A stretch of 64,000 nt of DNA from Bifidobacterium eulemuris. Its GTDB lineage: Bacteria; Actinomycetota; Actinomycetes; Actinomycetales; Bifidobacteriaceae. The stretch is taken from positions 1,116,001 through 1,180,000 of the forward strand of contig NZ_CP062938.1 of NCBI RefSeq assembly GCF_014898155.1. Reading direction: 5' to 3'. Shown piece after piece: positions 1 through 64,000 of this stretch. Position numbers and translations under genes: made by a program. Within the stretch, counting starts at the first letter, position 1; every line of letters begins with the position of its first letter. Under the pieces are notes generated by a model, which worked only from the letters and a program-made list of their open reading frames with translations, was not told the origin of the DNA and did not search any database.

Positions 1-48
1 TCGGCCGTCGACGGCACGATCGGCGGCCGGCCCGACGCACGTCGGGAA

Positions 49-714
49 TCAGTTGGTTTTGCTCGCGATGATGGGGTCGACCAGCGCGCGGCTGTCGCGG
101 CAGGCTTGGGCGACCGCCTCCCAGTCGCCGGCGGCCTGCGCGGCCGCTGGCACGGGGAACGAGCCGCCGATGGCGAACACGTTCTTCAACGCGATGTATT
201 CCTGCGCGTTCTTCAGGCTCACGCCGCCGGTGGGCAGGAAGCTCATCTCGGCGAAGGGGCCGGCGAGGGCTTTAAGCGTTTTCACGCCGCCATAGGCTTC
301 GGCGGGGAAGAACTTCGCGTGGCGCAGGCCGCGATCGTAGGCCTTCTCCACATCTGAGGGCACGGCGGTGCCGGGAAGGATCAGCACGTCGTGCTCCAGC
401 GCCCAGTCGACCACGGGCTCGTCGAAGCTGGGCGTCACCAATCCCACGCAGCCGGCATCGACCGCGGCCTTCGCCTGGTCCACGGTGTGCACGGTGCCGG
501 CGACCAGCGTCACGCCGGGCACGTGGTCGCGGATGCGCTTCATGCCTTCGATGGCGCATTCCGAACGGAAGGTGACCTCGGCCACCGGCACGCCGCCGCG
601 CTCCAAGGCCTCGGCCAGCGGAACGGCCTCGTCCACGGTGTTCAGGGTCACCAGCGGGACGATGCCCAGCCTCTCCAGTTGAGCGATGATTTCGGTGTTG
701 TCTGTTGTGCTCAT
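49..714 (-). CDS. eda: 2-dehydro-3-deoxy-6-phosphogluconate (KDPG) aldolase
   Basis: Predicted class I aldolase that splits KDPG into pyruvate and glyceraldehyde 3-phosphate, the last step of the uronate branch encoded here. The 221-residue product fits the family (about 210 aa). It shows the catalytic Glu segment EVTFRSECA (near residue 45), the Schiff-base Lys in KFFPAEAYGG and the phosphate-binding FLPTGGV. The ATG at 714 was chosen over a longer upstream frame because family homology begins there and GGAAGGAAAG precedes it. It is the last gene of a minus-strand operon after kdgK, from which it is separated by 133 nt with a hairpin. A short GC inverted repeat (31-46) follows the stop but has no T-run. 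The assignment is firm; whether it also acts on 4-hydroxy-2-oxoglutarate cannot be seen. Confidence 0.92.
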   Translation of the reverse strand: MSTTDNTEIIAQLERLGIVPLVTLNTVDEAVPLAEALERGGVPVAEVTFRSECAIEGMKRIRDHVPGVTLVAGTVHTVDQAKAAVDAGCVGLVTPSFDEPVVDWALEHDVLILPGTAVPSDVEKAYDRGLRHAKFFPAEAYGGVKTLKALAGPFAEMSFLPTGGVSLKNAQEYIALKNVFAIGGSFPVPAAAQAAGDWEAVAQACRDSRALVDPIIASKTN

Positions 715-815
715 CGGTGTTCTTTCCTTCCCCGTCTGGGGACTGTTATGAGGATTGTCGTGAGATGGGATTGTCGTATGGATGGTTATGCGCTTGCCGT
801 GCGGTTGTCGGCATC

Positions 816-848
816 GGCCGGCCGTCGCCCGATCCGCGAGGGCCGGCC
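816..848. other. Intercistronic GC-rich inverted repeat between kdgK and eda
   Basis: Two copies of GGCCGGCC at 816-823 and 841-848 flank a 17-nt loop, so a hairpin can form at the 3' end of kdgK and touches its stop codon. There is no T-run, so termination is unlikely. It may stabilise the kdgK-side RNA or reduce transcription into eda. The 133-nt gap in an otherwise tightly packed operon supports some local control, but this is inference. Confidence 0.4.
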
Positions 849-1828
849 TACAGGGCGACCCGCGTGTGGGAGGCGGTGAATTCGGCGAGTTCCTGCGGGG
901 TCGGCAGCCCTTCGTTGTCCGAAACATGCTGCGTTTGGATGGCACCCAACGCGCAGCCGCGCTCCACGGCGGCCTCGACGGTCAGCCCTTCGAGCAGGCC
1001 GGACAGCACGCCGGCCGCGAAGCCGTCGCCGCAGCCGACGGTGTCGACCACATGGTCGACCACGAAGCCCGGCACGTACGCGCTCCGCTTGCCGTCGCTG
1101 ACATAGGCGCCGCGCGGGCCGTCCTTGACGACCACGACGCGCGATCCGTTGTCGAGGAAGGCTTGGGCGATATCCTCCACGCGTTCCACGCCGAACAGTT
1201 CGACGCCTTCGCCGATGCCGGGCAGCACGAGGTCGGCGTGCGAGGCGAGGGAGCGCAGGGTGGAGCGCATCGTTTCGGCGTCACGCCACAGGACGGGGCG
1301 CAGGTTCGGGTCGAAGGAGATGAACATGTGGTTCGCGCGGGCCGCGCACAGCAGTTCCTTGCTCGCCGCCAGGCAGGATTCCGACAGCGGCGGCAGGATG
1401 CCGGTCAGATGCAGCACGCTCACGCCGCTCAGATCCAGGGCGCGCACATCGCCGGCGCCGATGGTCGAGGCCGCGGAGTTTTTGCGGAAATAGTAGGTTT
1501 TCGGATCTCCCACGCTTTCCTTCGTCTTCATCATGAAGCCGGTGTGGCGTTCGCGGTTCAGCTCGACCAGCGAGGTGTCCAACTGGTTGGCCTCCATGAA
1601 CAGGCGGATGCGTTCGCCCAGCGGATCGTCGCCGATTTTGGTCATATACAGCGGATCCTGCCCCAAGCGTCGCAAACCGATCGCCACGTTCAGCTCGGCA
1701 CCGGCCACGGAAGCGCCGAACGCGCCCACCTGGCTGCACGGGCCCTCCTCGCCGGCGGTGAACAATCCCATCGCCTCGCCGACGAGCAGCACCTTGCCCG
1801 GACGGATGTCGTTCACCAGCCAGCTCAT
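848..1828 (-). CDS. kdgK: 2-keto-3-deoxygluconate kinase (PfkB family)
   Basis: PfkB-type sugar kinase, 326 aa, predicted to phosphorylate 2-keto-3-deoxygluconate to KDPG. Visible features are the N-terminal strand KVLLVGEAMGLF, the substrate loop GAELNVAIGLRRLG, and the PfkB signature near the C-terminus, DTVGCGDGFAAGVLSG. There the catalytic Asp is intact although the usual GAGD reads GCGD. The specific substrate is inferred from position between uxuA and eda; the fold alone would not separate it from other PfkB kinases. The ATG at 1828 overlaps the uxuA stop by 4 nt (ATGA), which indicates translational coupling and rules out the longer upstream frame. Confidence 0.88.
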   Translation of the reverse strand: MSWLVNDIRPGKVLLVGEAMGLFTAGEEGPCSQVGAFGASVAGAELNVAIGLRRLGQDPLYMTKIGDDPLGERIRLFMEANQLDTSLVELNRERHTGFMMKTKESVGDPKTYYFRKNSAASTIGAGDVRALDLSGVSVLHLTGILPPLSESCLAASKELLCAARANHMFISFDPNLRPVLWRDAETMRSTLRSLASHADLVLPGIGEGVELFGVERVEDIAQAFLDNGSRVVVVKDGPRGAYVSDGKRSAYVPGFVVDHVVDTVGCGDGFAAGVLSGLLEGLTVEAAVERGCALGAIQTQHVSDNEGLPTPQELAEFTASHTRVAL

Positions 1829-2961
1829 CGTTCGTCTCCGTAGGTGAAGGAATCCCACACGCCGAGCAGGTACTGGATGCCCAGCGCACGGTCGTACAGG
1901 CCGTATCCGGGGCGGGGGCGTCCCTCTTCGGTGTTCTCGCTCCACAGGTGGCGGCCGTGGTCGGGGCGGATGTAGCCCTCATAGCCGGCTTCGGCGTAGG
2001 CCTTCATAATGCCCACGGTGTCCACGTCGCCCTCCGAGGCGCGGTGGCCGACCTCGCTGAACGAGCCCGCCGCGTCGAGGAATTTGATGTTGCGCACATG
2101 CGAGAAGTGGATGCGGTCCATGAAGGTTTTCACGGCGTCGACCGGATCGTTGCCGCGGCGCGAGGAGAAGGATCCCAGGCACAGGCACAGGCCGTTGTAG
2201 GGGCTGGGGTTCAGGTCGAGCACGCGCTGGATGCCTTCCTTGGAGCTGACCACGCGGGGCCAGCCGAACAGGTCGAAGGCCGGATCGTCGGGATGCACGG
2301 CGAGCTTGACGTCGTACTTCTCGCAGGTGGGGATCACCGCGTCGAGGAAGACCTTGTAGTTCTCGTAGTACGCGTCATGGGTCATGCCCTGGTACGCCTC
2401 GATGAATTCGGGCAGGTGGACGAGACGTTCGGGCTCCCAGCCGGGCATGGTCAGGTCGCCGGCGCCGTTCAGCGTCTCGTCGACCAGAGCCTGCGGATCG
2501 GTGAGCTGGGCCACCACGTTCGCGTCGTAGTACAGGGCGGTGGAGCCGTCCGGGCAGGGGTGGAACATCTCCGTGCGCAGCCAGTCGAACACGGGCATGA
2601 AGTTGTAGGTCACGACCTTCACACCGGCGCGGCCGAGGTTCTCGATCGTCTTGATGTAGTTGTCGAGCGCCTCGTCGCGGCTCATGCCCAGCAGGGTGGT
2701 GCCGGTTTTGATGGACTCGTGCACGTTGACGGATTCGACCACGTCCGCGTTGAAGGTTTTGGTCACGCCGGCCTTGCGTTCGTCCTCGGACAGGCCGGTG
2801 ATCAGCGCCATCTCGCGCTCGATCTCCTCCGGCGTCCACAATTCGCCGGCCTGCTTGTGGTGCAGGGACCATACGATGGTCTCCACGCCCGGAATCTGGC
2901 GGATATCGTTCAGCGAGACGGTGTCGTTGCCCTCGCCGTACCAGCGGAATGACATATGCAT
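1825..2961 (-). CDS. uxuA: D-mannonate dehydratase
   Basis: Converts D-mannonate to 2-keto-3-deoxygluconate in the hexuronate pathway. The 378-residue product has the family N-terminus SFRWYGEGNDTVSLNDIRQ and the segments VHPDDP, HVRNIKF and IRPDHGRHLW that carry metal- and substrate-binding residues in this xylose-isomerase-like family. Two ATGs are possible, 2961 and 2955; the first is preferred because AAAGGA lies about 9 nt before it. It follows uxuB by 39 nt and overlaps kdgK by 4 nt, so the three enzymes act in order from one transcript. Odd detail: the usual 'CTGSLG'-like segment reads CLGSFSSRRGND. Confidence 0.93.
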   Translation of the reverse strand: MHMSFRWYGEGNDTVSLNDIRQIPGVETIVWSLHHKQAGELWTPEEIEREMALITGLSEDERKAGVTKTFNADVVESVNVHESIKTGTTLLGMSRDEALDNYIKTIENLGRAGVKVVTYNFMPVFDWLRTEMFHPCPDGSTALYYDANVVAQLTDPQALVDETLNGAGDLTMPGWEPERLVHLPEFIEAYQGMTHDAYYENYKVFLDAVIPTCEKYDVKLAVHPDDPAFDLFGWPRVVSSKEGIQRVLDLNPSPYNGLCLCLGSFSSRRGNDPVDAVKTFMDRIHFSHVRNIKFLDAAGSFSEVGHRASEGDVDTVGIMKAYAEAGYEGYIRPDHGRHLWSENTEEGRPRPGYGLYDRALGIQYLLGVWDSFTYGDER

Positions 2962-3000
2962 GGGTGGGTTCCTTTCTGTTGGAAGTCGGGTCCGGGGCTC

Positions 3001-4641
3001 TTAGAGTCCCAATGCTTCGTTGACGACGGTGTGGACGGTGCCGGTGCCGGCCGCGAACCGGACCAGATAGTCCGTGATCGCGTCGGCCAGAGCGGTTTCG
3101 GTCAGATCGGCGCCGAATAGGCTCGCGTCCGCGAGGATGGGGGCGATCGCCTCGGCGACCTGAGCCTGGCTGTGCCGCCCGCCCACGCTCAGCCCGGCCA
3201 AGTCGCGCTGCAGTTCGCCCAGACGCGGGTCGGGACTGATCGTCACCGGGGTGCCGTCGTCGCGCGTGCCCTGGCCGTCGGCACCGATGAGCAGGCGCAG
3301 CCAGCCGGCGATGGCCAGCGGAATCGCGACCAGATCGGCCACGTCGCGTTCGGAATCGGCGAGGTATTTTTTGATGGTCTCGCCGTAGCGGACCGGGATC
3401 TTCTGCGAGGTGTCGGTGCTGATGCGCGCCGGGGTGTCGGGGATGTTCGGATTCGGGATGCGCACCTCGACCACTTGGCGCAGGAACTCACGCGGCGAGA
3501 AAATGCCCGGATCGGCCACCACCGGCAGTCCCTCGTCATAGCCGAGACGCTCCGCCAGGGCTTTGAGCGAGGGGTCGGCGATCGCCTGGGACATGGACTC
3601 ATAGCCCAGCAGCATGCCGAAGGTCGCCACCGCGGTATGCAGGGGGTTCAGGCAGGTGGTCACCTTCATCTCGTCGGCCAGGTTCACCGTGTCGCGGTCG
3701 GCCACGTACACGCCCGCCTTCTCCAGCGCGGGGCGTCCGTTCGGGAACGCGTCCTCCACAACCAGATACCAGGTCTCCTCCGCGTTGGCGAAGGGCGCGA
3801 TATTCGTGCCGCGTTCGCCGCGGATCAGCTGCGTGTCCTCGAAGCCGCGCTCCTGAAGCATCGCGGCCACCGACGCGGCCGGATTGGGGGTGATGCGGTC
3901 GATCATGGACAGCGGGAAGCTCACCTTGGTGGGGTCGGCCAGCCAGTCGACGAAGTCCTGGCCGACGAATCCGCGCTCGCGCCACAGCTCGGCGAAGCGG
4001 CGGATGGCGGCGGCGAAACGGTCGCCGTTCTGCGAGAAGTTGTCCGTGCTCACCATCGCGATCGGCGTGCCGCCCGCGTTGAATCGGGCGAACAGCAGCG
4101 CGGTCATCGCGCCCATCGCGCTCACCGCCGAATCGGGACCGTTCTCGACCTCCGGCGCGATCCACGGCAGGGGGGCACCGTCCGCGCCTTCGACGGCATA
4201 GCCCTTCTCCGTGATGGTGACGGTGACGAACTGCAGTTCGGGATGCGTGAACACCCGCTCCAGGGCCTGCCATTGCTCGTCATGCGCGCGCACGCCGAAG
4301 GATCCGGCCACCGAGGCGATCACCGTGGATTCCACGGAGCCGTCGGCCTTCAGCACCACCTGCAGGCAGCGGTCGGCGAAGGGGCGATACGCCTTGTCGA
4401 TGATGTCGGGATCGAAGGTTTCGGCCGCGAGCACGCCGGATTCGCGCTCCCCCGCCTCGATCAGCGCCTGGGCGATCGGCGCGTGCACCGCGCGGAACAG
4501 GTTGCCCGCGCCGAAATGCAGCCAGTAGGGGTGGGAGGCGGTCGTCTCGCGCATGGCGTCGACATCGAAGGAGGGAACCGTGATTCCGGCCCGCTGCCAT
4601 TGATCCGCGTGAAGCTTGAAATCATCGTTGAGATGCACCAT
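3001..4641 (-). CDS. uxuB: D-mannonate oxidoreductase / fructuronate reductase
   Basis: Long-chain mannitol-dehydrogenase-family protein of 546 aa, expected to interconvert D-fructuronate and D-mannonate with NAD(H). It contains the N-terminal Rossmann segment YWLHFGAGNLFRA, the substrate region KVSFPLSMIDRITP and the LNPLHTAVATFG helix typical of the family. It is the first gene of the uxuB-uxuA-kdgK-eda operon and is preceded by AGAAGGA. Mannitol or arabinitol dehydrogenases share the fold, but the adjacent uxuA makes the uronate role much more likely. No uronate isomerase (uxaC) or sugar transporter is seen in the window; they may lie elsewhere. Confidence 0.88.
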   Translation of the reverse strand: MVHLNDDFKLHADQWQRAGITVPSFDVDAMRETTASHPYWLHFGAGNLFRAVHAPIAQALIEAGERESGVLAAETFDPDIIDKAYRPFADRCLQVVLKADGSVESTVIASVAGSFGVRAHDEQWQALERVFTHPELQFVTVTITEKGYAVEGADGAPLPWIAPEVENGPDSAVSAMGAMTALLFARFNAGGTPIAMVSTDNFSQNGDRFAAAIRRFAELWRERGFVGQDFVDWLADPTKVSFPLSMIDRITPNPAASVAAMLQERGFEDTQLIRGERGTNIAPFANAEETWYLVVEDAFPNGRPALEKAGVYVADRDTVNLADEMKVTTCLNPLHTAVATFGMLLGYESMSQAIADPSLKALAERLGYDEGLPVVADPGIFSPREFLRQVVEVRIPNPNIPDTPARISTDTSQKIPVRYGETIKKYLADSERDVADLVAIPLAIAGWLRLLIGADGQGTRDDGTPVTISPDPRLGELQRDLAGLSVGGRHSQAQVAEAIAPILADASLFGADLTETALADAITDYLVRFAAGTGTVHTVVNEALGL

Positions 4642-4754
4642 TGGATCCTTCTTTCAAGAACGTGTGATGCCTTTTATTATGTGGGTGCCGCGATGGCCGG
4701 CGTGTGGTTTTGCCATGGTTTTCCTTGCGCCCGCACCGGTGTAGGCTAGGCGGT
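4642..4754. promoter_or_regulatory. Divergent control region between uxuB operon and lacI-type regulator
   Basis: This 113-nt gap holds both start regions. On the minus strand CATAAT resembles a -10 box about 35 nt before the uxuB start, with no good -35, as expected for a controlled promoter. On the plus strand TAGGCT at 4742-4747 sits 7 nt before the regulator's ATG. The repeated GGTTTTGCCATGGTTTT segment (about 4706-4722) is the only operator-like sequence noticed; it is an imperfect match to a LacI-family site. Regulation by the adjacent repressor is inferred from divergence. Confidence 0.5.
4742..4747 (+). promoter_or_regulatory. Candidate -10 box for leaderless lacI-type gene
   Basis: TAGGCT lies 7 nt before the ATG at 4755, so transcription would start at or next to the start codon. 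No Shine-Dalgarno sequence is present. The same geometry is seen before rnhA, radA, the SAH hydrolase-like gene and truA. Confidence 0.45.
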
Positions 4755-5774
4755 ATGAGCGAGCCCGACACCGAGAACCGAGCCACCATCCGCGACGTGG
4801 CCCAAGCCGCCGGCGTTTCCATATCCACGGTGTCCAGAGCCTTCGCACGTCCCGGCAGAGTGAGCGCGAGCACAGCCAAACGCGTGTTCGCCGCGGCCGA
4901 CGCGCTGGGATACCGCGCGCGGGCCGTCGACACCCCCACCCCCGCCGACGACAGGCGGCTGCACGGCATTCTGGCGATCAGCGTGGCGGATATCGCCAAT
5001 CCGGTGTTCGCCGACTATGTGAAAAGCGCCCAGCATCAATGCATGAGCAAAGGATTCGGGCTGATGGTCATCGACGCGGAGGAGACCGGCGCCATCGAAC
5101 GCAACGCGCTGCGATTGGCCCACGCGCATGTGGACGGTTTCATCCTCGCATCCTCCCGCGCTTCGGACGTCACGATCCGCAAAATCGCCGAGATCAAGCC
5201 CGCGGTGACCATCAACCGCCCGGTGCGCGGATTGCAGTCCATCAGCGGGGACCCCGCGCCCGGTCTGGAAGCCGCGATCGGACGGCTGGTCGATCTGGGG
5301 CATGATTCGCTGACGTATCTTTCCGGCCCGGAGGCCTCATGGCAGGACGGCATGCGCTGGCGGACGATCAGCGCGTCGTGCGCGCGACATCGCATCACGC
5401 TCAGACGCGTGCCCGGCACGGCTCCCACCTACGCCGGCGGATATGGCATCGCGCCTACGTTCCTCGACAATCCGACCACCGCCGTCATCGCCTACAACGA
5501 CATCGCCGCCATCGGCTTCATGGCCGCCTTGCGGGCACGGGGGTACAGCGTGCCCGGCGACGTTTCGGTGATCGGCGTCGACGATCTGCCCGTAAGCATG
5601 CTGGTCGAACCGCGCCTCAGCTCCGTGCGGCTTCCCCGCAGGCAGCTGGGGCGGCAGGCCGTGGACGCGCTGATCGGACGGCTGCACCACACCGAGTCCC
5701 ATCCGAATTTCGAACCGGTGATGCTGCCCTCCTCATTCGTCGAACGTGCCAGCATCGGACCGGCGCATCCGTAA
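4755..5774 (+). CDS. LacI/GalR-family transcriptional regulator of the uronate operon
   Basis: A 339-aa repressor-type protein. Residues about 9-60 form the LacI helix-turn-helix and hinge (ATIRDVAQAAGVSISTVSRAFARPGRVSAST), followed by a periplasmic-binding-protein-like sensor domain with typical segments ISVADIANPVFADYV, LVDLGHDSLTYLSGPEA, AVIAYNDIAAIGFM and VSVIGVDDLPVS. It is divergent from uxuB, and so is probably the local regulator responding to a uronate-pathway intermediate; the ligand is not known. The ATG at 4755 is chosen because the HTH begins 8 residues later; the longer frame adds an unrelated leader. Confidence 0.88.
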   Translation: MSEPDTENRATIRDVAQAAGVSISTVSRAFARPGRVSASTAKRVFAAADALGYRARAVDTPTPADDRRLHGILAISVADIANPVFADYVKSAQHQCMSKGFGLMVIDAEETGAIERNALRLAHAHVDGFILASSRASDVTIRKIAEIKPAVTINRPVRGLQSISGDPAPGLEAAIGRLVDLGHDSLTYLSGPEASWQDGMRWRTISASCARHRITLRRVPGTAPTYAGGYGIAPTFLDNPTTAVIAYNDIAAIGFMAALRARGYSVPGDVSVIGVDDLPVSMLVEPRLSSVRLPRRQLGRQAVDALIGRLHHTESHPNFEPVMLPSSFVERASIGPAHP

Positions 5775-5820
5775 CGGCGATTCCCCGGAACGCGCTCCAT
5801 CCGATTTCGCACCCCGCCCG

Positions 5821-5826
5821 TAGTCT
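5821..5826 (+). promoter_or_regulatory. Candidate -10 box for leaderless rnhA
   Basis: TAGTCT is followed after 7 nt (GGAGCGC) by the ATG at 5834. GGAG could act as a close ribosome-binding site, but it lies only 3 nt from the ATG, so a leaderless transcript is the simpler reading. Confidence 0.4.
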
Positions 5827-5833
5827 GGAGCGC

Positions 5834-6850
5834 ATGACTATCACGGTTTCCACAGACGGATCGGCGCTTGCGAATCCCAACGGCCCGATGGGATGGGCGT
5901 GGGCCGACCACACTCCACACGCCGGCGGCACGCCCGGGCACGAGCATCCGGGCGATTGCGACGCGGGCGGTGCCACCAACGGCACGAACCAGATCGGCGA
6001 ATTGTGCGCGGTGCTGGAGGCGCTGCGCGCGCATCCGGGTTCGGAGCCTCTGGTGATCGAAACGGATTCGCAGTACGCGATCAACTGCTCGACCACTTGG
6101 GTCAAAGGCTGGAAGAAGAACGGTTGGAAGAACTCGCAGAAGAAGCCGGTGAAGAACGCGGCGATCATCAAGGCCATCGACGAGGAGATCGGCGCGCGCG
6201 AGGGATCGGTGCGCTTCGTGTGGGTGAAGGGGCACACGGGCAACGCCGGCAATGAGAAGGTCGACGAATTGGCGCGCACTTTCGCCGAGGACTGCCGTTC
6301 CGGCGTGCGCGACGGCTATCTGCCGCGCGAGGGATGGCAGTCGCTGATCGCCTCGGAATACTCCAAAGGCTTGGATGTCCCCTCCGACGCGCGGATGCTG
6401 CTCGACGGCGCGATCACGCACGAGGACTATCATCTGGGCCGCGGAGGCGACTCCCCGAGCGAAAGCGATTCCTCGAACGGCGGCGAATCCGCCGAACGCC
6501 ATCCCCGCGCAATCCTCGAGCCGGAGCCCGAAGGCGTGCCGGATCTGCCGGATTACGGACGGTCGAAGGGGGACGAGGACGACACGGAGAACGACGAGTC
6601 CGAGGAACTCGCCACGGCAGAGGAGCCCGCCACGGCAGAGGCACCGACAGGCCCACGGTTCCTGCCGACCGGACTGACGGTGTCGGGCGCCCTCCGCTTC
6701 TCACCCGCGCCCAAAACCAGCCCCTTCTTCACCGGCCGGCCGCTGCCGGTGCGCGGCGTGATCGAAATCGAAGGACTGGTGGACGGCGACGGCAATCTCG
6801 TCATCACCAACGCGCCTTTCCTGCGCGAGAATCCGGGCGGAGCGGCGTAA
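5834..6850 (+). CDS. rnhA: Ribonuclease HI with long C-terminal extension
   Basis: Degrades RNA in RNA-DNA hybrids. The N-terminal 155 residues carry the RNase H acidic residues: Asp in TVSTDGSALANP, Glu in GELCAVLEAL, Asp in ETDSQYAI and the final Asp in NEKVDELAR, with the handle-like WKKNGWKNSQKKPVKN. The whole protein is 338 aa, about twice E. coli RNase HI. The extra part has an acidic, low-complexity linker (about residues 200-270) and a conserved-looking C-terminal segment (PTGLTVSGALRFSPAPKTSPFF and on) of unknown role. The ATG at 5834 begins the fold directly. Confidence 0.9.
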   Translation: MTITVSTDGSALANPNGPMGWAWADHTPHAGGTPGHEHPGDCDAGGATNGTNQIGELCAVLEALRAHPGSEPLVIETDSQYAINCSTTWVKGWKKNGWKNSQKKPVKNAAIIKAIDEEIGAREGSVRFVWVKGHTGNAGNEKVDELARTFAEDCRSGVRDGYLPREGWQSLIASEYSKGLDVPSDARMLLDGAITHEDYHLGRGGDSPSESDSSNGGESAERHPRAILEPEPEGVPDLPDYGRSKGDEDDTENDESEELATAEEPATAEAPTGPRFLPTGLTVSGALRFSPAPKTSPFFTGRPLPVRGVIEIEGLVDGDGNLVITNAPFLRENPGGAA

Positions 6851-7031
6851 GTCGCAAGACAGGGAGGCATGAATCGCGAGCCATGTGTGCGTGCGCAAAC
6901 GCACGCTTCCGCACGCGACGGACACGACGTCGCCCCACCGCGCAATCGCGTTGGGATACGCGTTAGGATAGGAGAGGTCTCCAACCATTGGCAATACGCG
7001 TTCCTTCGGGAACAGAACAAGGAGAGAACCC

Positions 7032-7730
7032 ATGGATAAGGCGCAACAGGACGCTTTGAAGAAGGCGGCAGGCATCGAAGCCGCCAAGCTGATCGAAGAC
7101 GGCATGGTCGCGGGCCTCGGAACCGGCTCGACCGTCCGCTTCCTCGTCGACGAGCTCGGCCGTCGCGTGCAGGAGGAGGGACTGAAGTTCACCGGCGTGA
7201 CCACCTCCCGCCGCACGCAGGAGCAGGCCGAAAGCTACGGCATCACCATCGTGGACGTCGACGAGGTGGACCATATCGACGTGACTATCGACGGCGCGGA
7301 CGAGGTGGACAAGAACTTCGACGGCATCAAAGGCGGCGGCGCCGCCCTGCTGTGGGAGAAAATCGTGGCGACCAACTCCGACCGGATCGTGTGGATCGTG
7401 GACGAGTCCAAGGTGGTCGACACCATCGGCAAGTTCCCGCTGCCGGTTGAGGTGATCCCCTTCGGCGCGGGCCAGGTCGTCAAGAAGTTCGAGGCGCGCG
7501 GATACAAGCCCGTGCTGCGCCTTGACGCCGAAGGCCAGCCGGTGCGCACCGACGAGAACAACTACGTGGTGGATCTGCATTTGGAGAGGATCGAGCATCC
7601 GCAGGCGCTGGCCGAGGATCTCATCACCACTGTGGGCGTGGTGGAGCACGGCCTGTTCCTCAACATGGTCGACACGGTGATCGTGGGCGACCCGAACGGC
7701 CCGCGCGTAATGACCAATTCCAACAAGTGA
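7032..7730 (+). CDS. rpiA: Ribose-5-phosphate isomerase A
   Basis: Interconverts ribose 5-phosphate and ribulose 5-phosphate. The 232-aa product has the phosphate-binding [16 protein letters not shown] near residue 30, DGADEVD with active-site Asp residues, [14 protein letters not shown] with the catalytic Lys/Glu, and PVEVIPFG. An AAGGAGAG Shine-Dalgarno lies 8 nt before the ATG. It stands alone, with a repeat cluster and a hairpin terminator downstream. In a fructose-6-phosphate phosphoketolase organism it would feed pentose phosphates into the bifid shunt; this depends on the genus inference. Confidence 0.95.
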
Positions 7731-7757
7731 TTGTTGGCCCTCGGCGCACCGAGGGCA

Positions 7758-7916
7758 TCCGTCATTCCGAGCAACACCTCGTGATTCCGAGCGATGCTCT
7801 CTCGTCATTCCGAGCGCAGTCGAGGAATCTCCGCCCTGGCGGCAACGAGATTCCTCGACTCCGCTTACGCTCCGCTCGGAATGACGAGGTGGAGTCACGC
7901 TCCGCTCACAATGACG
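7758..7916. repeat. REP-like intergenic repeat cluster 1
   Basis: A complete inverted element spans 7804-7885: arms GTCATTCCGAG / CTCGGAATGAC and GTCGAGGAATCTC / GAGATTCCTCGAC, with a 10-base insertion in the right arm. Partial half-sites with GTCATTCCGAGC (7760) and CTCCGCTCACAATGAC (7900) flank it. Related copies occur at about 9.0, 10.7, 16.1, 24.5 and 40.6 kb, always between genes. Confidence 0.85.
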
Positions 7917-7930
7917 GAGAGCGTATAGCA

Positions 7931-7961
7931 AAACCCCGGCCAGTTTCGCTGACCGGGGTTT
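7931..7961. terminator. Bidirectional hairpin terminator between rpiA and bS22 gene
   Basis: AAACCCCGG (7931-7939) pairs perfectly with CCGGGGTTT (7953-7961), extended by CAG/CTG around a TTTCG loop. T-rich sequence follows on the plus strand, and an A-rich stretch on the other side would serve as a weak U-run for minus-strand transcripts. It sits between convergent rpiA and the bS22 gene. Confidence 0.75.
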
Positions 7962-7986
7962 CTTCATGCCTTGATTGCAGGTAAGA

Positions 7987-8076
7987 CTACTTGCGCTGGT
8001 GGCGGGTCTTACGCAGCAGTTTGCGGTGCTTCTTCTTGCTCATCCGCTTGCGGCGCTTCTTGATGACGGAACCCAT
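7987..8076 (-). CDS. Small ribosomal protein bS22-like (AURKAIP1/COX24-domain) 29-aa protein
   Basis: A 29-codon ORF starting MGSVIKKRRKRMSKKKHRK and ending RKTRHQRK. It is almost entirely Lys/Arg/His, and the MGSVIKKRRKRMSKKKHRKLLR core matches the actinobacterial AURKAIP1/COX24-domain protein known from mycobacterial 30S structures as bS22. It is too short for usual ORF cut-offs. Downstream lies the 7931-7961 terminator; the 207 nt upstream are AT-richer and presumably carry its promoter. Identification rests on recall of the conserved sequence, which is distinctive. Confidence 0.87.
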   Translation of the reverse strand: MGSVIKKRRKRMSKKKHRKLLRKTRHQRK

Positions 8077-8211
8077 CTGAAGCCTCCATTCCGATTAATC
8101 GTGAAAGTTGCAACTTGCCCAATAGTACACGCATTGGGCGACTGACGACACCATGCCACCCGTTCTGCGGGTCGCACCCCACGTCATGCGCTGTTTTCCA
8201 AGGGTTCCCGA

Positions 8212-8299
8212 GGGTTTACAGCGGGAACTCCACGCACACGTTCATCCTTGCGTTTCCGCCCGGCAGCCGGTGTCGGCTTGGGTTTACAGCGGGAACTCC
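8212..8299. repeat. 20-bp exact direct repeat duplicating the 3' end of the 8284-8892 gene
   Basis: The sequence GGGTTTACAGCGGGAACTCC occurs at 8212-8231 and again at 8280-8299, where it encodes the last codons and stop of the minus-strand gene. The copy 68 nt downstream has no coding role. Confidence 0.8.
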
Positions 8300-8892
8300 T
8301 GGTAGAAGCGCATCACGGCGTCCTTGGATCCGGTGACCTGGAACACCACGGTGTCGTTCTGCCATAGGGCCACGGCCTTGGTCTCATCCGACGCGTCGGT
8401 TTTCACCACATAGCTACCGGTGGTGTCGCCGGAGACCTTCACATTGCCGGAGGCCAGCTCCTCGCCGGTCAGCGTGGCGGCGAGAGCGTCGTACTGCGTC
8501 TTCGCGGAATCGGCGGACGACCACTGAGCGGTGATCATCGTCAGATCCTGGGAGTCTTCGGACACCGCATAGGTCACGGTGTATTCCTCCAGCGGCGAGG
8601 CCGAGCTCCAGTTCGTGGAGGCCTCGGCGTTGACGCGCGCGTAGTTGAGCACACTGTCGGGCATCGCCTTGAGCAGTTCGGTGGCGTCTTCGGGAAGCGC
8701 GACCGCGTCGATGCTGGGCGTGGTGGGCTCCTCCGTCTGCTGTTCGGACTGCGCCGGCTCGTCGGCGCTTTTGATCGCCCAACCGGGCCAGACGAAGGCG
8801 GACAGCACCGCCAGAATAATCACAAGCGCGGCGGCGACCACCACGGCGATAAGTTTGCCATGCGAAGAGGATGTCTGTTGAGTATTCGGCAT
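8284..8892 (-). CDS. Membrane-anchored extracytoplasmic protein of unknown function
   Basis: A 202-aa protein with a short cytoplasmic N-terminus, one transmembrane segment (KLIAVVVAAALVIILAVLSAFVW, about residues 13-35), a Ser/Glu/Thr/Pro-rich linker and a soluble C-terminal domain of about 140 residues with no recognised catalytic motif. Topology predicts the domain outside the membrane. No lipobox is present. It resembles the many small actinobacterial anchored proteins without assigned role. The ATG at 8892 lacks a Shine-Dalgarno and is preceded by GAGAAT 6 nt upstream, so it may also be leaderless. Confidence 0.7.
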   Translation of the reverse strand: MPNTQQTSSSHGKLIAVVVAAALVIILAVLSAFVWPGWAIKSADEPAQSEQQTEEPTTPSIDAVALPEDATELLKAMPDSVLNYARVNAEASTNWSSASPLEEYTVTYAVSEDSQDLTMITAQWSSADSAKTQYDALAATLTGEELASGNVKVSGDTTGSYVVKTDASDETKAVALWQNDTVVFQVTGSKDAVMRFYQEFPL

Positions 8893-8950
8893 GCCCCGAT
8901 TCTCTCACACCAACCCGACGCCTCACGCCCCTCCGGCTTCCGGGCGTTCC

Positions 8951-9144
8951 GAGATGCCTCGACTCCGCTCGGCATGACGAAAAAGGGACCGACCACCGCT
9001 CTCGTCATCCCATGGAGATGCTTCGACTTCGTTGCACTCCGCTCAGCATGACGAAAAGGAACCGACCGCCTCGCTCGCCATCCCGCCCCCCCTCTCGTCA
9101 TCACGACCGCCTCTCCGTCATCCCGAGCGAAGTCGAGGGATCTC
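8951..9144. repeat. REP-like intergenic repeat cluster 2
   Basis: Contains two right-arm copies (GAGATGCCTCGACTCCGCTC at 8951 and a second near 9013 ending in CTCAGCATGACG) and a left-arm copy near 9118 (GTCATCCCGAGCGAAGTCGAGGGATCTC). Degenerate TCGTCATC half-sites lie between. It fills the gap between a minus-strand gene and radA. Confidence 0.85.
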
Positions 9145-9175
9145 ACCCGCCCCACATCTTGTCGGCGAACACCGA

Positions 9176-9181
9176 TAGCGT
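9176..9181 (+). promoter_or_regulatory. Candidate -10 box for leaderless radA
   Basis: TAGCGT ends 7 nt before the radA ATG at 9189, the same spacing as in four other genes of the window; no Shine-Dalgarno is present. Confidence 0.4.
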
Positions 9182-9188
9182 CGGCATC

Positions 9189-10616
9189 ATGGCTAAGTCG
9201 TCCGTGCAATATGTGTGTTCCGAATGCGGCTGGAATGGCGCGAAATGGTTCGGAAAATGCCCCGAATGCGGGCAGTGGGGCACCGTCGGGGAGTTCCATG
9301 AGACCCGTGCGGCCGCCGGAACCCGTACCGCCGCGCCCGGACGCACCTCACGCACCCAACCGGCCACGCCCTCCCCCGCGGGAGGCAAAGGCGCGGCCAC
9401 GCCCATCACCCAGGTCGGCACGGAGCAGATCGCCCGCGTGCCCACCGGCTTCGGCGAATTCGACCGCGTGCTCGGCGGCGGCATCGTCCCCGGCTCCGTG
9501 GTGCTGATCGCCGGCGAGCCCGGCGTGGGTAAATCCACCCTTCTGCTGGAGACCGCGGGCAATATCGCCCGCAGCCATGCCGGCGGCGGATCGGTGCTGT
9601 ATGTCTCCGGCGAGGAATCGCAGGCGCAGGTGCGTCTTCGCGCCACCCGCATCAACGCGGTGGAGCCGAATCTGCTGCTGGCCTCCACCACCGATCTGGC
9701 CACTGTACTGGGCCTGATCGAACAGGAGCGGCCCACGCTGGCCATCGTCGATTCCGCGCAGACCATCGTCTCGCAGGAGGTCGATGGCATCTCCGGCGGA
9801 TCCACGCAGGTGCGCGAGGTGGCGAGCGCGCTGATCGACACGGCGAAAACCTTGGATATTCCGGTGCTGCTGGTGGGGCATGTGACCAAGGACGGTTCGA
9901 TCGCGGGCCCGCGCACGTTGGAGCATCTGGTCGACGTGGTCTGCCAGTTCGAGGGCGACAGCGAAACCGCGCTGCGCATGCTGCGCGCGGTGAAGAACCG
10001 TTTCGGCCCGACCGACGAAGTGGGTTGCTTCGACATGAGCGGCGAAGGCATCGAGGAGGTGCGTGACCCGGCCGGCCTGTTCCTGTCCGCGGGCGACGCG
10101 CAGGAGGCGCCGGTGGAGGGCACCTGCGTGACCTTCACTCTGGACGGGCACCGCAGCCTGCCCATCGAGGTGCAGGCGCTGGTCACCAATTCCGTGCTGC
10201 CCACGCCCAGGCGCGCGGTGAACGGCGTGGACTCGAACCGCATCGCCATGCTCACCGCGGTGCTCTACCGCCACGGCCATATCAATCTGCTGGCCAACGA
10301 CCTGTATATCTCCACCATCGCGGGCGGCCTGGCCAAGGAGCCGGCCTGCGATCTGGCCATTGTGGCCGCGCTGGCGAGCGCCGCGCACCGCACGCCGATC
10401 GCGCGCGCCACCTGCGCCATCGGCGAGATCTCCCTGACCGGCCAGGTGCGTCCCGCCCCACGACTGGAACACCGTCTGCGCGAGGCCGCGCGATTGGGAT
10501 TCACCACGGCCGTGGTGCCCACGCCCCGCAAGCCGATCGACGTCCCCGGCCTGACCCTGATTGAGGTGAGGTCCCTAGCCGAAGCCCTCACCGCCCTAGG
10601 CCTGTCGCGTCGCTGA
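9189..10616 (+). CDS. radA: DNA repair protein RadA
   Basis: RecA-related branch-migration protein, 475 aa. It has the N-terminal zinc finger CSECGWNGAKWFGKCPECG (residues about 10-28), Walker A GEPGVGKSTLLLE, Walker B LAIVDSAQTI, the RadA signature VKNRFGPTDEVG and a C-terminal Lon-protease-like domain lacking the catalytic pair. A 45-residue Ala/Pro/Thr linker separates the zinc finger from the ATPase core. The ATG at 9189 starts directly at the conserved MAKSSVQYVCSECG; the longer frame reads into repeat DNA. Confidence 0.95.
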   Translation: MAKSSVQYVCSECGWNGAKWFGKCPECGQWGTVGEFHETRAAAGTRTAAPGRTSRTQPATPSPAGGKGAATPITQVGTEQIARVPTGFGEFDRVLGGGIVPGSVVLIAGEPGVGKSTLLLETAGNIARSHAGGGSVLYVSGEESQAQVRLRATRINAVEPNLLLASTTDLATVLGLIEQERPTLAIVDSAQTIVSQEVDGISGGSTQVREVASALIDTAKTLDIPVLLVGHVTKDGSIAGPRTLEHLVDVVCQFEGDSETALRMLRAVKNRFGPTDEVGCFDMSGEGIEEVRDPAGLFLSAGDAQEAPVEGTCVTFTLDGHRSLPIEVQALVTNSVLPTPRRAVNGVDSNRIAMLTAVLYRHGHINLLANDLYISTIAGGLAKEPACDLAIVAALASAAHRTPIARATCAIGEISLTGQVRPAPRLEHRLREAARLGFTTAVVPTPRKPIDVPGLTLIEVRSLAEALTALGLSRR

Positions 10617-10634
10617 TCCCCCAAGCGTTGCCAA

Positions 10635-10782
10635 CGTCATCCCGAGCATCCCTTCTCGTCATCCCGAACGTCCCTTCTCGTCATCCCGAGCATTCCTTCT
10701 CGTCATCCCGAGCGAAGTCGAGGGATCTCAATACCGCGAATGAGATGCTTCGACTCCGGCTCCGCCTGCGCTCAGCATGACG
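10635..10782. repeat. 22-bp tandem repeats merging into REP-like element 3
   Basis: The unit CGTCATCCCGAgCaTcCCTT plus CT starts at 10635, 10657, 10679 and 10701, an exact 22-nt period with 1-3 substitutions per copy. The fourth copy runs into a full left arm (GTCGAGGGATCTCA). It is followed by the inverted right arm GAGATGCTTCGACTCC...CTCAGCATGACG ending at 10782. Confidence 0.88.
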
Positions 10783-10816
10783 GAAGGCTTGACGCCATGG
10801 ATTGACACGCACGGCT

Positions 10817-10822
10817 TATGAT
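10817..10822 (+). promoter_or_regulatory. -10 box for leaderless SAH hydrolase-like gene
   Basis: TATGAT, one mismatch from consensus, ends 7 nt before the ATG at 10830. A TTGACA at 10803-10808 is too close (8 nt) to be its -35. No Shine-Dalgarno precedes the ATG. Confidence 0.5.
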
Positions 10823-10829
10823 GGGGCGT

Positions 10830-12251
10830 ATGACCGAGCAGCAGACTGATGATTTCGCCGCGTGGGCCCGCGCGTATTCGCAGCGCACCAACCGTTCGTT
10901 GGCGGGCGCGCGTTTCATGCCGCCAGCGGACGCCGACCCCGAGTCGCTCACGCAGGCGCGGCAATGGGGCATCGTGCTGGACGCCGAAGGCGAGCCCATG
11001 TCGTGGGAGATTCCCGACGCGCGCAAACTGACCGGATTGGAGGCGATGGAGCATGCGCACCGCCATATGCCGGTGCTGCGCGAGCTGATGCGTCGCATCA
11101 TCGCCGACGGCGTGGATTTCACCGGCGTGCGGATCGCCGTATGTCTGATTCTGGAGCCGAAAACCGCGGTGCTGCTGCGCGAGCTCAAAGCGGCCGGTGC
11201 CGTCGTGGGCGTGTTCGCCGAACCCGCCGACACCGACCAGCGTGTGGCCGACCAGCTCGCCTCCGAAGGCGTCGTCGTCGAAGCCGACGTGACGTGGACT
11301 CCCGAACAGACACATCAGGGCGCGCTGCGGTTGCTGGACGAGATCCGCCCGCAGATCATCATCGACGACGGCGCGAGCTTCGCCCGACTGGCCGCCGCGG
11401 AACGCCCCGAACTCATGGCCGACCTGATTGGCGTGGCCGAGGAGACCACAAGTGGCGTGCGCGCCTTCCAGGCCATGCAGAGCGCCGGCGCGTTGGATTT
11501 CCCCGTCATCGCCGTGAACGACAGCATCCTCAAAACCGGCTTCGACAACGCCCACGGCACCGGCGAAAGCTGCGTGACGACCATGCAGGAGCTGCTCGGC
11601 AGCCACGCCTTCGACGGCGCGCGGGTCGCCGTGGTCGGTTACGGCCCGGTCGGCAAAGGCTTCGCGTTGCGCGTGCGGGCGTTGGGCGCGCGGGTCAAGG
11701 TATGCGACGTGAATCCGGTGGCCGCGCTGCAGGCGGTGTTCGACGGATTCGCCGCCCGTGACATCGACGAGGCGGTGGCGCACGCCGATATGGTCGTCTC
11801 CGCCACCGGCGTGCGCCACACCATCACCGTGGAGCATATGCGCCGCATGCGCGAGAGAGCCGTGTTGGCGGTGATCGGCGGCATCGCCAACGAAATCGCC
11901 CTCGATCATATCCCCGGCTTCCGCGCCGAAACCGGACTCGCCCGACGCGAACTCGACGTGCCGGGTGGCCCCACGCTCATCCTGCTTTCGGAGGGCGACG
12001 GCGTGAACTACACGGCCGGCGGCGGCAACCCAATCGAAATCATGGACTTGAGCTTCGCCGTACAGGCGAGCGCGGTGGCACACCTGTTAACCCACCGCGG
12101 TGCGCTCGCCCCCGGCCTGCACCGGCTGGACGAGGCGACCGACCGGCGCATCGCCGCCGTGGCGCTCGAGACACGCGGATATCAGGCCAGTCATGCCGTG
12201 GCCGACAATGGCTACGATTGGACGCTCACCCGATTCAAGGAGGCGCGATGA
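10830..12251 (+). CDS. Divergent S-adenosylhomocysteine / S-inosylhomocysteine hydrolase-like protein
   Basis: A 473-aa protein of the adenosylhomocysteinase family. Conserved parts are GVAEETTSGVRAF, AVNDSILKTGFDNAHGTGES (active-site Asn, Asp and Lys) and the NAD-binding VAVVGYGPVGKGFALRVRALGARVKVCDVNP. Differences matter: the usual substrate-binding stretch H-M-T-x-E/Q-T reads ILEPKTA, the GHFD motif is absent (IGGIANEIALD) and the C-terminal Lys/Tyr tail that contacts NAD in classical enzymes is missing. Hydrolysis of SAH or a derived nucleoside to homocysteine is likely. Because the next gene overlaps it and looks like an SAH deaminase, the substrate may be S-inosylhomocysteine. The ATG at 10830 was chosen over 10818. 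Confidence 0.75.
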   Translation: MTEQQTDDFAAWARAYSQRTNRSLAGARFMPPADADPESLTQARQWGIVLDAEGEPMSWEIPDARKLTGLEAMEHAHRHMPVLRELMRRIIADGVDFTGVRIAVCLILEPKTAVLLRELKAAGAVVGVFAEPADTDQRVADQLASEGVVVEADVTWTPEQTHQGALRLLDEIRPQIIIDDGASFARLAAAERPELMADLIGVAEETTSGVRAFQAMQSAGALDFPVIAVNDSILKTGFDNAHGTGESCVTTMQELLGSHAFDGARVAVVGYGPVGKGFALRVRALGARVKVCDVNPVAALQAVFDGFAARDIDEAVAHADMVVSATGVRHTITVEHMRRMRERAVLAVIGGIANEIALDHIPGFRAETGLARRELDVPGGPTLILLSEGDGVNYTAGGGNPIEIMDLSFAVQASAVAHLLTHRGALAPGLHRLDEATDRRIAAVALETRGYQASHAVADNGYDWTLTRFKEAR

Positions 12252-13636
12252 CCACCGACTCGTTCGACCAACTGTACGCGGCCGCGCATCCCGCGCCTTT
12301 AAATGAGGTGACGCTGTACAGCGCGCCGTTGATCATCCCCGTCACCGGACCGGTGCTGCTTGACGGCGCCGTGGCGGTCAGCGGTAGCCGCGTGGTGCAC
12401 GCCGGCACCCGACGTTGGGTGCTGGAGGCGCTCAAACAGGATATGGCCGCCGGCGCGCGATTCGAGGAACGCCACTGGCATGGCGTGATCACCCCCGGTC
12501 TGATCGACGCGCACACGCATCTGCAGTACACGAATATGGCCGAGGTGGGTCGCGGCAGCTACGACAGCTTCCAATCGTGGGAGCGCGCCTTCGATCCCGT
12601 GTACGAGCGTCTGTGCGAGACGGGCTCGTGGAGGGACTCCGCCGAGGAGGGCGCGCGCATGCTGGTGCGCAACGGCACCACGGCCGCCGCCGACATCGTC
12701 ACCGATCCGGAGGCGGTCGGCGCGCTCGCCTCGCAGGGCATGCACGGTGTGGCCTATTGGGAGGTGATGAACTGGCGCAACAGCGATTGGAAAACCGAGG
12801 GCATCGCCGAACTGGTGACCCATCTGGGGCGTATGCGCCAAGAGGGGCTGCCCAGCATCGGCATCAGCCCGCACGCGCCCTACACCTTGGAGACCGCGCC
12901 CTTCGTCGATCTGCCCGACATCGCCCGCCAGCTCGACATGCGCCTGCACATCCATCTGGCGGAGACGCCGATGGAGGCCGGCAGGCGCGAGACGATCCTG
13001 TCCACATATTCGGCGGCCGAATGGCGCGATCAGGATTGGACGAGCTATCAGGAGCTCAAGGAGGCGGGCAAGGGCGCGTCGGCCATCCAGTTCCTCGACC
13101 AGCTCGGCTCGCTCGGCCCCGACGTGCATATCGCGCACGGCGTGTGGGCCGATAAGGAGGACCGTCGTATCCTGCGCCAGCGCGGCGTGGGCGTGGCGTT
13201 GTGTCCGCGGTCGAACCGCATCACGGTGACCGGCCGCGACGCGCCGATCCGCGAATATCTCGAGGAGGGCAACCTTCTGGCCGTGGGCACCGACTCGCTG
13301 TCCAGCTCCCCCAGCCTCGACGTGCTGGAGGATGTGGCCATGCTCTACGATCTGGCGCGCGAGCAGGGATATGCGGGCGACGACCTGACCCACCGGCTGA
13401 TCCGCATGATGACGATCGGCGGCGCCGAAGTGCTAGGCATGCATGTGGGCGCGGGCCGCATCGGACAGATCAACGCGGGCGCGACCGCCGACCTCGCGTT
13501 CTTCGACGTGCCGGTGTATGTGGCTACGCCGCGCGGCATCGAAGACACGTTGGAGACGTTGGTGCGCCACGGTGCCGGCACGAACCGGGCCACGGTGATC
13601 TCCGGCCGCGTGGTCTACAACGACGGCGCGTTCTGA
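12248..13636 (+). CDS. Amidohydrolase, probable S-adenosylhomocysteine/methylthioadenosine deaminase
   Basis: TrzA/AtzA-type metal-dependent amidohydrolase, 462 aa. Metal ligands are visible in order: GLIDAHTHLQYTN (HxH), LHIHLAETP (His after the beta-strand, then Glu), IAHGVWAD (His) and VGTDSLSSSPSL (Asp). Members with these motifs deaminate SAH, MTA or adenosine, while others act on guanine or triazines; the motifs alone do not choose. The ATG overlaps the stop of the SAH hydrolase-like gene by 4 nt (ATGA), so the two are translated together and should share a substrate. That context favours SAH deamination to S-inosylhomocysteine. Confidence 0.78.
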   Translation: MTTDSFDQLYAAAHPAPLNEVTLYSAPLIIPVTGPVLLDGAVAVSGSRVVHAGTRRWVLEALKQDMAAGARFEERHWHGVITPGLIDAHTHLQYTNMAEVGRGSYDSFQSWERAFDPVYERLCETGSWRDSAEEGARMLVRNGTTAAADIVTDPEAVGALASQGMHGVAYWEVMNWRNSDWKTEGIAELVTHLGRMRQEGLPSIGISPHAPYTLETAPFVDLPDIARQLDMRLHIHLAETPMEAGRRETILSTYSAAEWRDQDWTSYQELKEAGKGASAIQFLDQLGSLGPDVHIAHGVWADKEDRRILRQRGVGVALCPRSNRITVTGRDAPIREYLEEGNLLAVGTDSLSSSPSLDVLEDVAMLYDLAREQGYAGDDLTHRLIRMMTIGGAEVLGMHVGAGRIGQINAGATADLAFFDVPVYVATPRGIEDTLETLVRHGAGTNRATVISGRVVYNDGAF

Positions 13637-13658
13637 TTGAGAATCGAAAGGAATCAAT

Positions 13659-14156
13659 ATGAGCATCGCATTGGAGAATATGAGCTCCTACGCCCGTTCC
13701 GTCGTGGAGCGGCTGGGTCTCGAGGCGCATCCCGAAGGCGGTTGGTACACGCGCGACTGGCAGTCGCCGCTCCCCTACCGCGCCAACGACCCGGAAGACG
13801 GCCTGAACGGCCGCCCGTTGGCCTCGCTGATCTACTTTCTGCTGCCGCAGGGCGACGCGAGCGCCTGGCATAAGGTGGATGCGGACGAAATCTGGCTGTG
13901 GCACGGCCCCGCGCCGGTGACGTTGGAATTCGGCGGCGACGGCGACGCTCCCGAACCAGATGAGGCCAAACGCACGCGTTTCACGTTGGGCTCGGGCGTC
14001 GCGGATGCCGACGAGGCCGATTCCGAAACCCCCGTCGTGGGGCATGCGGTGGTGCCCGCCGGCGTCTGGCAGCGCACCGTGCCGGGCCCGGGCGACGCAC
14101 TGGTCTCCTGCGTGGTCAGCCCCGGCTTCACCTTCGAGGGATTCACCCTCGAATAA
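13659..14156 (+). CDS. DUF985-type cupin protein
   Basis: A 165-aa cupin of the DUF985 (YML079w-like) family: PEGGWYTRDW at residues 25-34, SLIYFLLPQGDASAWHKVDADEIWLWHGPAPV in the core, and a C-terminal VVPAGVWQRTVPGPGDALVSCVVSPGF. His66 and Glu72 lie where cupins bind ligand or metal. Biochemical function of the family is not established. GAAAGGAAT lies 7 nt before the ATG, and the gene begins 22 nt after the deaminase gene, so it is probably the third gene of that transcript; a link to the SAH pathway is only positional. Confidence 0.8.
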   Translation: MSIALENMSSYARSVVERLGLEAHPEGGWYTRDWQSPLPYRANDPEDGLNGRPLASLIYFLLPQGDASAWHKVDADEIWLWHGPAPVTLEFGGDGDAPEPDEAKRTRFTLGSGVADADEADSETPVVGHAVVPAGVWQRTVPGPGDALVSCVVSPGFTFEGFTLE

Positions 14157-14252
14157 TCCGAATAATCCGGCAGAACGGGCCGAATCCGCGCTCCCATCCG
14201 GACTCTTGACCGCGACGGCGGGCAACGTGACGCATCGACAATACCGCAGCGA

Positions 14253-14258
14253 TATAAT
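14253..14258 (+). promoter_or_regulatory. TATAAT -10 box for the ABC transporter unit
   Basis: A perfect TATAAT inside the 155-nt gap after the cupin gene, 54 nt before the upstream ORF. No convincing -35 was found at 16-18 nt (GTGACG is 20 nt away). It suggests that the transporter genes have their own promoter. Confidence 0.5.
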
Positions 14259-14311
14259 CACCCGTGTCAGCCGACCACACGCCTCACGCACCCGACCCAG
14301 GAAGAGGAGAT

Positions 14312-14380
14312 ATGACCCAGCACCACTCCCTGCCGCGCACACCGGCCGAACATGCCGCAGACCCGAACGAACTCGCCTGA
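14312..14380 (+). CDS. Possible 22-codon upstream ORF / leader peptide of the ABC permease
   Basis: An ATG with the strongest Shine-Dalgarno nearby (AGGAAGAGGAG, 1-2 nt from the ATG) opens a 22-codon reading frame, MTQHHSLPRTPAEHAADP..., ending in TGA at 14378-14380. The permease start at 14388 lies 7 nt after this stop and has no Shine-Dalgarno of its own, so the permease may depend on re-initiation. The peptide has three His and three Pro. It is in another frame than the permease. Alternatives are a frameshifted true N-terminus of the permease or a chance ORF. Confidence 0.45.
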   Translation: MTQHHSLPRTPAEHAADPNELA

Positions 14381-14387
14381 CCCACCG

Positions 14388-15280
14388 ATGACCATGAACG
14401 ATCAACCAACCATCAGCACTCCCGGAGACCCCGCCCACGACCCCGCGGCCGTAAGCGAGGTCGAACGTTTCCGCCGCGACTGGCGCCGCAAGCAGCAGCT
14501 CAAGTCGGTGGCCACCAGCCTCGTCAGCACCATCGTGCTGGCGGCCATCGTCATCGTAGGATTGAAGCTCTCGCCCGGCTGGCCGCGCGTCAAGCAGACG
14601 TTCTTCTCCGCCGAATACTTCGCCTCGTCGTTCCCCGAAATCCTCGACGGCCTGTGGCTCAACATCAGGGTGCTGGTCGTCGCGGTGATCGGCGTGGCCA
14701 TCTTCGCCACACTGATCGCGCTGGTGCGCACCAGCACCAATCCGGTGCTGTTCCCGCTGCGCGCGCTGGCCGCCGTCTACACCACCGTGATGCGCGGCAT
14801 CCCGATGATCGTGATCCTCTACCTCATCGGCTTCGGCATTCCCGGACTCGGCCTGTTCGGGCGCATCGACCCGTCGATTCTCGGCACCATCGCCGTGGTT
14901 ATGGGCTATTCCGCCTATGTGGCCGAGGTGTTGCGCGCCGGATTCAACGACGTGCACCCCTCGCAGCGCGCCTCCGCGCGTTCCCTGGGCCTGACCGCCG
15001 GGCAGACCACGCGTATGATCGTCATCCCACAGGCGCTGCGCAAGGTCGCGCCCGCGCTGATGAACGACTTCATCTCCATGCAGAAGGATGTCGGCCTCAT
15101 CTCCGTGCTCGGCGCGGTGGATGCGGTGCGCGCCGCCCAGATCGAGGTGGCCAGCAGCTACAACTTCACCCCGTATGTGGTGGCCAGCCTGCTGTTCATT
15201 CTGATGAGCGTGCCATTCATTCTGCTTAATGACTGGTATGCGGCGCGACTGCGCAAACGTGAGCTGAGCGGAGGCACGGT

Positions 15281-15284
<4 letters not shown>
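14388..15284 (+). CDS. Polar amino-acid-type ABC transporter permease
   Basis: A 298-aa inner-membrane subunit of the HisM/GlnP class. A cytoplasmic charged N-terminus (ERFRRDWRRKQQ) is followed by about five hydrophobic segments (near LVSTIVLAAIVIVGL, IRVLVVAVIGVAIFATLIAL, IVILYLIGFGIPGLG and the last YVVASLLFILMSVPFIL). The EAA loop reads EVLRAGFNDVHPSQRASARSLGLTAGQTTRMIVIPQALRK, which contacts the ATPase. The substrate (polar amino acid or related) cannot be read from the sequence. No solute-binding protein gene lies beside it. Its stop overlaps the ATPase start by 4 nt. The start at 14388 or 14394 is uncertain. Confidence 0.85.
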
Positions 15285-16087
<803 letters not shown>

Positions 16088-16110
16088 TATCCTACCCGGC
16101 ATGCGAGGCA

Positions 16111-16216
16111 GAGATGCTTCGACTCCGCTGCGCTTCGCTCAGCATGACGACAATACGCATCCCGAGCTGAGATCCCTCGTCATCCCGAGCGGAGCGCAGC
16201 GCAGTCGAGGGATCTC
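16111..16216. repeat. REP-like intergenic repeat 4
   Basis: Right arm GAGATGCTTCGACTCCGCTG...CTCAGCATGACG (16111-16149) faces left arm GTCATCCCGAGCGGAGCGCA...GTCGAGGGATCTCA ending at 16216. The arms are complementary with small insertions. The element lies between the convergent ABC ATPase and ribF genes and may act as a transcription barrier. Confidence 0.85.
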
Positions 16217-16230
16217 ACTCGCCGCCGCAA

Positions 16231-17355
16231 TCAAGCGGTGAGGCGCTTCGTCTCCTCGACGTTGCGCTTCAGTTCGGCGGCCAGCTCGTCCGGCCCGTCG
16301 AATTTGACCTGCGGGCGCAGGAATCCCACGAATTCCACGCGCACATGGTGCCCGTAGAGGTCCAGCCACTCGTCGGCGAGCGCATAGGCTTCGACCACGC
16401 GCTCCTGCAATCCGGTTTTCTCGCTGAAGGTGGGCTTGGTGCCGATGGAGATGGCGGCGGGCCAACGTCGGTCGCCATCCGCCAGCCAGCCGGCGTACAC
16501 GCCGTCCACCGGCAGATAGCCGGTCACGTCGTCGCCCAGATTCGCGGTGGGGAATCCGATGGAGCGCCCGCGTTCCTCGCCATGCACCACGGTACCTTCG
16601 ATGGCGTGCGCATGCCCCAGAATCGCATTGGCGTCCTTGACGCGCCCTTGCGAAAGCAGATAGCGCACGTTGGTGGAACTCCATACGCGCACGGCCTTGG
16701 CCTGGTGTTTTTTACTCCACGCGCGGCGTTCGGCCTTGCTCATGGACTCGAACGGATCGGCGGGTTCCCCCCAGCCTTCGGGGGCAATCGGCTGGGCGTT
16801 CGGCGGCACGCGGGTCTCGCCCGGGCCGCGGTCGTCCACCACCTCCAGTTCGAACACTCCGGTGGCGGCCGCGAGATTCGCGATCGCACGCACATCGCCT
16901 TCGCGATTGTTGCCCATGGCGGCATCGGAGCCGAGTACCAGCGCGCGCATGCCGAGCTTGCCGACCATCTGGCCGAGGAAGAAGCGATAGGATTTCGCGG
17001 CGAAAGCCAACGTGTAGCGCACGACCATCACATGGTCGACGCCGAGCTCCTCCATGAAACGCAGACGCTCGTCCGCATCGGTCAGCGCTTCGGTGTCGGG
17101 AACGTCGGCGGCGGGGTCCTCGCCGTTATGGGTTTTGGCGTAGCGGTGCACCAGGCCGGGGCGCGGGTCGAACATCACCACCACGGCGAAGGCGTCGTTC
17201 TGCCGGGCCAGTTCCACCACGCGCGAGATGACGGCGCGATGGCCGAGATGGAAGCCGTCGAACACGCCGACGCTGACCACGGCCTTGCGGTCCTCGCTTA
17301 GGGTGGGCCATTCGACCATACCTTGCTCATCCGGCGTCAATCTGGTGATATCCAT
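16231..17355 (-). CDS. ribF: Bifunctional riboflavin kinase / FAD synthetase
   Basis: Makes FMN and then FAD from riboflavin. The N-terminal nucleotidyltransferase half has VSVGVFDGFHLGHRAVI with the HxGH-like motif, and VLGSDAAMGNNREGDV. The C-terminal kinase half has GRSIGFPTANLG and the LPVDGVYAGWL strand. At 374 aa it is longer than most (about 310) owing to a basic insertion around residues 190-225 (SKAERRAWSKKHQAK) between the halves. It is the last gene of the nusA-infB-rbfA-truB-ribF group, 77 nt after truB, an arrangement common in actinobacteria. Confidence 0.93.
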   Translation of the reverse strand: MDITRLTPDEQGMVEWPTLSEDRKAVVSVGVFDGFHLGHRAVISRVVELARQNDAFAVVVMFDPRPGLVHRYAKTHNGEDPAADVPDTEALTDADERLRFMEELGVDHVMVVRYTLAFAAKSYRFFLGQMVGKLGMRALVLGSDAAMGNNREGDVRAIANLAAATGVFELEVVDDRGPGETRVPPNAQPIAPEGWGEPADPFESMSKAERRAWSKKHQAKAVRVWSSTNVRYLLSQGRVKDANAILGHAHAIEGTVVHGEERGRSIGFPTANLGDDVTGYLPVDGVYAGWLADGDRRWPAAISIGTKPTFSEKTGLQERVVEAYALADEWLDLYGHHVRVEFVGFLRPQVKFDGPDELAAELKRNVEETKRLTA

Positions 17356-17432
17356 AGCGTTTCCTCGTGTTGTGCGTGTTCTACCGTCTCACAAAACCGC
17401 CGTCCACTGTAGCAGCAGCCGCGCACGGCGGC

Positions 17433-18515
17433 CTAGGCGGCGGCGAATACGGTGACGGGTTTGACCTGGGTGCTGTTGGCCGGGGCGATCAGCGCGACCA
17501 CGTCCTGGGTGTCGGCCACCACGGCGGCGGCCTGGTCCGTCTCGAGATGGCGGTGGATGCGCCGGCCGAACCGTAGTTCGGCGGCCTCTTCGGCGGTGAT
17601 CTCCATCACCGGCATGGCACCGCGCACCGCTTCGGCCATGTTCAACGCGCGGCTCAGCAGCCATTCGCGGCGTTGGTCGCCGGCGAGCTCGGGCGTATCG
17701 AGCATGCATTTGTTACGCGTGACGGTTTCGCCTTCGCGGTTGGTGAAGCTGTACGATTCGGCATGCGCGCCGATGGCGCGTCGTGCGACGGCCTCATCGG
17801 CGAAGTCGAAACGCCCGACGCGGGTGCGCCGAAGCCGGGTCAGATGGCCGCCCACGCCGAGCCGTTCCCCGAGGTCGCGGGCCAACGCGCGGATATAGGT
17901 GCCGGACGAGCAGCTCACGCGCACGTCCACATCGACCACGGGCATCGAAGCGTCGGAACCTCCATCGACGGCGGTATCGGAACGCATACCGAGCACAGTG
18001 AATTCACCGATGGTGACGGGTCGGGCTTTAAGCTCGACAGTCTTGCCTTCGCGGGCCAGATCATAGGCGCGTTGGCCGTTGATCTTGATGGCGGAGAAAC
18101 TGTTGGGCACCTGTTCGATGTCACCGGTGAAATGTTCGCGGATGGTCTCTTCGATCAGCTCACGGCTTAGAGCGTCCACTCGGTTCGCCACGTCGGCCGT
18201 GCCCACCGCGCCGCCTTCCGGTTCGATGAGTTCGCCTTCGGCGTCGTCGGTGGTGGTGCGCTGACCGAGGCGGATCGTGGCCTCATAGCTTTTATCGTGT
18301 TCGACGATCGCGGTCAGCAGTCTGGTGGCATTGCCGAATCCGATGACGAGCATGCCGGTGGCCATCGGATCCAGCGTGCCCGCATGGCCGACCTTCTTGG
18401 TATGCAATGCGGCGCGCACGGCGGCGACCGCATCGAAGCTGGTCACGCCTTGCGGCTTGTCGATGATCAGCAGACCGCCGGCCGCAGTGGAGCCATTCGA
18501 TGTCATCGACGTCAC
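17433..18515 (-). CDS. truB: tRNA pseudouridine(55) synthase TruB
   Basis: Forms pseudouridine 55 in the T-loop of tRNAs. Visible are LLIIDKPQGVTSFDAV, the catalytic-Asp motif GHAGTLDPMATGMLVIGFGNATRL, and the C-terminal PUA-like region with LRFGRRIHR. The 360-aa length includes insertions in the middle (DTAVDGGSDASMP). The frame opens with a GTG at 18515 that overlaps the rbfA stop (GTGA), or with an ATG at 18506; the overlapping GTG is compatible with coupling, and the choice is not settled. Confidence 0.93.
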   Translation of the reverse strand: MTSMTSNGSTAAGGLLIIDKPQGVTSFDAVAAVRAALHTKKVGHAGTLDPMATGMLVIGFGNATRLLTAIVEHDKSYEATIRLGQRTTTDDAEGELIEPEGGAVGTADVANRVDALSRELIEETIREHFTGDIEQVPNSFSAIKINGQRAYDLAREGKTVELKARPVTIGEFTVLGMRSDTAVDGGSDASMPVVDVDVRVSCSSGTYIRALARDLGERLGVGGHLTRLRRTRVGRFDFADEAVARRAIGAHAESYSFTNREGETVTRNKCMLDTPELAGDQRREWLLSRALNMAEAVRGAMPVMEITAEEAAELRFGRRIHRHLETDQAAAVVADTQDVVALIAPANSTQVKPVTVFAAA

Positions 18516-19111
18516 TCGGTACGGTCGGCGTCGGCGACGTCATCGGAGTCGCCGGAGTCGTCCGTGTCGGCGGAGTCGTCCGCATCGAAGTCCTCGACCT
18601 CGAAATCCTCCTCGTCGTCCCAATCGTCATCGTCATCGTCATCGTCGTCGTATTCGTCGTCGACATCGTCGGCATCCTCATCCGCATGCTTGTACGGATC
18701 GGCGTCGCCGGCGTACTGGGCGGTGGCGCGCGCCTTGGCGAGCTCCTCGTCGCGTTTGCGCGCGATGGCGAGAATGTCCTCGATCTCATGCGCCTCGCCA
18801 GGCACCTCGTCGTAGACGAACTGCAGTTGCGGGGTCAGACGCAGGCCTGCCTTGACGCCGACCAGCGAGCGCAGACGGCCGCTGGCCTGGTTGAGGGCCT
18901 GCTGGGCGCGTTTGCGCTCGCCCTCCTCTTTGCCGGCATGGCCGAGCTGGGTCCAATACACTTTGGCGATCTGCAGATCGTTGGTGACGCGCACTTCGGT
19001 TATGGTGACGTTCGCCAGACGCTTGTCATGCAGCTGCGCCTCCATCGACGAGGCGATCACGCGCTGAATCAGGGCGGCGATACGCGCCGCGCGGGGGTTC
19101 GTTCCTGCCAT
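18512..19111 (-). CDS. rbfA: Ribosome-binding factor A with long acidic tail
   Basis: Thirty-S maturation factor. The first 130 residues follow the family (AARIAALIQRVIASSMEAQL, ANVTITEVRVTNDLQIAKVYW, LRLTPQLQFVYDE). The last about 65 residues are strongly acidic, with an uninterrupted run of nine Asp followed by more Asp/Glu/Ser. The DNA there is ATC/GTC-repetitive on the plus strand and so may vary in length. Total length is 199 aa against about 120-160 in relatives. ATG 19111 begins the conserved MAGTNPRAARIA. It lies between infB (217-nt gap) and truB (4-nt overlap). Confidence 0.92.
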   Translation of the reverse strand: MAGTNPRAARIAALIQRVIASSMEAQLHDKRLANVTITEVRVTNDLQIAKVYWTQLGHAGKEEGERKRAQQALNQASGRLRSLVGVKAGLRLTPQLQFVYDEVPGEAHEIEDILAIARKRDEELAKARATAQYAGDADPYKHADEDADDVDDEYDDDDDDDDDWDDEEDFEVEDFDADDSADTDDSGDSDDVADADRTE

Positions 19112-19327
19112 AAGTCCATTCCTTGGGTCTTGTTCGTGTCGCGGAGTGTTCCCGGAGCGCCGCATGTCCGCCGCCGTATCGCGGCGGTTCGCGTGCGTCG
19201 GCCCGTTCCGTGGGGAAGCATCCGCTTCACTATCCGTTGCTATCCGTTATTGTGCCATAGACGCGGGAACGCCCGCCTCCGAAAGCCGGGGGCGGGCGTT
19301 GCCGTCATATCCCACTGGTTGGTCGCG

Positions 19328-22207
19328 CTACTTGCGTTCGACCTCGCGCATCTCGAAGGTCTCGATGATGTCGCCGATCTCGATGTCGTTGAAGGAGCCG
19401 AGGTTGATACCGGCCTCGTAGCCTTCCTTGACGGAGGTGACGTCGTCCTTGAAGCGGCGCAGCGAAGAGATCTCCAGGTCGTTGACCGTGGCCACGCCGT
19501 TGCGCAGGATGCGGCACTTCGTTCCGCGCTTGACCTCGCCGTCCTGCACCAGCACGCCGGCGATGTTGCCGAACTTGGAGGAGCGGAAGATCTCGCGGAT
19601 CTCGGAGTGCGAAGTGGTGACCTCTTCGTATTCCGGCTTGAGCATGCCCTTGAGGGAGGCCTCGATGTCTTCGATGGCCTTGTAGATGATCGAGTAGTAC
19701 TTGATCTCCACGCCCTCGCGCTCGGCCAGGTCGGCGACCTGACGGTTCGGACGCACGTTGAAGCCGATGATGACGGCCTTGTCGACCGTGGCGAGGTTGA
19801 CGTCGTTCTGGGTGATCGCGCCGACGCCGCGGTGGATGACCTGGATGCCGACCTCGTCGGACACCTCGATCTTCATCAGGGAGTCCTCGAGCGCCTCGAC
19901 GGAGCCGGAGGAATCGCCCTTGATGACGATGTTGAGCATATCGACCTCGGACTCGGCGAGCTTCTTCTTGAAGTCCTCGAGCGAGACGACCTTGCGGCGC
20001 TTGGCCAGCTGGGCGGCGCGCTCGGTGGCCTGACGCTTCTCGGCGATCTGGCGGGCGGCGCGGTCGTCCGAAGCCACGAGGAACAGGTCGCCTGCGGTCG
20101 GCACGGAGGTCAGACCGAGCACCTGCACCGGGCTGGAGGGCACGGCCTCCTTCATCGGGTTGCCGTTCTCGTCGAGCATGGCGCGCACGCGGCCGTACGA
20201 GGTGCCGGCCACGATGGCGTCGCCCACGTGGAGCGTACCGGACTGCACGAGCACGGTGGCCACGGCACCGCGGCCCTTGTCGAGTCGGGCTTCCACGGTG
20301 GCACCGCGGGCGTCCATATCCGGGTTGGCCCTCAGGTCGAGTTCGGCGTCGGCGGTGAGCAGCACCGCTTCGAGCAGCTTGTCGACGTTCAGCCCCTGCT
20401 TGGCGGAGATGTCGACGAACATGGTGTCGCCGCCGTACTCCTCCGGCACGAGGCCGAATTCGGTGAGCTGACCGCGCACCTTGTCGGGGTTGGCGCCCGA
20501 CACATCGATTTTGTTGACCGCCACGACGATCGGCACATGGGCCGCCTGCGCGTGGTTGATGGCTTCCACGGTCTGGGGCATCACACCATCGTCGGCGGCG
20601 ACCACGAGGATCGCGACGTCGGTGAGTTCGGCACCGCGGGCACGCATGGCGGTGAACGCCTCGTGGCCCGGGGTATCGAGGAAGGTGATCTTGCGCGGCT
20701 CGCCCTCCAGCTCCACCGTCACCTGGTAGGCGCCGATGCGCTGGGTGATGCCGCCGGCCTCGCGTGCGATGACGTTGGTGCGGCGGATGGTGTCGAGCAG
20801 TCGGGTCTTACCGTGGTCGACATGGCCCATAACGGTGACGACCGGCGGACGCGGCTGAAGATCCTCGTCGTCCTGCAGTTCTTCCTCGTCGAGGTTGATG
20901 TCGAACTGCTGAAGCAGCTCCTTGTCTTCTTCCTCGGCGGAGACGAGTTTGATGTTCCAGCCGATCTCGTCGCCCAGAATCTGGAAGGTCGCCTCGTCGA
21001 GGGACTGCGTGGCCGTGGCCATCTCGCCCAAGTGGAAGAGCACGGTCACCAGCGCGGCCTGATTGACGTTGATCTTCTCCGCCAGATCGGCCAACGTGGC
21101 ACCCTGACGCAGGCGCACGGTCTGGCCGCCGCCGTTGGGGATGCGCACACCGCCGATGGTCGGTGCTTTCAGCTCCTCGAACTCCTGACGCTTCGCCAGA
21201 CGGTTCTTACGCGCCTTCGAGGACTTGCCGCCCTGACGGCCGAATGCGCCGGCCGCGCCGCCGCGACCGCGGCCGCCGCCACGTGCGGGACCGTTGCTCG
21301 GCGCGCCGCCGCCCTGGAAGTTGTTGCCGCCCTGCTGGCCGCCGCCCTGACCGGGACGCCCCTGACGGAAGCCGCCCTGGGCACCACCCTGCTGGCCGCC
21401 CTGACCGGGACGGCTGTGTCCCCACTGGCCCGGACGCGCGCCCTGCGCGCCGCCCTGACCGGGACGACCGCCGCGGAAGCCTCCGCGAGCGCCGCCGCCC
21501 TGCTGGCCGCCCTGACCGGGACGACCGGGACGTCCGCCACGGCCACCTTCGACATTCGGACGGGCCATCGGATGCGGGCGCGGGATATCGCCGGGGGTCG
21601 GCGTGCGCATGCCCTGCTTACGGCTGAACGGATTATTGCCCGGACGGGGACCGGGGGTGTGGGGACGCGCGCCGGAGCCGGACGCACCGGAGGCGCCGCC
21701 GTTGGGCGTGGGCGCGGCGGGTCGGGCGTTGGGAGCCTGCGGACGGGCGCCGCCATTGGAGGCACCGCCGTTGCGGGACTGTCCCGGACGCGCGGTGCGC
21801 TGCTGATTGGAATCCTGTTGCGGCTTGGCGGCCGGCTTGGCCGGAGCGGCCGGCGTCGGCGTCTGAGCCGGAGCCGGGGCTGCCGGAGCCGGGGTTGCCT
21901 GGGCCGGAGCCGGAGTCGCGGTCGTGGCCGCGGCGGGCTTGGGAGCCGCCGGAGCGGGTGTCGCCGGCTTCGCGGCAGGCTTCGCCACCGGCTTGCTGGC
22001 CGGGGCGGAGGCCTGGGCCTTCGGCGCGGACTGGGCCTCGCCGGATTCGGACTTGGCGAATGCGGCCTTAAGACGGCGGGCCACCGGGGGCTCCACCGTC
22101 GAGGAAGCGGATTTCACGAACTCGCCCATGTCCTTGAGCTTTTCGAGAACGGCCTTGCTGTCGACGTTCAAATCCTTGGCCAATTCGTATACGCGTGGTT
22201 TCGCCAC
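19328..22207 (-). CDS. infB: Translation initiation factor IF-2
   Basis: A 959-aa IF-2. The N-terminal IF2-N motif ([29 protein letters not shown]) is followed by about 300 residues rich in Ala/Pro and then Gly/Gln/Arg ([12 protein letters not shown] repeats, roughly residues 45-340), as in actinobacteria. The G domain starts near residue 455 with [22 protein letters not shown] and NKID, then domains II-IV. The frame starts with GTG at 22207, preceded by TAGGAG 8 nt away. A 9-bp perfect inverted repeat encloses this start (22191-22234). Confidence 0.96.
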
Positions 22208-22234
22208 TAATTACTCCTATCTGAGACCACGCGT
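22191..22234 (-). promoter_or_regulatory. infB: Hairpin enclosing the infB Shine-Dalgarno and GTG start
   Basis: On the infB mRNA, ACGCGTGGT (22234-22226) can pair perfectly with ACCACGCGT (22199-22191). The 26-nt loop holds the Shine-Dalgarno TAGGAG and the GTG start. The 3' arm lies inside codons 4-6. Such a structure could tune initiation-factor translation; function is inferred. Confidence 0.55.
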
Positions 22235-22436
22235 GATTGGGCGTGGTCAGTCTGTGATGATGGCAAGCCTACCCTGTCTCATCGTGCGACCATGATCGTG
22301 TTACCTCGTCTCTTCGCGGGGCATGACGGCGCGTCGTGCGCCTGCCCGCATCGAAAGTCAAGCATACTCGTGCCGCTGGATGTCGCCGCTCGAAGCGAGC
22401 CGCATGCCATCCAACGGCACGATGTTCAGGTATGGG

Positions 22437-23483
22437 TTATTCCGCGCTCGGCGCGTTTTCGGTGTTCTCCGCGGCCTTTTGCGCGTGGGCTTCGGCGGAT
22501 TCGATGCCGATCTTCCAGCCGGTGAGCTTGGCGGCCAGACGCGCGTTCTGCCCCTCCTTGCCGATGGCCAGCGACAGCTGGTCGTCGTGGATGAACGCGA
22601 TGGCGGTTTTGTTCTTCTCGCTGATCACCTGCACGCCGGTGGCCACGGCCGGGCTGAGCGCGGCGGCCACGAACTTGGCGGGATCCTCGGACCAGTCGAC
22701 GATGTCGATCTTCTCCGGTCCCAGATTCTCCATCACGGCACGCACGCGCGCGCCGCCGGGGCCGATCAGCGCGCCCTTGGGGTTCACGCCTTCGGTGTTG
22801 GCCTTCACCGCGAGCTTCGTGCGCGCGCCGGCCTCGCGGGCGATGGCCATAATCGACACCGCGCCCGACACCAGCTCCGGCACCTCGCGCTCGAACAGCC
22901 TACGCACCAGTTCGGGGTGGGAGCGGGAGACCACGATCTCCGGGCCCTTCAGTCCGCGGGCCACGTTCACCACGTACACGCGCAGACGCTCGCCATGGCG
23001 GTAACGCTCGCCCGGCACCTGCTCGCGGCGGGGCAGAATGGCCTCCACATCGCCGATGGCCACATGCACGTTCGTCGGATCGGAGACGTCCTGCTGGATG
23101 ACGCCGGTGATGAGCTTGCCCTTCTGGCCGGAGAACGCGCCGAACACCTTGTCGTCCTCGGCCTTGCGGAACAGCTGGCTGATGACCTGGCGCGCGGTGG
23201 CGGCGGCGAGACGGCCGAAATCGCGCGGAGTGTCGTCATATTCCTCGCTGAACGTGGGCGCGGGGTGCGGATCGTCCTCGGTGGGCTCCTGACGGATCTC
23301 GTCCACGGCCCATACGGTGAAGCTGCCCGAACGCTCGTCCAGCTCGACGCGGGCGTGCTTGGCGGCGTGTGGGGTTTTCAGATAGGCGAGGCGCAAGGCC
23401 TCGGCCAGTGCGTCATCCAGCGTCTCGGGTTCGATTCCCTGCTCGGCGGCGAGTTTGTGCATTCCTGTCAGATCAAGTTCCAT
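22437..23483 (-). CDS. nusA: Transcription termination/antitermination factor NusA
   Basis: A 348-aa NusA of the short actinobacterial form: N-terminal RNA-polymerase-binding region, S1 domain ([12 protein letters not shown]...[21 protein letters not shown]), and two KH domains ([69 protein letters not shown]). It lacks the acidic repeats of E. coli NusA. AGGAGG sits 7 nt before the ATG. The 229 nt between nusA and infB hold no ylxR gene, which usually sits here. Confidence 0.95.
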
Positions 23484-23559
23484 CGGTCCGACCTCCTATG
23501 AAGTTATTATCCGAGCGCTTGGCCCATATGGTCACAGTCAACTATTAGTGTAGTTTCGT

Positions 23560-24411
23560 ATGCAGACACGTCACCGGTTCCAGCATGCCCACCCCCCTTA
23601 CGCGCCGTGGGCCACGCGTGCCGTCGCACTGCTGGCGGCCGTGGGGTTGACGGCGTCGCTTACCGCATGCGATGCGCCGCGTCTTGCGGGCCGCGCCGAA
23701 GCGGAGCAGGAGATGAGCGCGTGCGAAAGCGCGTATGTGGACGCGTCTTCGCTCGCCTCGACGGTGGATGGGGATGGCGGCGAGCCTTTGCTGGCGCGCT
23801 ATATCGCCTCGCTTACCCTCCCCTCCGCTTGGCTTGAGGTGGCCGCGCAATGCCCGGAGCGATTCGGCGAGGGTGCGATGTTCAGCGCACGTGCCGAACT
23901 GGTTCAGACGTCTCTGGCTGCGAAGTTGGGGCAGGATGATTCGCAGCAGACACGGATCGCCCGTCTCGACGGTGTGGATTCCCTGGCTGTGGATGCGCAG
24001 GCGCTGCTCACCATGGCGCAGGCGGAGGATCGCGCCGGATTCGCCGTGGAGGTGCTTGCCGCGCGGGGCATATCGGATGCGGACCTCGCCACCAGCGACA
24101 ACCATAAGACCACGGCGCAGCAGCTGGTGTCTTTGGCAGGTGTGGAGCCGAATTCCGACGCCGATCCCCGGCAAAAGGCGTATGCCATCGACGCGCTGAT
24201 CGGCGATTCCGGCACCGTGACGGATTCCGCCACCGGATTGGAGGTCCCGGTGGTGGCCGCGGTCGAAATGGATTGCGCGCGCACCGAAGCCGCGGCCTGG
24301 TCGGGCACGGACGCCGAAAGCGCGGCCATACTGGCGGATCTGGTGGCCCAGCACGCCTATCAGGCCTTCCAGCTCGGCTACCCCACCGGCGACTTCGCCC
24401 TCTTTGAATAG
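23560..24411 (+). CDS. Predicted lipoprotein of unknown function
   Basis: A 283-aa secreted protein: basic N-terminus, hydrophobic segment AVALLAAVGLTASLTAC with a lipobox (LTAC) placing the lipid-bearing Cys at residue 37, then a mainly helical Ala/Asp/Glu-rich domain. Segments such as AYAIDALIGDSG and AAILADLVAQHAYQAFQLGYPTG suggest a helical bundle like actinobacterial DUF4439-type proteins, but this is tentative. It is divergent from nusA with 76 nt between. TAGTGT lies 8 nt before the ATG and no Shine-Dalgarno is seen, so it may be leaderless. Confidence 0.75.
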   Translation: MQTRHRFQHAHPPYAPWATRAVALLAAVGLTASLTACDAPRLAGRAEAEQEMSACESAYVDASSLASTVDGDGGEPLLARYIASLTLPSAWLEVAAQCPERFGEGAMFSARAELVQTSLAAKLGQDDSQQTRIARLDGVDSLAVDAQALLTMAQAEDRAGFAVEVLAARGISDADLATSDNHKTTAQQLVSLAGVEPNSDADPRQKAYAIDALIGDSGTVTDSATGLEVPVVAAVEMDCARTEAAAWSGTDAESAAILADLVAQHAYQAFQLGYPTGDFALFE

Positions 24412-24474
24412 CATCTCCTGTCATTCTGGACGGAGCAAACGCAGTGAGCGCCGCCCCTGTCACTGCGTCCTTCT

Positions 24475-24596
24475 GAGATGCTTCGACTCCGTTCCACTCC
24501 GCTCAGCATGACATATTGTCGTCATCCCGAGCGGAGGCGCAGCCTTTCCCACTACGTCATCCCGAGCGGAGGCGCAGCCGGAGTCGAGGGATCTCA
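24475..24596. repeat. REP-like intergenic repeat 5, overlapping the adhesin stop codon
   Basis: Right arm GAGATGCTTCGACTCCG...CTCAGCATGAC (24475-24512) and left arm GTCATCCCGAGCGGAGGCGC...GTCGAGGGATCTCA ending at 24596, with a partial second left arm between. The TGA of the giant gene (24594-24596) is formed by the last bases of the repeat, so the element defines or abuts its end. Confidence 0.85.
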
Positions 24597-27500
24597 AACC
24601 CTCCGCCGCAGAACGGCCCCAGCCAGACCGAGAACCATCAGAACGCCCACGGCCATCAGGGGCGCGGCCAGGCCGATCCCGCTCTCGGACAGTTCCTCCG
24701 ACTTCTTGTCGTCCGAACCGCCGTTCTTCTTGCCGTCCGAGCCATCGTCCTTCTTGTCGTCCGAACCGTCGTTCTGATCGCCGTCCGAACCGGCGTTGTC
24801 ACCGCCGCCCGAGTTGTCCGGATTATCGGGGTCGCCGTCCGGCTTTTCGTCCGAATCACCCGAATCGTCGCCTGGATCCTCCGGATTATCGCCCGGATTG
24901 TCCGGATTCTCGGGGTTCTCCGGTTCCTCGATGGCGGGAGTCCACACGGTACCGCCGTCCTTGTCAACCACGGTCCCATCCGGACGGATGATGCCACCCG
25001 CGGGCACCACGACCTCCACACCGCTCTCCCCACCGGCGATATCAGGCTTCGGAGTGAACGTTCCACCCTCAGGCAGCGTGATGGAACCATCCGGGTTCAC
25101 CACGACCGGCTCATCGCCGCCCGGCGCGACCACGCCCTTATCATCGGGCAGACTCGCCGAACCGTCCGGATTCACAACCACACCGGCATCCGTCGACACA
25201 GACTCGACCGAAACCGTCACCACGCCAGACGTCTCACCCGTATAGTTCGAAACATCCGCGCTCGGGGTGAACGTCCACCACAACGAGATCGGAGCGCCGT
25301 CCATGGAACGCAGCGCGTGCGTGGTGTCGAGCGGAATCGTGTGCTCGGCGTCCGCGTACCAGGCGAGCGTACCCGGCACCGCTTCGACCGTGCCGTCCGG
25401 CAAGGTCACGCCCACACCCGAAGCGGCCACGCCCAGATCGGCGAGAGTCGCCCCCGCCTTCACGGTCCGGTCCTCGACCGTATACGAGATTGACGCCGGC
25501 GTGATTGAGAAGCCCTGGCTCAGGTTCGCCACGCCCTCCACCGTGTAGTTCGCATTGGACGCGCCGGTCACCGTCGCGGTGTACGAACCGACTTCGGTCT
25601 GCGCGCCCGTGACCGTCAGCACGCAGTCGTCGCCCTCCACGAGATTCGACACCGACGCCGCAGGAACATGGGCCGTCCCATCGTATGCGAACGAAGTCAC
25701 GGCATCCCACAAGACGCTCACGGGACGCGGAAGCACGCTCAACGCGACCTCGACGCTCTTCGCCTCGAAATTCGTGCTTGCCTCGGAACTAACGGTCAGG
25801 ACCGCCTCGCCCGCGCCTGTGACGCTCACGCGGCCCGTCTCGTCGACCGTCGCCACGGCCTCATTAGAAGACGCGTAGCTGATCGCGCCCGCGCCGATGG
25901 ACGCGAACGGCGCAAGCGTGAACTCCCCGTCGCCGTACATCTTGGAGAACGCCACCTGGTCGAGCGTGAACGCGTCACCGCTCTTGGCCACCGTCACCGA
26001 CACCGACGCGGACGCGCCCGTATAGTTCTGAGTCGCGGCCAGACTGGCGGTGATCGTCGCCGAACCCGCGCCCACAATCGACACGTTACCGTCCGCATCC
26101 ACCGCCGCCACGCCCGTATCGCTCGACGAGAACGACACCACGCCGCCGCTGTTTGACTTGGCCGTCAGCGTGAACCCGGCGTCGCCATAGGTCGCGGACT
26201 GGCCGGCGTCTGGCGTCAAGGTCAACACGCCCTGGGCCTTGGCGATCGAGAACCGCAGTTCGACCTCGCCCGTGTAGTTGCCCATGCCCGTCACCCTCGC
26301 GACCGCGGTCTTCTCGCCCGCGTTCGTATTGTTCTTATACGAGACCGTGAAGTCCACGCCCTCGACCAGCGCCTTGCCGTCCGCGCCCACACCCGTCACC
26401 GCGGGCTTCAACTCGGCTCCGGTATAGCCCAGGCCATTCGAGTCCACGGTGAGCATGGATTCGGTCAATTCGGCCGCGCCGATGCCGGACTCGACCGTAC
26501 CGGTCAGCTCCGTGGACTCCAACGCATACCAGCCGGCGTCCTTCCCTGACAAGGCGACCCCGGACGCCTTCACCGTCCTGACGCCCGCGGTAGCGGATTG
26601 GAACGCGAACTCCGCCGCCGAAGCCGACACGTCGTCACCCTCAAGCACGCCAGACAAGCTGATTCCCAGCGTATGCTCCGCGGGCACGGCGGTCGTCCCG
26701 TCATACGATTTGGACGCGTCGCCCGATACCTTGGCAGTCAACGTGAGCTTCTCGAGCGTGATCGACACGGAAGCCTTCACGTCAGACAGGTTGCCATCCT
26801 GGGAGAAGCGCACCGTCAACGTCTGAACACCGGTGGGCACGAGCCTGCGCGCCGTGTCGTACGGCAACTCGACCAAATACGTACCGTCGCCGTTGTCCTT
26901 CGGATTCTTATCATCGGTCAGCTTCGTCCCGCCGTAGTACAGGGCCGCCGTGCCAGGCGCGGGATCGTCCGACAAGCCCACCAGACCCGACATGCGCGAC
27001 AACAGGGCCGACATGCGCGACGGCAACGACGACCCAGAGGTCTCATCCGCGGGACGAAGCTTGGCCCTCACTATGACCGTGTCGCCATACGCGAACGACG
27101 AGGACTGCTCAGAACCGTCATAGACGTCGATATCGCCATCCTCCACAACACCGGCGGAACGGACCACCGTCACCTTACCCGACACGAACTCCACCGCATA
27201 GTTCGACAACTCCTTGGGAGCATTGCCGGAAGCCCACTTCGGCGTGACCACGTAACCCTGCTCGGTGACGGGCGAACCCTTCTTGTAATCACTCATGTAG
27301 GACAACGCGTCGAACAGCGCGCCGGACAAATCCGCACCTTCCTGTTCGGTGAGCCAACCGGACGCCGTGGCTGAATACACGGCATCCGACCCGTACGACA
27401 CCTCGACGTCCTTGGCCGTCACAACCAGCTTGGCGGGCGAGATGCCGGTCACCTCATACGACGACGGCAACTTGGACGGCAGCGCGTACCAGCCGGACGA

Positions 27501-30500
27501 ATCACCGGACAACCTGATATCCGACACCGTGACCGTCTTGGAGCCCGCGTTCGTGGACTCGAACGCATACTTCGCCGTGGCCGACACCTTTGCCTCATCC
27601 GCGGCGAGCACACCGGACACCACGTCGACCTTCAACGAATGGCCCTCAGACACGTCGGCCGAACCGTCATACGTCTTGGACGCGTCGCCCGACACGGCCA
27701 CGTCCACGGGCTTCGCCTTCAGATCGACCGTCACGGCCTTCTCGCAATCCGCGACATTGGCGTTGCCGGAGAACCGCACCGTCAACGACTGGCCCTTCCC
27801 GACGGAGATCACCTTGCCCGACGTGTCATAGGAGAGCACGACCGAATACGAGCCGTCCTGGTTGTCCGTGACCTCCACGTCACCGGGCAGCTCCTTATCT
27901 CCCAGATACAGGGCCGCCGTGCCCGGCGCGGACGAACCCGAACCATCCGACAAACTGGACGAGCCCGAACCATCCGACAAACCGGACAAGCCGAACCCCG
28001 AACCATCCGACAGACCACGCGGAGCGGCGAACACCACAGCACCCGGCTTATTGCCCGTGGCCGTCACCGTCGCCCTCACCGTGATCGTGTCCCCATACGT
28101 GAACGAGGCTTGTTTGTCATCGCCCTTATACGAGTCGGCCGTCACCGTGCCAGAGGACTGCACCACCGTCACCTTGCCCGACTTGAGCTCCACCGCATAG
28201 TTCGACGTGACATCCTCACCGCCGGCCGTGACCGACGGCTCGCCGAACTTACCCTCATGCTCGCCAACGGCCGTACCGGACGCCTCATACGACACCGACA
28301 ACACATGACCGTCCAACAAACCAGTACCAGCATCCGGCTCGGAGACCGTGTACGAGCCGACCGACAACACGCCACCCGTATACACCAGCGAATCACTGCC
28401 GCCGACCACCGCGACCGGACGCCTCGAGATCGACGCCTCGGACTGATAAGTAGCGTTTGAACCCAACGTGTAATTGGAAGACCTGCCGCCCGCAAGAGCC
28501 AACGAAACCGTCACGGGCTTGCCCTCGCCCGCCGAAGCGTCCCCGAACGCCGCGGACACGACCAACGACACCTTGCCCTCATCGGACGCCACCACGCCAT
28601 CATCAAGCGTGGCCGACCCCGAAGCGTCCACGGTACCGTCATACACCTTGCCCGACACACTCACATCCCGATACGACAACGGCTTGCAATCGATAGTGAA
28701 CTTCTCCGTCACCACCGAGGCCGCCCAACGCGCGCCCTTCGGACCGTCCTTATACTCCGCGCTCTTAACCGACGCCTCGACCACATACGAACCCGCATAA
28801 GACGGAGCCTCACCCGTCCACGCGCTCTCACCCGCACCCGCATCGGCAGAACGATAGCGCAACGACACCACCACACCATCAGCGGCCGCATCCTGCAACA
28901 CGGACGCCGAAACGGACACCGCCGAACCGTCATACACCTTCGACTCAACAGACCCGAACGTCAACACCGGATCACGACCCACCGCCAACGGATACGCCGA
29001 ACTCGAATCCTCGTCATCATTCGCATACACCAGATAACCATCAGCGGGCACCTGTCGATACACCATCGTCGCCGACGAAGGATCATCCGACGTCCTATCC
29101 GCGAACACACCACCCGTGATGGACACCTCAGCGTCAGGAACGCCCGACTGCCTATCGGCGCCGTCACCTATAGCGGCAGCATCAGCCGAACCCGCCTGAG
29201 CCGTGATTTGACCACCTGGAATCTCAACACTGACCGAACCGCGAGCATAGTATCCGCCGCCAACACCAGCAGCACCCCAGCCGCCCGTCGAGGTGACCGT
29301 ACCACCCGAAACCACAACATCGACCGAACCAGAAGCACAGAATCCGCCGCCGATACCGGCACCCGCATGGTCACCCCTCGCGACGACCGTACCACCCGAA
29401 ACCACAACATCGACCGAACCAGAATCGGAAGTATGGTCGCCGCCACCAATGCCAGCAGCATAGCTGTCGCCCTTCGCGACGACCGTACCACCCGAAATCA
29501 CAACACTGACCGCAGCAGAAGCTTGCCAGCCACCGCCAACACCAGCAGCATAGCCGCCGCCCGTCGCGACGACCGTACCACCCGAAATCACAACACTGAC
29601 CGCAGCGGAAGTATGGTTTCCACCGCCAACACCAGCAGCACCCGAGCCACCCGTCACGCTGAGGAAGCCATCACCGGAAATGGACAACGACCGTCCCTCA
29701 GTCTGCAAACCGGCGCAATTCGTGCCGCTCTTAAGCACGCTATCGCCCTTGAGTGTGAGATCCAACGAACCCGACTGCGCCCGCACGGCGGCCGCACTGT
29801 CTCCGCCGCTATAATCGTCGCGCCGGTCAATCGCCACGCCATCAAAGGTCACGTTCGCGATGGCGGATGCATCATCCATGTTCACGACGATGCGATCCTG
29901 CTTGGTGCCGTTGGGAATTGTAAGCTCCGCATCGGGATTGGCCTCGTCGGTGGGATTCTTATACGAGACCTGATCATCTGCCTGGGACGACATGCTCACC
30001 GTCAACGCCGCAGCCGTCTTGATGGTCAACACATGACCGGCGTCGCTATACGTGTAATCCGTGCCATACTTGCCGCCTGATACATGGAAATCACCCGTCC
30101 GGCTCACCACCTTGACGGGATAGGCACCCGCAGTCGCTGCATCATCATTCGCCTTGACCACATACCCGTCGGCCGGAGCCACACCATACACCTTAGTCAT
30201 CGACGCGGGAACACCCGACGTATCCGCGAAGAGACCACCCGTGATAGTAATAGTGGCATGAACCTTGCAACTGGAGCCGTCGCCTATAGCGGTAGCGTAA
30301 CCTCCCGCCTTCGCCGTGGTCCAACCGCCAGAAATCCTAACATCAATCGAATCGTTAGACCATGATCCGCCGCCAATACCAGCAGCATAGCCGCCGCCCG
30401 TCGCAACGACCGTACCGCCCGAAATCTCGACACCGACCGAATCTCGAGAACCATATCCGCCGCCAACACCAGCACCATTCTCACCGCCCGTTGCGATGAC

Positions 30501-31238
30501 CACGCCACCTGAAATCTCGACATCGACCTGAGCACGAGCACCGTATCCGCCACCAACACCGGCACCACCATAAACACCGCCCGTCGCGACGACCGTACCG
30601 CCCGAAATCACAACACTGACCGGAGCGTCAGTACTGCCACCTCCAACACCAGCAGCAAGACGGCCGCCCGTCGCGCTGAGGAAACCATCCTCTTCGCCGG
30701 AGATGGACAGCAACCGCCCCTCGCTCTGCAGACCTGCGCAATACAGCCCGCTCTTGAGTACGTTCACGTTCTTAAGCGTGAGGTTCAACGACCCCGAAGA
30801 CACCCGCACGGCGGCCGACCCTTCGATAGCGCTCCGATCGATTGCCACGTTGTCGAAGGTCACGTTCGCGGTCTTGTCCGCGTCCGCAGCCACGACGATC
30901 GTGTCCGTCGTGGTGCCGTTGAAGACCGACTGGGACTTGCCCTTGTCGTCCGTGTACTCGATCGTCTCCTTCGCCGCATCGGACATGCCCACCGTCACAG
31001 GCTTCTCGGTGGTGATGGTCAGTGTGCCGTCTTTGTATGTGTAGTCGGTGTCTTCAACCAAACCCCCCTCGTCGGTGGTGGACAGCGTAAACGCACCCAC
31101 GACCACAGGCTGCTCCTGCGCTTGGGCCTGAGCCGGGAACATGCCCAAGGCGAACACCACGGCAAGGGTGGTGAACACCATCAATAACGCGAACAACGCG
31201 GCCTTCTCAGCGGACCTTCGCAACGCTTCCACCATCAT
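24594..31238 (-). CDS. Giant modular cell-surface protein (putative adhesin), downstream paralogue
   Basis: A 2214-aa secreted repeat protein. Residues 1-40 are a signal peptide (ALFALLMVFTTLAVVFALGMFPAQAQA). Two modules (about 45-380 and 380-750) each hold a hydrophobic strand-rich part ending in AAVRxxSGSLxLTLK, then Gly-rich repeats of about 23 residues around AAGVGGG and VVISGGTVVATGG, probably a beta-helix, and a GGVFAD...VYGVAPADGYVV cap. Residues about 755-1665 carry YDGS/YDGT repeats of the YDG/MBG type; 1670-2010 carry Ig-like (Big2) units; 2020-2180 form a Gly/Asp/Asn/Pro stalk. The end is LSESG, a hydrophobic segment and RRR, like a sortase signal but without LPxTG. ATGATG at 31238 follows AGAGG. 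No catalytic motif is seen; ligand unknown. Confidence 0.85.
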   Translation of the reverse strand: MMVEALRRSAEKAALFALLMVFTTLAVVFALGMFPAQAQAQEQPVVVGAFTLSTTDEGGLVEDTDYTYKDGTLTITTEKPVTVGMSDAAKETIEYTDDKGKSQSVFNGTTTDTIVVAADADKTANVTFDNVAIDRSAIEGSAAVRVSSGSLNLTLKNVNVLKSGLYCAGLQSEGRLLSISGEEDGFLSATGGRLAAGVGGGSTDAPVSVVISGGTVVATGGVYGGAGVGGGYGARAQVDVEISGGVVIATGGENGAGVGGGYGSRDSVGVEISGGTVVATGGGYAAGIGGGSWSNDSIDVRISGGWTTAKAGGYATAIGDGSSCKVHATITITGGLFADTSGVPASMTKVYGVAPADGYVVKANDDAATAGAYPVKVVSRTGDFHVSGGKYGTDYTYSDAGHVLTIKTAAALTVSMSSQADDQVSYKNPTDEANPDAELTIPNGTKQDRIVVNMDDASAIANVTFDGVAIDRRDDYSGGDSAAAVRAQSGSLDLTLKGDSVLKSGTNCAGLQTEGRSLSISGDGFLSVTGGSGAAGVGGGNHTSAAVSVVISGGTVVATGGGYAAGVGGGWQASAAVSVVISGGTVVAKGDSYAAGIGGGDHTSDSGSVDVVVSGGTVVARGDHAGAGIGGGFCASGSVDVVVSGGTVTSTGGWGAAGVGGGYYARGSVSVEIPGGQITAQAGSADAAAIGDGADRQSGVPDAEVSITGGVFADRTSDDPSSATMVYRQVPADGYLVYANDDEDSSSAYPLAVGRDPVLTFGSVESKVYDGSAVSVSASVLQDAAADGVVVSLRYRSADAGAGESAWTGEAPSYAGSYVVEASVKSAEYKDGPKGARWAASVVTEKFTIDCKPLSYRDVSVSGKVYDGTVDASGSATLDDGVVASDEGKVSLVVSAAFGDASAGEGKPVTVSLALAGGRSSNYTLGSNATYQSEASISRRPVAVVGGSDSLVYTGGVLSVGSYTVSEPDAGTGLLDGHVLSVSYEASGTAVGEHEGKFGEPSVTAGGEDVTSNYAVELKSGKVTVVQSSGTVTADSYKGDDKQASFTYGDTITVRATVTATGNKPGAVVFAAPRGLSDGSGFGLSGLSDGSGSSSLSDGSGSSAPGTAALYLGDKELPGDVEVTDNQDGSYSVVLSYDTSGKVISVGKGQSLTVRFSGNANVADCEKAVTVDLKAKPVDVAVSGDASKTYDGSADVSEGHSLKVDVVSGVLAADEAKVSATAKYAFESTNAGSKTVTVSDIRLSGDSSGWYALPSKLPSSYEVTGISPAKLVVTAKDVEVSYGSDAVYSATASGWLTEQEGADLSGALFDALSYMSDYKKGSPVTEQGYVVTPKWASGNAPKELSNYAVEFVSGKVTVVRSAGVVEDGDIDVYDGSEQSSSFAYGDTVIVRAKLRPADETSGSSLPSRMSALLSRMSGLVGLSDDPAPGTAALYYGGTKLTDDKNPKDNGDGTYLVELPYDTARRLVPTGVQTLTVRFSQDGNLSDVKASVSITLEKLTLTAKVSGDASKSYDGTTAVPAEHTLGISLSGVLEGDDVSASAAEFAFQSATAGVRTVKASGVALSGKDAGWYALESTELTGTVESGIGAAELTESMLTVDSNGLGYTGAELKPAVTGVGADGKALVEGVDFTVSYKNNTNAGEKTAVARVTGMGNYTGEVELRFSIAKAQGVLTLTPDAGQSATYGDAGFTLTAKSNSGGVVSFSSSDTGVAAVDADGNVSIVGAGSATITASLAATQNYTGASASVSVTVAKSGDAFTLDQVAFSKMYGDGEFTLAPFASIGAGAISYASSNEAVATVDETGRVSVTGAGEAVLTVSSEASTNFEAKSVEVALSVLPRPVSVLWDAVTSFAYDGTAHVPAASVSNLVEGDDCVLTVTGAQTEVGSYTATVTGASNANYTVEGVANLSQGFSITPASISYTVEDRTVKAGATLADLGVAASGVGVTLPDGTVEAVPGTLAWYADAEHTIPLDTTHALRSMDGAPISLWWTFTPSADVSNYTGETSGVVTVSVESVSTDAGVVVNPDGSASLPDDKGVVAPGGDEPVVVNPDGSITLPEGGTFTPKPDIAGGESGVEVVVPAGGIIRPDGTVVDKDGGTVWTPAIEEPENPENPDNPGDNPEDPGDDSGDSDEKPDGDPDNPDNSGGGDNAGSDGDQNDGSDDKKDDGSDGKKNGGSDDKKSEELSESGIGLAAPLMAVGVLMVLGLAGAVLRRRV

Positions 31239-31303
31239 TAAACCTCTGCTCTTCCCTGCATGAACAACGGCATGCAGCACAATCCAATTCCCAACGTAAC
31301 AAG

Positions 31304-31313
31304 CCCCCTCCCC
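31304..31313 (-). promoter_or_regulatory. Interrupted G tract upstream of the 2214-aa surface protein gene
   Basis: On the coding strand the sequence is GGGGAGGGGG followed by CTTGTTACGTTGG, 65 nt before the ATG at 31238. Position and downstream sequence match the G13 tract of the paralogue at 40391-40403. The A interruption should stop length variation, so this copy may be locked. Confidence 0.55.
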
Positions 31314-31320
31314 ACGAAGA

Positions 31321-31383
31321 TATACGCGAACCGGGGGGCATCACATGGTCTCATTCCACGTGACGACCTCCCGGTTCGCGTAT
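31321..31383. other. Long inverted repeat between the two giant genes
   Basis: Outer arms ATACGCGAACCGGG (31322-31335) and CCCGGTTCGCGTAT (31370-31383) are complementary, with an inner pair TCACATGG/CCACGTGA (one G-T pair). The structure begins 5 nt after the stop of the 2978-aa gene and ends next to the G tract of the other. No T-run follows on the minus strand, so it may be a factor-dependent terminator or attenuator limiting read-through. Confidence 0.65.
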
Positions 31384-31388
31384 GCCCG

Positions 31389-34300
31389 TCAGGCCTTGCG
31401 CCGCAGAACGGCTCCAGCCAGACCGAGAACCATCAGAACGCCCACGGCCATAAGGGGCGCGGCCACGTCGATGCCGCTCTCGGACAGTTCCTCTGACTTC
31501 TTGTCGTCCGAGCCGCCGTTCTGATTGCCGTCCGAACCGGCGTTATCGCCGCCGGGGTTCTCCGGGTTGCCGGGTTCGCCGTCCGGCTTTTCGCCCGAAT
31601 CACCCGGATTCTCGCCCGGGTTGTCCGGATTATCGCCCGGATTGTCCGGGTTCTCGGGGTTCTCCGGTTCCTCGATGACGGGAGTCCACACGGTACCGCC
31701 GTCCTTGTCGACCACGGTCCCGTCCGGACGGATGATGCCGCCCGCGGGCACCACGACCTCCACACCGCTCTCCCCGCCGGCGATATCGGGATTCGGGGTG
31801 AACGTTCCGCCCTCAGGCAGGGTGACCGAACCGTCGGGGTTCACCACGACGGGCTTATCGCCGCCGGGCGCGACCGTGCCCTTATCATCGGGCAGACTCG
31901 CCGAACCGTCCGGATTCACGACCACACCGGCGTCCGTCGACACGGACTCGACCGCGACCGTCGCCACGCCGGTCGCCACGCCCGTATAGTTCGCGGCGTC
32001 CGCGCTCGGAGCGAACGTCCACCACAGGGACACCGGCGAACCATCAGCGGACCGCAACGCGTGCGTGGCGTCCAACGGCGTCGTATGTTCGGCGTCCGCG
32101 TACCAGGCGAGCACGCCCGGCACCGCCTCGACCGTGCCATCCGGCAAGGTCACGCCCACACCCGAAGCGGCCACGCCCAGATCGGCGATGGTCAAGCCCG
32201 CCTTCACGCTCTGATCGGCGACCGTGTACGAGAACGCGGCGGGCGTGATCGAGAAGCCCCGGCTCAGGTTCGAGCCGCCCTCCACCGTGTAGTTCGTGTT
32301 GGACACGCCCGTCACCGTCGCGGTATACGAGCCCGCGTCGCTCTGCGCGCCCGAGACCGTCAACGCGCACTCGTCGCCGGCCACCAGGTTCGACACCGAC
32401 GCCGTGGGCGCGTGCGCCGCGCCGTCGTATGCGTACTCGAACACGGACGAATCCGCGGACACGCCATCGGACGCGGTCGCGGACGTGGCTTCGGCGTTCC
32501 ACACGACGCTCACGGGACGCGGAAGCACGCCCAACACGACCTCGACGCTCTTCGCCTCGAAATCGTCGCTCTCCGCAGAGCTCACGGTCAGGGTCGTCTT
32601 GCCCGCGCCCACGACGCTCACGCGGCCCGCCGCGTCGACCGTCGCCACGGCCTCGTCGGAGGACGCGTAGCTGATCGTTCCCGCGCCGATGGACGCGAAC
32701 GGCGCCAACACGAAGTCCGAATCGCCATAGACCGCGCCCATGGCCACCGTATCCAACCGGAACGCGTCACCGCTCTTGGAGACGGTAAGCGACACCGACG
32801 CGGACGCGCCCGTATGGTTCGCCGTCCCGGCCAACGTGGCGGTGATCGTCGCCTCGCCCGCGCCCACGATCGACACCTTGCCCTGCGCGTCCACCGTCGC
32901 CACGCCCGTATCGCTCGACGAGAACGACACCGCGCCACCGCTGTTCGACACGGCCGTCAGCTTGAAGCCCGCGTCGCCATAGACCGCGGACTGGCCGGCG
33001 TCTGGCGTCAAGGTCAACACGCCCTGGGCCTTGGCGATCGAGAACTGCAGTTCGACCTCGCCCGTGTAGTTGCCCATGCCCGTCACCCTCGCGACCGCGG
33101 TCTTCTCGCCCGCGTTCGTGTTGTTCTCATACTCGACGGTGAAGTCCTTGTCCTTGACCAGCGCCCTGCCGTCCGCGCCCACACCCGTCACCGCAGGCTC
33201 CAACCCGACACCGGTATAGGCCAGACCATCCGAGGACACGGACAGGTTAAGGGCATCCAACCCGGCCTTGCCGATACCGGACGCGACCGCGCCGGTCAGC
33301 TCCGTGGACTCCAACGCATACCAATCGGACCAACCATCCGACAAGGCAACCCCGGAGGCCTTGACCTCCTTGGTGTCCGCCCTCGCTTCCGCGAACGTAT
33401 ACTCCGCCGCAGACGCCGACACCTTATCGCCCGTAAGCACATCGTCGGACAGGCCAATCCCCAACGAATGCTTCTCAGGCACCGCGGTCGTCCCGTCGTA
33501 CGTCTTGGACGCGTCACCCTCAACGCTCGCCTTCAACACGCGCTTCGCGAGCGTGACCTCCACGGAAGCCTCCACATCCGACAGGTTGCCGTCCTGGGAG
33601 AACCGCACCGTCAACACCCGGGTGCCGGCGGGCACGCGCCTGAGCGCCGTGTCGTACGGCAACTCGACCGAATACGTGCCGTCGCCATTGTCCTCCGCCT
33701 TCGCATCATCGGTCAGTCTCGTCCCGCCGTAGTACAGGGCCGCCGTGCCCGACGCCGGATCGTCCGACAGGCCCACCAGACCCGACAAGCGCGACAACAG
33801 GGACATCGCGCCCGAAGCGGGCTCCTCCCCCGTCGCCGTCACCGTGGCCCTCACCGTGATCGTGTCCCCATACGTGAACGACGAGGACTGCTCGCCGCCG
33901 TTATAGACGTCGACATCGCCATCCTCCACCACACCGGCGGAACGGACCACCGTCACCTTGCCCGACACGAACTCCACCGCGTAGTTCGACAACTCCTTGG
34001 GAGCGTCCGTCTTCCACTTCGGCGTGACCGTATAGCCCCGCTCACTGACGGGCGAACCCTTCTTGTATTCGCTCGCGTAGGCCAACGCAGCCGACAACAC
34101 GTCGGACAACGAGGAACCCTCACCATTGACCCAACCAGACACCGTGGCCGAATACACGGGATCAACCGACCCGTACGCCACCTCAATATCCTCGGCCGTC
34201 ACAACCAGCCTGGCGGGCGCGACCGTCGCCTTGCCCGCATCGACCGTGACCTTGGAACCGTCGGCGAACGTGTAGTTCGACGCCGTGGCGGTGTCCTTCA

Positions 34301-37300
34301 GCACGACCGTCGCATGGGCGGTCCGCTCGCCCGCGTCGGCCTTGTCGAACACGGCCGAGACCGTGAAATCCTCACCCCGCTTCAGACTCTCGCCCGAAAC
34401 CAGATTCTTAAACGACACCGCATCGACCGGCGCGTCAGCGGTGCTGTCATATGTCTTCCCCGACACCGTCACGGAAGCCGTCAGCACACGCTTGGCGATG
34501 GAGAACTGCAATTCGACCGCATCCTGGTAGTTGCCTTTGCCCGTCACCTTCGCGACGGCGGTCTTCTCGCCCGCGTTCGTGTTGTTCCCATACTCGACGG
34601 TGAAATCCGTGCCCTTGACCAGCGCCTTCTTATCGACGCCCTCACCCGACACCACGGGCTCCTGTCCCTCGCCGTCATACGTCAGAGACTCGGAAGGCAA
34701 CGACAGCATGGAAGCGTCCAGCTTGGCGGGCGTGATGCCGGTCACCTCATGCGACGACGGCAACTTGGACGGCAGCGCGTACCAGCCGGATGAATCACCA
34801 GACAACCTGACATCCGACACCGTGACCGTCTTGGAGCCCGCGTTGGCGGACTCGAACGCATACTTCGCCGTGGCCGACACCTTCGCCTCATCCGCGTCGA
34901 GCACACCGGACACCACGCCGACCTTCAACGAATGGCCCTCAGGCACCGTGGCCGAGCCGTCATACGTTTTGGACGCATTACCCGACACGTCCACGCCCAC
35001 GGTCCTCGCCGTCAGATCGACCGTCACGGTCTTCTCGCAATCCGCGACATTGGCGTTGCCGGAGAACCGCACCGTCAACGACTGGCCGTCCTCGATGGGA
35101 ACGCCCTTCCTCGACGTGTCATACTCCAACTCGAACGAATACGAGCCGTCCTTGTTGTCCGTGACCGTCATGTCACCGGGCAGCTCCTTATCTCCCAGAT
35201 ACAGGGCCGCCGTGCCCGGCGCGGACGAACCCGAACCATCCGACAAACTGGACGAGCCCGAACCATCCGACAAACCGGACAAGCCGAACCCCGAACCATC
35301 CGACAGACCACGCGGAGCGGCGAACACCACAGCACCCGGCTCATTGCCCGTCGCCGTCACCGTCGCCCTCACCGTGATCGTGTCGCCATACGTGAACGAG
35401 GCTTGTTTGTCATCGCCCTTATACGAGTCGGCCGTCACCGTACTGGCGGACTTCACCACCGTCACCTTGCCCGACTTGAGCTCCACCGCATAGTTCGCCA
35501 ACTCCTTGGGAGCGTCCGTCGTCCACTTCAGCGCGACCTCGTAACCGCCGTCCCTGACGGGCGAACCCTTCGCGTATTCGCAGTCATAGGCCAACTCCTC
35601 GAACAACGTGGCGGACAACGAATCCGCCTCGCCATCGACCCAACCGGACGCCTCGGCCGAATATATGGGAGCATCAGCACGATACGCCACATCGAAACTC
35701 TTGGCCGTCACCGTCAGCGCCTTCTGCTTGATGGTGAACATGCCCGTCTTCGTCACGGCCGCCCAACGCGCCCCATCCGGACCGGCGGAATACGCCGCGC
35801 TCTTGACCGACGCCTCGACCACATACGAACCCGCGTCCGACGGAGCCTCATCATCCCAATCGCCCTCGACTACAGCGGCGGGACGATATCGGAGCGACAC
35901 CTCGACACCATCAGCCTCGGCGCCCTCCGACATATCGATCACATCAGAAACGGACAGCGGCGAACCGTCATACACCTTCGACACATCGCTCTTGACCGAC
36001 AACGGATCACGACCGACAGCCAACGGATACGCCGAACTCGATTCCTCGTCATCATTCGCATACACCACATGACCATCAGCGGGCGCCTGTCGATACACCT
36101 CCGTCGCCGACGAAGGATCATCCGTCGTCTTATCCGCGAACACACCACCAGTGATGCAAACCACAGCTGTCGGAGTACCATCCTGTCTCTCGGCACCGTC
36201 GCCTATAGCGGCATCGCCACCGGAACCAGCCTGAGCCGTGATCCTGCCGCCCGAAATCTTGACATCGACCGAACCGGAAGCCCGCTTTCCGCCGCCAACA
36301 CCGGCAGCACCCTCGCCGCCAACTGCATCGACCACACCACCAGACACCACGACACTCGTCGAACTCGAATCCCAGGCTCTGTTTCCGCCGCCAACACCAG
36401 CAGCGCCCGGGCTGCCCTTCGCGGTGACCACACCACCAGACACCTCGATATCGACTGGACCGTAAGGAAAATTTCCGCCGCCGATACCAGCAGCCCCTAT
36501 ATTATACCTACCATTGCCACCGGCCGCGACGACCGTACCACCTGAAATCACAACACTGACCGAACCGGAAGTTTCAGCGCCGCCGCCAACACCAGCACCA
36601 GCACCGTATGAACTCTGGATGTTACCACCGGCCGCGACGACCGTACCACCTGAAATCACAACACTGACCGGAACGCGAGCACCGGCTCCGCCGCCAACAC
36701 CGGCAGCAGCCTCACCACCCGTCGCGACGACCGTACCACCCGAAATCACAATATTGACCGGAGTAGAAGCAGTATCGCCGCCGCCAACACCGGCAGCCCA
36801 GTCGCCGCCCGTCGCACTGAGGAAACCATCACCGGCAATGGACAACGACTGCCCTTCAGTCTGCAAACCGGCACAATTGTGCCCACTCTTGAGCACGCTA
36901 TCGCCCTTGAGCGTGAGGTTCAACGAACCCGACTGCACCAACACGGCGGCTACCCTGGTGTTGTTACTTCGGTCGATCGCCACGCCATCGAAAGTCACGT
37001 TCGCGGTCTTGTCATCGCCCGGGTTCACAACGATTCTGTCCGTCGTGGTGCCGTTGGGGACCGACTTGGAGACGCCCTTGTCATCCGTGTAGCCAATCGT
37101 TGCCTTCGCTTGGGACGACATGCTCACCGTCAACGCCTTATCCGTCTGGATGGTCAACACATGACCGGTGCCGTCATACGTGTAATCCGTGTCATACTCG
37201 CCGCCCGACACATGGAAATCACCCGTCCGGCTCACCACCCTGACCGGATAGGCACCCACAGTCGCCGCGTCATCATTCGCCTTGACCACATACCCGTCAG

Positions 37301-40300
37301 CCGGAGCCACACCATACACCTCGGTCTTCGACGCGGGATCACCCGACGTATCCGCGAAGAAACCACCCGTGATCGAAACGGTAGCGGAACCAGAACCGAA
37401 GGCACCATCACCTATGGCATCGGCTTCATATCCTCCTTGAATCGTGAGATACCCACTCGAAATACTGATATCCGAACCAGTTCCCCCATCTCCGCCGCCA
37501 ATTCCTGCGGCGTAGGAGCCTCCTGTCGCAGTAACCGTGCCACCTGAAATAGAGATGTTCGAGCCAGAACCCTCCATTCCTCCACCACCGATACCAGCAC
37601 CGCCGAAACGGTTGCCCGTCGCAGTGACCGTACCATTGGAAATACTGATGCGAGAGCCGGAACCACGGAACCCGCCGCCGATACCAGCAGCCATATCACC
37701 GCCCGTCGCTGTGATCGTGCCGCCCGAAACAGAGATATAAGAACCTGAACCCTCCATTCCGCCGCCGATACCAGCAGCCATATCGCCGCCCGTCGCTGTG
37801 ATCGTGCCGCCCGAAATCGCGATATCCGAACCCGACTCACCGTATCCACCACCGATACCAGCACCATATTGGCCGCCAGTGGCGTTCAAAGACCCACCAC
37901 CGGAAACGGACAACGCACGACCGCCATTCTGCAGACCGGCACAACGATTACCGCTCTTGAGCACGCTCACGTTCTTAAGCGTGAGATCCAACGAACCCGA
38001 ACGCACCAACACGGCGGCAGCACTGTCGCTCTGGCTTTGGTCGCCGCTTCGGTCAATCGCCACGCCATCGAACGTCACGCGCGCGATCCGATCCCCCGAG
38101 TCCACGACGACGCGATCGAGCTGCGTGCCAACCACGCTCCGCGCCTTGCCATCAGCGTCCCGATACTCGAACCCGTCATCCGCGGTGACGAACATGGACA
38201 CCGACAACGGCTCGTCGGACACAATGGTCAACACATGATCGACGAACGTGTAATCCTTACCCAACGCGCCACCGGAAACCACGAAATCACCGGTGACATG
38301 CAGTACCTCGAAAGGATACTCGCCAGATGTCGCCGAATCACCATTGCGAGCAACATAACACCCATCGGCAGGAGCCACACCATACACCCGATTATCCACA
38401 ACGCTGCCATCCGCGAAAACGCCACCAACGATGGAAACAGAGGACGAGCCGGATGAGTGAGCACCATTGCCTATGATTTCCGAACCAGCACCTCCCTCAA
38501 CCCTGATCCGACCATCTATAATCGCGATGTCAGAGGCCAACCCACTAGCACCACCACCAATACCAGCAGCACCACCACGCCCCACCGCAATGACGGTACC
38601 CCCATTAATCGTAATCTTCGCAGCAGCACCAAGGCGCCCACCACCAATACCAGCTCCATCGGAACCACCCTCTGCGTTGACCACACCACCAGTAATCGTG
38701 ACGCTCGAAGCTGTCCCCTCAGCCCCACCTCCGACGCCAGCAGCTTCGCTACCACCCTCCGCGTTGACCACACCACCAGTAATCGTGACGCTCGAAGCTG
38801 TGCCCCCAGCTCCTCCGCCAATTCCTGCGCCATGTTCACCGCCAATCGCCATGATGTTGCCACTTTCAATGGAGATTGCGCCAGAGTCATGCTGTTCTCC
38901 GCTTCCGATGCCAGCAGCCTGAGCTCCACCCACCGCGACAATCGTTCCATCTCCGGATTTAATAGTGAGCGGATACGCGCCACTCTGCAGCCCCGCTGAG
39001 CCTTCTCCGCTTTTGAGGATACTCGTCCCTTTAAGAGCAAGTTCCAGCGAACCACTTTCCACGCACAAGGCAACTCCGTCAACACTCCGGTCAACAGCTA
39101 CATTGTCAAGAGTGACATGTGCAACCGTATCGTTGCCCGCATCCACGACGATACTATCCGTGACAGTGCCTGCGGTCTTCTGGTCTTCGCCATTCGTGTC
39201 CTTATATAAGACCACATCATCCGCTTGAGCAGACATGGTCACCGTCATAGACTTCGCCGATTTGATGGTCAACACGTTGTTCTCGTATAGGTAATCACTC
39301 CCAAAAGCGCCACCAGCAACATGGAAATCTCCAGCGCGGCTCACCACCTTGAGAGGATATTTGTCCTTAGTCGTTTCATCCGTATTCTCGACGACACCAT
39401 ATCCCTCGTCAGGAGTCAAACCGTACACCTGGTTCTTGAGTACAGCGTCAGCTGACGTATCAGCGAACACGCCACCAGTAATCTTACCGCCACCAATTGC
39501 TGGTCTGTCTCCAGCACTTGCTGTAATACGACCACCTGAAATTCTGATATTCATGCCGGAATATCCATTGCCACCAATAGCGTTGCTACCATGCGGAGTT
39601 ACCGCAGTAACAGTACCGCCTTGAATCTCCACATTGGCACCACCATAAAATCCACCGCCAATACCGGCAGCGGCACCGCCACTTCTTGCATAGATGGTGC
39701 CACTAACAATTTTAATATACCGCCCAGAACTGTTATATCCACCGCCGATACCGGCACCATGGAATCCGCCAAACGCGTTGAGTGTGCCATCACCGGATAT
39801 CACGAGTGGGTGTGAACCATTTTCCAAACCAGCGCCGGCATTAGGACTCTGGAGAACGCTGATCCCCTTAAGCGTAAGCTCTAGTGAACCCGAGCTCACC
39901 CGCACGGCGGCCGGACTGCCATCGCCGCTCCGAGAGATTTTCACTCCATCGAAAATGACATGCGCCGTTCCGTCCGCGGCCACGATGATATTGCTCGTCT
40001 TGGTGCCGGTAACCGTATGTTCCTTGCCATCGGCATCCGTGTAGGTGAACTCGTCCTTCGCCGCATCGGACATGCCCACCGTCACGGGCTTCTCGGTGGT
40101 GATGGTCAGCGTGGTGCCCTCGTACCGGTAATCGGCGTCCTCGATCAAACCGCTTTCGTCGGTGGTGGACAGCGTGAACGCGCCCTTGACCACGAGCTGC
40201 TCCGCCGCTTGGGCCTGGGCCGGGAACATACCCAAAACGAACGCCACGGCGAGGGTGGCGAACATCATCAACAACGTGAACAACACGGCCTTCGGAGCGG

Positions 40301-40325
40301 ACCTACGCAATGCTTCCACCATCAT
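31389..40325 (-). CDS. Giant modular cell-surface protein (putative adhesin), upstream paralogue with G13 tract
   Basis: A 2978-aa paralogue of the next gene. It has the same signal peptide (about 40 aa) and four modules instead of two (starting near residues 48, 332, 678 and 1037), each with Gly-rich repeats around AAGIGGG and ISISGGTVTATGG. YDG/MBG-type repeats run from about 1440 to 2430, Ig-like units from 2435 to 2800, then a VVNPDGS-type linker, an acidic Pro/Gly stalk and the tail LSESG, hydrophobic stretch and RRK. The C-terminal 500 residues are nearly identical to the paralogue. ATGATG at 40325 is preceded by CAGGGG; an upstream in-frame TTG (40451) has no Shine-Dalgarno. Possible roles are attachment or carbohydrate binding; none is proven by sequence. 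Confidence 0.85.
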   Translation of the reverse strand: MMVEALRRSAPKAVLFTLLMMFATLAVAFVLGMFPAQAQAAEQLVVKGAFTLSTTDESGLIEDADYRYEGTTLTITTEKPVTVGMSDAAKDEFTYTDADGKEHTVTGTKTSNIIVAADGTAHVIFDGVKISRSGDGSPAAVRVSSGSLELTLKGISVLQSPNAGAGLENGSHPLVISGDGTLNAFGGFHGAGIGGGYNSSGRYIKIVSGTIYARSGGAAAGIGGGFYGGANVEIQGGTVTAVTPHGSNAIGGNGYSGMNIRISGGRITASAGDRPAIGGGKITGGVFADTSADAVLKNQVYGLTPDEGYGVVENTDETTKDKYPLKVVSRAGDFHVAGGAFGSDYLYENNVLTIKSAKSMTVTMSAQADDVVLYKDTNGEDQKTAGTVTDSIVVDAGNDTVAHVTLDNVAVDRSVDGVALCVESGSLELALKGTSILKSGEGSAGLQSGAYPLTIKSGDGTIVAVGGAQAAGIGSGEQHDSGAISIESGNIMAIGGEHGAGIGGGAGGTASSVTITGGVVNAEGGSEAAGVGGGAEGTASSVTITGGVVNAEGGSDGAGIGGGRLGAAAKITINGGTVIAVGRGGAAGIGGGASGLASDIAIIDGRIRVEGGAGSEIIGNGAHSSGSSSVSIVGGVFADGSVVDNRVYGVAPADGCYVARNGDSATSGEYPFEVLHVTGDFVVSGGALGKDYTFVDHVLTIVSDEPLSVSMFVTADDGFEYRDADGKARSVVGTQLDRVVVDSGDRIARVTFDGVAIDRSGDQSQSDSAAAVLVRSGSLDLTLKNVSVLKSGNRCAGLQNGGRALSVSGGGSLNATGGQYGAGIGGGYGESGSDIAISGGTITATGGDMAAGIGGGMEGSGSYISVSGGTITATGGDMAAGIGGGFRGSGSRISISNGTVTATGNRFGGAGIGGGGMEGSGSNISISGGTVTATGGSYAAGIGGGDGGTGSDISISSGYLTIQGGYEADAIGDGAFGSGSATVSITGGFFADTSGDPASKTEVYGVAPADGYVVKANDDAATVGAYPVRVVSRTGDFHVSGGEYDTDYTYDGTGHVLTIQTDKALTVSMSSQAKATIGYTDDKGVSKSVPNGTTTDRIVVNPGDDKTANVTFDGVAIDRSNNTRVAAVLVQSGSLNLTLKGDSVLKSGHNCAGLQTEGQSLSIAGDGFLSATGGDWAAGVGGGDTASTPVNIVISGGTVVATGGEAAAGVGGGAGARVPVSVVISGGTVVAAGGNIQSSYGAGAGVGGGAETSGSVSVVISGGTVVAAGGNGRYNIGAAGIGGGNFPYGPVDIEVSGGVVTAKGSPGAAGVGGGNRAWDSSSTSVVVSGGVVDAVGGEGAAGVGGGKRASGSVDVKISGGRITAQAGSGGDAAIGDGAERQDGTPTAVVCITGGVFADKTTDDPSSATEVYRQAPADGHVVYANDDEESSSAYPLAVGRDPLSVKSDVSKVYDGSPLSVSDVIDMSEGAEADGVEVSLRYRPAAVVEGDWDDEAPSDAGSYVVEASVKSAAYSAGPDGARWAAVTKTGMFTIKQKALTVTAKSFDVAYRADAPIYSAEASGWVDGEADSLSATLFEELAYDCEYAKGSPVRDGGYEVALKWTTDAPKELANYAVELKSGKVTVVKSASTVTADSYKGDDKQASFTYGDTITVRATVTATGNEPGAVVFAAPRGLSDGSGFGLSGLSDGSGSSSLSDGSGSSAPGTAALYLGDKELPGDMTVTDNKDGSYSFELEYDTSRKGVPIEDGQSLTVRFSGNANVADCEKTVTVDLTARTVGVDVSGNASKTYDGSATVPEGHSLKVGVVSGVLDADEAKVSATAKYAFESANAGSKTVTVSDVRLSGDSSGWYALPSKLPSSHEVTGITPAKLDASMLSLPSESLTYDGEGQEPVVSGEGVDKKALVKGTDFTVEYGNNTNAGEKTAVAKVTGKGNYQDAVELQFSIAKRVLTASVTVSGKTYDSTADAPVDAVSFKNLVSGESLKRGEDFTVSAVFDKADAGERTAHATVVLKDTATASNYTFADGSKVTVDAGKATVAPARLVVTAEDIEVAYGSVDPVYSATVSGWVNGEGSSLSDVLSAALAYASEYKKGSPVSERGYTVTPKWKTDAPKELSNYAVEFVSGKVTVVRSAGVVEDGDVDVYNGGEQSSSFTYGDTITVRATVTATGEEPASGAMSLLSRLSGLVGLSDDPASGTAALYYGGTRLTDDAKAEDNGDGTYSVELPYDTALRRVPAGTRVLTVRFSQDGNLSDVEASVEVTLAKRVLKASVEGDASKTYDGTTAVPEKHSLGIGLSDDVLTGDKVSASAAEYTFAEARADTKEVKASGVALSDGWSDWYALESTELTGAVASGIGKAGLDALNLSVSSDGLAYTGVGLEPAVTGVGADGRALVKDKDFTVEYENNTNAGEKTAVARVTGMGNYTGEVELQFSIAKAQGVLTLTPDAGQSAVYGDAGFKLTAVSNSGGAVSFSSSDTGVATVDAQGKVSIVGAGEATITATLAGTANHTGASASVSLTVSKSGDAFRLDTVAMGAVYGDSDFVLAPFASIGAGTISYASSDEAVATVDAAGRVSVVGAGKTTLTVSSAESDDFEAKSVEVVLGVLPRPVSVVWNAEATSATASDGVSADSSVFEYAYDGAAHAPTASVSNLVAGDECALTVSGAQSDAGSYTATVTGVSNTNYTVEGGSNLSRGFSITPAAFSYTVADQSVKAGLTIADLGVAASGVGVTLPDGTVEAVPGVLAWYADAEHTTPLDATHALRSADGSPVSLWWTFAPSADAANYTGVATGVATVAVESVSTDAGVVVNPDGSASLPDDKGTVAPGGDKPVVVNPDGSVTLPEGGTFTPNPDIAGGESGVEVVVPAGGIIRPDGTVVDKDGGTVWTPVIEEPENPENPDNPGDNPDNPGENPGDSGEKPDGEPGNPENPGGDNAGSDGNQNGGSDDKKSEELSESGIDVAAPLMAVGVLMVLGLAGAVLRRKA

Positions 40326-40390
40326 CAAACCCCTGTTCTCTCCGGCACGCACGGCGTCATGCGGCACAATCCAACTTCCAACGTAACAAT

Positions 40391-40403
40391 CCCCCCCCCC
40401 CCC
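40391..40403 (-). promoter_or_regulatory. Homopolymeric G13 tract upstream of the 2978-aa surface protein gene
   Basis: Thirteen uninterrupted G on the coding strand, 65 nt before the start codon. The tract is followed by ATTGT and TACGTT, a possible -10 box (40385-40380). If so, the tract lies in the promoter spacer (18 nt to TGTTCT) and slippage would change promoter strength. The same region is open in the gene's frame, so translational switching from an upstream start is a second possibility. Confidence 0.6.
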
Positions 40404-40550
40404 AGAACAGGGTTCACCGGCGCGCCGAAAGGAAAAATGGGCAGGAATCAAGGGCCGTCACCCCACCAGCAGACACCCCCTTCATAACGGACCCAATGGA
40501 CCGGGGCGTGAGGACTGGCGGCTTTGGCTTTGCGGGAGCTTTGGTCACAG

Positions 40551-40602
40551 GCGGGGCGGGATCCTTGCGCCCTACGGGCCCCGCCCTCCGCTCAGGATGA
40601 CG
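40551..40602. repeat. Divergent REP-like element 6
   Basis: GCGGGGCGGGATCCTTGCGC...GGGCCCCGCCCTCCGCTCAGGATGACG: the GGGCGGG/CCCCGCC arms are complementary, and the end CTCAGGATGACG matches the right arm of the other copies. It is a shorter, diverged member. Confidence 0.6.
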
Positions 40603-40774
40603 AGAAAAGAAGGGCTCTTCGCAATCACGAGTCGGTGGCTGGCAGCCAGAACGCATGTCTGGAAACGAGCGAGCTGCGCCTGCCAGAAGCAACCAAGGCG
40701 GAACGAAACTCACCGTCTACATCCTGAACGGCATGGGCGGAACATGGATAGTCAAAGAAATCACGATTCCAGTT

Positions 40775-40910
40775 TTTCTATTTACTCTATTTATTCTATA
40801 AATCGCTGACTGATACCCTAAAAGCATTGCAAAACCGCCATTTGTAGCACTCATACGCATCTACTGAAAATCTTCTAAAGATTTTCTATTTCATTCTATT
40901 TATTCTATAA
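40775..40910 (+). repeat. Twin AT-rich direct repeats with 9-bp substructure
   Basis: A 27-28 bp unit occurs at 40775-40801 and 40883-40910, each made of three TCTAT-centred 9-10 bp steps (TTTCTATTT, then ACTCTATTT or ATTCTATTT, then ATTCTATAA). The second copy forms the -10 region of the ATPase gene (TATAAT at 40906-40911). They look like binding sites for a regulator or replication-type protein. Confidence 0.7.
40867..40885. promoter_or_regulatory. Candidate operator for the ATPase gene
   Basis: AAAATCTT (40867-40874) and AAGATTTT (40878-40885) form a perfect 8-bp inverted repeat with a 3-nt spacer, overlapping the expected -35 region of the TATAAT promoter at 40906. It may bind a dimeric repressor. 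Confidence 0.45.
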
Positions 40911-40942
40911 TGATGCGAATCAGCGCCGTGAAAGGATCTCGT

Positions 40943-42052
40943 ATGACATTCCCCGCTAATCCTTTCAAACCCACGGCAGGAGTCATGCCGCCTGTGCTCA
41001 TCGGCCGCGACATGATATGCGAGGATTTCTCCGAGGGATTGGACGACGGCCCCGGAGCGCCCGACCGGCTGATGCTGATTTCAGGACCCCGCGGCAGCGG
41101 CAAAACGGTGATGCTGATCGAGCTGCGCACAATTGCTGAGCAAAGGCACTGGCATGTCGTTGACGAAACGGCCAGCGAAGGCCTATGCGACCGGCTGATC
41201 ACGCAAATCGCCCCGGACCCCGGCATCTTCGCCGGAGCCACAATCAAGCCCTCCCTCATGGGTGCGAGTCTTGGCGAAGTGTCAACAGCACCAGCATTGC
41301 GCCCCTCCACACTGCGAGATGCCATGAACGCCAGGCTAAAAACACTGGGAAAGAACAAGGGGCTACTGGTCACCATTGACGAGATCCAAGACGCCGACCC
41401 CTCTGATATCACAGCCATCGCGACAGCCGCGCAGCACATGTTCCGGGAGAATGCGAACGTCGCATTCGTATTCGCTGGGCTGCCCCAGGTCATCTCCGAC
41501 CTGCTCAACGCCAATGTGGTCACGTTCCTGCGCCGAGCGTCCCTGAAAAAGCTCGGGGACGTACCTCTGGACGACGTACGCGAATCGTTCGCCAGCACCA
41601 TACGCGGCAGGAACGTCGCCATCGATGACGCCGCGTTGGACGAGGCCACTCAGGCCACGGAAGGATATCCGTACATGATCCAACTCGTCGGCTACCACAT
41701 GTGGAGGGCGTCCCGACGCCGCCAGTCGAACACCGCCGACGAAATCACTATGCGCGACGTGCGGGAAGGCATCATCCAAGCCAGGGCCCGCCTCGGGGAG
41801 GGGGTATGCGCGCCAGTAATCGATAATCTTCCCGAACGGGCCGTCGATTATCTCAAGGCCATGGCCGAGGACGACGACCCCTCATCCACCGCGCAGGTCG
41901 CCGAACGTATGAACGAAACCATGGACTACGCCAACCAATACCGAGCCAAACTCATCGAGAAAAAAATCATCAACGCGCCGGAACGAGGCAAAGTGGACTT
42001 CGCCATCCCATACCTGCGCGAATACCTCAGAACACAACTCGCATCATCCTAA
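40943..42052 (+). CDS. AAA-type ATPase with C-terminal winged-helix region
   Basis: A 369-aa stand-alone ATPase. Walker A is LISGPRGSGKTVMLI (about residues 46-60), Walker B is GLLVTIDEIQDAD, followed by VAFVFAGLPQVISDLL and FLRRASLKKLGDV, the sensor/arginine region of archaeal-type AAA (AAA_16/STAND-like) proteins. The last 75 residues look like a winged helix (AQVAERMNETMDYANQYRAKLIEKKIINAP...). Such proteins may bind DNA or act in defence or mobile elements; the function is not known here. ATG 40943 has AAAGGA 6 nt upstream; ATG 40910 lies within the promoter repeat. There is no partner gene. Confidence 0.75.
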   Translation: MTFPANPFKPTAGVMPPVLIGRDMICEDFSEGLDDGPGAPDRLMLISGPRGSGKTVMLIELRTIAEQRHWHVVDETASEGLCDRLITQIAPDPGIFAGATIKPSLMGASLGEVSTAPALRPSTLRDAMNARLKTLGKNKGLLVTIDEIQDADPSDITAIATAAQHMFRENANVAFVFAGLPQVISDLLNANVVTFLRRASLKKLGDVPLDDVRESFASTIRGRNVAIDDAALDEATQATEGYPYMIQLVGYHMWRASRRRQSNTADEITMRDVREGIIQARARLGEGVCAPVIDNLPERAVDYLKAMAEDDDPSSTAQVAERMNETMDYANQYRAKLIEKKIINAPERGKVDFAIPYLREYLRTQLASS

Positions 42053-42300
42053 ACGGAGACCACATCACAGAGCGCGTCCCGTCAACCGTGGCGAGCGCCC
42101 CGCCGCCGCCCACATGGACGATCACGTTGCGCCCGTTCACGCTCAGGCTTCTGTACATCGTGATACGATTCATCTCGTAACCTTAGTGATTGGGGGCGTA
42201 AGCCGACAACCACACAGAAGGCCTGGTATTGGTAGTGCTGGGCCTTTTGCTTTTCAGGGGCCATAGGTTAGGCCAAAGCACCGGAATTTTGGCATGAAAA
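42053..42300. other. Gene-free stretch between ATPase and tRNA-Ser terminator
   Basis: About 250 nt without a recognised gene. A 49-codon minus-strand frame beginning MNRITMYRSLSVNGRNVIVH (near 42179) runs to the ATPase 3' end; it matches no family I recognise and has only GTTACGAG before it. It may be a remnant from insertion next to the tRNA gene. Confidence 0.35.
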
Positions 42301-42329
42301 AAGGGTTTTGGGAGAATCCCAAAACCCTT
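42301..42329 (-). terminator. Rho-independent terminator of tRNA-Ser
   Basis: A perfect 12-bp stem AAGGGTTTTGGG / CCCAAAACCCTT with a 5-nt loop; on the minus strand it is followed by TTTTTT. It lies 5 nt after the tRNA 3' end. Confidence 0.93.
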
Positions 42330-42334
42330 GATGG

Positions 42335-42420
42335 CGGATGAGGCGAGATTCGAACTCGCGGAGGGGTTCGCCCTCACACGCTTTCGAGGCGTGCTCCTTA
42401 GACCGCTCGGACACTCATCC
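42335..42420 (-). tRNA. tRNA-Ser(CGA)
   Basis: The minus strand folds as a class II tRNA: acceptor GGATGAG/CTCATCC, D arm with AGCGGTCTAAGGA, anticodon stem CACGC/GCGTG with loop CTCGAAA (anticodon CGA), a long variable arm (GAGGGCGAACCCCTC), T arm GCGAGTTCGAATCTCGC and discriminator G. CCA is not encoded. It reads UCG codons. Confidence 0.95.
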
Positions 42421-42504
42421 ATGCTGCTTCGAAAAGCAACTTGTCCATTATGCCACATTTTTTCGCCCGTGCAACCGGCGTGCCGCGCCGGGCCGCCCGC
42501 GCGA

Positions 42505-43305
42505 TCACAACTCCTGTTCGTGCACGGAGGCGTTCACCCACTGGGTCTGGCGCACGTCGTCGCCGGAGAAGATGCCGATGTCGAGCATGCAATCGCGGTA
42601 GTCGCGTCCGTGGGCGATGGTGATGTAGTTGTCGTCGACCATACGGTTGTGCGTGGGGTCGAGCCCGATCCAACGCCGGTCGTGGTAGATCTCGACCCAT
42701 GCGTGGGTGGCGCCCTCGCCGCCGAGCAGTCCGGCGATATACCTCGCGCCCAATCCCAGATGCCGGCAGACGGCGAGCATGACGTGGGCGTAGTCCTGGC
42801 AGACGCCTTTGCGCTGCGTAAACGCCTCCTCGGCCGTGGTGCGGATGGTGGTGGCGCCGGGCGTGTAGACGAAGGCGCGGTACACCTCGTCCATCACCTC
42901 GCGGGCCCGGTCGATCGGCGTCGCGTCGGGCGGCAGCGCCTCCACGCGCGCGCGGCATACCTCGATCAGCGCCGTGACGGCGGGGCCGGGGATGGTCAGC
43001 GCGGAATCGAAACGGTACAGCGGCTTGTCGATCTCCGGCTTGATATGGGCGTTGTCCACGAAGGCGATGCCCGTCACCCGGTAGTTGAACACCGTGTGCT
43101 CCTGCGGAATATACCCCGTGTTGACCACCGAACCGAACGAATCGACGGTGGTCTCCAACTCCACATCGGGTTCCATCGTGATCTGCACGTCCACGATCTG
43201 CTGTCGCGGGCCCGTCGCGGGAACACAACGCAGCTGGAAACGGTGGTCGGTGACCGGCGAGCTGAAGCTGAGCCTCATCTCATAGTCAAACACCAGTTTC
43301 TTCAT
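42505..43305 (-). CDS. Transglutaminase-like cysteine protease family protein
   Basis: A 266-aa protein with an N-terminal beta-rich domain (FDYEMRLSFSSPV..., about 1-120) and a C-terminal transglutaminase-like core. The triad is visible: Cys in RKGVCQDYAHVMLAVCR, His in GATHAWVEIYHD and Asp in WIGLDPTHN. This is the bacterial group (COG1305) that sits beside alpha-E and circularly permuted ATP-grasp genes, and that fusion protein is encoded immediately upstream in the same direction (62-nt gap). Likely a peptidase or amide-bond enzyme acting on the partner's product; the substrate is unknown. ATG 43305 has GGAG about 11 nt before it. Confidence 0.85.
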   Translation of the reverse strand: MKKLVFDYEMRLSFSSPVTDHRFQLRCVPATGPRQQIVDVQITMEPDVELETTVDSFGSVVNTGYIPQEHTVFNYRVTGIAFVDNAHIKPEIDKPLYRFDSALTIPGPAVTALIEVCRARVEALPPDATPIDRAREVMDEVYRAFVYTPGATTIRTTAEEAFTQRKGVCQDYAHVMLAVCRHLGLGARYIAGLLGGEGATHAWVEIYHDRRWIGLDPTHNRMVDDNYITIAHGRDYRDCMLDIGIFSGDDVRQTQWVNASVHEQEL

Positions 43306-43367
43306 GGGTATCGAACTCCTCAAAGGATGCGCGAAACGTCCCGTCCACCTTACCAGCTCCGCTCACC

Positions 43368-45554
43368 TCAGGGACGCTCCGCATCCATGTTCATCGCGTT
43401 GAGCTGCCCCATGTCCTTGGCTTCGGGCGCGATGGACCGCCCGCCGAAGTCGTCGAGGAACGTCCGCAACCGCTCCACCAGTTCGGGGTATCCGCGTTCG
43501 GGAAGCTGGGCGAGCAGCCAGCGCACGCCGTCCGCGAAGCATTGCGGCAGCGGCATGCCGTCCAACGTGCGCGAGTAGGTTTCGAGTTTGCTCATCGGCG
43601 CCGCCATCTCGCCGGCCGGCAGATTCAGCCGCGTGTACAGGTCGATGCGTTCGACGTATTTGCCGATGAAGATGAAGGCCTTGAGGCTGGGATCGACCGT
43701 CGAGTTCTCGACGCCTCCCCAGAAGGCGAGTATGTTGTCGGCGATGTCGCGCTGCTTGTAGATGTCGTCCGCGTTGGCGAAGCGGCTGGCCGCGTCGGTG
43801 ATGTTCGTCACCGCCAGTTCGATGTATTGCAGCAGACGCGAGCTGAGCTCCGGCCGCAGGATCACCGCGTTGTTGAACGCGGCGACGATGGCGCTGCGCA
43901 CCGAATCGGGCTGATCGCCGTCGTACAGGAAGCTGCGGATGAACGCGTCGAAATCCTCGAAATCCTGCGGCAGGTCGAGCGCCCGGGCGAAGGGGCGGAA
44001 CGCGTCCACATCCGTGTCCATCACACGGTCGTAGAAGGGCAGGAACTGGACCAACGTGGTGAACGCGCGTTCGGTGTACCGGCCCAGCCAGAACAGGTTG
44101 TCGGCCTTCGAAGCGGTGACCAGAGCCAGCGCATGCGAGCGCGAATGCGGCATAAGACTCACCGATTCGATATGCTCGTCGCGGCGGATGGGTTTGTGGT
44201 TGGGGTCGTCGGGCGCGAGCACCCACGTGTCTTTGAATCCGCCGCCCTGCGACGAGTTGACGATCATCTGCCCCGGCACCGACGAGTAGCGGGTGAGTCC
44301 CGAATACCACACGTGCGTGTTCTGCCCGGTGACGACGAACGCGCGCAGGTCGGCTTTACGCGGGGTTTCCGCGCCGGTGAGAGGATCGACCACGTCGAGG
44401 TCTTTGAACTGGATCACCTCTTGGGCGATGAAGCGGCGCGGCTCGGCGGCGATGCGCTCGGCCAGCTCGGCGCGGGCCGCGCGGTCGAGGTCGCGGCCGA
44501 ACACCACGCCGTAGCCGCCCGCCTCGGCCACGTCCTTGATCACGAGCTCGCCGAGCCTGTCGAGCACGACGGCGCGGTCGGCCTCGAACATCGGCATATA
44601 GGTGGGGGCGTTGTTGAGCAGCGGCTCCTCGCCGAGGTAGTACCGGACCATCTGCGGCACGAAATAGTAGATCGCCTTGTCGTCGGCGGCACCGTTGCCC
44701 GGCGCGTTGACGATCGCCACATTGCCGGCGCGGTAGGCGGAGAGCAGCCCCGGCACGCCGATCACCGAATCGGGGTTGAAGGCGAAGGGGTCGAGGTATT
44801 CGTCGGAAAGCCTGCGGTAGACCACGCCCACGCGATGCCGGTTGCCCGCGTAGTCAAGGAAGAACAGTTGGTTGTTCATCACCTCGAGGTCTTCGGGGAA
44901 GGCGAGCGTCGCGCCGGTTTTCTCCGCCAGATAGGCGTGTTCGAAGAACGCCGAGTTGTAGCGGCCGGGCGTGAGCACCACGGCGATGCCCTCGGTGGAG
45001 ACGAAATCCATGGCTTTGCGCAGCAGCCGCGGATAATCGCGGTTGTCGCGCACGCGTACCTCGCGGAACAGTTTGGGGTTGATGCGCCGTTCGATATCGC
45101 GCGCGAACAGCGGGTAGCTGGCACCGGAGGGGATGCGCAGATTGTCCTCCAGCACCCACCAGCGGCCGTCCTCGCCCTGCACCAGATCCTCGCCCGCGAT
45201 ATGCGCGAACACGCCTCCCGGCGGCGTCACGCCGTTGACCTGCGGAAAATAGCCTGCGGAGGTGTAGACGAATTCCTCGGGGATCACGCCGTCATGGATG
45301 ATGCGCTTGTCGGAGTAGATGTCGGCGAGGTAGGCGTTCAACGCGTTGACGCGCTGCTTCAGGCCCGCCTCCAGCCGGTCGTATTCGTCGGATTCGATGA
45401 TGCGCGGAATCGGATCGTAGGGGAACAGCCGGTCGTGGTATTCGCCGTCGCTGTAGACGCCGAAACGCACGCCGTTGCGGCTGAGTTCCCGGTTGATGTC
45501 CTCGCGTCGGTTGATCAGCTCGTTCGCGAGTGTGCGCGCCGCCCGTTCGATCAT
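43368..45554 (-). CDS. Circularly permuted ATP-grasp / alpha-E domain fusion protein
   Basis: A 728-aa protein joining two families often encoded separately. Residues 1 to about 475 are the circularly permuted ATP-grasp ligase (COG2308): FPYDPIPRIIESDEYDRLEAGLKQRV, VLEDNLRIPSGASY, LTPGRYNSAFFEHAYLA, VIKDVAEAGGYGVVFG, RKADLRAFVVTG and SSQGGGFKDTWVL. Residues about 500-720 are the alpha-E domain (COG2307): NLFWLGRYTERAFTTLVQFL, SRFANADDIYKQRDIADNILAFWGGVENS and GKYVERIDLYTRL. By analogy with other ATP-grasp enzymes it may form an amide or peptide bond; no substrate is established. ATG 45554 starts at the conserved region; the longer frame is spurious. Confidence 0.85.
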   Translation of the reverse strand: MIERAARTLANELINRREDINRELSRNGVRFGVYSDGEYHDRLFPYDPIPRIIESDEYDRLEAGLKQRVNALNAYLADIYSDKRIIHDGVIPEEFVYTSAGYFPQVNGVTPPGGVFAHIAGEDLVQGEDGRWWVLEDNLRIPSGASYPLFARDIERRINPKLFREVRVRDNRDYPRLLRKAMDFVSTEGIAVVLTPGRYNSAFFEHAYLAEKTGATLAFPEDLEVMNNQLFFLDYAGNRHRVGVVYRRLSDEYLDPFAFNPDSVIGVPGLLSAYRAGNVAIVNAPGNGAADDKAIYYFVPQMVRYYLGEEPLLNNAPTYMPMFEADRAVVLDRLGELVIKDVAEAGGYGVVFGRDLDRAARAELAERIAAEPRRFIAQEVIQFKDLDVVDPLTGAETPRKADLRAFVVTGQNTHVWYSGLTRYSSVPGQMIVNSSQGGGFKDTWVLAPDDPNHKPIRRDEHIESVSLMPHSRSHALALVTASKADNLFWLGRYTERAFTTLVQFLPFYDRVMDTDVDAFRPFARALDLPQDFEDFDAFIRSFLYDGDQPDSVRSAIVAAFNNAVILRPELSSRLLQYIELAVTNITDAASRFANADDIYKQRDIADNILAFWGGVENSTVDPSLKAFIFIGKYVERIDLYTRLNLPAGEMAAPMSKLETYSRTLDGMPLPQCFADGVRWLLAQLPERGYPELVERLRTFLDDFGGRSIAPEAKDMGQLNAMNMDAERP

Positions 45555-45718
45555 CGTCTCCGCTCCCTTAGGGTACCTGTGGATTGGTTCATCGCGTTCA
45601 CGCGTGCCGTGCGGCGCGCGGTTCCGATGCCGCCAGACTAGGACGGTGCGGTTTCCGACAGCGTGCGTTTGTGTTACGGGCGCGAAAATAGCTTGGGCGG
45701 GCGGGAGTCCACAGCCTG

Positions 45719-46621
45719 TTACAGCGTGCGCACGGCGCGGATGGCTTCGGCGCGGGCGGCGAGCTGGTCGTCGGCCGGATAGGCGATATGTTCCAGCGTG
45801 AGCCCTTGGGGGGCGATGGGGCCGGTGGATCCCTCGCGCAGAGGCACGGCCATTTTGCCGGCGAACCAGTCGAGGTCGCGTTTGCCGAGACCCACCTGCA
45901 CGCAGCCGTTGACCAGGGAGCGCACCATATTGCGCGCGAAGGCGTCGGCCACGATGGTGAAGCACACCAGGCCGGACTCCACAGCGGGGGTTTCGTAGGC
46001 CAGACCGGTCGCGTCGATCAGGGGACGGACGGGCACGCGCTCCCACCGCGCGTATTTCACCTCGCGGATGGTGGTGCCGCCCGGATTCGGTGTGGCGAAG
46101 GATCCGAAATCATGCAGACCGATGGTCGTCGCCGCGGCCTCGTTCATGGCATCCAGATCGAGCCGGTCGTCGATCCGCAGCACAAAGCCGCGCATCCGGG
46201 GGTCCGCCTCGCTCCCCCGGTCGGCGATGCGGTAGACGTAGGTGCGTTCCAGCGCGGAGAAGCGCGCGTCGAAGCCGCTGGGGGCGCGGCTGACGCGGTG
46301 GAGGGTGATGTCGTCGGGCAGCATGCGGGAGAGACGGCGCCGCAACGCTTCGATGCCGGAGACGTTCATATGGCCGACCGCGCGCTCCAGCAGCGCCTCG
46401 TCCAAGTCGATATGGCACACCTGATGGCTGGCGTGCACGCCGGTGTCGGTGCGGCCCGCCACGGTCAGACGCAACCGCTGGTCGGGATCGTCCTGCGGGA
46501 CGCGCAGCACGGTATGCAGCGCGGATTCGATGGTGCCCTGCACGGTGCGCAGCGTCGGCTGTGTCGCCCAACCGTAGAATCCGCCGCCGTCGTACGCCAA
46601 ATCAATGCGAAGTCGTGTCAT
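45719..46621 (-). CDS. truA: tRNA pseudouridine(38-40) synthase TruA
   Basis: Modifies U38-40 in tRNA anticodon stems. The 300-aa product has RIDLAYDGGGFYGWATQP, the catalytic-Asp motif VAGRTDTGVHASHQVCH, and LVCFTIVADAFARNMVRSLVNGCVQVG near the C-terminus. ATG 46621 has no Shine-Dalgarno but has TAGTAT 7 nt upstream. It follows rplQ in the same direction beyond a terminator hairpin, the usual actinobacterial order (rpoA-rplQ-truA). Confidence 0.94.
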   Translation of the reverse strand: MTRLRIDLAYDGGGFYGWATQPTLRTVQGTIESALHTVLRVPQDDPDQRLRLTVAGRTDTGVHASHQVCHIDLDEALLERAVGHMNVSGIEALRRRLSRMLPDDITLHRVSRAPSGFDARFSALERTYVYRIADRGSEADPRMRGFVLRIDDRLDLDAMNEAAATTIGLHDFGSFATPNPGGTTIREVKYARWERVPVRPLIDATGLAYETPAVESGLVCFTIVADAFARNMVRSLVNGCVQVGLGKRDLDWFAGKMAVPLREGSTGPIAPQGLTLEHIAYPADDQLAARAEAIRAVRTL

Positions 46622-46628
46622 GGCTTCC

Positions 46629-46634
46629 ATACTA
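46629..46634 (-). promoter_or_regulatory. Candidate -10 box for leaderless truA
   Basis: TAGTAT, one mismatch from the TATAAT consensus at the third position and one at the fourth, lies exactly 7 nt before the truA ATG on the minus strand. Confidence 0.5.
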
Positions 46635-46677
46635 CGGCCACGCCGCCGACGCGCCCGTATGACGCTGTAAAACGACA

Positions 46678-46712
46678 AAGGGTCGGAAACCCTTTGCGGA
46701 TTTCCGACCCTT
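46678..46712 (-). terminator. Terminator hairpin after rplQ
   Basis: A 12-bp perfect stem AAGGGTCGGAAA / TTTCCGACCCTT with an 11-nt loop, 23 nt after the rplQ stop. Only a short T stretch follows on the minus strand (TTTGTCG), so strength is uncertain. Confidence 0.75.
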
Positions 46713-46734
46713 GTCAATGCGTTGTGAAGCTAGC

Positions 46735-47265
46735 TCACTCGGCCTTCTCGGCCTCGGCCTCAGCGGCGGCCTCGGTGTTCTCCACCTCAGCGGCCTCAGC
46801 CTCGACGGCCTCGGCTTCGATCTTGGTCTCCTCGACCTCGACCGGGGCTTCCTCGGCGACCTTGACGGCGGCTTCGGCTTCCTTGACCACGGCCTGCTTC
46901 GGGCTCACCGGCTCGGTGACGAGCTCGATGATCGCGGCGGGGGCGTTGTCGCCGACGCGCGGGGCGATCTTCACGATGCGGGTGTAGCCGCCTTCGCGCT
47001 GCTCCATCTGCTCGGCGATCTGGGTGAACAGGATGTGCACCACGGACTTGTTGCGGATGACGCGCATCACGCGACGGCGGGAGTGCAGATCACCGCGCTT
47101 GGCGAAGGTGATCAGGCGCTCGGCCAGCGGACGAAGGCGCTTGGCCTTCGGCAGCGTGGTGACGATGCGGCCGTTCTGGAACAGGCTGGTGGCCATGTTC
47201 GCCAGCATGAGGCGCTCATGCGCGGGGCTGGACGCCAGGCGCGGGCCCTTCTTCGGTGTAGGCAT
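46735..47265 (-). CDS. rplQ: 50S ribosomal protein L17 with acidic tail
   Basis: Large-subunit protein bL17, 176 aa. The first 118 residues are canonical ([25 protein letters not shown], the basic [22 protein letters not shown], and GGYTRIVKI). The last 55 are Ala/Glu/Val-rich ([19 protein letters not shown]), an actinobacterial extension. It is the last gene of the alpha operon, 95 nt after rpoA. Confidence 0.97.
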
Positions 47266-47360
47266 GGGTTTTCTCCTTATTGTCCGGCCGGGTCGCAGGT
47301 GGGCATATGCCCGAGCGTCCGCGACCCGTTTTCCGAACGGTTATGCAAAAGCGGCTGTTC

Positions 47361-48356
47361 TCACTCGTCTTCCGGGGAGAAGAAGGTGCCGCCTTCGAGG
47401 TTGGTGGTGTCGAAGGCAATCGGCGAGGTCTTCAGCGCCAGACCCAGGGTCTGCAGCTTGTCCTTGACCTCATCGATGGACTTCATACCGAAATTGCGGA
47501 TGTCGAGCAGGTCCTGCTCGGTGTGGGAGACGAGCTCGCCGATGGTGTGGATGCCCTCACGCTTGAGGCAGTTGTAGCTGCGCTGGGTGAGGTTGAGATC
47601 CTCGATCGGCACGGCCATCTCGGGGTTGGTCTCTTCGGCCACGGGAGCCGGACCGACCTCGACGCCCTCGGCCTGGATGTTGAGCTCGCGGCACAGGCCG
47701 AAGAGCTCCACCAGGGTCGAACCGGCGGAAGCCACCGCGTCACGCGGGGAGATGGCGGGCTTGGTCTCCACGTCCAGAATGAGCTTGTCGAAGTCCGTGC
47801 GCTGTTCCACACGGGTGGCCTCGACCTTGTAGCTCACCTTGAGCACCGGGGAGTAGATGGAGTCGACCGGGATGCGGCCGATCTCATCGCTGTCCTGCTT
47901 GTTCATCTGAGCCGGCACATAGCCGCGGCCGCGCTCGACGGTGAACTCGATCTCGAGTTCGCCGTCCTCGGCGAGGGTGGCGATGTGCAGATCGGGGTTG
48001 GCGATGGTCACGCCGGCCGGAGGGGTGATGTCCCCCGCGGTGGCCTCGCCCTTGCCGCTCTTGCGCAGATACATGACCACCGGCTCATCGTATTCGCTGG
48101 TGAGCACGATGCCCTTGATGTTGAGCAGAATCTCGGTCACATCCTCCTGCACGCCAGGCAGCGTGGTGAACTCGTGCAGTGCGCCGGAAACGCGCACAGA
48201 GGTCACCGCGGCACCCGGAATGGAGCTCAGGAGCGTACGACGAAGCGAGTTGCCGAGCGTGTAGCCGAAGCCAGGCTCGAGCGGCTCGATGATGAAACGC
48301 GAACGCTGCGGGTTCAGGGACTCCTCGGTCAGTGTCGGACGCTGTGCAATAAGCAC
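47361..48356 (-). CDS. rpoA: DNA-directed RNA polymerase subunit alpha
   Basis: A 331-aa alpha subunit. The N-terminal assembly domain shows [39 protein letters not shown], and the C-terminal DNA-binding domain shows [51 protein letters not shown]. The frame opens with GTG at 48356, with AAAGGA 7 nt before it. It lies 77 nt after rpsK. Confidence 0.98.
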
Positions 48357-48433
48357 TATGGTATCCTTTCAGCTTTTGGTCGGCGGTGCACTCACCGGTC
48401 AAAGCGGGTTGGATGGATTGATATTCTGAGTGC

Positions 48434-48832
48434 TCAGACGCGGCGGCGCTTCGGAGGACGAACGCCGTTGTGTGCTTGCGGGGTCACGTCGGTGATGGAA
48501 CCGACCTCGAGACCCGCGGACTGCAGGGAGCGGATGGCGGTTTCACGACCGGAACCCGGGCCCTTGACGAACACGTCGACCTTCTTGACGCCGTGCTCCA
48601 TCGCCTTGCGGGCGGCGGACTCGGCGGCCAGACCAGCGGCGAACGGCGTGGACTTACGGGAGCCCTTGAATCCGACATCGCCACCGGACGCCCAGGACAC
48701 CACAGCGCCGGACGGATCGGTGATCGAAATGATCGTGTTGTTGAAAGTGGACTTGATATGCGCCTGCCCGACCGGCACCGACTTGCGGTCCCGACGACGA
48801 GGCTTGCGCGCGGCCTGCTTGGGAGCTGCCAT
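48434..48832 (-). CDS. rpsK: 30S ribosomal protein S11
   Basis: 132-aa uS11, with the basic N-terminus [34 protein letters not shown] and the C-terminal [19 protein letters not shown] that contacts 16S rRNA in the platform. Length and sequence match the family; the gene follows rpsM by 86 nt. Confidence 0.98.
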
Positions 48833-48918
48833 TGACCCTCGTTTCCTAGTAACGAACTTATTTGATGATGTCCAGGCGATGGGATGGGTTCATCCCGTGG
48901 CCTGGAGCGTGCCACCGA

Positions 48919-49296
48919 CTACTTGGTGGCCTTCTTCTTTCCGGCGACCGTGCGCTTCGGGCCCTTGCGGGTGCGGGCGTTGGTCTTGGTGCGCTGACCG
49001 CGCACGGGAAGTCCCTTACGGTGACGCTGGCCTTGGTAGCAGTTGATCTGAATCTTACGACGGATGTCCGCGTCGATTTCACGACGCAGATCGCCCTCGA
49101 TCTTGTAGTTGGCCTCGAGGTAGTCACGCAGCGTGATCAGCTGCTCATCGGTAAGATCCTTGACGCGGATATCCGGATTGATACCGGTCGCGGCAAGCGT
49201 TTCCTTGGCACGAGTGCGGCCCACACCGAAAATGTAGGTGAGGGCGATCTCGATGCGCTTCTCATTGGGGATGTCGACTCCGGCAAGACGTGCCAT
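48919..49296 (-). CDS. rpsM: 30S ribosomal protein S13
   Basis: 125-aa uS13 of the 30S head: [29 protein letters not shown], the H2TH-like middle, and the C-terminal [28 protein letters not shown] tail that approaches the tRNAs. ATG 49296 is the conserved start; the longer frame adds 12 unrelated residues. It is preceded by rpmJ after 133 nt. Confidence 0.98.
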
Positions 49297-49429
49297 TGCG
49301 ATTCCTTCTGTGCTCCGCAGGTCTTGCACCAAATCGCCCGGATTCCCGGCCCGGGCCTGCGTACCCGGGGTTCAGTCCCGAAGGACTGTGATTCAGTGCC
49401 TTATTCTCTTATGCCGCTGGAATCTGCTC

Positions 49430-49543
49430 TCAGCCCTGACGCTGCTTGTGGCGCGGGTTGATGCAGATCACCATGACGCGGCCGTGACGACGGATCACGC
49501 GGCAGTTCTCGCAGATCCTCTTCACACTAGGGCTGACCTTCAT
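49430..49543 (-). CDS. rpmJ: 50S ribosomal protein L36 (zinc type)
   Basis: A 37-aa bL36 beginning [20 protein letters not shown] and ending [11 protein letters not shown]. The zinc ligands Cys11, Cys14, Cys27 and His32 are all present, so this is the zinc-binding form. AAAGGA lies 6 nt before the ATG, within a 12-bp tandem duplication shared with the infA stop region. The gene is too short for most ORF calls but unmistakable between infA and rpsM. Confidence 0.97.
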
Positions 49544-49549
49544 GGTTTT

Positions 49550-49573
49550 CCTTTACTTGTACCTTTACTTGTA
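49550..49573. repeat. 12-bp perfect tandem duplication over the infA stop and rpmJ RBS
   Basis: CCTTTACTTGTA occurs twice in a row (49550-49561 and 49562-49573). On the minus strand this reads TACAAGTAAAGG twice, so the last infA codons (Tyr-Lys), the stop and the AAAGG ribosome-binding sequence of rpmJ are duplicated. Confidence 0.9.
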
Positions 49574-49783
49574 GCGGTACGTAATACGTCCGCGGTTCAG
49601 GTCGTACGGGCTCATCTCAAGCACGACACGATCCTGCGGCAGGATGCGGATATAGTTCTTGCGCATTTTGCCGGAGATCGTGGCGAGCACGATGTGCTTG
49701 TTCTCGAGTTCGACGCGGAACATCGCGTTCGGCAGCGCTTCCACCACCTGTCCTTCGACTTCAATCACACCGTCTTTTGCCAT
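49565..49783 (-). CDS. infA: Translation initiation factor IF-1
   Basis: 72-aa IF-1 with an S1/OB fold: [69 protein letters not shown]. Exact family length. ATG 49783 is the conserved start. It is the first gene after the adk terminator, so it likely has its own promoter in 49784-49864, though no clear -35/-10 pair was seen. Confidence 0.98.
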
Positions 49784-49864
49784 GTGTCTGCAGTTCCTGT
49801 CCTTTGGATGATTACTACGGCGCATCCGAAGACACACCAAATTGCAAGATTAGCCGAAATAGAA

Positions 49865-49890
49865 AAACGACACGCCGTAGCGTGTCGTTT
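49865..49890 (-). terminator. Rho-independent terminator after adk
   Basis: An 11-bp perfect stem AAACGACACGC / GCGTGTCGTTT with a 4-nt loop, followed on the minus strand by TTTTTCT. It lies 30 nt after adk and separates the secY-adk unit from infA. Confidence 0.92.
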
Positions 49891-49920
49891 CCTAGCCTTT
49901 TGGGGTGAGGATGGTAAGAA

Positions 49921-50493
49921 TCAGGCGACCTTGGCGTCCAACGCGGCCACGATATCGGCCTGGATGGCGTCGATCTCACCCACGCCGTCGATGGCGACCA
50001 GCAGGCCGCGCTCACCGTAGGTGTCCAGCAGCGGGGCGGTCTCCTGTGCGTAGGTCTCAAGACGCTTGGCGATCACCTCGGGGGTGTCGTCGGTGCGGCC
50101 CTGCTCGGCGGCGCGCTTGGCCATACGCTCCATCAGCACGTCCCTGTCGGCGTCGAGCGCCACCACGGCGTCGAGCGGCGTGCCGAGATCGGCCAGCATG
50201 GCGTCCAGCGCCTCGACCTGGGAGGCGTTGCGCGGATAGCCGTCGAGGATCCAGCCGTTCTTGGTGTCGTCCATGGCCAGACGGTCCTTGACGATCTTGT
50301 TGGTCAGCTCGTCCGGCACCAGCTCGCCCTTGTCGGTGTAGCTCATGGCCTCAAGACCCAGCTCGGTCTTGTTCTTGATGTTGTAGCGGAAGATGTCGCC
50401 GGTGGAGATGGCGGGGATGCCGTAATGCTCGGCGAGCTTCGCGGCCTGGGTGCCTTTGCCCACACCCTGCGGGCCCATGATCAGCAGACGCAT
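49921..50493 (-). CDS. adk: Adenylate kinase
   Basis: 190-aa short-form adenylate kinase: P-loop MGPQGVGKGTQAAKLAEHYG, ISTGDIFRYNI for AMP binding, WILDGYPRNASQVEALD, and a short LID. It balances ATP, ADP and AMP. ATG 50493 is the conserved start, downstream of secY by 84 nt; a terminator follows. Confidence 0.97.
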   Translation of the reverse strand: MRLLIMGPQGVGKGTQAAKLAEHYGIPAISTGDIFRYNIKNKTELGLEAMSYTDKGELVPDELTNKIVKDRLAMDDTKNGWILDGYPRNASQVEALDAMLADLGTPLDAVVALDADRDVLMERMAKRAAEQGRTDDTPEVIAKRLETYAQETAPLLDTYGERGLLVAIDGVGEIDAIQADIVAALDAKVA

Positions 50494-50577
50494 GTTGGTT
50501 CCTTTGATTGTGAAGTGTGTTGTGGATGAACGACGGTGCCGCTTTCTCGGTGAAGAAAGCGGCACCGCTATGAAAGG

Positions 50578-51912
50578 CTACTTGCCCTCTACTTTGTCGG
50601 TGTTCTCGAACAGGAAGCCGGTGTACTGGTACTGTTCGGTCTGTGCCTTGGCCTGGCGCAGGGTGTCGAGGCCGACGCCCGCGATGATCAGGATGGTGGT
50701 GCCGCCGAAGGGCAGCTGGGTGTTGAGTCCCAGCGCCATGATGAGCACGGTCGGAATCAGCGCCACGAAGAGCAGGTAGATGGCGCCGACGGTGTTGAGT
50801 CGGTTCATCACATAGCTCAGGTAGCGGCTGGTGGCGTTGCCGGCGCGGATGCCGGGGATGAAGCCGCCGTACTGCTTCATGTTGTCCGCGGTCTCGTCCG
50901 GGTTGAACGTGATCGAGGTGTAGAAGAAGCAGAAGAACACGATCATCACCGCGTACAGCGCGATGTACCACACGGAGGTGGTGTCGGCGAGGTTGTTGTT
51001 GATCCACTCGGCCCAGTCGGCGTCGGAGTCGAACTGCGCGATCAGGGTCGGGATCGCAAGAATGGAGGAGGCGAAGATCGGCGGGATGACGCCGGACATA
51101 TTCACCTTCAGAGGCAGGTAGGTGGAGGAGCCGCCGTACATCTTGCGGCCGATCATACGACGGGTGTACTGCACCGGGATGCGGCGCTGGCACAGCTCCA
51201 CGTAGTCGACGAAGATGAGGATGACGAGCAGCACGGCCACGACGATGGCGAACTTGGTCCAATCGCCGTCGGTGCCGTCGGTGCCCCAGCCGATCTCCCA
51301 CAGCTGCGGCAGGAAGCCGGAGCAGATGGACATGAAGATAAGCACGGACATGCCCTGTCCGATGCCCTTTTCGGTGACGAGCTCGGCCATCCACATGATC
51401 AGGCCGGTGCCGCCGGTCATGATGAGCACCATCACGACGAGGTTCCACACGGAGCCGTCGGGGATGACCTGCGAGCACTGGTAGTTGAACAGCGCGCCGG
51501 AGCGGGCGGTCACCAGAATGGTGGTGGACTGCAGCACGGCCAGGCCGATGGTGAGGTATCGGGTGTACTGGGTGAGCTTGGCCTCGCCCGACTGGCCTTC
51601 CTTATGCAGCGCTTCGAAGCGCGGGATGACCACGCGCAGCAGCTGCACCACGATGGAGGCGGTGATGTACGGCATCACGCCCAACGCGAAGATGGACAGC
51701 TGAAGCATGGCGCCGCCGGAGAACAGATTCACCAGTCCGATGAAGTTCTCGGAGGTTGTGCTCATATCCCCCACGCATTCCTGCACCACACCGTAATCCA
51801 CACCCGGCGTCGGGATGAAGGAGCCGATGCGGTAGATGATGATGATGAACAGGACGAAGAGGATCTTCTTCCTCAACTCCTTGGTCTTCAGGGCCTGGAT
51901 TAGCGTCCTCAC
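50578..51912 (-). CDS. secY: Preprotein translocase subunit SecY
   Basis: Ten-helix channel protein of 444 aa. Seen are the first helix (ILFVLFIIIIYRIGSFIPTPGV), FSGGAMLQLSIFALGVMPYITASI near the plug, and the cytoplasmic loop with YVELCQRRIPVQYTRRMIGRKMYGG. The start is GTG at 51912 with GGAGGAA 8 nt upstream. A small hairpin (GCATGCC/GGCATGC, about 51926-51948) lies just before the ribosome-binding site. TACACT in the 191-nt upstream gap could be a -10 box. It would export the two giant proteins and the lipoprotein of this window. Confidence 0.97.
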   Translation of the reverse strand: MRTLIQALKTKELRKKILFVLFIIIIYRIGSFIPTPGVDYGVVQECVGDMSTTSENFIGLVNLFSGGAMLQLSIFALGVMPYITASIVVQLLRVVIPRFEALHKEGQSGEAKLTQYTRYLTIGLAVLQSTTILVTARSGALFNYQCSQVIPDGSVWNLVVMVLIMTGGTGLIMWMAELVTEKGIGQGMSVLIFMSICSGFLPQLWEIGWGTDGTDGDWTKFAIVVAVLLVILIFVDYVELCQRRIPVQYTRRMIGRKMYGGSSTYLPLKVNMSGVIPPIFASSILAIPTLIAQFDSDADWAEWINNNLADTTSVWYIALYAVMIVFFCFFYTSITFNPDETADNMKQYGGFIPGIRAGNATSRYLSYVMNRLNTVGAIYLLFVALIPTVLIMALGLNTQLPFGGTTILIIAGVGLDTLRQAKAQTEQYQYTGFLFENTDKVEGK

Positions 51913-52030
51913 CTGGATTCCTCCCTAACGCATGCCATGTGGGCATGCATAAAAAACAAACTCTAACGCACGAGTGTAACCTAGAGCATCTACCTGTGCG
52001 CCTGCTGGGCAGGTCTACCCCCTATACGAA

Positions 52031-52065
52031 ATGACCCTCGCCGCGGCTTTGGCGGAGAGGGTCAT
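52031..52065 (-). terminator. Hairpin terminator after rplO
   Basis: ATGACCCTC (52031-52039) pairs with GAGGGTCAT (52057-52065) around a GC-rich loop, 39 nt after the rplO stop; only TTTCGT follows on the minus strand. It marks the end of the S10-spc transcript before secY. Confidence 0.65.
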
Positions 52066-52103
52066 CTCATACGATACAGCCGTTTTTGGCGGTTCTTCGA
52101 GGA

Positions 52104-52556
52104 TTACTTCTCGGAGATGGAGCCGCCGGCGGCTTCGATCTTGGACTTGGCGGAAGCCGAGGCCTTAACCCCCTTAAGGGTGAATGCCACGGTGGTCTCG
52201 CCGTCGCCCAGGACCTTGACCGGATAGCCGCCGCGCACGGCGCCCTTGGCGACCAGATCCTCGGCGGTCACCTCGCCGCCGGCCGGGTACAGCTCGGCAA
52301 GCTTGGAGATGTTGACGACCTGGTACTCGGTCTTGAACGGGCTCTTGAAGCCGCGCAGCTTCGGCAGGCGCATGTACAGCGGCAGCTGTCCGCCTTCGAA
52401 GCCGGGACGCACATGGGTGCGCTTCGTCTGGCCCTTGAAGCCACGACCGGAGGTCTTACCCTTGGAGCCTTCGCCTCGACCCACGCGGGTGCGAGCCTTC
52501 TTGGCGCCCGGGGCGGGCTTGAGGTCGTGCATCTGCAGGATTTCGTTATCTGCCAT
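52104..52556 (-). CDS. rplO: 50S ribosomal protein L15
   Basis: 150-aa uL15: [35 protein letters not shown] at the Gly/Arg/Lys-rich N-terminus, [22 protein letters not shown] in the middle and a C-terminal [15 protein letters not shown] strand ([15 protein letters not shown]). Two nucleotides follow rpmD, so the genes are translated together. Confidence 0.97.
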
Positions 52557-52558
52557 AA

Positions 52559-52741
52559 TCAGTCAACCTCCTCGACGGTAACCAGGTGGCGAACCACGTT
52601 CACCAGGCCACGGTTGGCCGGGGTGTCCGGGCGGACCACGGTCTGGCCGATCTTGCGCAGGCCCAGCGTGTGCGCAGTGGCGCGCTGCTTGGGCGTGCGG
52701 TTCACGAGACCGTGATGCAGCGTAATCTTCAGGTTAGCCAT
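52559..52741 (-). CDS. rpmD: 50S ribosomal protein L30
   Basis: 60-aa uL30: [34 protein letters not shown] and [19 protein letters not shown] 52741 begins the canonical MANLKI; two codons of upstream frame were discarded. It sits between rpsE (2 nt) and rplO (2 nt). Confidence 0.97.
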
Positions 52742-52743
52742 GC

Positions 52744-53478
52744 TCACTCACCATCCTTTTCAGCCTGGGCGGCCTTGGCCTGAGCCTCTTCGCGAGCCTT
52801 GCGGGCCTCGGCGATGCCGGTGGCGCGGGCGCGCAGCAGGGCGTCGGGAGCGACCTCCTCGAGGGAGAGGCCACGACGGGCGGCGATCTCCTCGGGCTCT
52901 TCGAGCTGCTTGAGGGCGGCGACGGTCGCGCGGACCATGTTCACGGCGGTGGGCGAACCCATCGACTTGGTCAGCACGTCGGTGATGCCGGCGCACTCCA
53001 TGACGGCGCGCACCGGGCCACCGGCGATAACGCCGGTACCGGGGGCAGCCGGACGCAGCAGGACGGTGCCGGCGGCGTCGTGACCGATCACCGGGTGGGT
53101 GACGGTGCCGCGGATGCGCGGGACGGTGAACATGTGCTTCTTGGCGTCCAGCTGGCCCTTGGCGATGGCCGCGGGGACCTCGCGGGACTTGCCGTAGCCG
53201 ACGCCCACGGTGCCGTTGCCGTCGCCCACCACCACGAGGGCGGCGAAGCTGAAGGTACGGCCACCCTTGTGGGTCTTGGCCACACGGTTGATGGTCACCA
53301 CGCGATCGAGCAGCTCGTCGCCGCGGTTCTCCTCGCGACGGTTGCGACGCTCGCCGCGACGGCCCTCGCCACGCTGGCCGCGACGGGACTTGCGGTCCGC
53401 GTTGTTGGCCTCGGGAGCCGCAGTGTTCTGAGTTTCTTCAGCCACTTGGGTTTCCTTCTGGGTTTCGATGTCGCTCAC
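52744..53478 (-). CDS. rpsE: 30S ribosomal protein S5 with extended N-terminus
   Basis: 244-aa uS5, longer than the E. coli protein (167). The first 55 residues are Glu/Arg/Gln-rich ([22 protein letters not shown]), then [48 protein letters not shown], the S5 signature, and [24 protein letters not shown]. The start is GTG at 53478, overlapping the rplR stop (GTGA). Confidence 0.97.
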
Positions 53479-53846
53479 AGTGCCAGACCTCCCTCGCGGG
53501 CGCCTTCAGCGACAGCTGCGACGCGACCGGTGTACTTGTTGCCACCGCGATCGAAGACGACCTCGGTGATGCCGGCGGCCTTGGCCTTGTCAGCGATGAG
53601 CTCGCCGACCTTCTTGGCGGCCTCGACCTTGGTGCCTTCGAAGCCCTGGAAGTCGGCGGTCAGAGTGGAGGCGCTCACCAGAGTGATGCCCTTGGTGTCG
53701 TCGACGACCTGGGCGACCATATGACGGTTGGAGCGGGTGACCACCAGGCGCGGACGTTCCGGGGTGCCGGTGATGTGCTTCCTGATGCGGGCGTGGCGGC
53801 GCAGACGCGCAACCTTCTTGCCTTTTCCGAAAATCGTGACGCTCAT
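53475..53846 (-). CDS. rplR: 50S ribosomal protein L18
   Basis: 123-aa uL18, a 5S rRNA-binding protein: [48 protein letters not shown] and [31 protein letters not shown] 53846 is chosen as the conserved start; one nucleotide separates it from rplF. Confidence 0.97.
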
Positions 53847-53847
53847 A

Positions 53848-54387
53848 TCACTTACCAGCCTTTCCAGCCTTGCGCAGGATACGCTCGTCGGCGTACTTGA
53901 CGCCCTTGCCCTTGTAGGGTTCGGGAGCGCGCAGCTTGCGGATGTTCGCAGCCACCTGGCCAACGGCCTGCTTGTCGGTGCCCTTGACGATCACCTGGTT
54001 GGGGTTCGGCACTTCGAACTCGATGCCTTCCGGCGGATTCACCGTGATGGTGTGGGAGTAGCCGAGGAAGAACTCGATGCCCTTGCCCTTGACGACGGCG
54101 CGGTAACCGGTGCCGACGATGTCGAGGGTCTTGGCGTAGCCTTCGTGCACGCCCTTGACCATGCCGGCCATGATGGAACGGGCCAGACCGTGCTTGGCAC
54201 GGGTCGGGCGCAGGTCATCGGCGGGGGTCAGCACGATGTCGGTGCCTTCGACGGAGGCGGTGATGCCTTCGGGAACCTCGTAGGTGGCGGTGCCCTTCGG
54301 GCCCTTGGCCTCGAAGTTCTGACCGTCGATCTTGACTTCCACGCCGGCCGGGATGGCGACGGGGAGCTTACCAATATGCGATGCCAT
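53848..54387 (-). CDS. rplF: 50S ribosomal protein L6
   Basis: 179-aa uL6: [31 protein letters not shown] at the N-terminal domain and [42 protein letters not shown], the C-terminal signature. It has full family length and lies 17 nt after rpsH. Confidence 0.98.
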
Positions 54388-54404
54388 GATCTAGCTCTCC
54401 TTTC

Positions 54405-54803
54405 TCACCACACGTAGGCGACGATTTCGCCGCCAATGCCCCGGTCGAGGCATTCCTTCTGAGTCAGCAATCCCGAGGAAGTCGAGATGATGGCGATGCC
54501 GAGGCCACCGAGCGGCATCGGCAGGGAGTCGGACTTCGCGTAGCGGCGGAGGCCCGGCTTCGAGATGCGCTTGATGCCCTGGATGGAACGCTCGCCGTTC
54601 GGACCGTACTTGAGGGTGACCTCAAGAGTCTGGCCGACCTTCGCCTCCTTGGCGGCGAAGTCCTTGATGAAGCCTTCGCGCTTGAGGATCTCAGCGATGT
54701 TCGCCTTGAACTTGGAGTACGGCATATCCACGGTCTCGTGCTTTGCCGCGCTCGCGTTACGCAGACGCGTAAGCATGTCTGCAATCGGATCTGTCATTGT
54801 CAT
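54405..54803 (-). CDS. rpsH: 30S ribosomal protein S8
   Basis: 132-aa uS8: [44 protein letters not shown] and the C-terminal [27 protein letters not shown]. The ATG at 54803 gives [11 protein letters not shown]; the ATG at 54797 is a close alternative. Confidence 0.97.
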
Positions 54804-54888
54804 TGTGGGCTTCACGCCCTTTCTCGCCGTGGTTTCCGCCGCCCCGCCCTCGTGTGAGAGCCGGGCCACGGACCTTCAGCGTCGATGT

Positions 54889-55074
54889 TTACCAACTGGA
54901 CTTCGTAACTCCGGGCAGCTCGCCGCGATGGGCCTTCTCGCGAAGGCAGATGCGGCACAGGCCGAACTTGCGGTAGACGGAGTGGGGACGACCGCAGACC
55001 TGGCAGCGCGTGTAGGCGCGCACAGCGAACTTCGGCTTAGCGGACGCCTTGTTCTTCAGAGCGGTTTTTGCCAT
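54889..55074 (-). CDS. rpsZ: 30S ribosomal protein S14 type Z
   Basis: 61-aa zinc-type uS14: [60 protein letters not shown]. The CxxC pairs at CQVC and CRIC supply four zinc ligands. ATG 55074 is the conserved start, one nucleotide from the rplE stop. Confidence 0.97.
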
Positions 55075-55075
55075 A

Positions 55076-55651
55076 TCAGTTCTCCTTGAAGGGGAAGCCA
55101 AGGTGCTTCAGCAGCGAGTAAGCTTCCTTGTCGTCCTTGGTGGAGGTCACCACGGTGATGTCCATACCGCGCTGGTGATCGATCGAATCGGGATCGATCT
55201 CGTGGAACATGGACTGCTCGGTGAGACCAAAGTTGTAGTTGCCCTGGCCATCGAACTGGTGACCGTTGATGCCGCGGAAGTCGCGGATGCGGGGCAGCGC
55301 GAGGGTCAGCAGACGGTCGAGGAACTCCCACATGCGGTCGCCACGCAGGGTGACGTACGCGCCGATGGCCTGGCCCTCACGCAGATGGAACTGCGCGACG
55401 GACTTCTTGGCCTTGGTGATCTTCGGCTTCTGGCCGGTGATCAGGGTGAGATCCTTGACGGCGCCCTCGATGAGCTTGGAGTCACGAGCCGCGGCGCCGA
55501 CGCCCATGGAGACGACGACCTTCTCGACACGAGCCACCTGCATCGGGTTGGAGTGGTTGAACTCCTTGGTGAGCGCGGGGGCGATCTCTTCCTTGTACTG
55601 CACCTTCAAGCGCGGAGTTGCCGGCGCTTCGATAGCGGTGGTATCGGTCAT
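55076..55651 (-). CDS. rplE: 50S ribosomal protein L5
   Basis: 191-aa uL5, which binds 5S r[83 protein letters not shown] and the C-terminal [25 protein letters not shown]. The ATG overlaps the rplX stop by 4 nt. Confidence 0.98.
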
Positions 55652-55983
55652 GCCAGCTCCTTTCCGGACTTCTTGGCGACGCGCACGCGCACGGTCTTGA
55701 CCTTGCCGTCACGCGCCTCTTCCTTAACGTTCACGCCCACGCGGGTCGGCTGCTTGGTCTCCGGGTCGATGACCATCACGTTGGAGCGATGGATCGGCGC
55801 CTCGGTGGAGACGATGCCGGACTGCTGGCCCTGCTGGGTGGCGCGCACGTGCTTCTTGACGATCTGCACGCCTTCGACGATCAGTCGGTCGTTGGAGAGC
55901 ACACGGGTCACGGTGCCTTCCTTGCCGCGGTCCTTACCGCGGATGACCTTCACCAGGTCGCCGCTCTTGATCTTGGCTACCAT
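55648..55983 (-). CDS. rplX: 50S ribosomal protein L24
   Basis: 111-aa uL24 with the KOW motif at the start: [42 protein letters not shown], then [27 protein letters not shown]. The start lies 1 nt after the rplN stop, and the end overlaps rplE. Confidence 0.97.
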
Positions 55984-55984
55984 G

Positions 55985-56353
55985 TCAGATCACCTCCGGG
56001 GCGAGGGACACGATCTTCATGAAGCGCTTGTCGCGCAGTTCACGACCAACCGGTCCGAAGATACGAGTGCCCTTCGGTTCACGGCCGGAGCCGAGAATGA
56101 CGGCGGCGTTCTCGTCGAACTTGATGTAGGAGCCGTCGGCACGACGGTGCTCCTTAACGGTACGGACGACGACGGCCTTAACCACGTCGCCCTTCTTGAC
56201 CGACCCGCCAGGAATGGCGTCCTTGACGGAGGCGACGATGATGTCGCCGATGCCGGCATAGCGTCGCTTCGATCCGCCGAGCACTCGGATGGCCAGGATT
56301 TCCTTGGCACCCGTGTTGTCGGCGACATGAAGCCGCGTTTCCTGCTGAATCAT
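55985..56353 (-). CDS. rplN: 50S ribosomal protein L14
   Basis: 122-aa uL14: [49 protein letters not shown] and [24 protein letters not shown]. The sequence is canonical over its whole length. A 101-nt gap separates it from rpsQ, larger than most gaps here. Confidence 0.98.
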
Positions 56354-56454
56354 TGATTCTCCTTAGCCGAGCTGGTTCTCCCCGCACACCGGGAACGGCG
56401 ATCCCGTAAGGGAACCACCGTGCCCGGTGTGCGCGGAGCCTTGCCGAACTTATG

Positions 56455-56715
56455 TTACTTGGCGCGCTCGATGATGCTTTCGAGACGCCAGCGCTTGGTC
56501 TTGCTCAGAGGCCGAGTCTCCATAATACTCACGAGGTCGCCAATTTTCGCCTCGTTGTGTTCATCATGGACCTTGACCTTCTTGGTGGTGCGGACGACCT
56601 TGCCGTACAGCGGGTGGGTCGAACGCTTTTCGAGCTCGACAGCGATCGTCTTGTCCATAGCGTCGGACACGACGTAGCCGCGACGAACCTTGCGGAAGTT
56701 ACGCTCTTGCGCCAT
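56455..56715 (-). CDS. rpsQ: 30S ribosomal protein S17
   Basis: 86-aa uS17: [76 protein letters not shown] 56715 is preferred; a GTG at 56721 overlapping the rpmC stop would add two residues. Confidence 0.97.
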
Positions 56716-56717
56716 GA

Positions 56718-56969
56718 TCACTTCTCCTTAGTTTCCGTTGCGGCCGGCTCCTGGCTGATGCCAAGCTCGCGTTCGCGCAGCACGGTGTACATGCGGGCGA
56801 TGTCGTGCTTGACGGCCTTGAGACGAGCGGTGTTCTCGAGCTGACCGGTCGCATGCTGGAAGCGCAGGTTGAACAGCTCTTCCTTGGACTTCTTCAGGAA
56901 GCCCTCGATCTCCTCGTTGGTCTTCTCGTTGAGATTCTTGATGGAGTATTCAGCGGTTCCGACTGCCAT
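56718..56969 (-). CDS. rpmC: 50S ribosomal protein L29
   Basis: 83-aa uL29, near the tunnel exit: [65 protein letters not shown] 15-residue tail ([13 protein letters not shown]) extends past the usual end. Its ATG shares one nucleotide with the rplP stop (TGATG). Confidence 0.97.
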
Positions 56970-57388
56970 CAGATGTCACCACCTTCACGCGCAATAACAC
57001 GGCACTTCATGGGGAGCTTGTCGATGGCGCGGCGCAGGGCCTCGCGAGCGACTTCCTCGGACACGCCGCCGATCTCGAACATGACGCGACCGGGACGGAC
57101 GTTGGCGATCCAGAATTCGGGCGTGCCCTTACCGGAACCCATTCGGGTGCCGAGCGGCTTCTTGGTCAACGGACGATCCGGGAAGACCGTGATCCACACG
57201 CGGCCACCACGCTTGATGTAGCGGGTCATGGCGATACGAGCGGCCTCGATCTGGCGGTTCGTCACGTAGGCCGGGGCGAGCGCCTGGATACCGAAATCAC
57301 CGAAATTGATCTCGTTGCCACCCTTGGACATGCCAAAACGGGTGGGGCGATGCTGCTTGCGGTACTTAGTCCTCTTTGGGATAAGCAT
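56969..57388 (-). CDS. rplP: 50S ribosomal protein L16
   Basis: 139-aa uL16: [66 protein letters not shown] and [17 protein letters not shown] [34 protein letters not shown]. It shapes the A-site. It lies 6 nt after rpsC. Confidence 0.98.
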
Positions 57389-57394
57389 TCTTGC

Positions 57395-58201
57395 TCACTC
57401 CTTCGTTTCTGCTGCCTGGGGAGCCTCGGCGGCGGCTTCGGCCTTGGGGGCTTCGGCGGCGGCCTGCTGCTGGGCGGCGGGACGGTTGCCACGGCGCGGA
57501 CGGCGATCGCCGCGACGGCCGGGACGGTTGTTCTGCTGGGCCTGCTGCTCCTCGAACTCAGCCTCGGTCATATCGCCCTTGTAGATCCACACCTTCACGC
57601 CGATACGGCCGTAGGTGGTCTTGGCCTCGAAGAAGCCATAGTCGATCAGGGCGCGGAGGGTCTGCAGCGGAACGCGGCCTTCGCGATAGAACTCGGAACG
57701 GCTCATTTCCGCGCCGCCGAGACGGCCGGAGAGCTTGATGCGGATACCCTTGGCGCCGGCGTGCATGGCATCCTGCTGGGCCTTGCGCATGGCGCGACGG
57801 AAGGTCACGCGGTTGGTCAGCTGCTCGGCGATGCCCTGAGCGACAAGCTGGGCGTCGAGAGCGGCGTTCTTCACCTCGAAGATGTTGAGCTGGACCTGCT
57901 TGCCGGTGATCTTCTCCAGCTTCGCGCGGACGCGCTCGGCCTCGGCGCCACGACGGCCGATCACGATGCCCGGACGGGCGGTGTGAATGTCGACGCGGAC
58001 GCGGTCACGGGTGCGCTCGATGACGATACGGGACACGCCCGCACGCTCGAGATCCTTGCTCATCTCCTTGCGGATCTGATCGTCCTCAAGGACGAAGTCG
58101 CGATAACGCTCGCCGACCTTGTTGGAGTCAGAGAACCACTTGGAGCGGTGGTTTTCGGTGATGCCCAGACGGTAGCCAAACGGATTGATCTTCTGACCCA
58201 T
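57395..58201 (-). CDS. rpsC: 30S ribosomal protein S3
   Basis: 268-aa uS3: [23 protein letters not shown], the KH domain ([35 protein letters not shown]), and [23 protein letters not shown] 60-residue Ala/Gln/Glu/Arg-rich tail ([21 protein letters not shown]...) exceeds E. coli length, as in other actinobacteria. It lies 2 nt after rplV. Confidence 0.98.
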
Positions 58202-58203
58202 CT

Positions 58204-58563
58204 TTAGCGGGCTCCTTCCTTGTTAGCGACGACGACCGTGATGTGGGAGGTGCGCTTGTTGATACGAGCGGCACGGCCCTGGGCGCGAGCGCGGAAGCGC
58301 TTCATGGTCACGCCCTCATCGACGTAGGTCTCCTTGATGACCAGATCGTTCTCGCGGAACGGCTCGCCGGCCCTTTCGGCCTTGACGCGGGCGTTGGCGA
58401 TGGCGCTCTCCAGAACCTTGCGGACCGGCAGGGCCGCGGACTGGGGGGCGAACTTGAGGATGGTAACGGCTTCGGTCGCCTGCTTGCCTCGGATGAGGTC
58501 GACCATGCGGCGAGCCTTGCGCGGCGTCACGCGGACGTGACGAGCAATTGCTTTAGCTTCCAT
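58204..58563 (-). CDS. rplV: 50S ribosomal protein L22
   Basis: 119-aa uL22, lining the exit tunnel with its hairpin: [34 protein letters not shown] and [31 protein letters not shown]. Canonical length; 15 nt after rpsS. Confidence 0.98.
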
Positions 58564-58578
58564 GTGTCATTCTCTCCT

Positions 58579-58857
58579 TTAGCGGCGGGACTTCTTGTCG
58601 TCCTTCACGTGACCCTTGAAGGTCTTCGTGGGGGCGAACTCACCGAGCTTGTGGCCAACCATGGATTCGGTGACGAACACCGGAACATGCTTGCGGCCGT
58701 CATGAACAGCGAAGGTGTGTCCGATGAAGTCCGGGGTGATCATCGAACGGCGCGACCACGTCTTGATGACGTTGTGCGTGCCCTTCTCGTTCTGATCGTC
58801 GACTTTCTTCTGCAAGTGGGCGTCGACGAAGGGGCCCTTCTTGATGCTACGAGTCAT
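58579..58857 (-). CDS. rpsS: 30S ribosomal protein S19
   Basis: 92-aa uS19: [79 protein letters not shown]. The whole family signature is intact. It follows rplB by 15 nt. Confidence 0.98.
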
Positions 58858-58872
58858 CTTCTCGATACTCCC

Positions 58873-59703
58873 TTACTTGCGGTTCTTGCCATTCGGACGA
58901 CGACGAACAATCATCTTGTTCGAAGCCTTCTTCGGACGACGAGTGCGGACTTCGCCCTTGCCCCACGGGGAGACCGGCGGCTTGCCGCCGCGGGTACGAC
59001 CGCCGTGCGGGTGGTCGACCGGGTTCATGGACTCACCACGGGTGATCGGGCGCTTGCCCATCCAACGGGCGCGACCGGCCTTGCCGAGCTGCACGTTGGC
59101 GTGCTCTTCGTTGCCGACCTCACCGACGGTGGCGCGGCAGCGCGCGTCGACGTTGCGGATTTCGCCGGACGGCATACGCAGCTGGGCGAGGTTTCCGTCC
59201 TTGGCGACGAGCTGCACGGAGGTGCCGGCGGAGCGGGCGATCTTGGCGCCACCCAGCGGGCGGAGCTCGATCGCGTGCACGACGGTACCGGTCGGGATGT
59301 TGCGCAGCGGCAGGTTGTTGCCCGGCTTGATGTCGGCCTGGGCGCCGGTCTCGATGACGTCGCCCTGCTTGATGCCCTTCGGCGCGATGATGTAGCGCTT
59401 CTCGCCATCGGCGTAGTGCAGGAGGGCGATACGGGCGGAGCGGTTCGGATCGTATTCGATCTCGGCGACCTTGGCGGGCACGCCGTCCTTGTCCCAACGC
59501 TTGAAGTCGATGAGACGGTACTGGCGCTTGTGACCGCCGCCGCGATGGCGGGAGGTCATACGGCCGTAGGAGTTGCGACCGCCGGTCTTGGACAGCTTGC
59601 GAACCAGCGACTTCTCAGGCGTGGAACGCGTGAGCTCGGAGAAATCCGAGACGGACGCGTTGCGGCGGCCTGCAGTCGTCGGCTTATAAACGCGGATAGC
59701 CAT
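58873..59703 (-). CDS. rplB: 50S ribosomal protein L2
   Basis: 276-aa uL2: [24 protein letters not shown], the central [12 protein letters not shown], and the C-terminal [17 protein letters not shown] segment reading [28 protein letters not shown] with the conserved His needed near the peptidyl-transferase centre. Full length. Confidence 0.98.
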
Positions 59704-59738
59704 AATGTAGTTCTTCCTTTGACTTTCTCGGCTAGCCT

Positions 59739-60035
59739 TCAGTTACCAAAGATGTCGATGGTCTGGCCCTCGGCGACGGTCACGATCGCACGCTTCTGGG
59801 AAGCGCGCTGGCCGAAACCGGTGCGGGTGCGCTGACGCTTGCCGGCGCGGTTGAGGGTGTTGACCTTCGTCACCTTGACCTTGAAGATCTCTTCGATTGC
59901 CTGCTTGATCTGCACCTTGTTCGCGTCCGGGGCCACCACGAAGGTGTACTGTCCCTGGTCGGAAGCGGCGTAGCTCTTCTCGGAGACGACGGGCTTAAGA
60001 ATCACGTCGTACGCGGGCTTGTGAATAGCGACCAT
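59739..60035 (-). CDS. rplW: 50S ribosomal protein L23
   Basis: 98-aa uL23, the tunnel-exit docking protein: [82 protein letters not shown]. It lies 5 nt after rplD. Confidence 0.98.
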
Positions 60036-60040
60036 CTAAA

Positions 60041-60697
60041 TCAGGCCTCCTTCGGCTCGGTCTTGGCGGCGACGAAAGCCTCGAGGGCTTCCTTCGTGAA
60101 GACCACGTACTGCGCGGTGACCACGTCGTACGTATTGAGCTGATCAACGAAAATCGGGTGAACGGTCGGGATGTTGCGCACGGACAGCCACTCGTTGATG
60201 TTGTCACGAGTGAAGACCACCGTGGTGAACTTGTTCTCGGTGATCGGGGTCAGCGCGGCGACGGCGGCCTTGGTGGACGGCTCGGTGATGCCGAAGTCCA
60301 CGACGGCGATGCGACCGGCGTTGGCGCGATCGGAGAGGACGTAGCGCAGGGCCGCGGCCTTCATCTTCTTCGGGGTGCGCTGGTCGTACTTGCGCGGGTG
60401 CGGGCCGAACACGACGCCACCGTGGTACCACTGCGGAGCGCGGGTCGAACCCTGACGGGCGCGACCGGTGCCCTTCTGCTTCCACGGCTTCTTGCCGCCG
60501 CCGGAAACATTGGCGCGGGTCTTGGTGGAGTGGGTGCCCTGACGGGCCGCGGCCAGCTGGGCCACGACGACCTGGTGCACCAGCGGCACGTGGGACTGGA
60601 TGTCCTCGGCGGAGATGCCGAACAGCTCGGCCGGCGCCTCAACGGTGCCGGAGGCCTTGCCCTTGGCGTCGGTGACGTTCAGAGTAACGTTTGCCAT
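60041..60697 (-). CDS. rplD: 50S ribosomal protein L4
   Basis: 218-aa uL4: the tunnel loop region [60 protein letters not shown] is conserved. In E. coli L4 represses the S10 operon; whether the leader here responds in the same way is unknown. It lies 6 nt after rplC. Confidence 0.98.
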
Positions 60698-60703
60698 GAT
60701 CTA

Positions 60704-61354
60704 TCAGGCTCCCTTCACTGCCGAACGGACGAGAACGATACCGCCCTTGGGGCCGGGAACGGCGCCCTTGACAGCGATAACACCGTTCTCAACATCCGCG
60801 GAAACGATGGTGAGGTTCTGCACGGTGGAGGTGACGTGGCCCATACGGCCGGCCATCTTCTTGCCCTTGAGAATGCGACCCGGGGTGGCGCAGGCGCCGA
60901 CGGAGCCGGGACGACGTTCGTTCTTGTGCGAACCGTGGGTACGGCGGTAGGACTTGAAGCCCCAGCGCTTGATGGTGCCGGCGAAGCCCTTGCCCTTGGT
61001 GGTGCCGGTGATATCGACCTCGGTGCCCTCGTCGAACACTTCGGCGGTCAGCTCCTGGCCCACCTCATACTCGGTGGCGTTGTCCTCGCGCACCTCAACG
61101 AGGTGACGGCGCGGGGTGACGCCAGCCTTGGCGAAGTGGCCAGCCAGCGGCTTGGTCACCTTGGTCGGGTCGATCGCGCCATAGCCGATCTGCACCGCGG
61201 TGTAACCGTCGGTCTCATCGGTCTTGATGGCGGTGACCACGTTGGTGGACACGTCGATCAGGGTGACGGGAACGAAGAAGCCGTTCTCATCCCACACCTG
61301 GGACATGCCGAGCTTCTTGCCCAGCAGCGCCTTACGATCTGCTCGTTGCGACAT
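60704..61354 (-). CDS. rplC: 50S ribosomal protein L3
   Basis: 216-aa uL3: [29 protein letters not shown] at the N-terminus and the central [49 protein letters not shown] loop that reaches the peptidyl-transferase region. It lies 17 nt after rpsJ. Confidence 0.98.
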
Positions 61355-61371
61355 AGCGGTTCCTCCTCCCC

Positions 61372-61680
61372 TTACAGCTTGATCTCGATGTTGACATCCG
61401 CGGGCAGATCAATGTGCATCAGGGAATCCACGGCCTTGGGGGTCGGGTCCACGATGTCGATGAGGCGCTTGTGCGTGCGCATCTCGAAATGCTCGCGAGA
61501 ATCCTTGTACTTGTGAGGAGAACGGATAACACAGAAAACGTTCTTCTCGGTCGGCAGCGGAACGGGGCCAACAACAGTTGCGCCCGCGTTCGTCACCGTT
61601 TCGACGATCTTCTTCGCCGATTGGTCGATGACCTCGTGGTCATAGGACTTAAGCCTGATGCGGATTTTCTGTCCCGCCAT
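61372..61680 (-). CDS. rpsJ: 30S ribosomal protein S10
   Basis: 102-aa uS10, first gene of the S10 operon: [73 protein letters not shown]. It is preceded by a leader of about 160 nt with a strong hairpin and a plausible promoter. Confidence 0.98.
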
Positions 61681-61796
61681 TGCCGTCCGCCCTTTCTAGC
61701 GATTCGTGTACTGTTTACCAATCCTGCTTCGTTAAGGGCACCGGCGCGCATGGCCTCCTTTGGACATACGTCCACTGGCGGTCATCCGTCATCAGT

Positions 61797-61839
61797 GCGC
61801 GGCCTCCAAGAACCACTGGTGGTTATTCTTGGTCCGCGC
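61797..61839. promoter_or_regulatory. S10-operon leader hairpin, also terminator-like on the plus strand
   Basis: GCGCGG (61797-61802) pairs with CCGCGC (61834-61839) and CCAAGAA (61806-61812) with TTCTTGG (61826-61832), with CCAC/GTGG inside. On the minus strand it lies at the 5' end of the rpsJ leader. On the plus strand CTCGC and then TTTTTT follow, the form of an intrinsic terminator for antisense transcription. Confidence 0.6.
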
Positions 61840-61850
61840 TCGCTTTTTTG

Positions 61851-61879
61851 ATTCCAATATGCGAGCCCAAAACAGGCAA
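61851..61879 (-). promoter_or_regulatory. Candidate promoter of the S10 operon
   Basis: On the minus strand TTGCCT (61879-61874) and TGGAAT (61856-61851) are 17 nt apart, each with four of six consensus matches. The start would fall near the A6 run just before the leader hairpin. Moderate support only. Confidence 0.35.
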
Positions 61880-61920
61880 CTTCTCAATTAAAGCATCAGG
61901 TACGGATTAAGGGATATGGG

Positions 61921-62010
61921 CGTGTCGCCGCGCGCATTCCCCTTCGGGGAATGCATATCGCGGCGACGCGAGGCGGATCAGTGAAAAGCCCAGTGGGCTT
62001 TTCACCCGCC
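61921..62010. repeat. Two consecutive strong inverted repeats between adhE and S10 operon
   Basis: First: GTCGCCGCG (61924-61932) with CGCGGCGAC (61959-61967), enclosing GCATTCCCC (61934-61942) with GGGGAATGC (61946-61954). Second: GTGAAAAGCCC (61981-61991) with GGGCTTTTCAC (61995-62005), enclosed by GGCGG/CCGCC. Neither has a T-run. They may act as bidirectional barriers or be small mobile hairpins. Confidence 0.7.
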
Positions 62011-62084
62011 GGAGCCATCCTTATAACAAAACTGTTCCACCTCATCACGCAATGCTGCCCATACCTATATATATGCATACGCAA

Positions 62085-62116
62085 AAGGACCCGACTCCAT
62101 ACGGAGCCGGGTCCTT
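62085..62116 (-). terminator. Rho-independent terminator of adhE
   Basis: A 14-bp stem AAGGACCCGACTCC / GGAGCCGGGTCCTT (one G-T pair) with a 4-nt loop, followed on the minus strand by TTTTGCG; 26 nt after the adhE stop. Confidence 0.85.
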
Positions 62117-62141
62117 ATATCAGTTCAACGCCAAGGCGTCA

Positions 62142-64000
62142 TCACCGCTCGGAGGCTTCCTCCGTGGCGGCTTCGCCTTCGCGCTCGACGCGCAGCTTGT
62201 GGCCTTCGGCCTGGCTGACGCCGTAGTAGGCGGCGATGGCGATGTCCTTCATGTCCTCGATCTGCGGGATGCGCGGGTTCGCGGGGGCGCACTGGTCCTC
62301 GTAGGCGCGCATGCCGATCTGGTCGAGCACGCTCCAGAAGTAGTCCTCGTCCACACCGCAGTCCTGGAAGCTCTTGTTCATGCCGAGCTTGTTGTCGCGG
62401 TAGTCCTCGACGGCCTTCGCCAGGTTCTCGACGGCTTCGGCCGGGGTCTTGCCCGGGTCGATGCCGAGGTTGCGGGCGATGTCCTGGTAGCGCTCCGGGG
62501 CGATGTACTTGTTGTACTTCGGCCAGGAGGTGGGCTCCTCCGGAACGGATCCGTTGTAACGGATCACGTACGGCAGCAGGATGGAGTTGGTGCGGCCGTG
62601 GGCGATGTGGCACAGCGCGCCGATGGTGTGGCTCATGCCGTGGCACATGCCGAGGAACGCGGAGCCGAAGGCCATACCGGCCATGGTGGCGGCGTTGTGC
62701 ATCTTCTCCTGGGCGCGGGTCTTGTCCTCACCGGGCTCGCCGTTGACGGATTCGGCCAGGTTGTCCCAGATGAGCTTGGCCGCGTGCAGCGCCATGCCAT
62801 CGGTGAAGTCGTTCGCGTACACGGACACGTAGGCTTCCATCGAGTGGGTCAGGGCGTCGAAGCCGGCGTCGGAGGCGAGGCGGCGCGGCTGGGTGCGGGC
62901 CAGCACCGGATCGACGATGGCGACCGACGGGGTCAGCGCGTAATCGGTGATCGGGTACTTGTAGCCGGTCTTGTGGTCGGAGATCACGGCGAACGGGGTC
63001 ACCTCGGAGCCGGTGCCCGACGAGGTCGGGATGCACACGAGCTTGGCCTTCTTGCCCAGCGGCGGGATCTTGAACGCGCGCTTGCGGATGTCGAAGAACT
63101 TCTCGCGCACGTCGGAGAAGGAGATTTCCGGGTGCTCGTAGAGCAGCCACATGATCTTGGCCGCGTCCATCGGGGAGCCGCCGCCGACCGCGATGATCGT
63201 GTCGGGCTCGAACTCCTCGCGCATCATCTCGGCGCCCTTCTCGACGGTCTCGACCGAGGGCTCCGGCTCGACGTAGTCGATGATGCGGAAGGTGACGCGG
63301 TTGGCGCGGGCGCGCAGCTGGTCGATGATCTTATCGACGATACCGAGCTGCTCCATCACCTTGTCGCACACGATGACGGCCTTCTCGATGCCGTACATGT
63401 CGCGCAGGTACTTGACGGAGTTCGGCTCGAAGTAGGTCTTCGGCGGGATCTTGAACCACTGCATGTTGTTGTTCCTCCGAGCGATGCGCTTGACGTTGAT
63501 GAGATTCACGGCCTGCACGTTGCCGGACACGCTGTTGCCGCCGTAGGAGCCGCAGCCCAGGGTCAGGGACGGGGCGACCGCGTTGTAGATGTCGCCCACG
63601 CCACCCAGGGAGCTCGGGGAGTTCCAGATGATGCGGCAGGCGTGCATCCTGAGGCCATACTCACGCACCAGATCCTGGTTGTTGGTGTGGATGGCGGCGG
63701 TGTGGCCGGCGCCGTGCACGAGCATCTGCTCGCACATCACGAAGGCCTCGTCCTTGTCCTTGGCCTTGAGCACGGCCTGCACGGGGCCGAGCTTCTCCAT
63801 GGTCAGGGGCTCGTTCTCGCCGACTTCCTTGCATTCGGCGGCCAGAATGGTCGCGTCGGCCGGGATCTCGAAGCCGGACTGGCGGGCGATCCACTGCGGG
63901 GACTTGCCCGGCACCTTGGAGTTGAGGACCGGCTTGTTGCCGGAGAAGGCGGTGCAGCCGAACATGAACTGCTCGAGCTTGGCCTTCTCCTCGTCGTTCA
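62142..64000 (-). CDS. adhE: Bifunctional aldehyde-alcohol dehydrogenase AdhE (partial)
   Basis: C-terminal about 619 residues of AdhE; the 5' end lies beyond the window, as the frame is open to base 64000 (NDEEKAKLEQFMFGC...). The visible part covers the end of the CoA-dependent aldehyde dehydrogenase domain, the linker (NNMQWFKIPPKTYFEPNSVKYL) and the iron-dependent alcohol dehydrogenase with GGGSPMDAAKIMW, SGTGSEVTPFAVI and the metal-binding FLGMCHGMSHTIGALCHIAHGRTNS. It reduces acetyl-CoA to ethanol and reoxidises NADH in fermentation. No start codon is assigned; the internal Met at 63965 is not the start. Confidence 0.96.
   Translation of the reverse strand, partial: NDEEKAKLEQFMFGCTAFSGNKPVLNSKVPGKSPQWIARQSGFEIPADATILAAECKEVGENEPLTMEKLGPVQAVLKAKDKDEAFVMCEQMLVHGAGHTAAIHTNNQDLVREYGLRMHACRIIWNSPSSLGGVGDIYNAVAPSLTLGCGSYGGNSVSGNVQAVNLINVKRIARRNNNMQWFKIPPKTYFEPNSVKYLRDMYGIEKAVIVCDKVMEQLGIVDKIIDQLRARANRVTFRIIDYVEPEPSVETVEKGAEMMREEFEPDTIIAVGGGSPMDAAKIMWLLYEHPEISFSDVREKFFDIRKRAFKIPPLGKKAKLVCIPTSSGTGSEVTPFAVISDHKTGYKYPITDYALTPSVAIVDPVLARTQPRRLASDAGFDALTHSMEAYVSVYANDFTDGMALHAAKLIWDNLAESVNGEPGEDKTRAQEKMHNAATMAGMAFGSAFLGMCHGMSHTIGALCHIAHGRTNSILLPYVIRYNGSVPEEPTSWPKYNKYIAPERYQDIARNLGIDPGKTPAEAVENLAKAVEDYRDNKLGMNKSFQDCGVDEDYFWSVLDQIGMRAYEDQCAPANPRIPQIEDMKDIAIAAYYGVSQAEGHKLRVEREGEAATEEASER

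Follow-up and report, generated by a model that had tools for sequence, protein, structure and literature searches.

Is a run of thirteen Gs, standing a short distance 5′ of the start codon of a gene for a giant secreted protein, a means by which a Bifidobacterium would vary its surface from one sister cell to the next, or is it a homopolymer to which the cell is indifferent? The run in question lies in the stretch of 64,000 nucleotides of Bifidobacterium eulemuris DNA analysed here, the window, which belongs to a genome that is a single contig of 2,920,839 bases. The gene, A, is followed next downstream by a paralogue, B (Table 1). The reading favoured, to which a probability of about 0.58 is given, is that the promoter of A, a gene for a cell-surface protein, holds in G13 a contingency, or phase-variation, tract. 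Replication slippage would add Gs to, or remove them from, a tract just 5′ of the −10-like TGTTACGTT, and its length would shift the distance, or the helical phase, from the −10 to the RNA polymerase contacts that lie upstream, with the shifted contacts causing transcription to differ among sister cells.

Table 1. Coordinates, within the window, of the features of genes A and B and of their leaders
Feature	Position	Strand	Remarks
G13 homopolymer, proposed slippage tract within promoter	40391..40403	-	sequence, statistics
TGT, extended -10-like TGN, directly before the TACGTT of A	40386-40388	-	
Candidate -10 hexamer TACGTT of A	40380..40385	-	no other TANNNT in the 200 nt 5′ of the ATG
Shine-Dalgarno-like AGGGG before ATG 40325	40330..40334	-	by eye
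Gene A, 2978-aa secreted giant protein	31389..40325	-	Beta_helix_3, YDG, MBG_2, Big_2 domains
Strong hairpin between A and B, 62 nt	31322..31383	-	81-nt fold -49.6 kcal/mol, z -6.7
Interrupted tract GGGGAGGGGG of paralogue B	31304..31313	-	65 nt before ATG 31238
Candidate -10 hexamer TACGTT of paralogue B	31293..31298	-	
Gene B, 2214-aa secreted giant paralogue, next downstream of A	24594..31238	-	

The tract, the family and chance

A check of the sequence found the G13 pure and exactly where the earlier note had placed it, with the ATG of A 65 nt downstream as counted there. The account that the same note gave of B was equally accurate: the segment GGGGAGGGGG is likewise 65 nt upstream of B's ATG, and TTGTTACGTTGG follows the tract in both leaders (ATTGTTACGTTGG in A, CTTGTTACGTTGG in B). 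The protein encoded by A has a signal peptide and an anchor, both judged by eye, and its C-terminus is a hydrophobic segment ending RRKA, while for the protein of B the YDG and Beta_helix_3 domains score above Pfam's cut-off, and MBG_2 and Big_2 below it.

How surprising is such a run? No other run of G or C in the window exceeds 7, and a first-order model leads to an expectation of 0.004 runs of at least 13 per window, with one of 300 simulated windows holding a run of that length. Genome-wide, where the expected numbers are scaled up from the composition of the window, there are 25 runs of at least 9 vs about 37 expected, which is fewer than chance, and six of at least 13 vs about 0.2 expected. 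The excess is limited to long runs, shorter ones not being in excess, and G13 is a long pure repeat beyond chance length of the sort that marks contingency loci.

It had been proposed that A and B would provide one switchable and one constant surface protein. That pairing is incomplete, since a DNA search of the genome itself showed three leaders of this type, the third belonging to a complete paralogue, C (1858 aa; G000:C1:2067879-2073455, + strand), which also bears a pure tract, G11, 60 nt upstream of its start. The pure tracts of the paralogues differ, being 13 in A and 11 in C. When the N-terminal 217 residues were searched for in 112 genomes of the genus, matches came from four, B. eulemuris itself (G000), B. 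lemurum (G041), G107 and G109, those in the last two being weak and partial. The B. lemurum homologue, D, is of 703 aa and has GGGAGACGGG at the position of the tract, so B and D (GGGGAGGGGG and GGGAGACGGG) each have an interrupted 10-nt segment and no pure tract. When genome contigs were searched for relatives, by name, with the N-terminal domain, none came up, and the 88 homologues listed from a protein database, which gave no context, mostly have a beta-helix Pfam domain. The protein cluster to which C belongs (P0003) comprises two sequences from two contigs, and a second assembly may exist.

If the favoured reading holds, C with its G11 would vary independently of A, and the interrupted segments of B and D would be nearly stable. 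An interrupted tract such as that of B should merely slip far less. Counting against the favoured reading is the absence of a pure tract from B and D: to judge by these leaders, the family does not conserve it.

Does the leader act on translation or on transcription?

The frame of A is open across the tract, as had been remarked, and remains so back to a TTG at −126. Were translation to start at that TTG, tract length would set the frame, as in the pilin genes of B. breve where the known switch is intragenic (PMC9187656). The other leaders speak against it. An in-frame stop is present 3′ of the tract in C (−54 to −52) and 3′ of the tract position in D (−12 to −10), the only in-frame start 5′ of the ATG of B is at −42, i.e., downstream of its tract, and in none of B, C and D is the tract inside coding sequence after a start codon in the B. 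breve manner. In A itself a ribosome-site-like AGGGG and a signal peptide are found directly at the ATG. The leaders of C and D are thus non-coding, as most likely are those of the family at large. A frame switch, which the earlier note had kept in reserve, is very improbable, and from the frames of B, C and D translational switching via the tract was rejected for the family.

What then of transcription? After the tract position the aligned leaders of A, B, C and D all have TA(C/G)(G/A)TT, and in three of the four (A, C and D) it is the sole TANNNT within the last 200 nt. B has one further TANNNT, TATCTT at −84, and no other TANNNT is common to the four. T1, A2 and T6 of the hexamer are kept in all four, and it is these three that are reported to vary least among the −10s of mapped promoters of B. 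breve, in which a spacer of 17 is optimal and spacers of <14 or >20 are rare (PMC5746004). In A, B and D, TG is present one base ahead of the hexamer. The proposal that TACGTT is the −10 of A gains from its being the only TANNNT in A's 200 nt and from the three positions kept in the four leaders, but a −35 to go with it is not seen: at spacers 14–20 from TACGTT there is no −35-like hexamer, A having at most two matches of six and any of the four leaders at most three of six, and scanning for sigma-70 promoters near the two genes A and B gave 0 sites. The notion that G13 is a switch is similarly placed. In its favour are the length and purity of the tract, its place 5′ of a gene for a surface protein, and the fit of comparable tracts in the genome and genus to slippage switches, but the same lack of a −35 weighs on it. 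We infer that TACGTT serves as the −10, that length affects transcription and that slippage occurs in this strain.

From tract to hexamer the gap is 5 nt in A and 1 nt in C, and from the start of the segment to the hexamer it is exactly 15 nt in B and D, 18 in A and 12 in C. If 15 nt were the working distance, the recorded forms of A and C would, on these four sequences, both be off it. Homopolymer lengths in databases can be wrong (PMC9187656). A tentative elaboration, for which the odds are not good, is that of a promoter-length rheostat shared by a few paralogous giant adhesins, in which the segment of B and D would fix an ancestral 15-nt spacing while A (18) and C (12) would be free-running, so that one member would be constant and the others would drift independently.

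With no −35 visible by the tract, might the promoter be further upstream and the tract be part of the mRNA leader, its length affecting how the mRNA folds, pairs with small RNAs or is reached by ribosomes? Two AT-rich repeats beginning TTATAGAATAAATAGA at 40790-40910, about 465–585 nt upstream of A's start, would accommodate this, and there is precedent in the Helicobacter pylori tlpB leader whose G-repeat is the target of the small RNA RepG (PMC8295292). However, within 165 nt A has one TA (at −161) apart from that of the hexamer, and no other TANNNT is present within 200 nt. Also pertinent is the hairpin between A and B, which is terminator-like but lacks a T run, and a terminator scan found none. 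The hairpin suggests a separate transcript for B, begun within the 83 nt that are left; if it does end the transcript of A, the promoter of B must be between it and B's ATG. An mRNA-leader role is, on balance, quite unlikely.

G-tracts elsewhere in the genome and in the genus

Could G13 have expanded in non-coding DNA with no effect on expression, as a homopolymer that is inert or at most weakly deleterious? The company it keeps is relevant. The contexts of the 25 tracts, sorted by eye, comprise nine in same-strand gene leaders, four within signal-peptide regions and 12 elsewhere, the last including three in a phage-tail-like gene. Among the nine genes with leader tracts, eight look by eye to encode secreted, membrane or lipoproteins and one encodes an 80-aa protein. 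By the same inspection 12 of the 25 tracts adjoin or interrupt genes for secreted or surface proteins, which argues against inertness, as does the presence of pure tracts at the same place in A and C, before related surface genes and with the adjoining leader conserved. On the other side are the lack of a pure tract in B and D, long tracts with no obvious target (e.g., 1358306-1358318), and a lack of genus-wide −10 enrichment at the offset concerned, considered below. Taken together these make an inert run unlikely.

The four tracts in signal-peptide regions (L038, L040, L046 and L049; G10 or G11) all have the frame closed at the recorded length, as judged from an ATG chosen by eye; in L049 a GTG situated 7 nt 5′ of that ATG does give an open frame. 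Closed frames are as expected for OFF variants, with L049 the exception from its GTG. Pfam assigns SBP_bac_1 to L046, SpaA to L049 and YDG to L040, and a Pfam search of L038 gave no domain.

Two other tracts in the same genome are promoter-like, one being TTGACA-N5-G10-TACTGT with a spacer of 15, and the other TTGACG-N4-G13-TATTCT with a spacer of 17, the latter (G000:C1:1909270-1909282) before the gene for the 80-aa protein, which is DNA-binding-like by eye. Its B. lemurum counterpart has G10 instead of G13 and keeps a −10-like TACTCT, and the TTGACG is not kept. A G15 (1432108-1432122) is inside the reading frame of a protein resembling the 80-aa one.

Several further runs deserve mention in their own right. 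Two pilin-like genes (G000:C1:1375133 and 1677279), whose proteins are 82% identical and have LPMTG motifs, share an identical 3′ leader, with differing tracts (G13 and G11) and differing upstream DNA. The longest run of the genome, of 17 bases (G000:C1:1081393-1081409), is 51 nt before an open frame for a UbiA-type prenyltransferase and is C17 on the strand of that gene. In the phage-tail-like gene, so called by eye, three runs of G10–G11 occur within 850 nt (G000:C1:839616-840464), and its reading frame stops just past the middle one.

For the genus, 112 genomes were used for each test, with the reversed motif as control. The full arrangement, TTGAC-N0-8-G9-N0-8-TANNNT, has seven sites in six genomes vs 0 for the control, and TTGAC within 6 nt before G9 has 15 sites (22 matches) vs four control matches. 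G9 followed directly by TANNNT gave 147 matches vs 48, with 45 genomes above control and 14 below (sign test 6.5e-5), and these matches include non-promoter cases, as five that were viewed in genome G084 are in a repeated element and one of the three in B. eulemuris (1357946) is inside a coding tract. With TANNNT 1–5 nt after G9 there is no enrichment, 95 vs 91 for the control, or 80 vs 88 when genome G016 is left out. As A and C belong to this 1–5 nt class, the genus signal supports promoter tracts generally and not the spacing of A and C. Runs of at least 12 occur in 57 of the 112 genomes, some of those listed being at contig ends where they may be assembly artefacts.

Fifteen of the matches in the 1–5 nt class are from G016, and those fetched are coding tracts. 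They are from two regions of its contig C23 (61500-71500 and 169000-178392) which have fifteen genes for small secreted proteins with G9–G11 some 5–8 codons past the ATG. At the recorded lengths 13 of the ATG frames are closed, one is open and one is off the contig end; the three proteins printed have an MPTTG sorting-like motif. This has the look of a contingency family most of whose members are off, and the motif search found a family of this type in one of the 112 genomes, G016. The repeated element of G084 is present there in five near-identical copies (G084:C1, 2590154-2629588) with a 10-base C run, the other strand of which, translated by eye, would specify a short hydrophobic peptide with prolines.

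Kinship with known switches, and meaning

To which of the known poly-G switches is the tract of A closest? Within the genus, slippage at intragenic G-tracts controls pili in B. breve, and further tracts are stated to be in promoter spacers (PMC9187656). The recorded tracts of bbr_0113 and bbr_1889 in B. breve UCC2003 are 11 and 10 (PMC9187656). Those pilus tracts and that of A have in common the genus, a similar poly-G length, a surface structure and replication slippage, the last being proposed for A. However, the B. breve ones are in coding sequence and act on frame, whereas that of A is outside the gene, and the UCC2003 pilus clusters hold a dedicated sortase gene. Similar in its manner of working is porA of Neisseria meningitidis, where also a poly-G is 5′ of a surface-protein gene, near the −10, and its length is proposed to set transcription. 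There, hexamers are on both sides of the tract and length-dependent expression has been measured (11G, 10G and 9G; PMC3639595). A −35 and a −10 flanking the tract, some 17 nt apart at the ON length, are not what A has, there being no −35 at spacers 14–20. The claim kept for A, in which no −35 is visible, is of probably working in like manner, and membership of the porA class is not claimed. In the tpr genes of Treponema pallidum the likeness is that a promoter poly-G is present in several members of a surface-protein family. For tpr, fragment analysis and reporters showed that tract length varies and that expression depends on it (PMC7864442), and the proteins are unrelated. A literature search, with most subscription journals outside its coverage and the domains of the family not among its queries, turned up neither this family of giant proteins nor its tract.

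Switching by poly-G slippage being already known in bifidobacteria, the tract of A is probably a further case of it. What it adds is an extension of slippage switching in commensal bifidobacteria from the coding sequences of pili to, probably, the control of giant surface proteins at their promoters. The natural variants, G13, G11 and the two interrupted forms, make the role of the tract directly testable. Should the rheostat proposal be true, the family would belong to a set of G-tract switches spread over the genome, with a small putative DNA-binding protein among them. The indications are that this Bifidobacterium has switchable surface genes in sizeable number.
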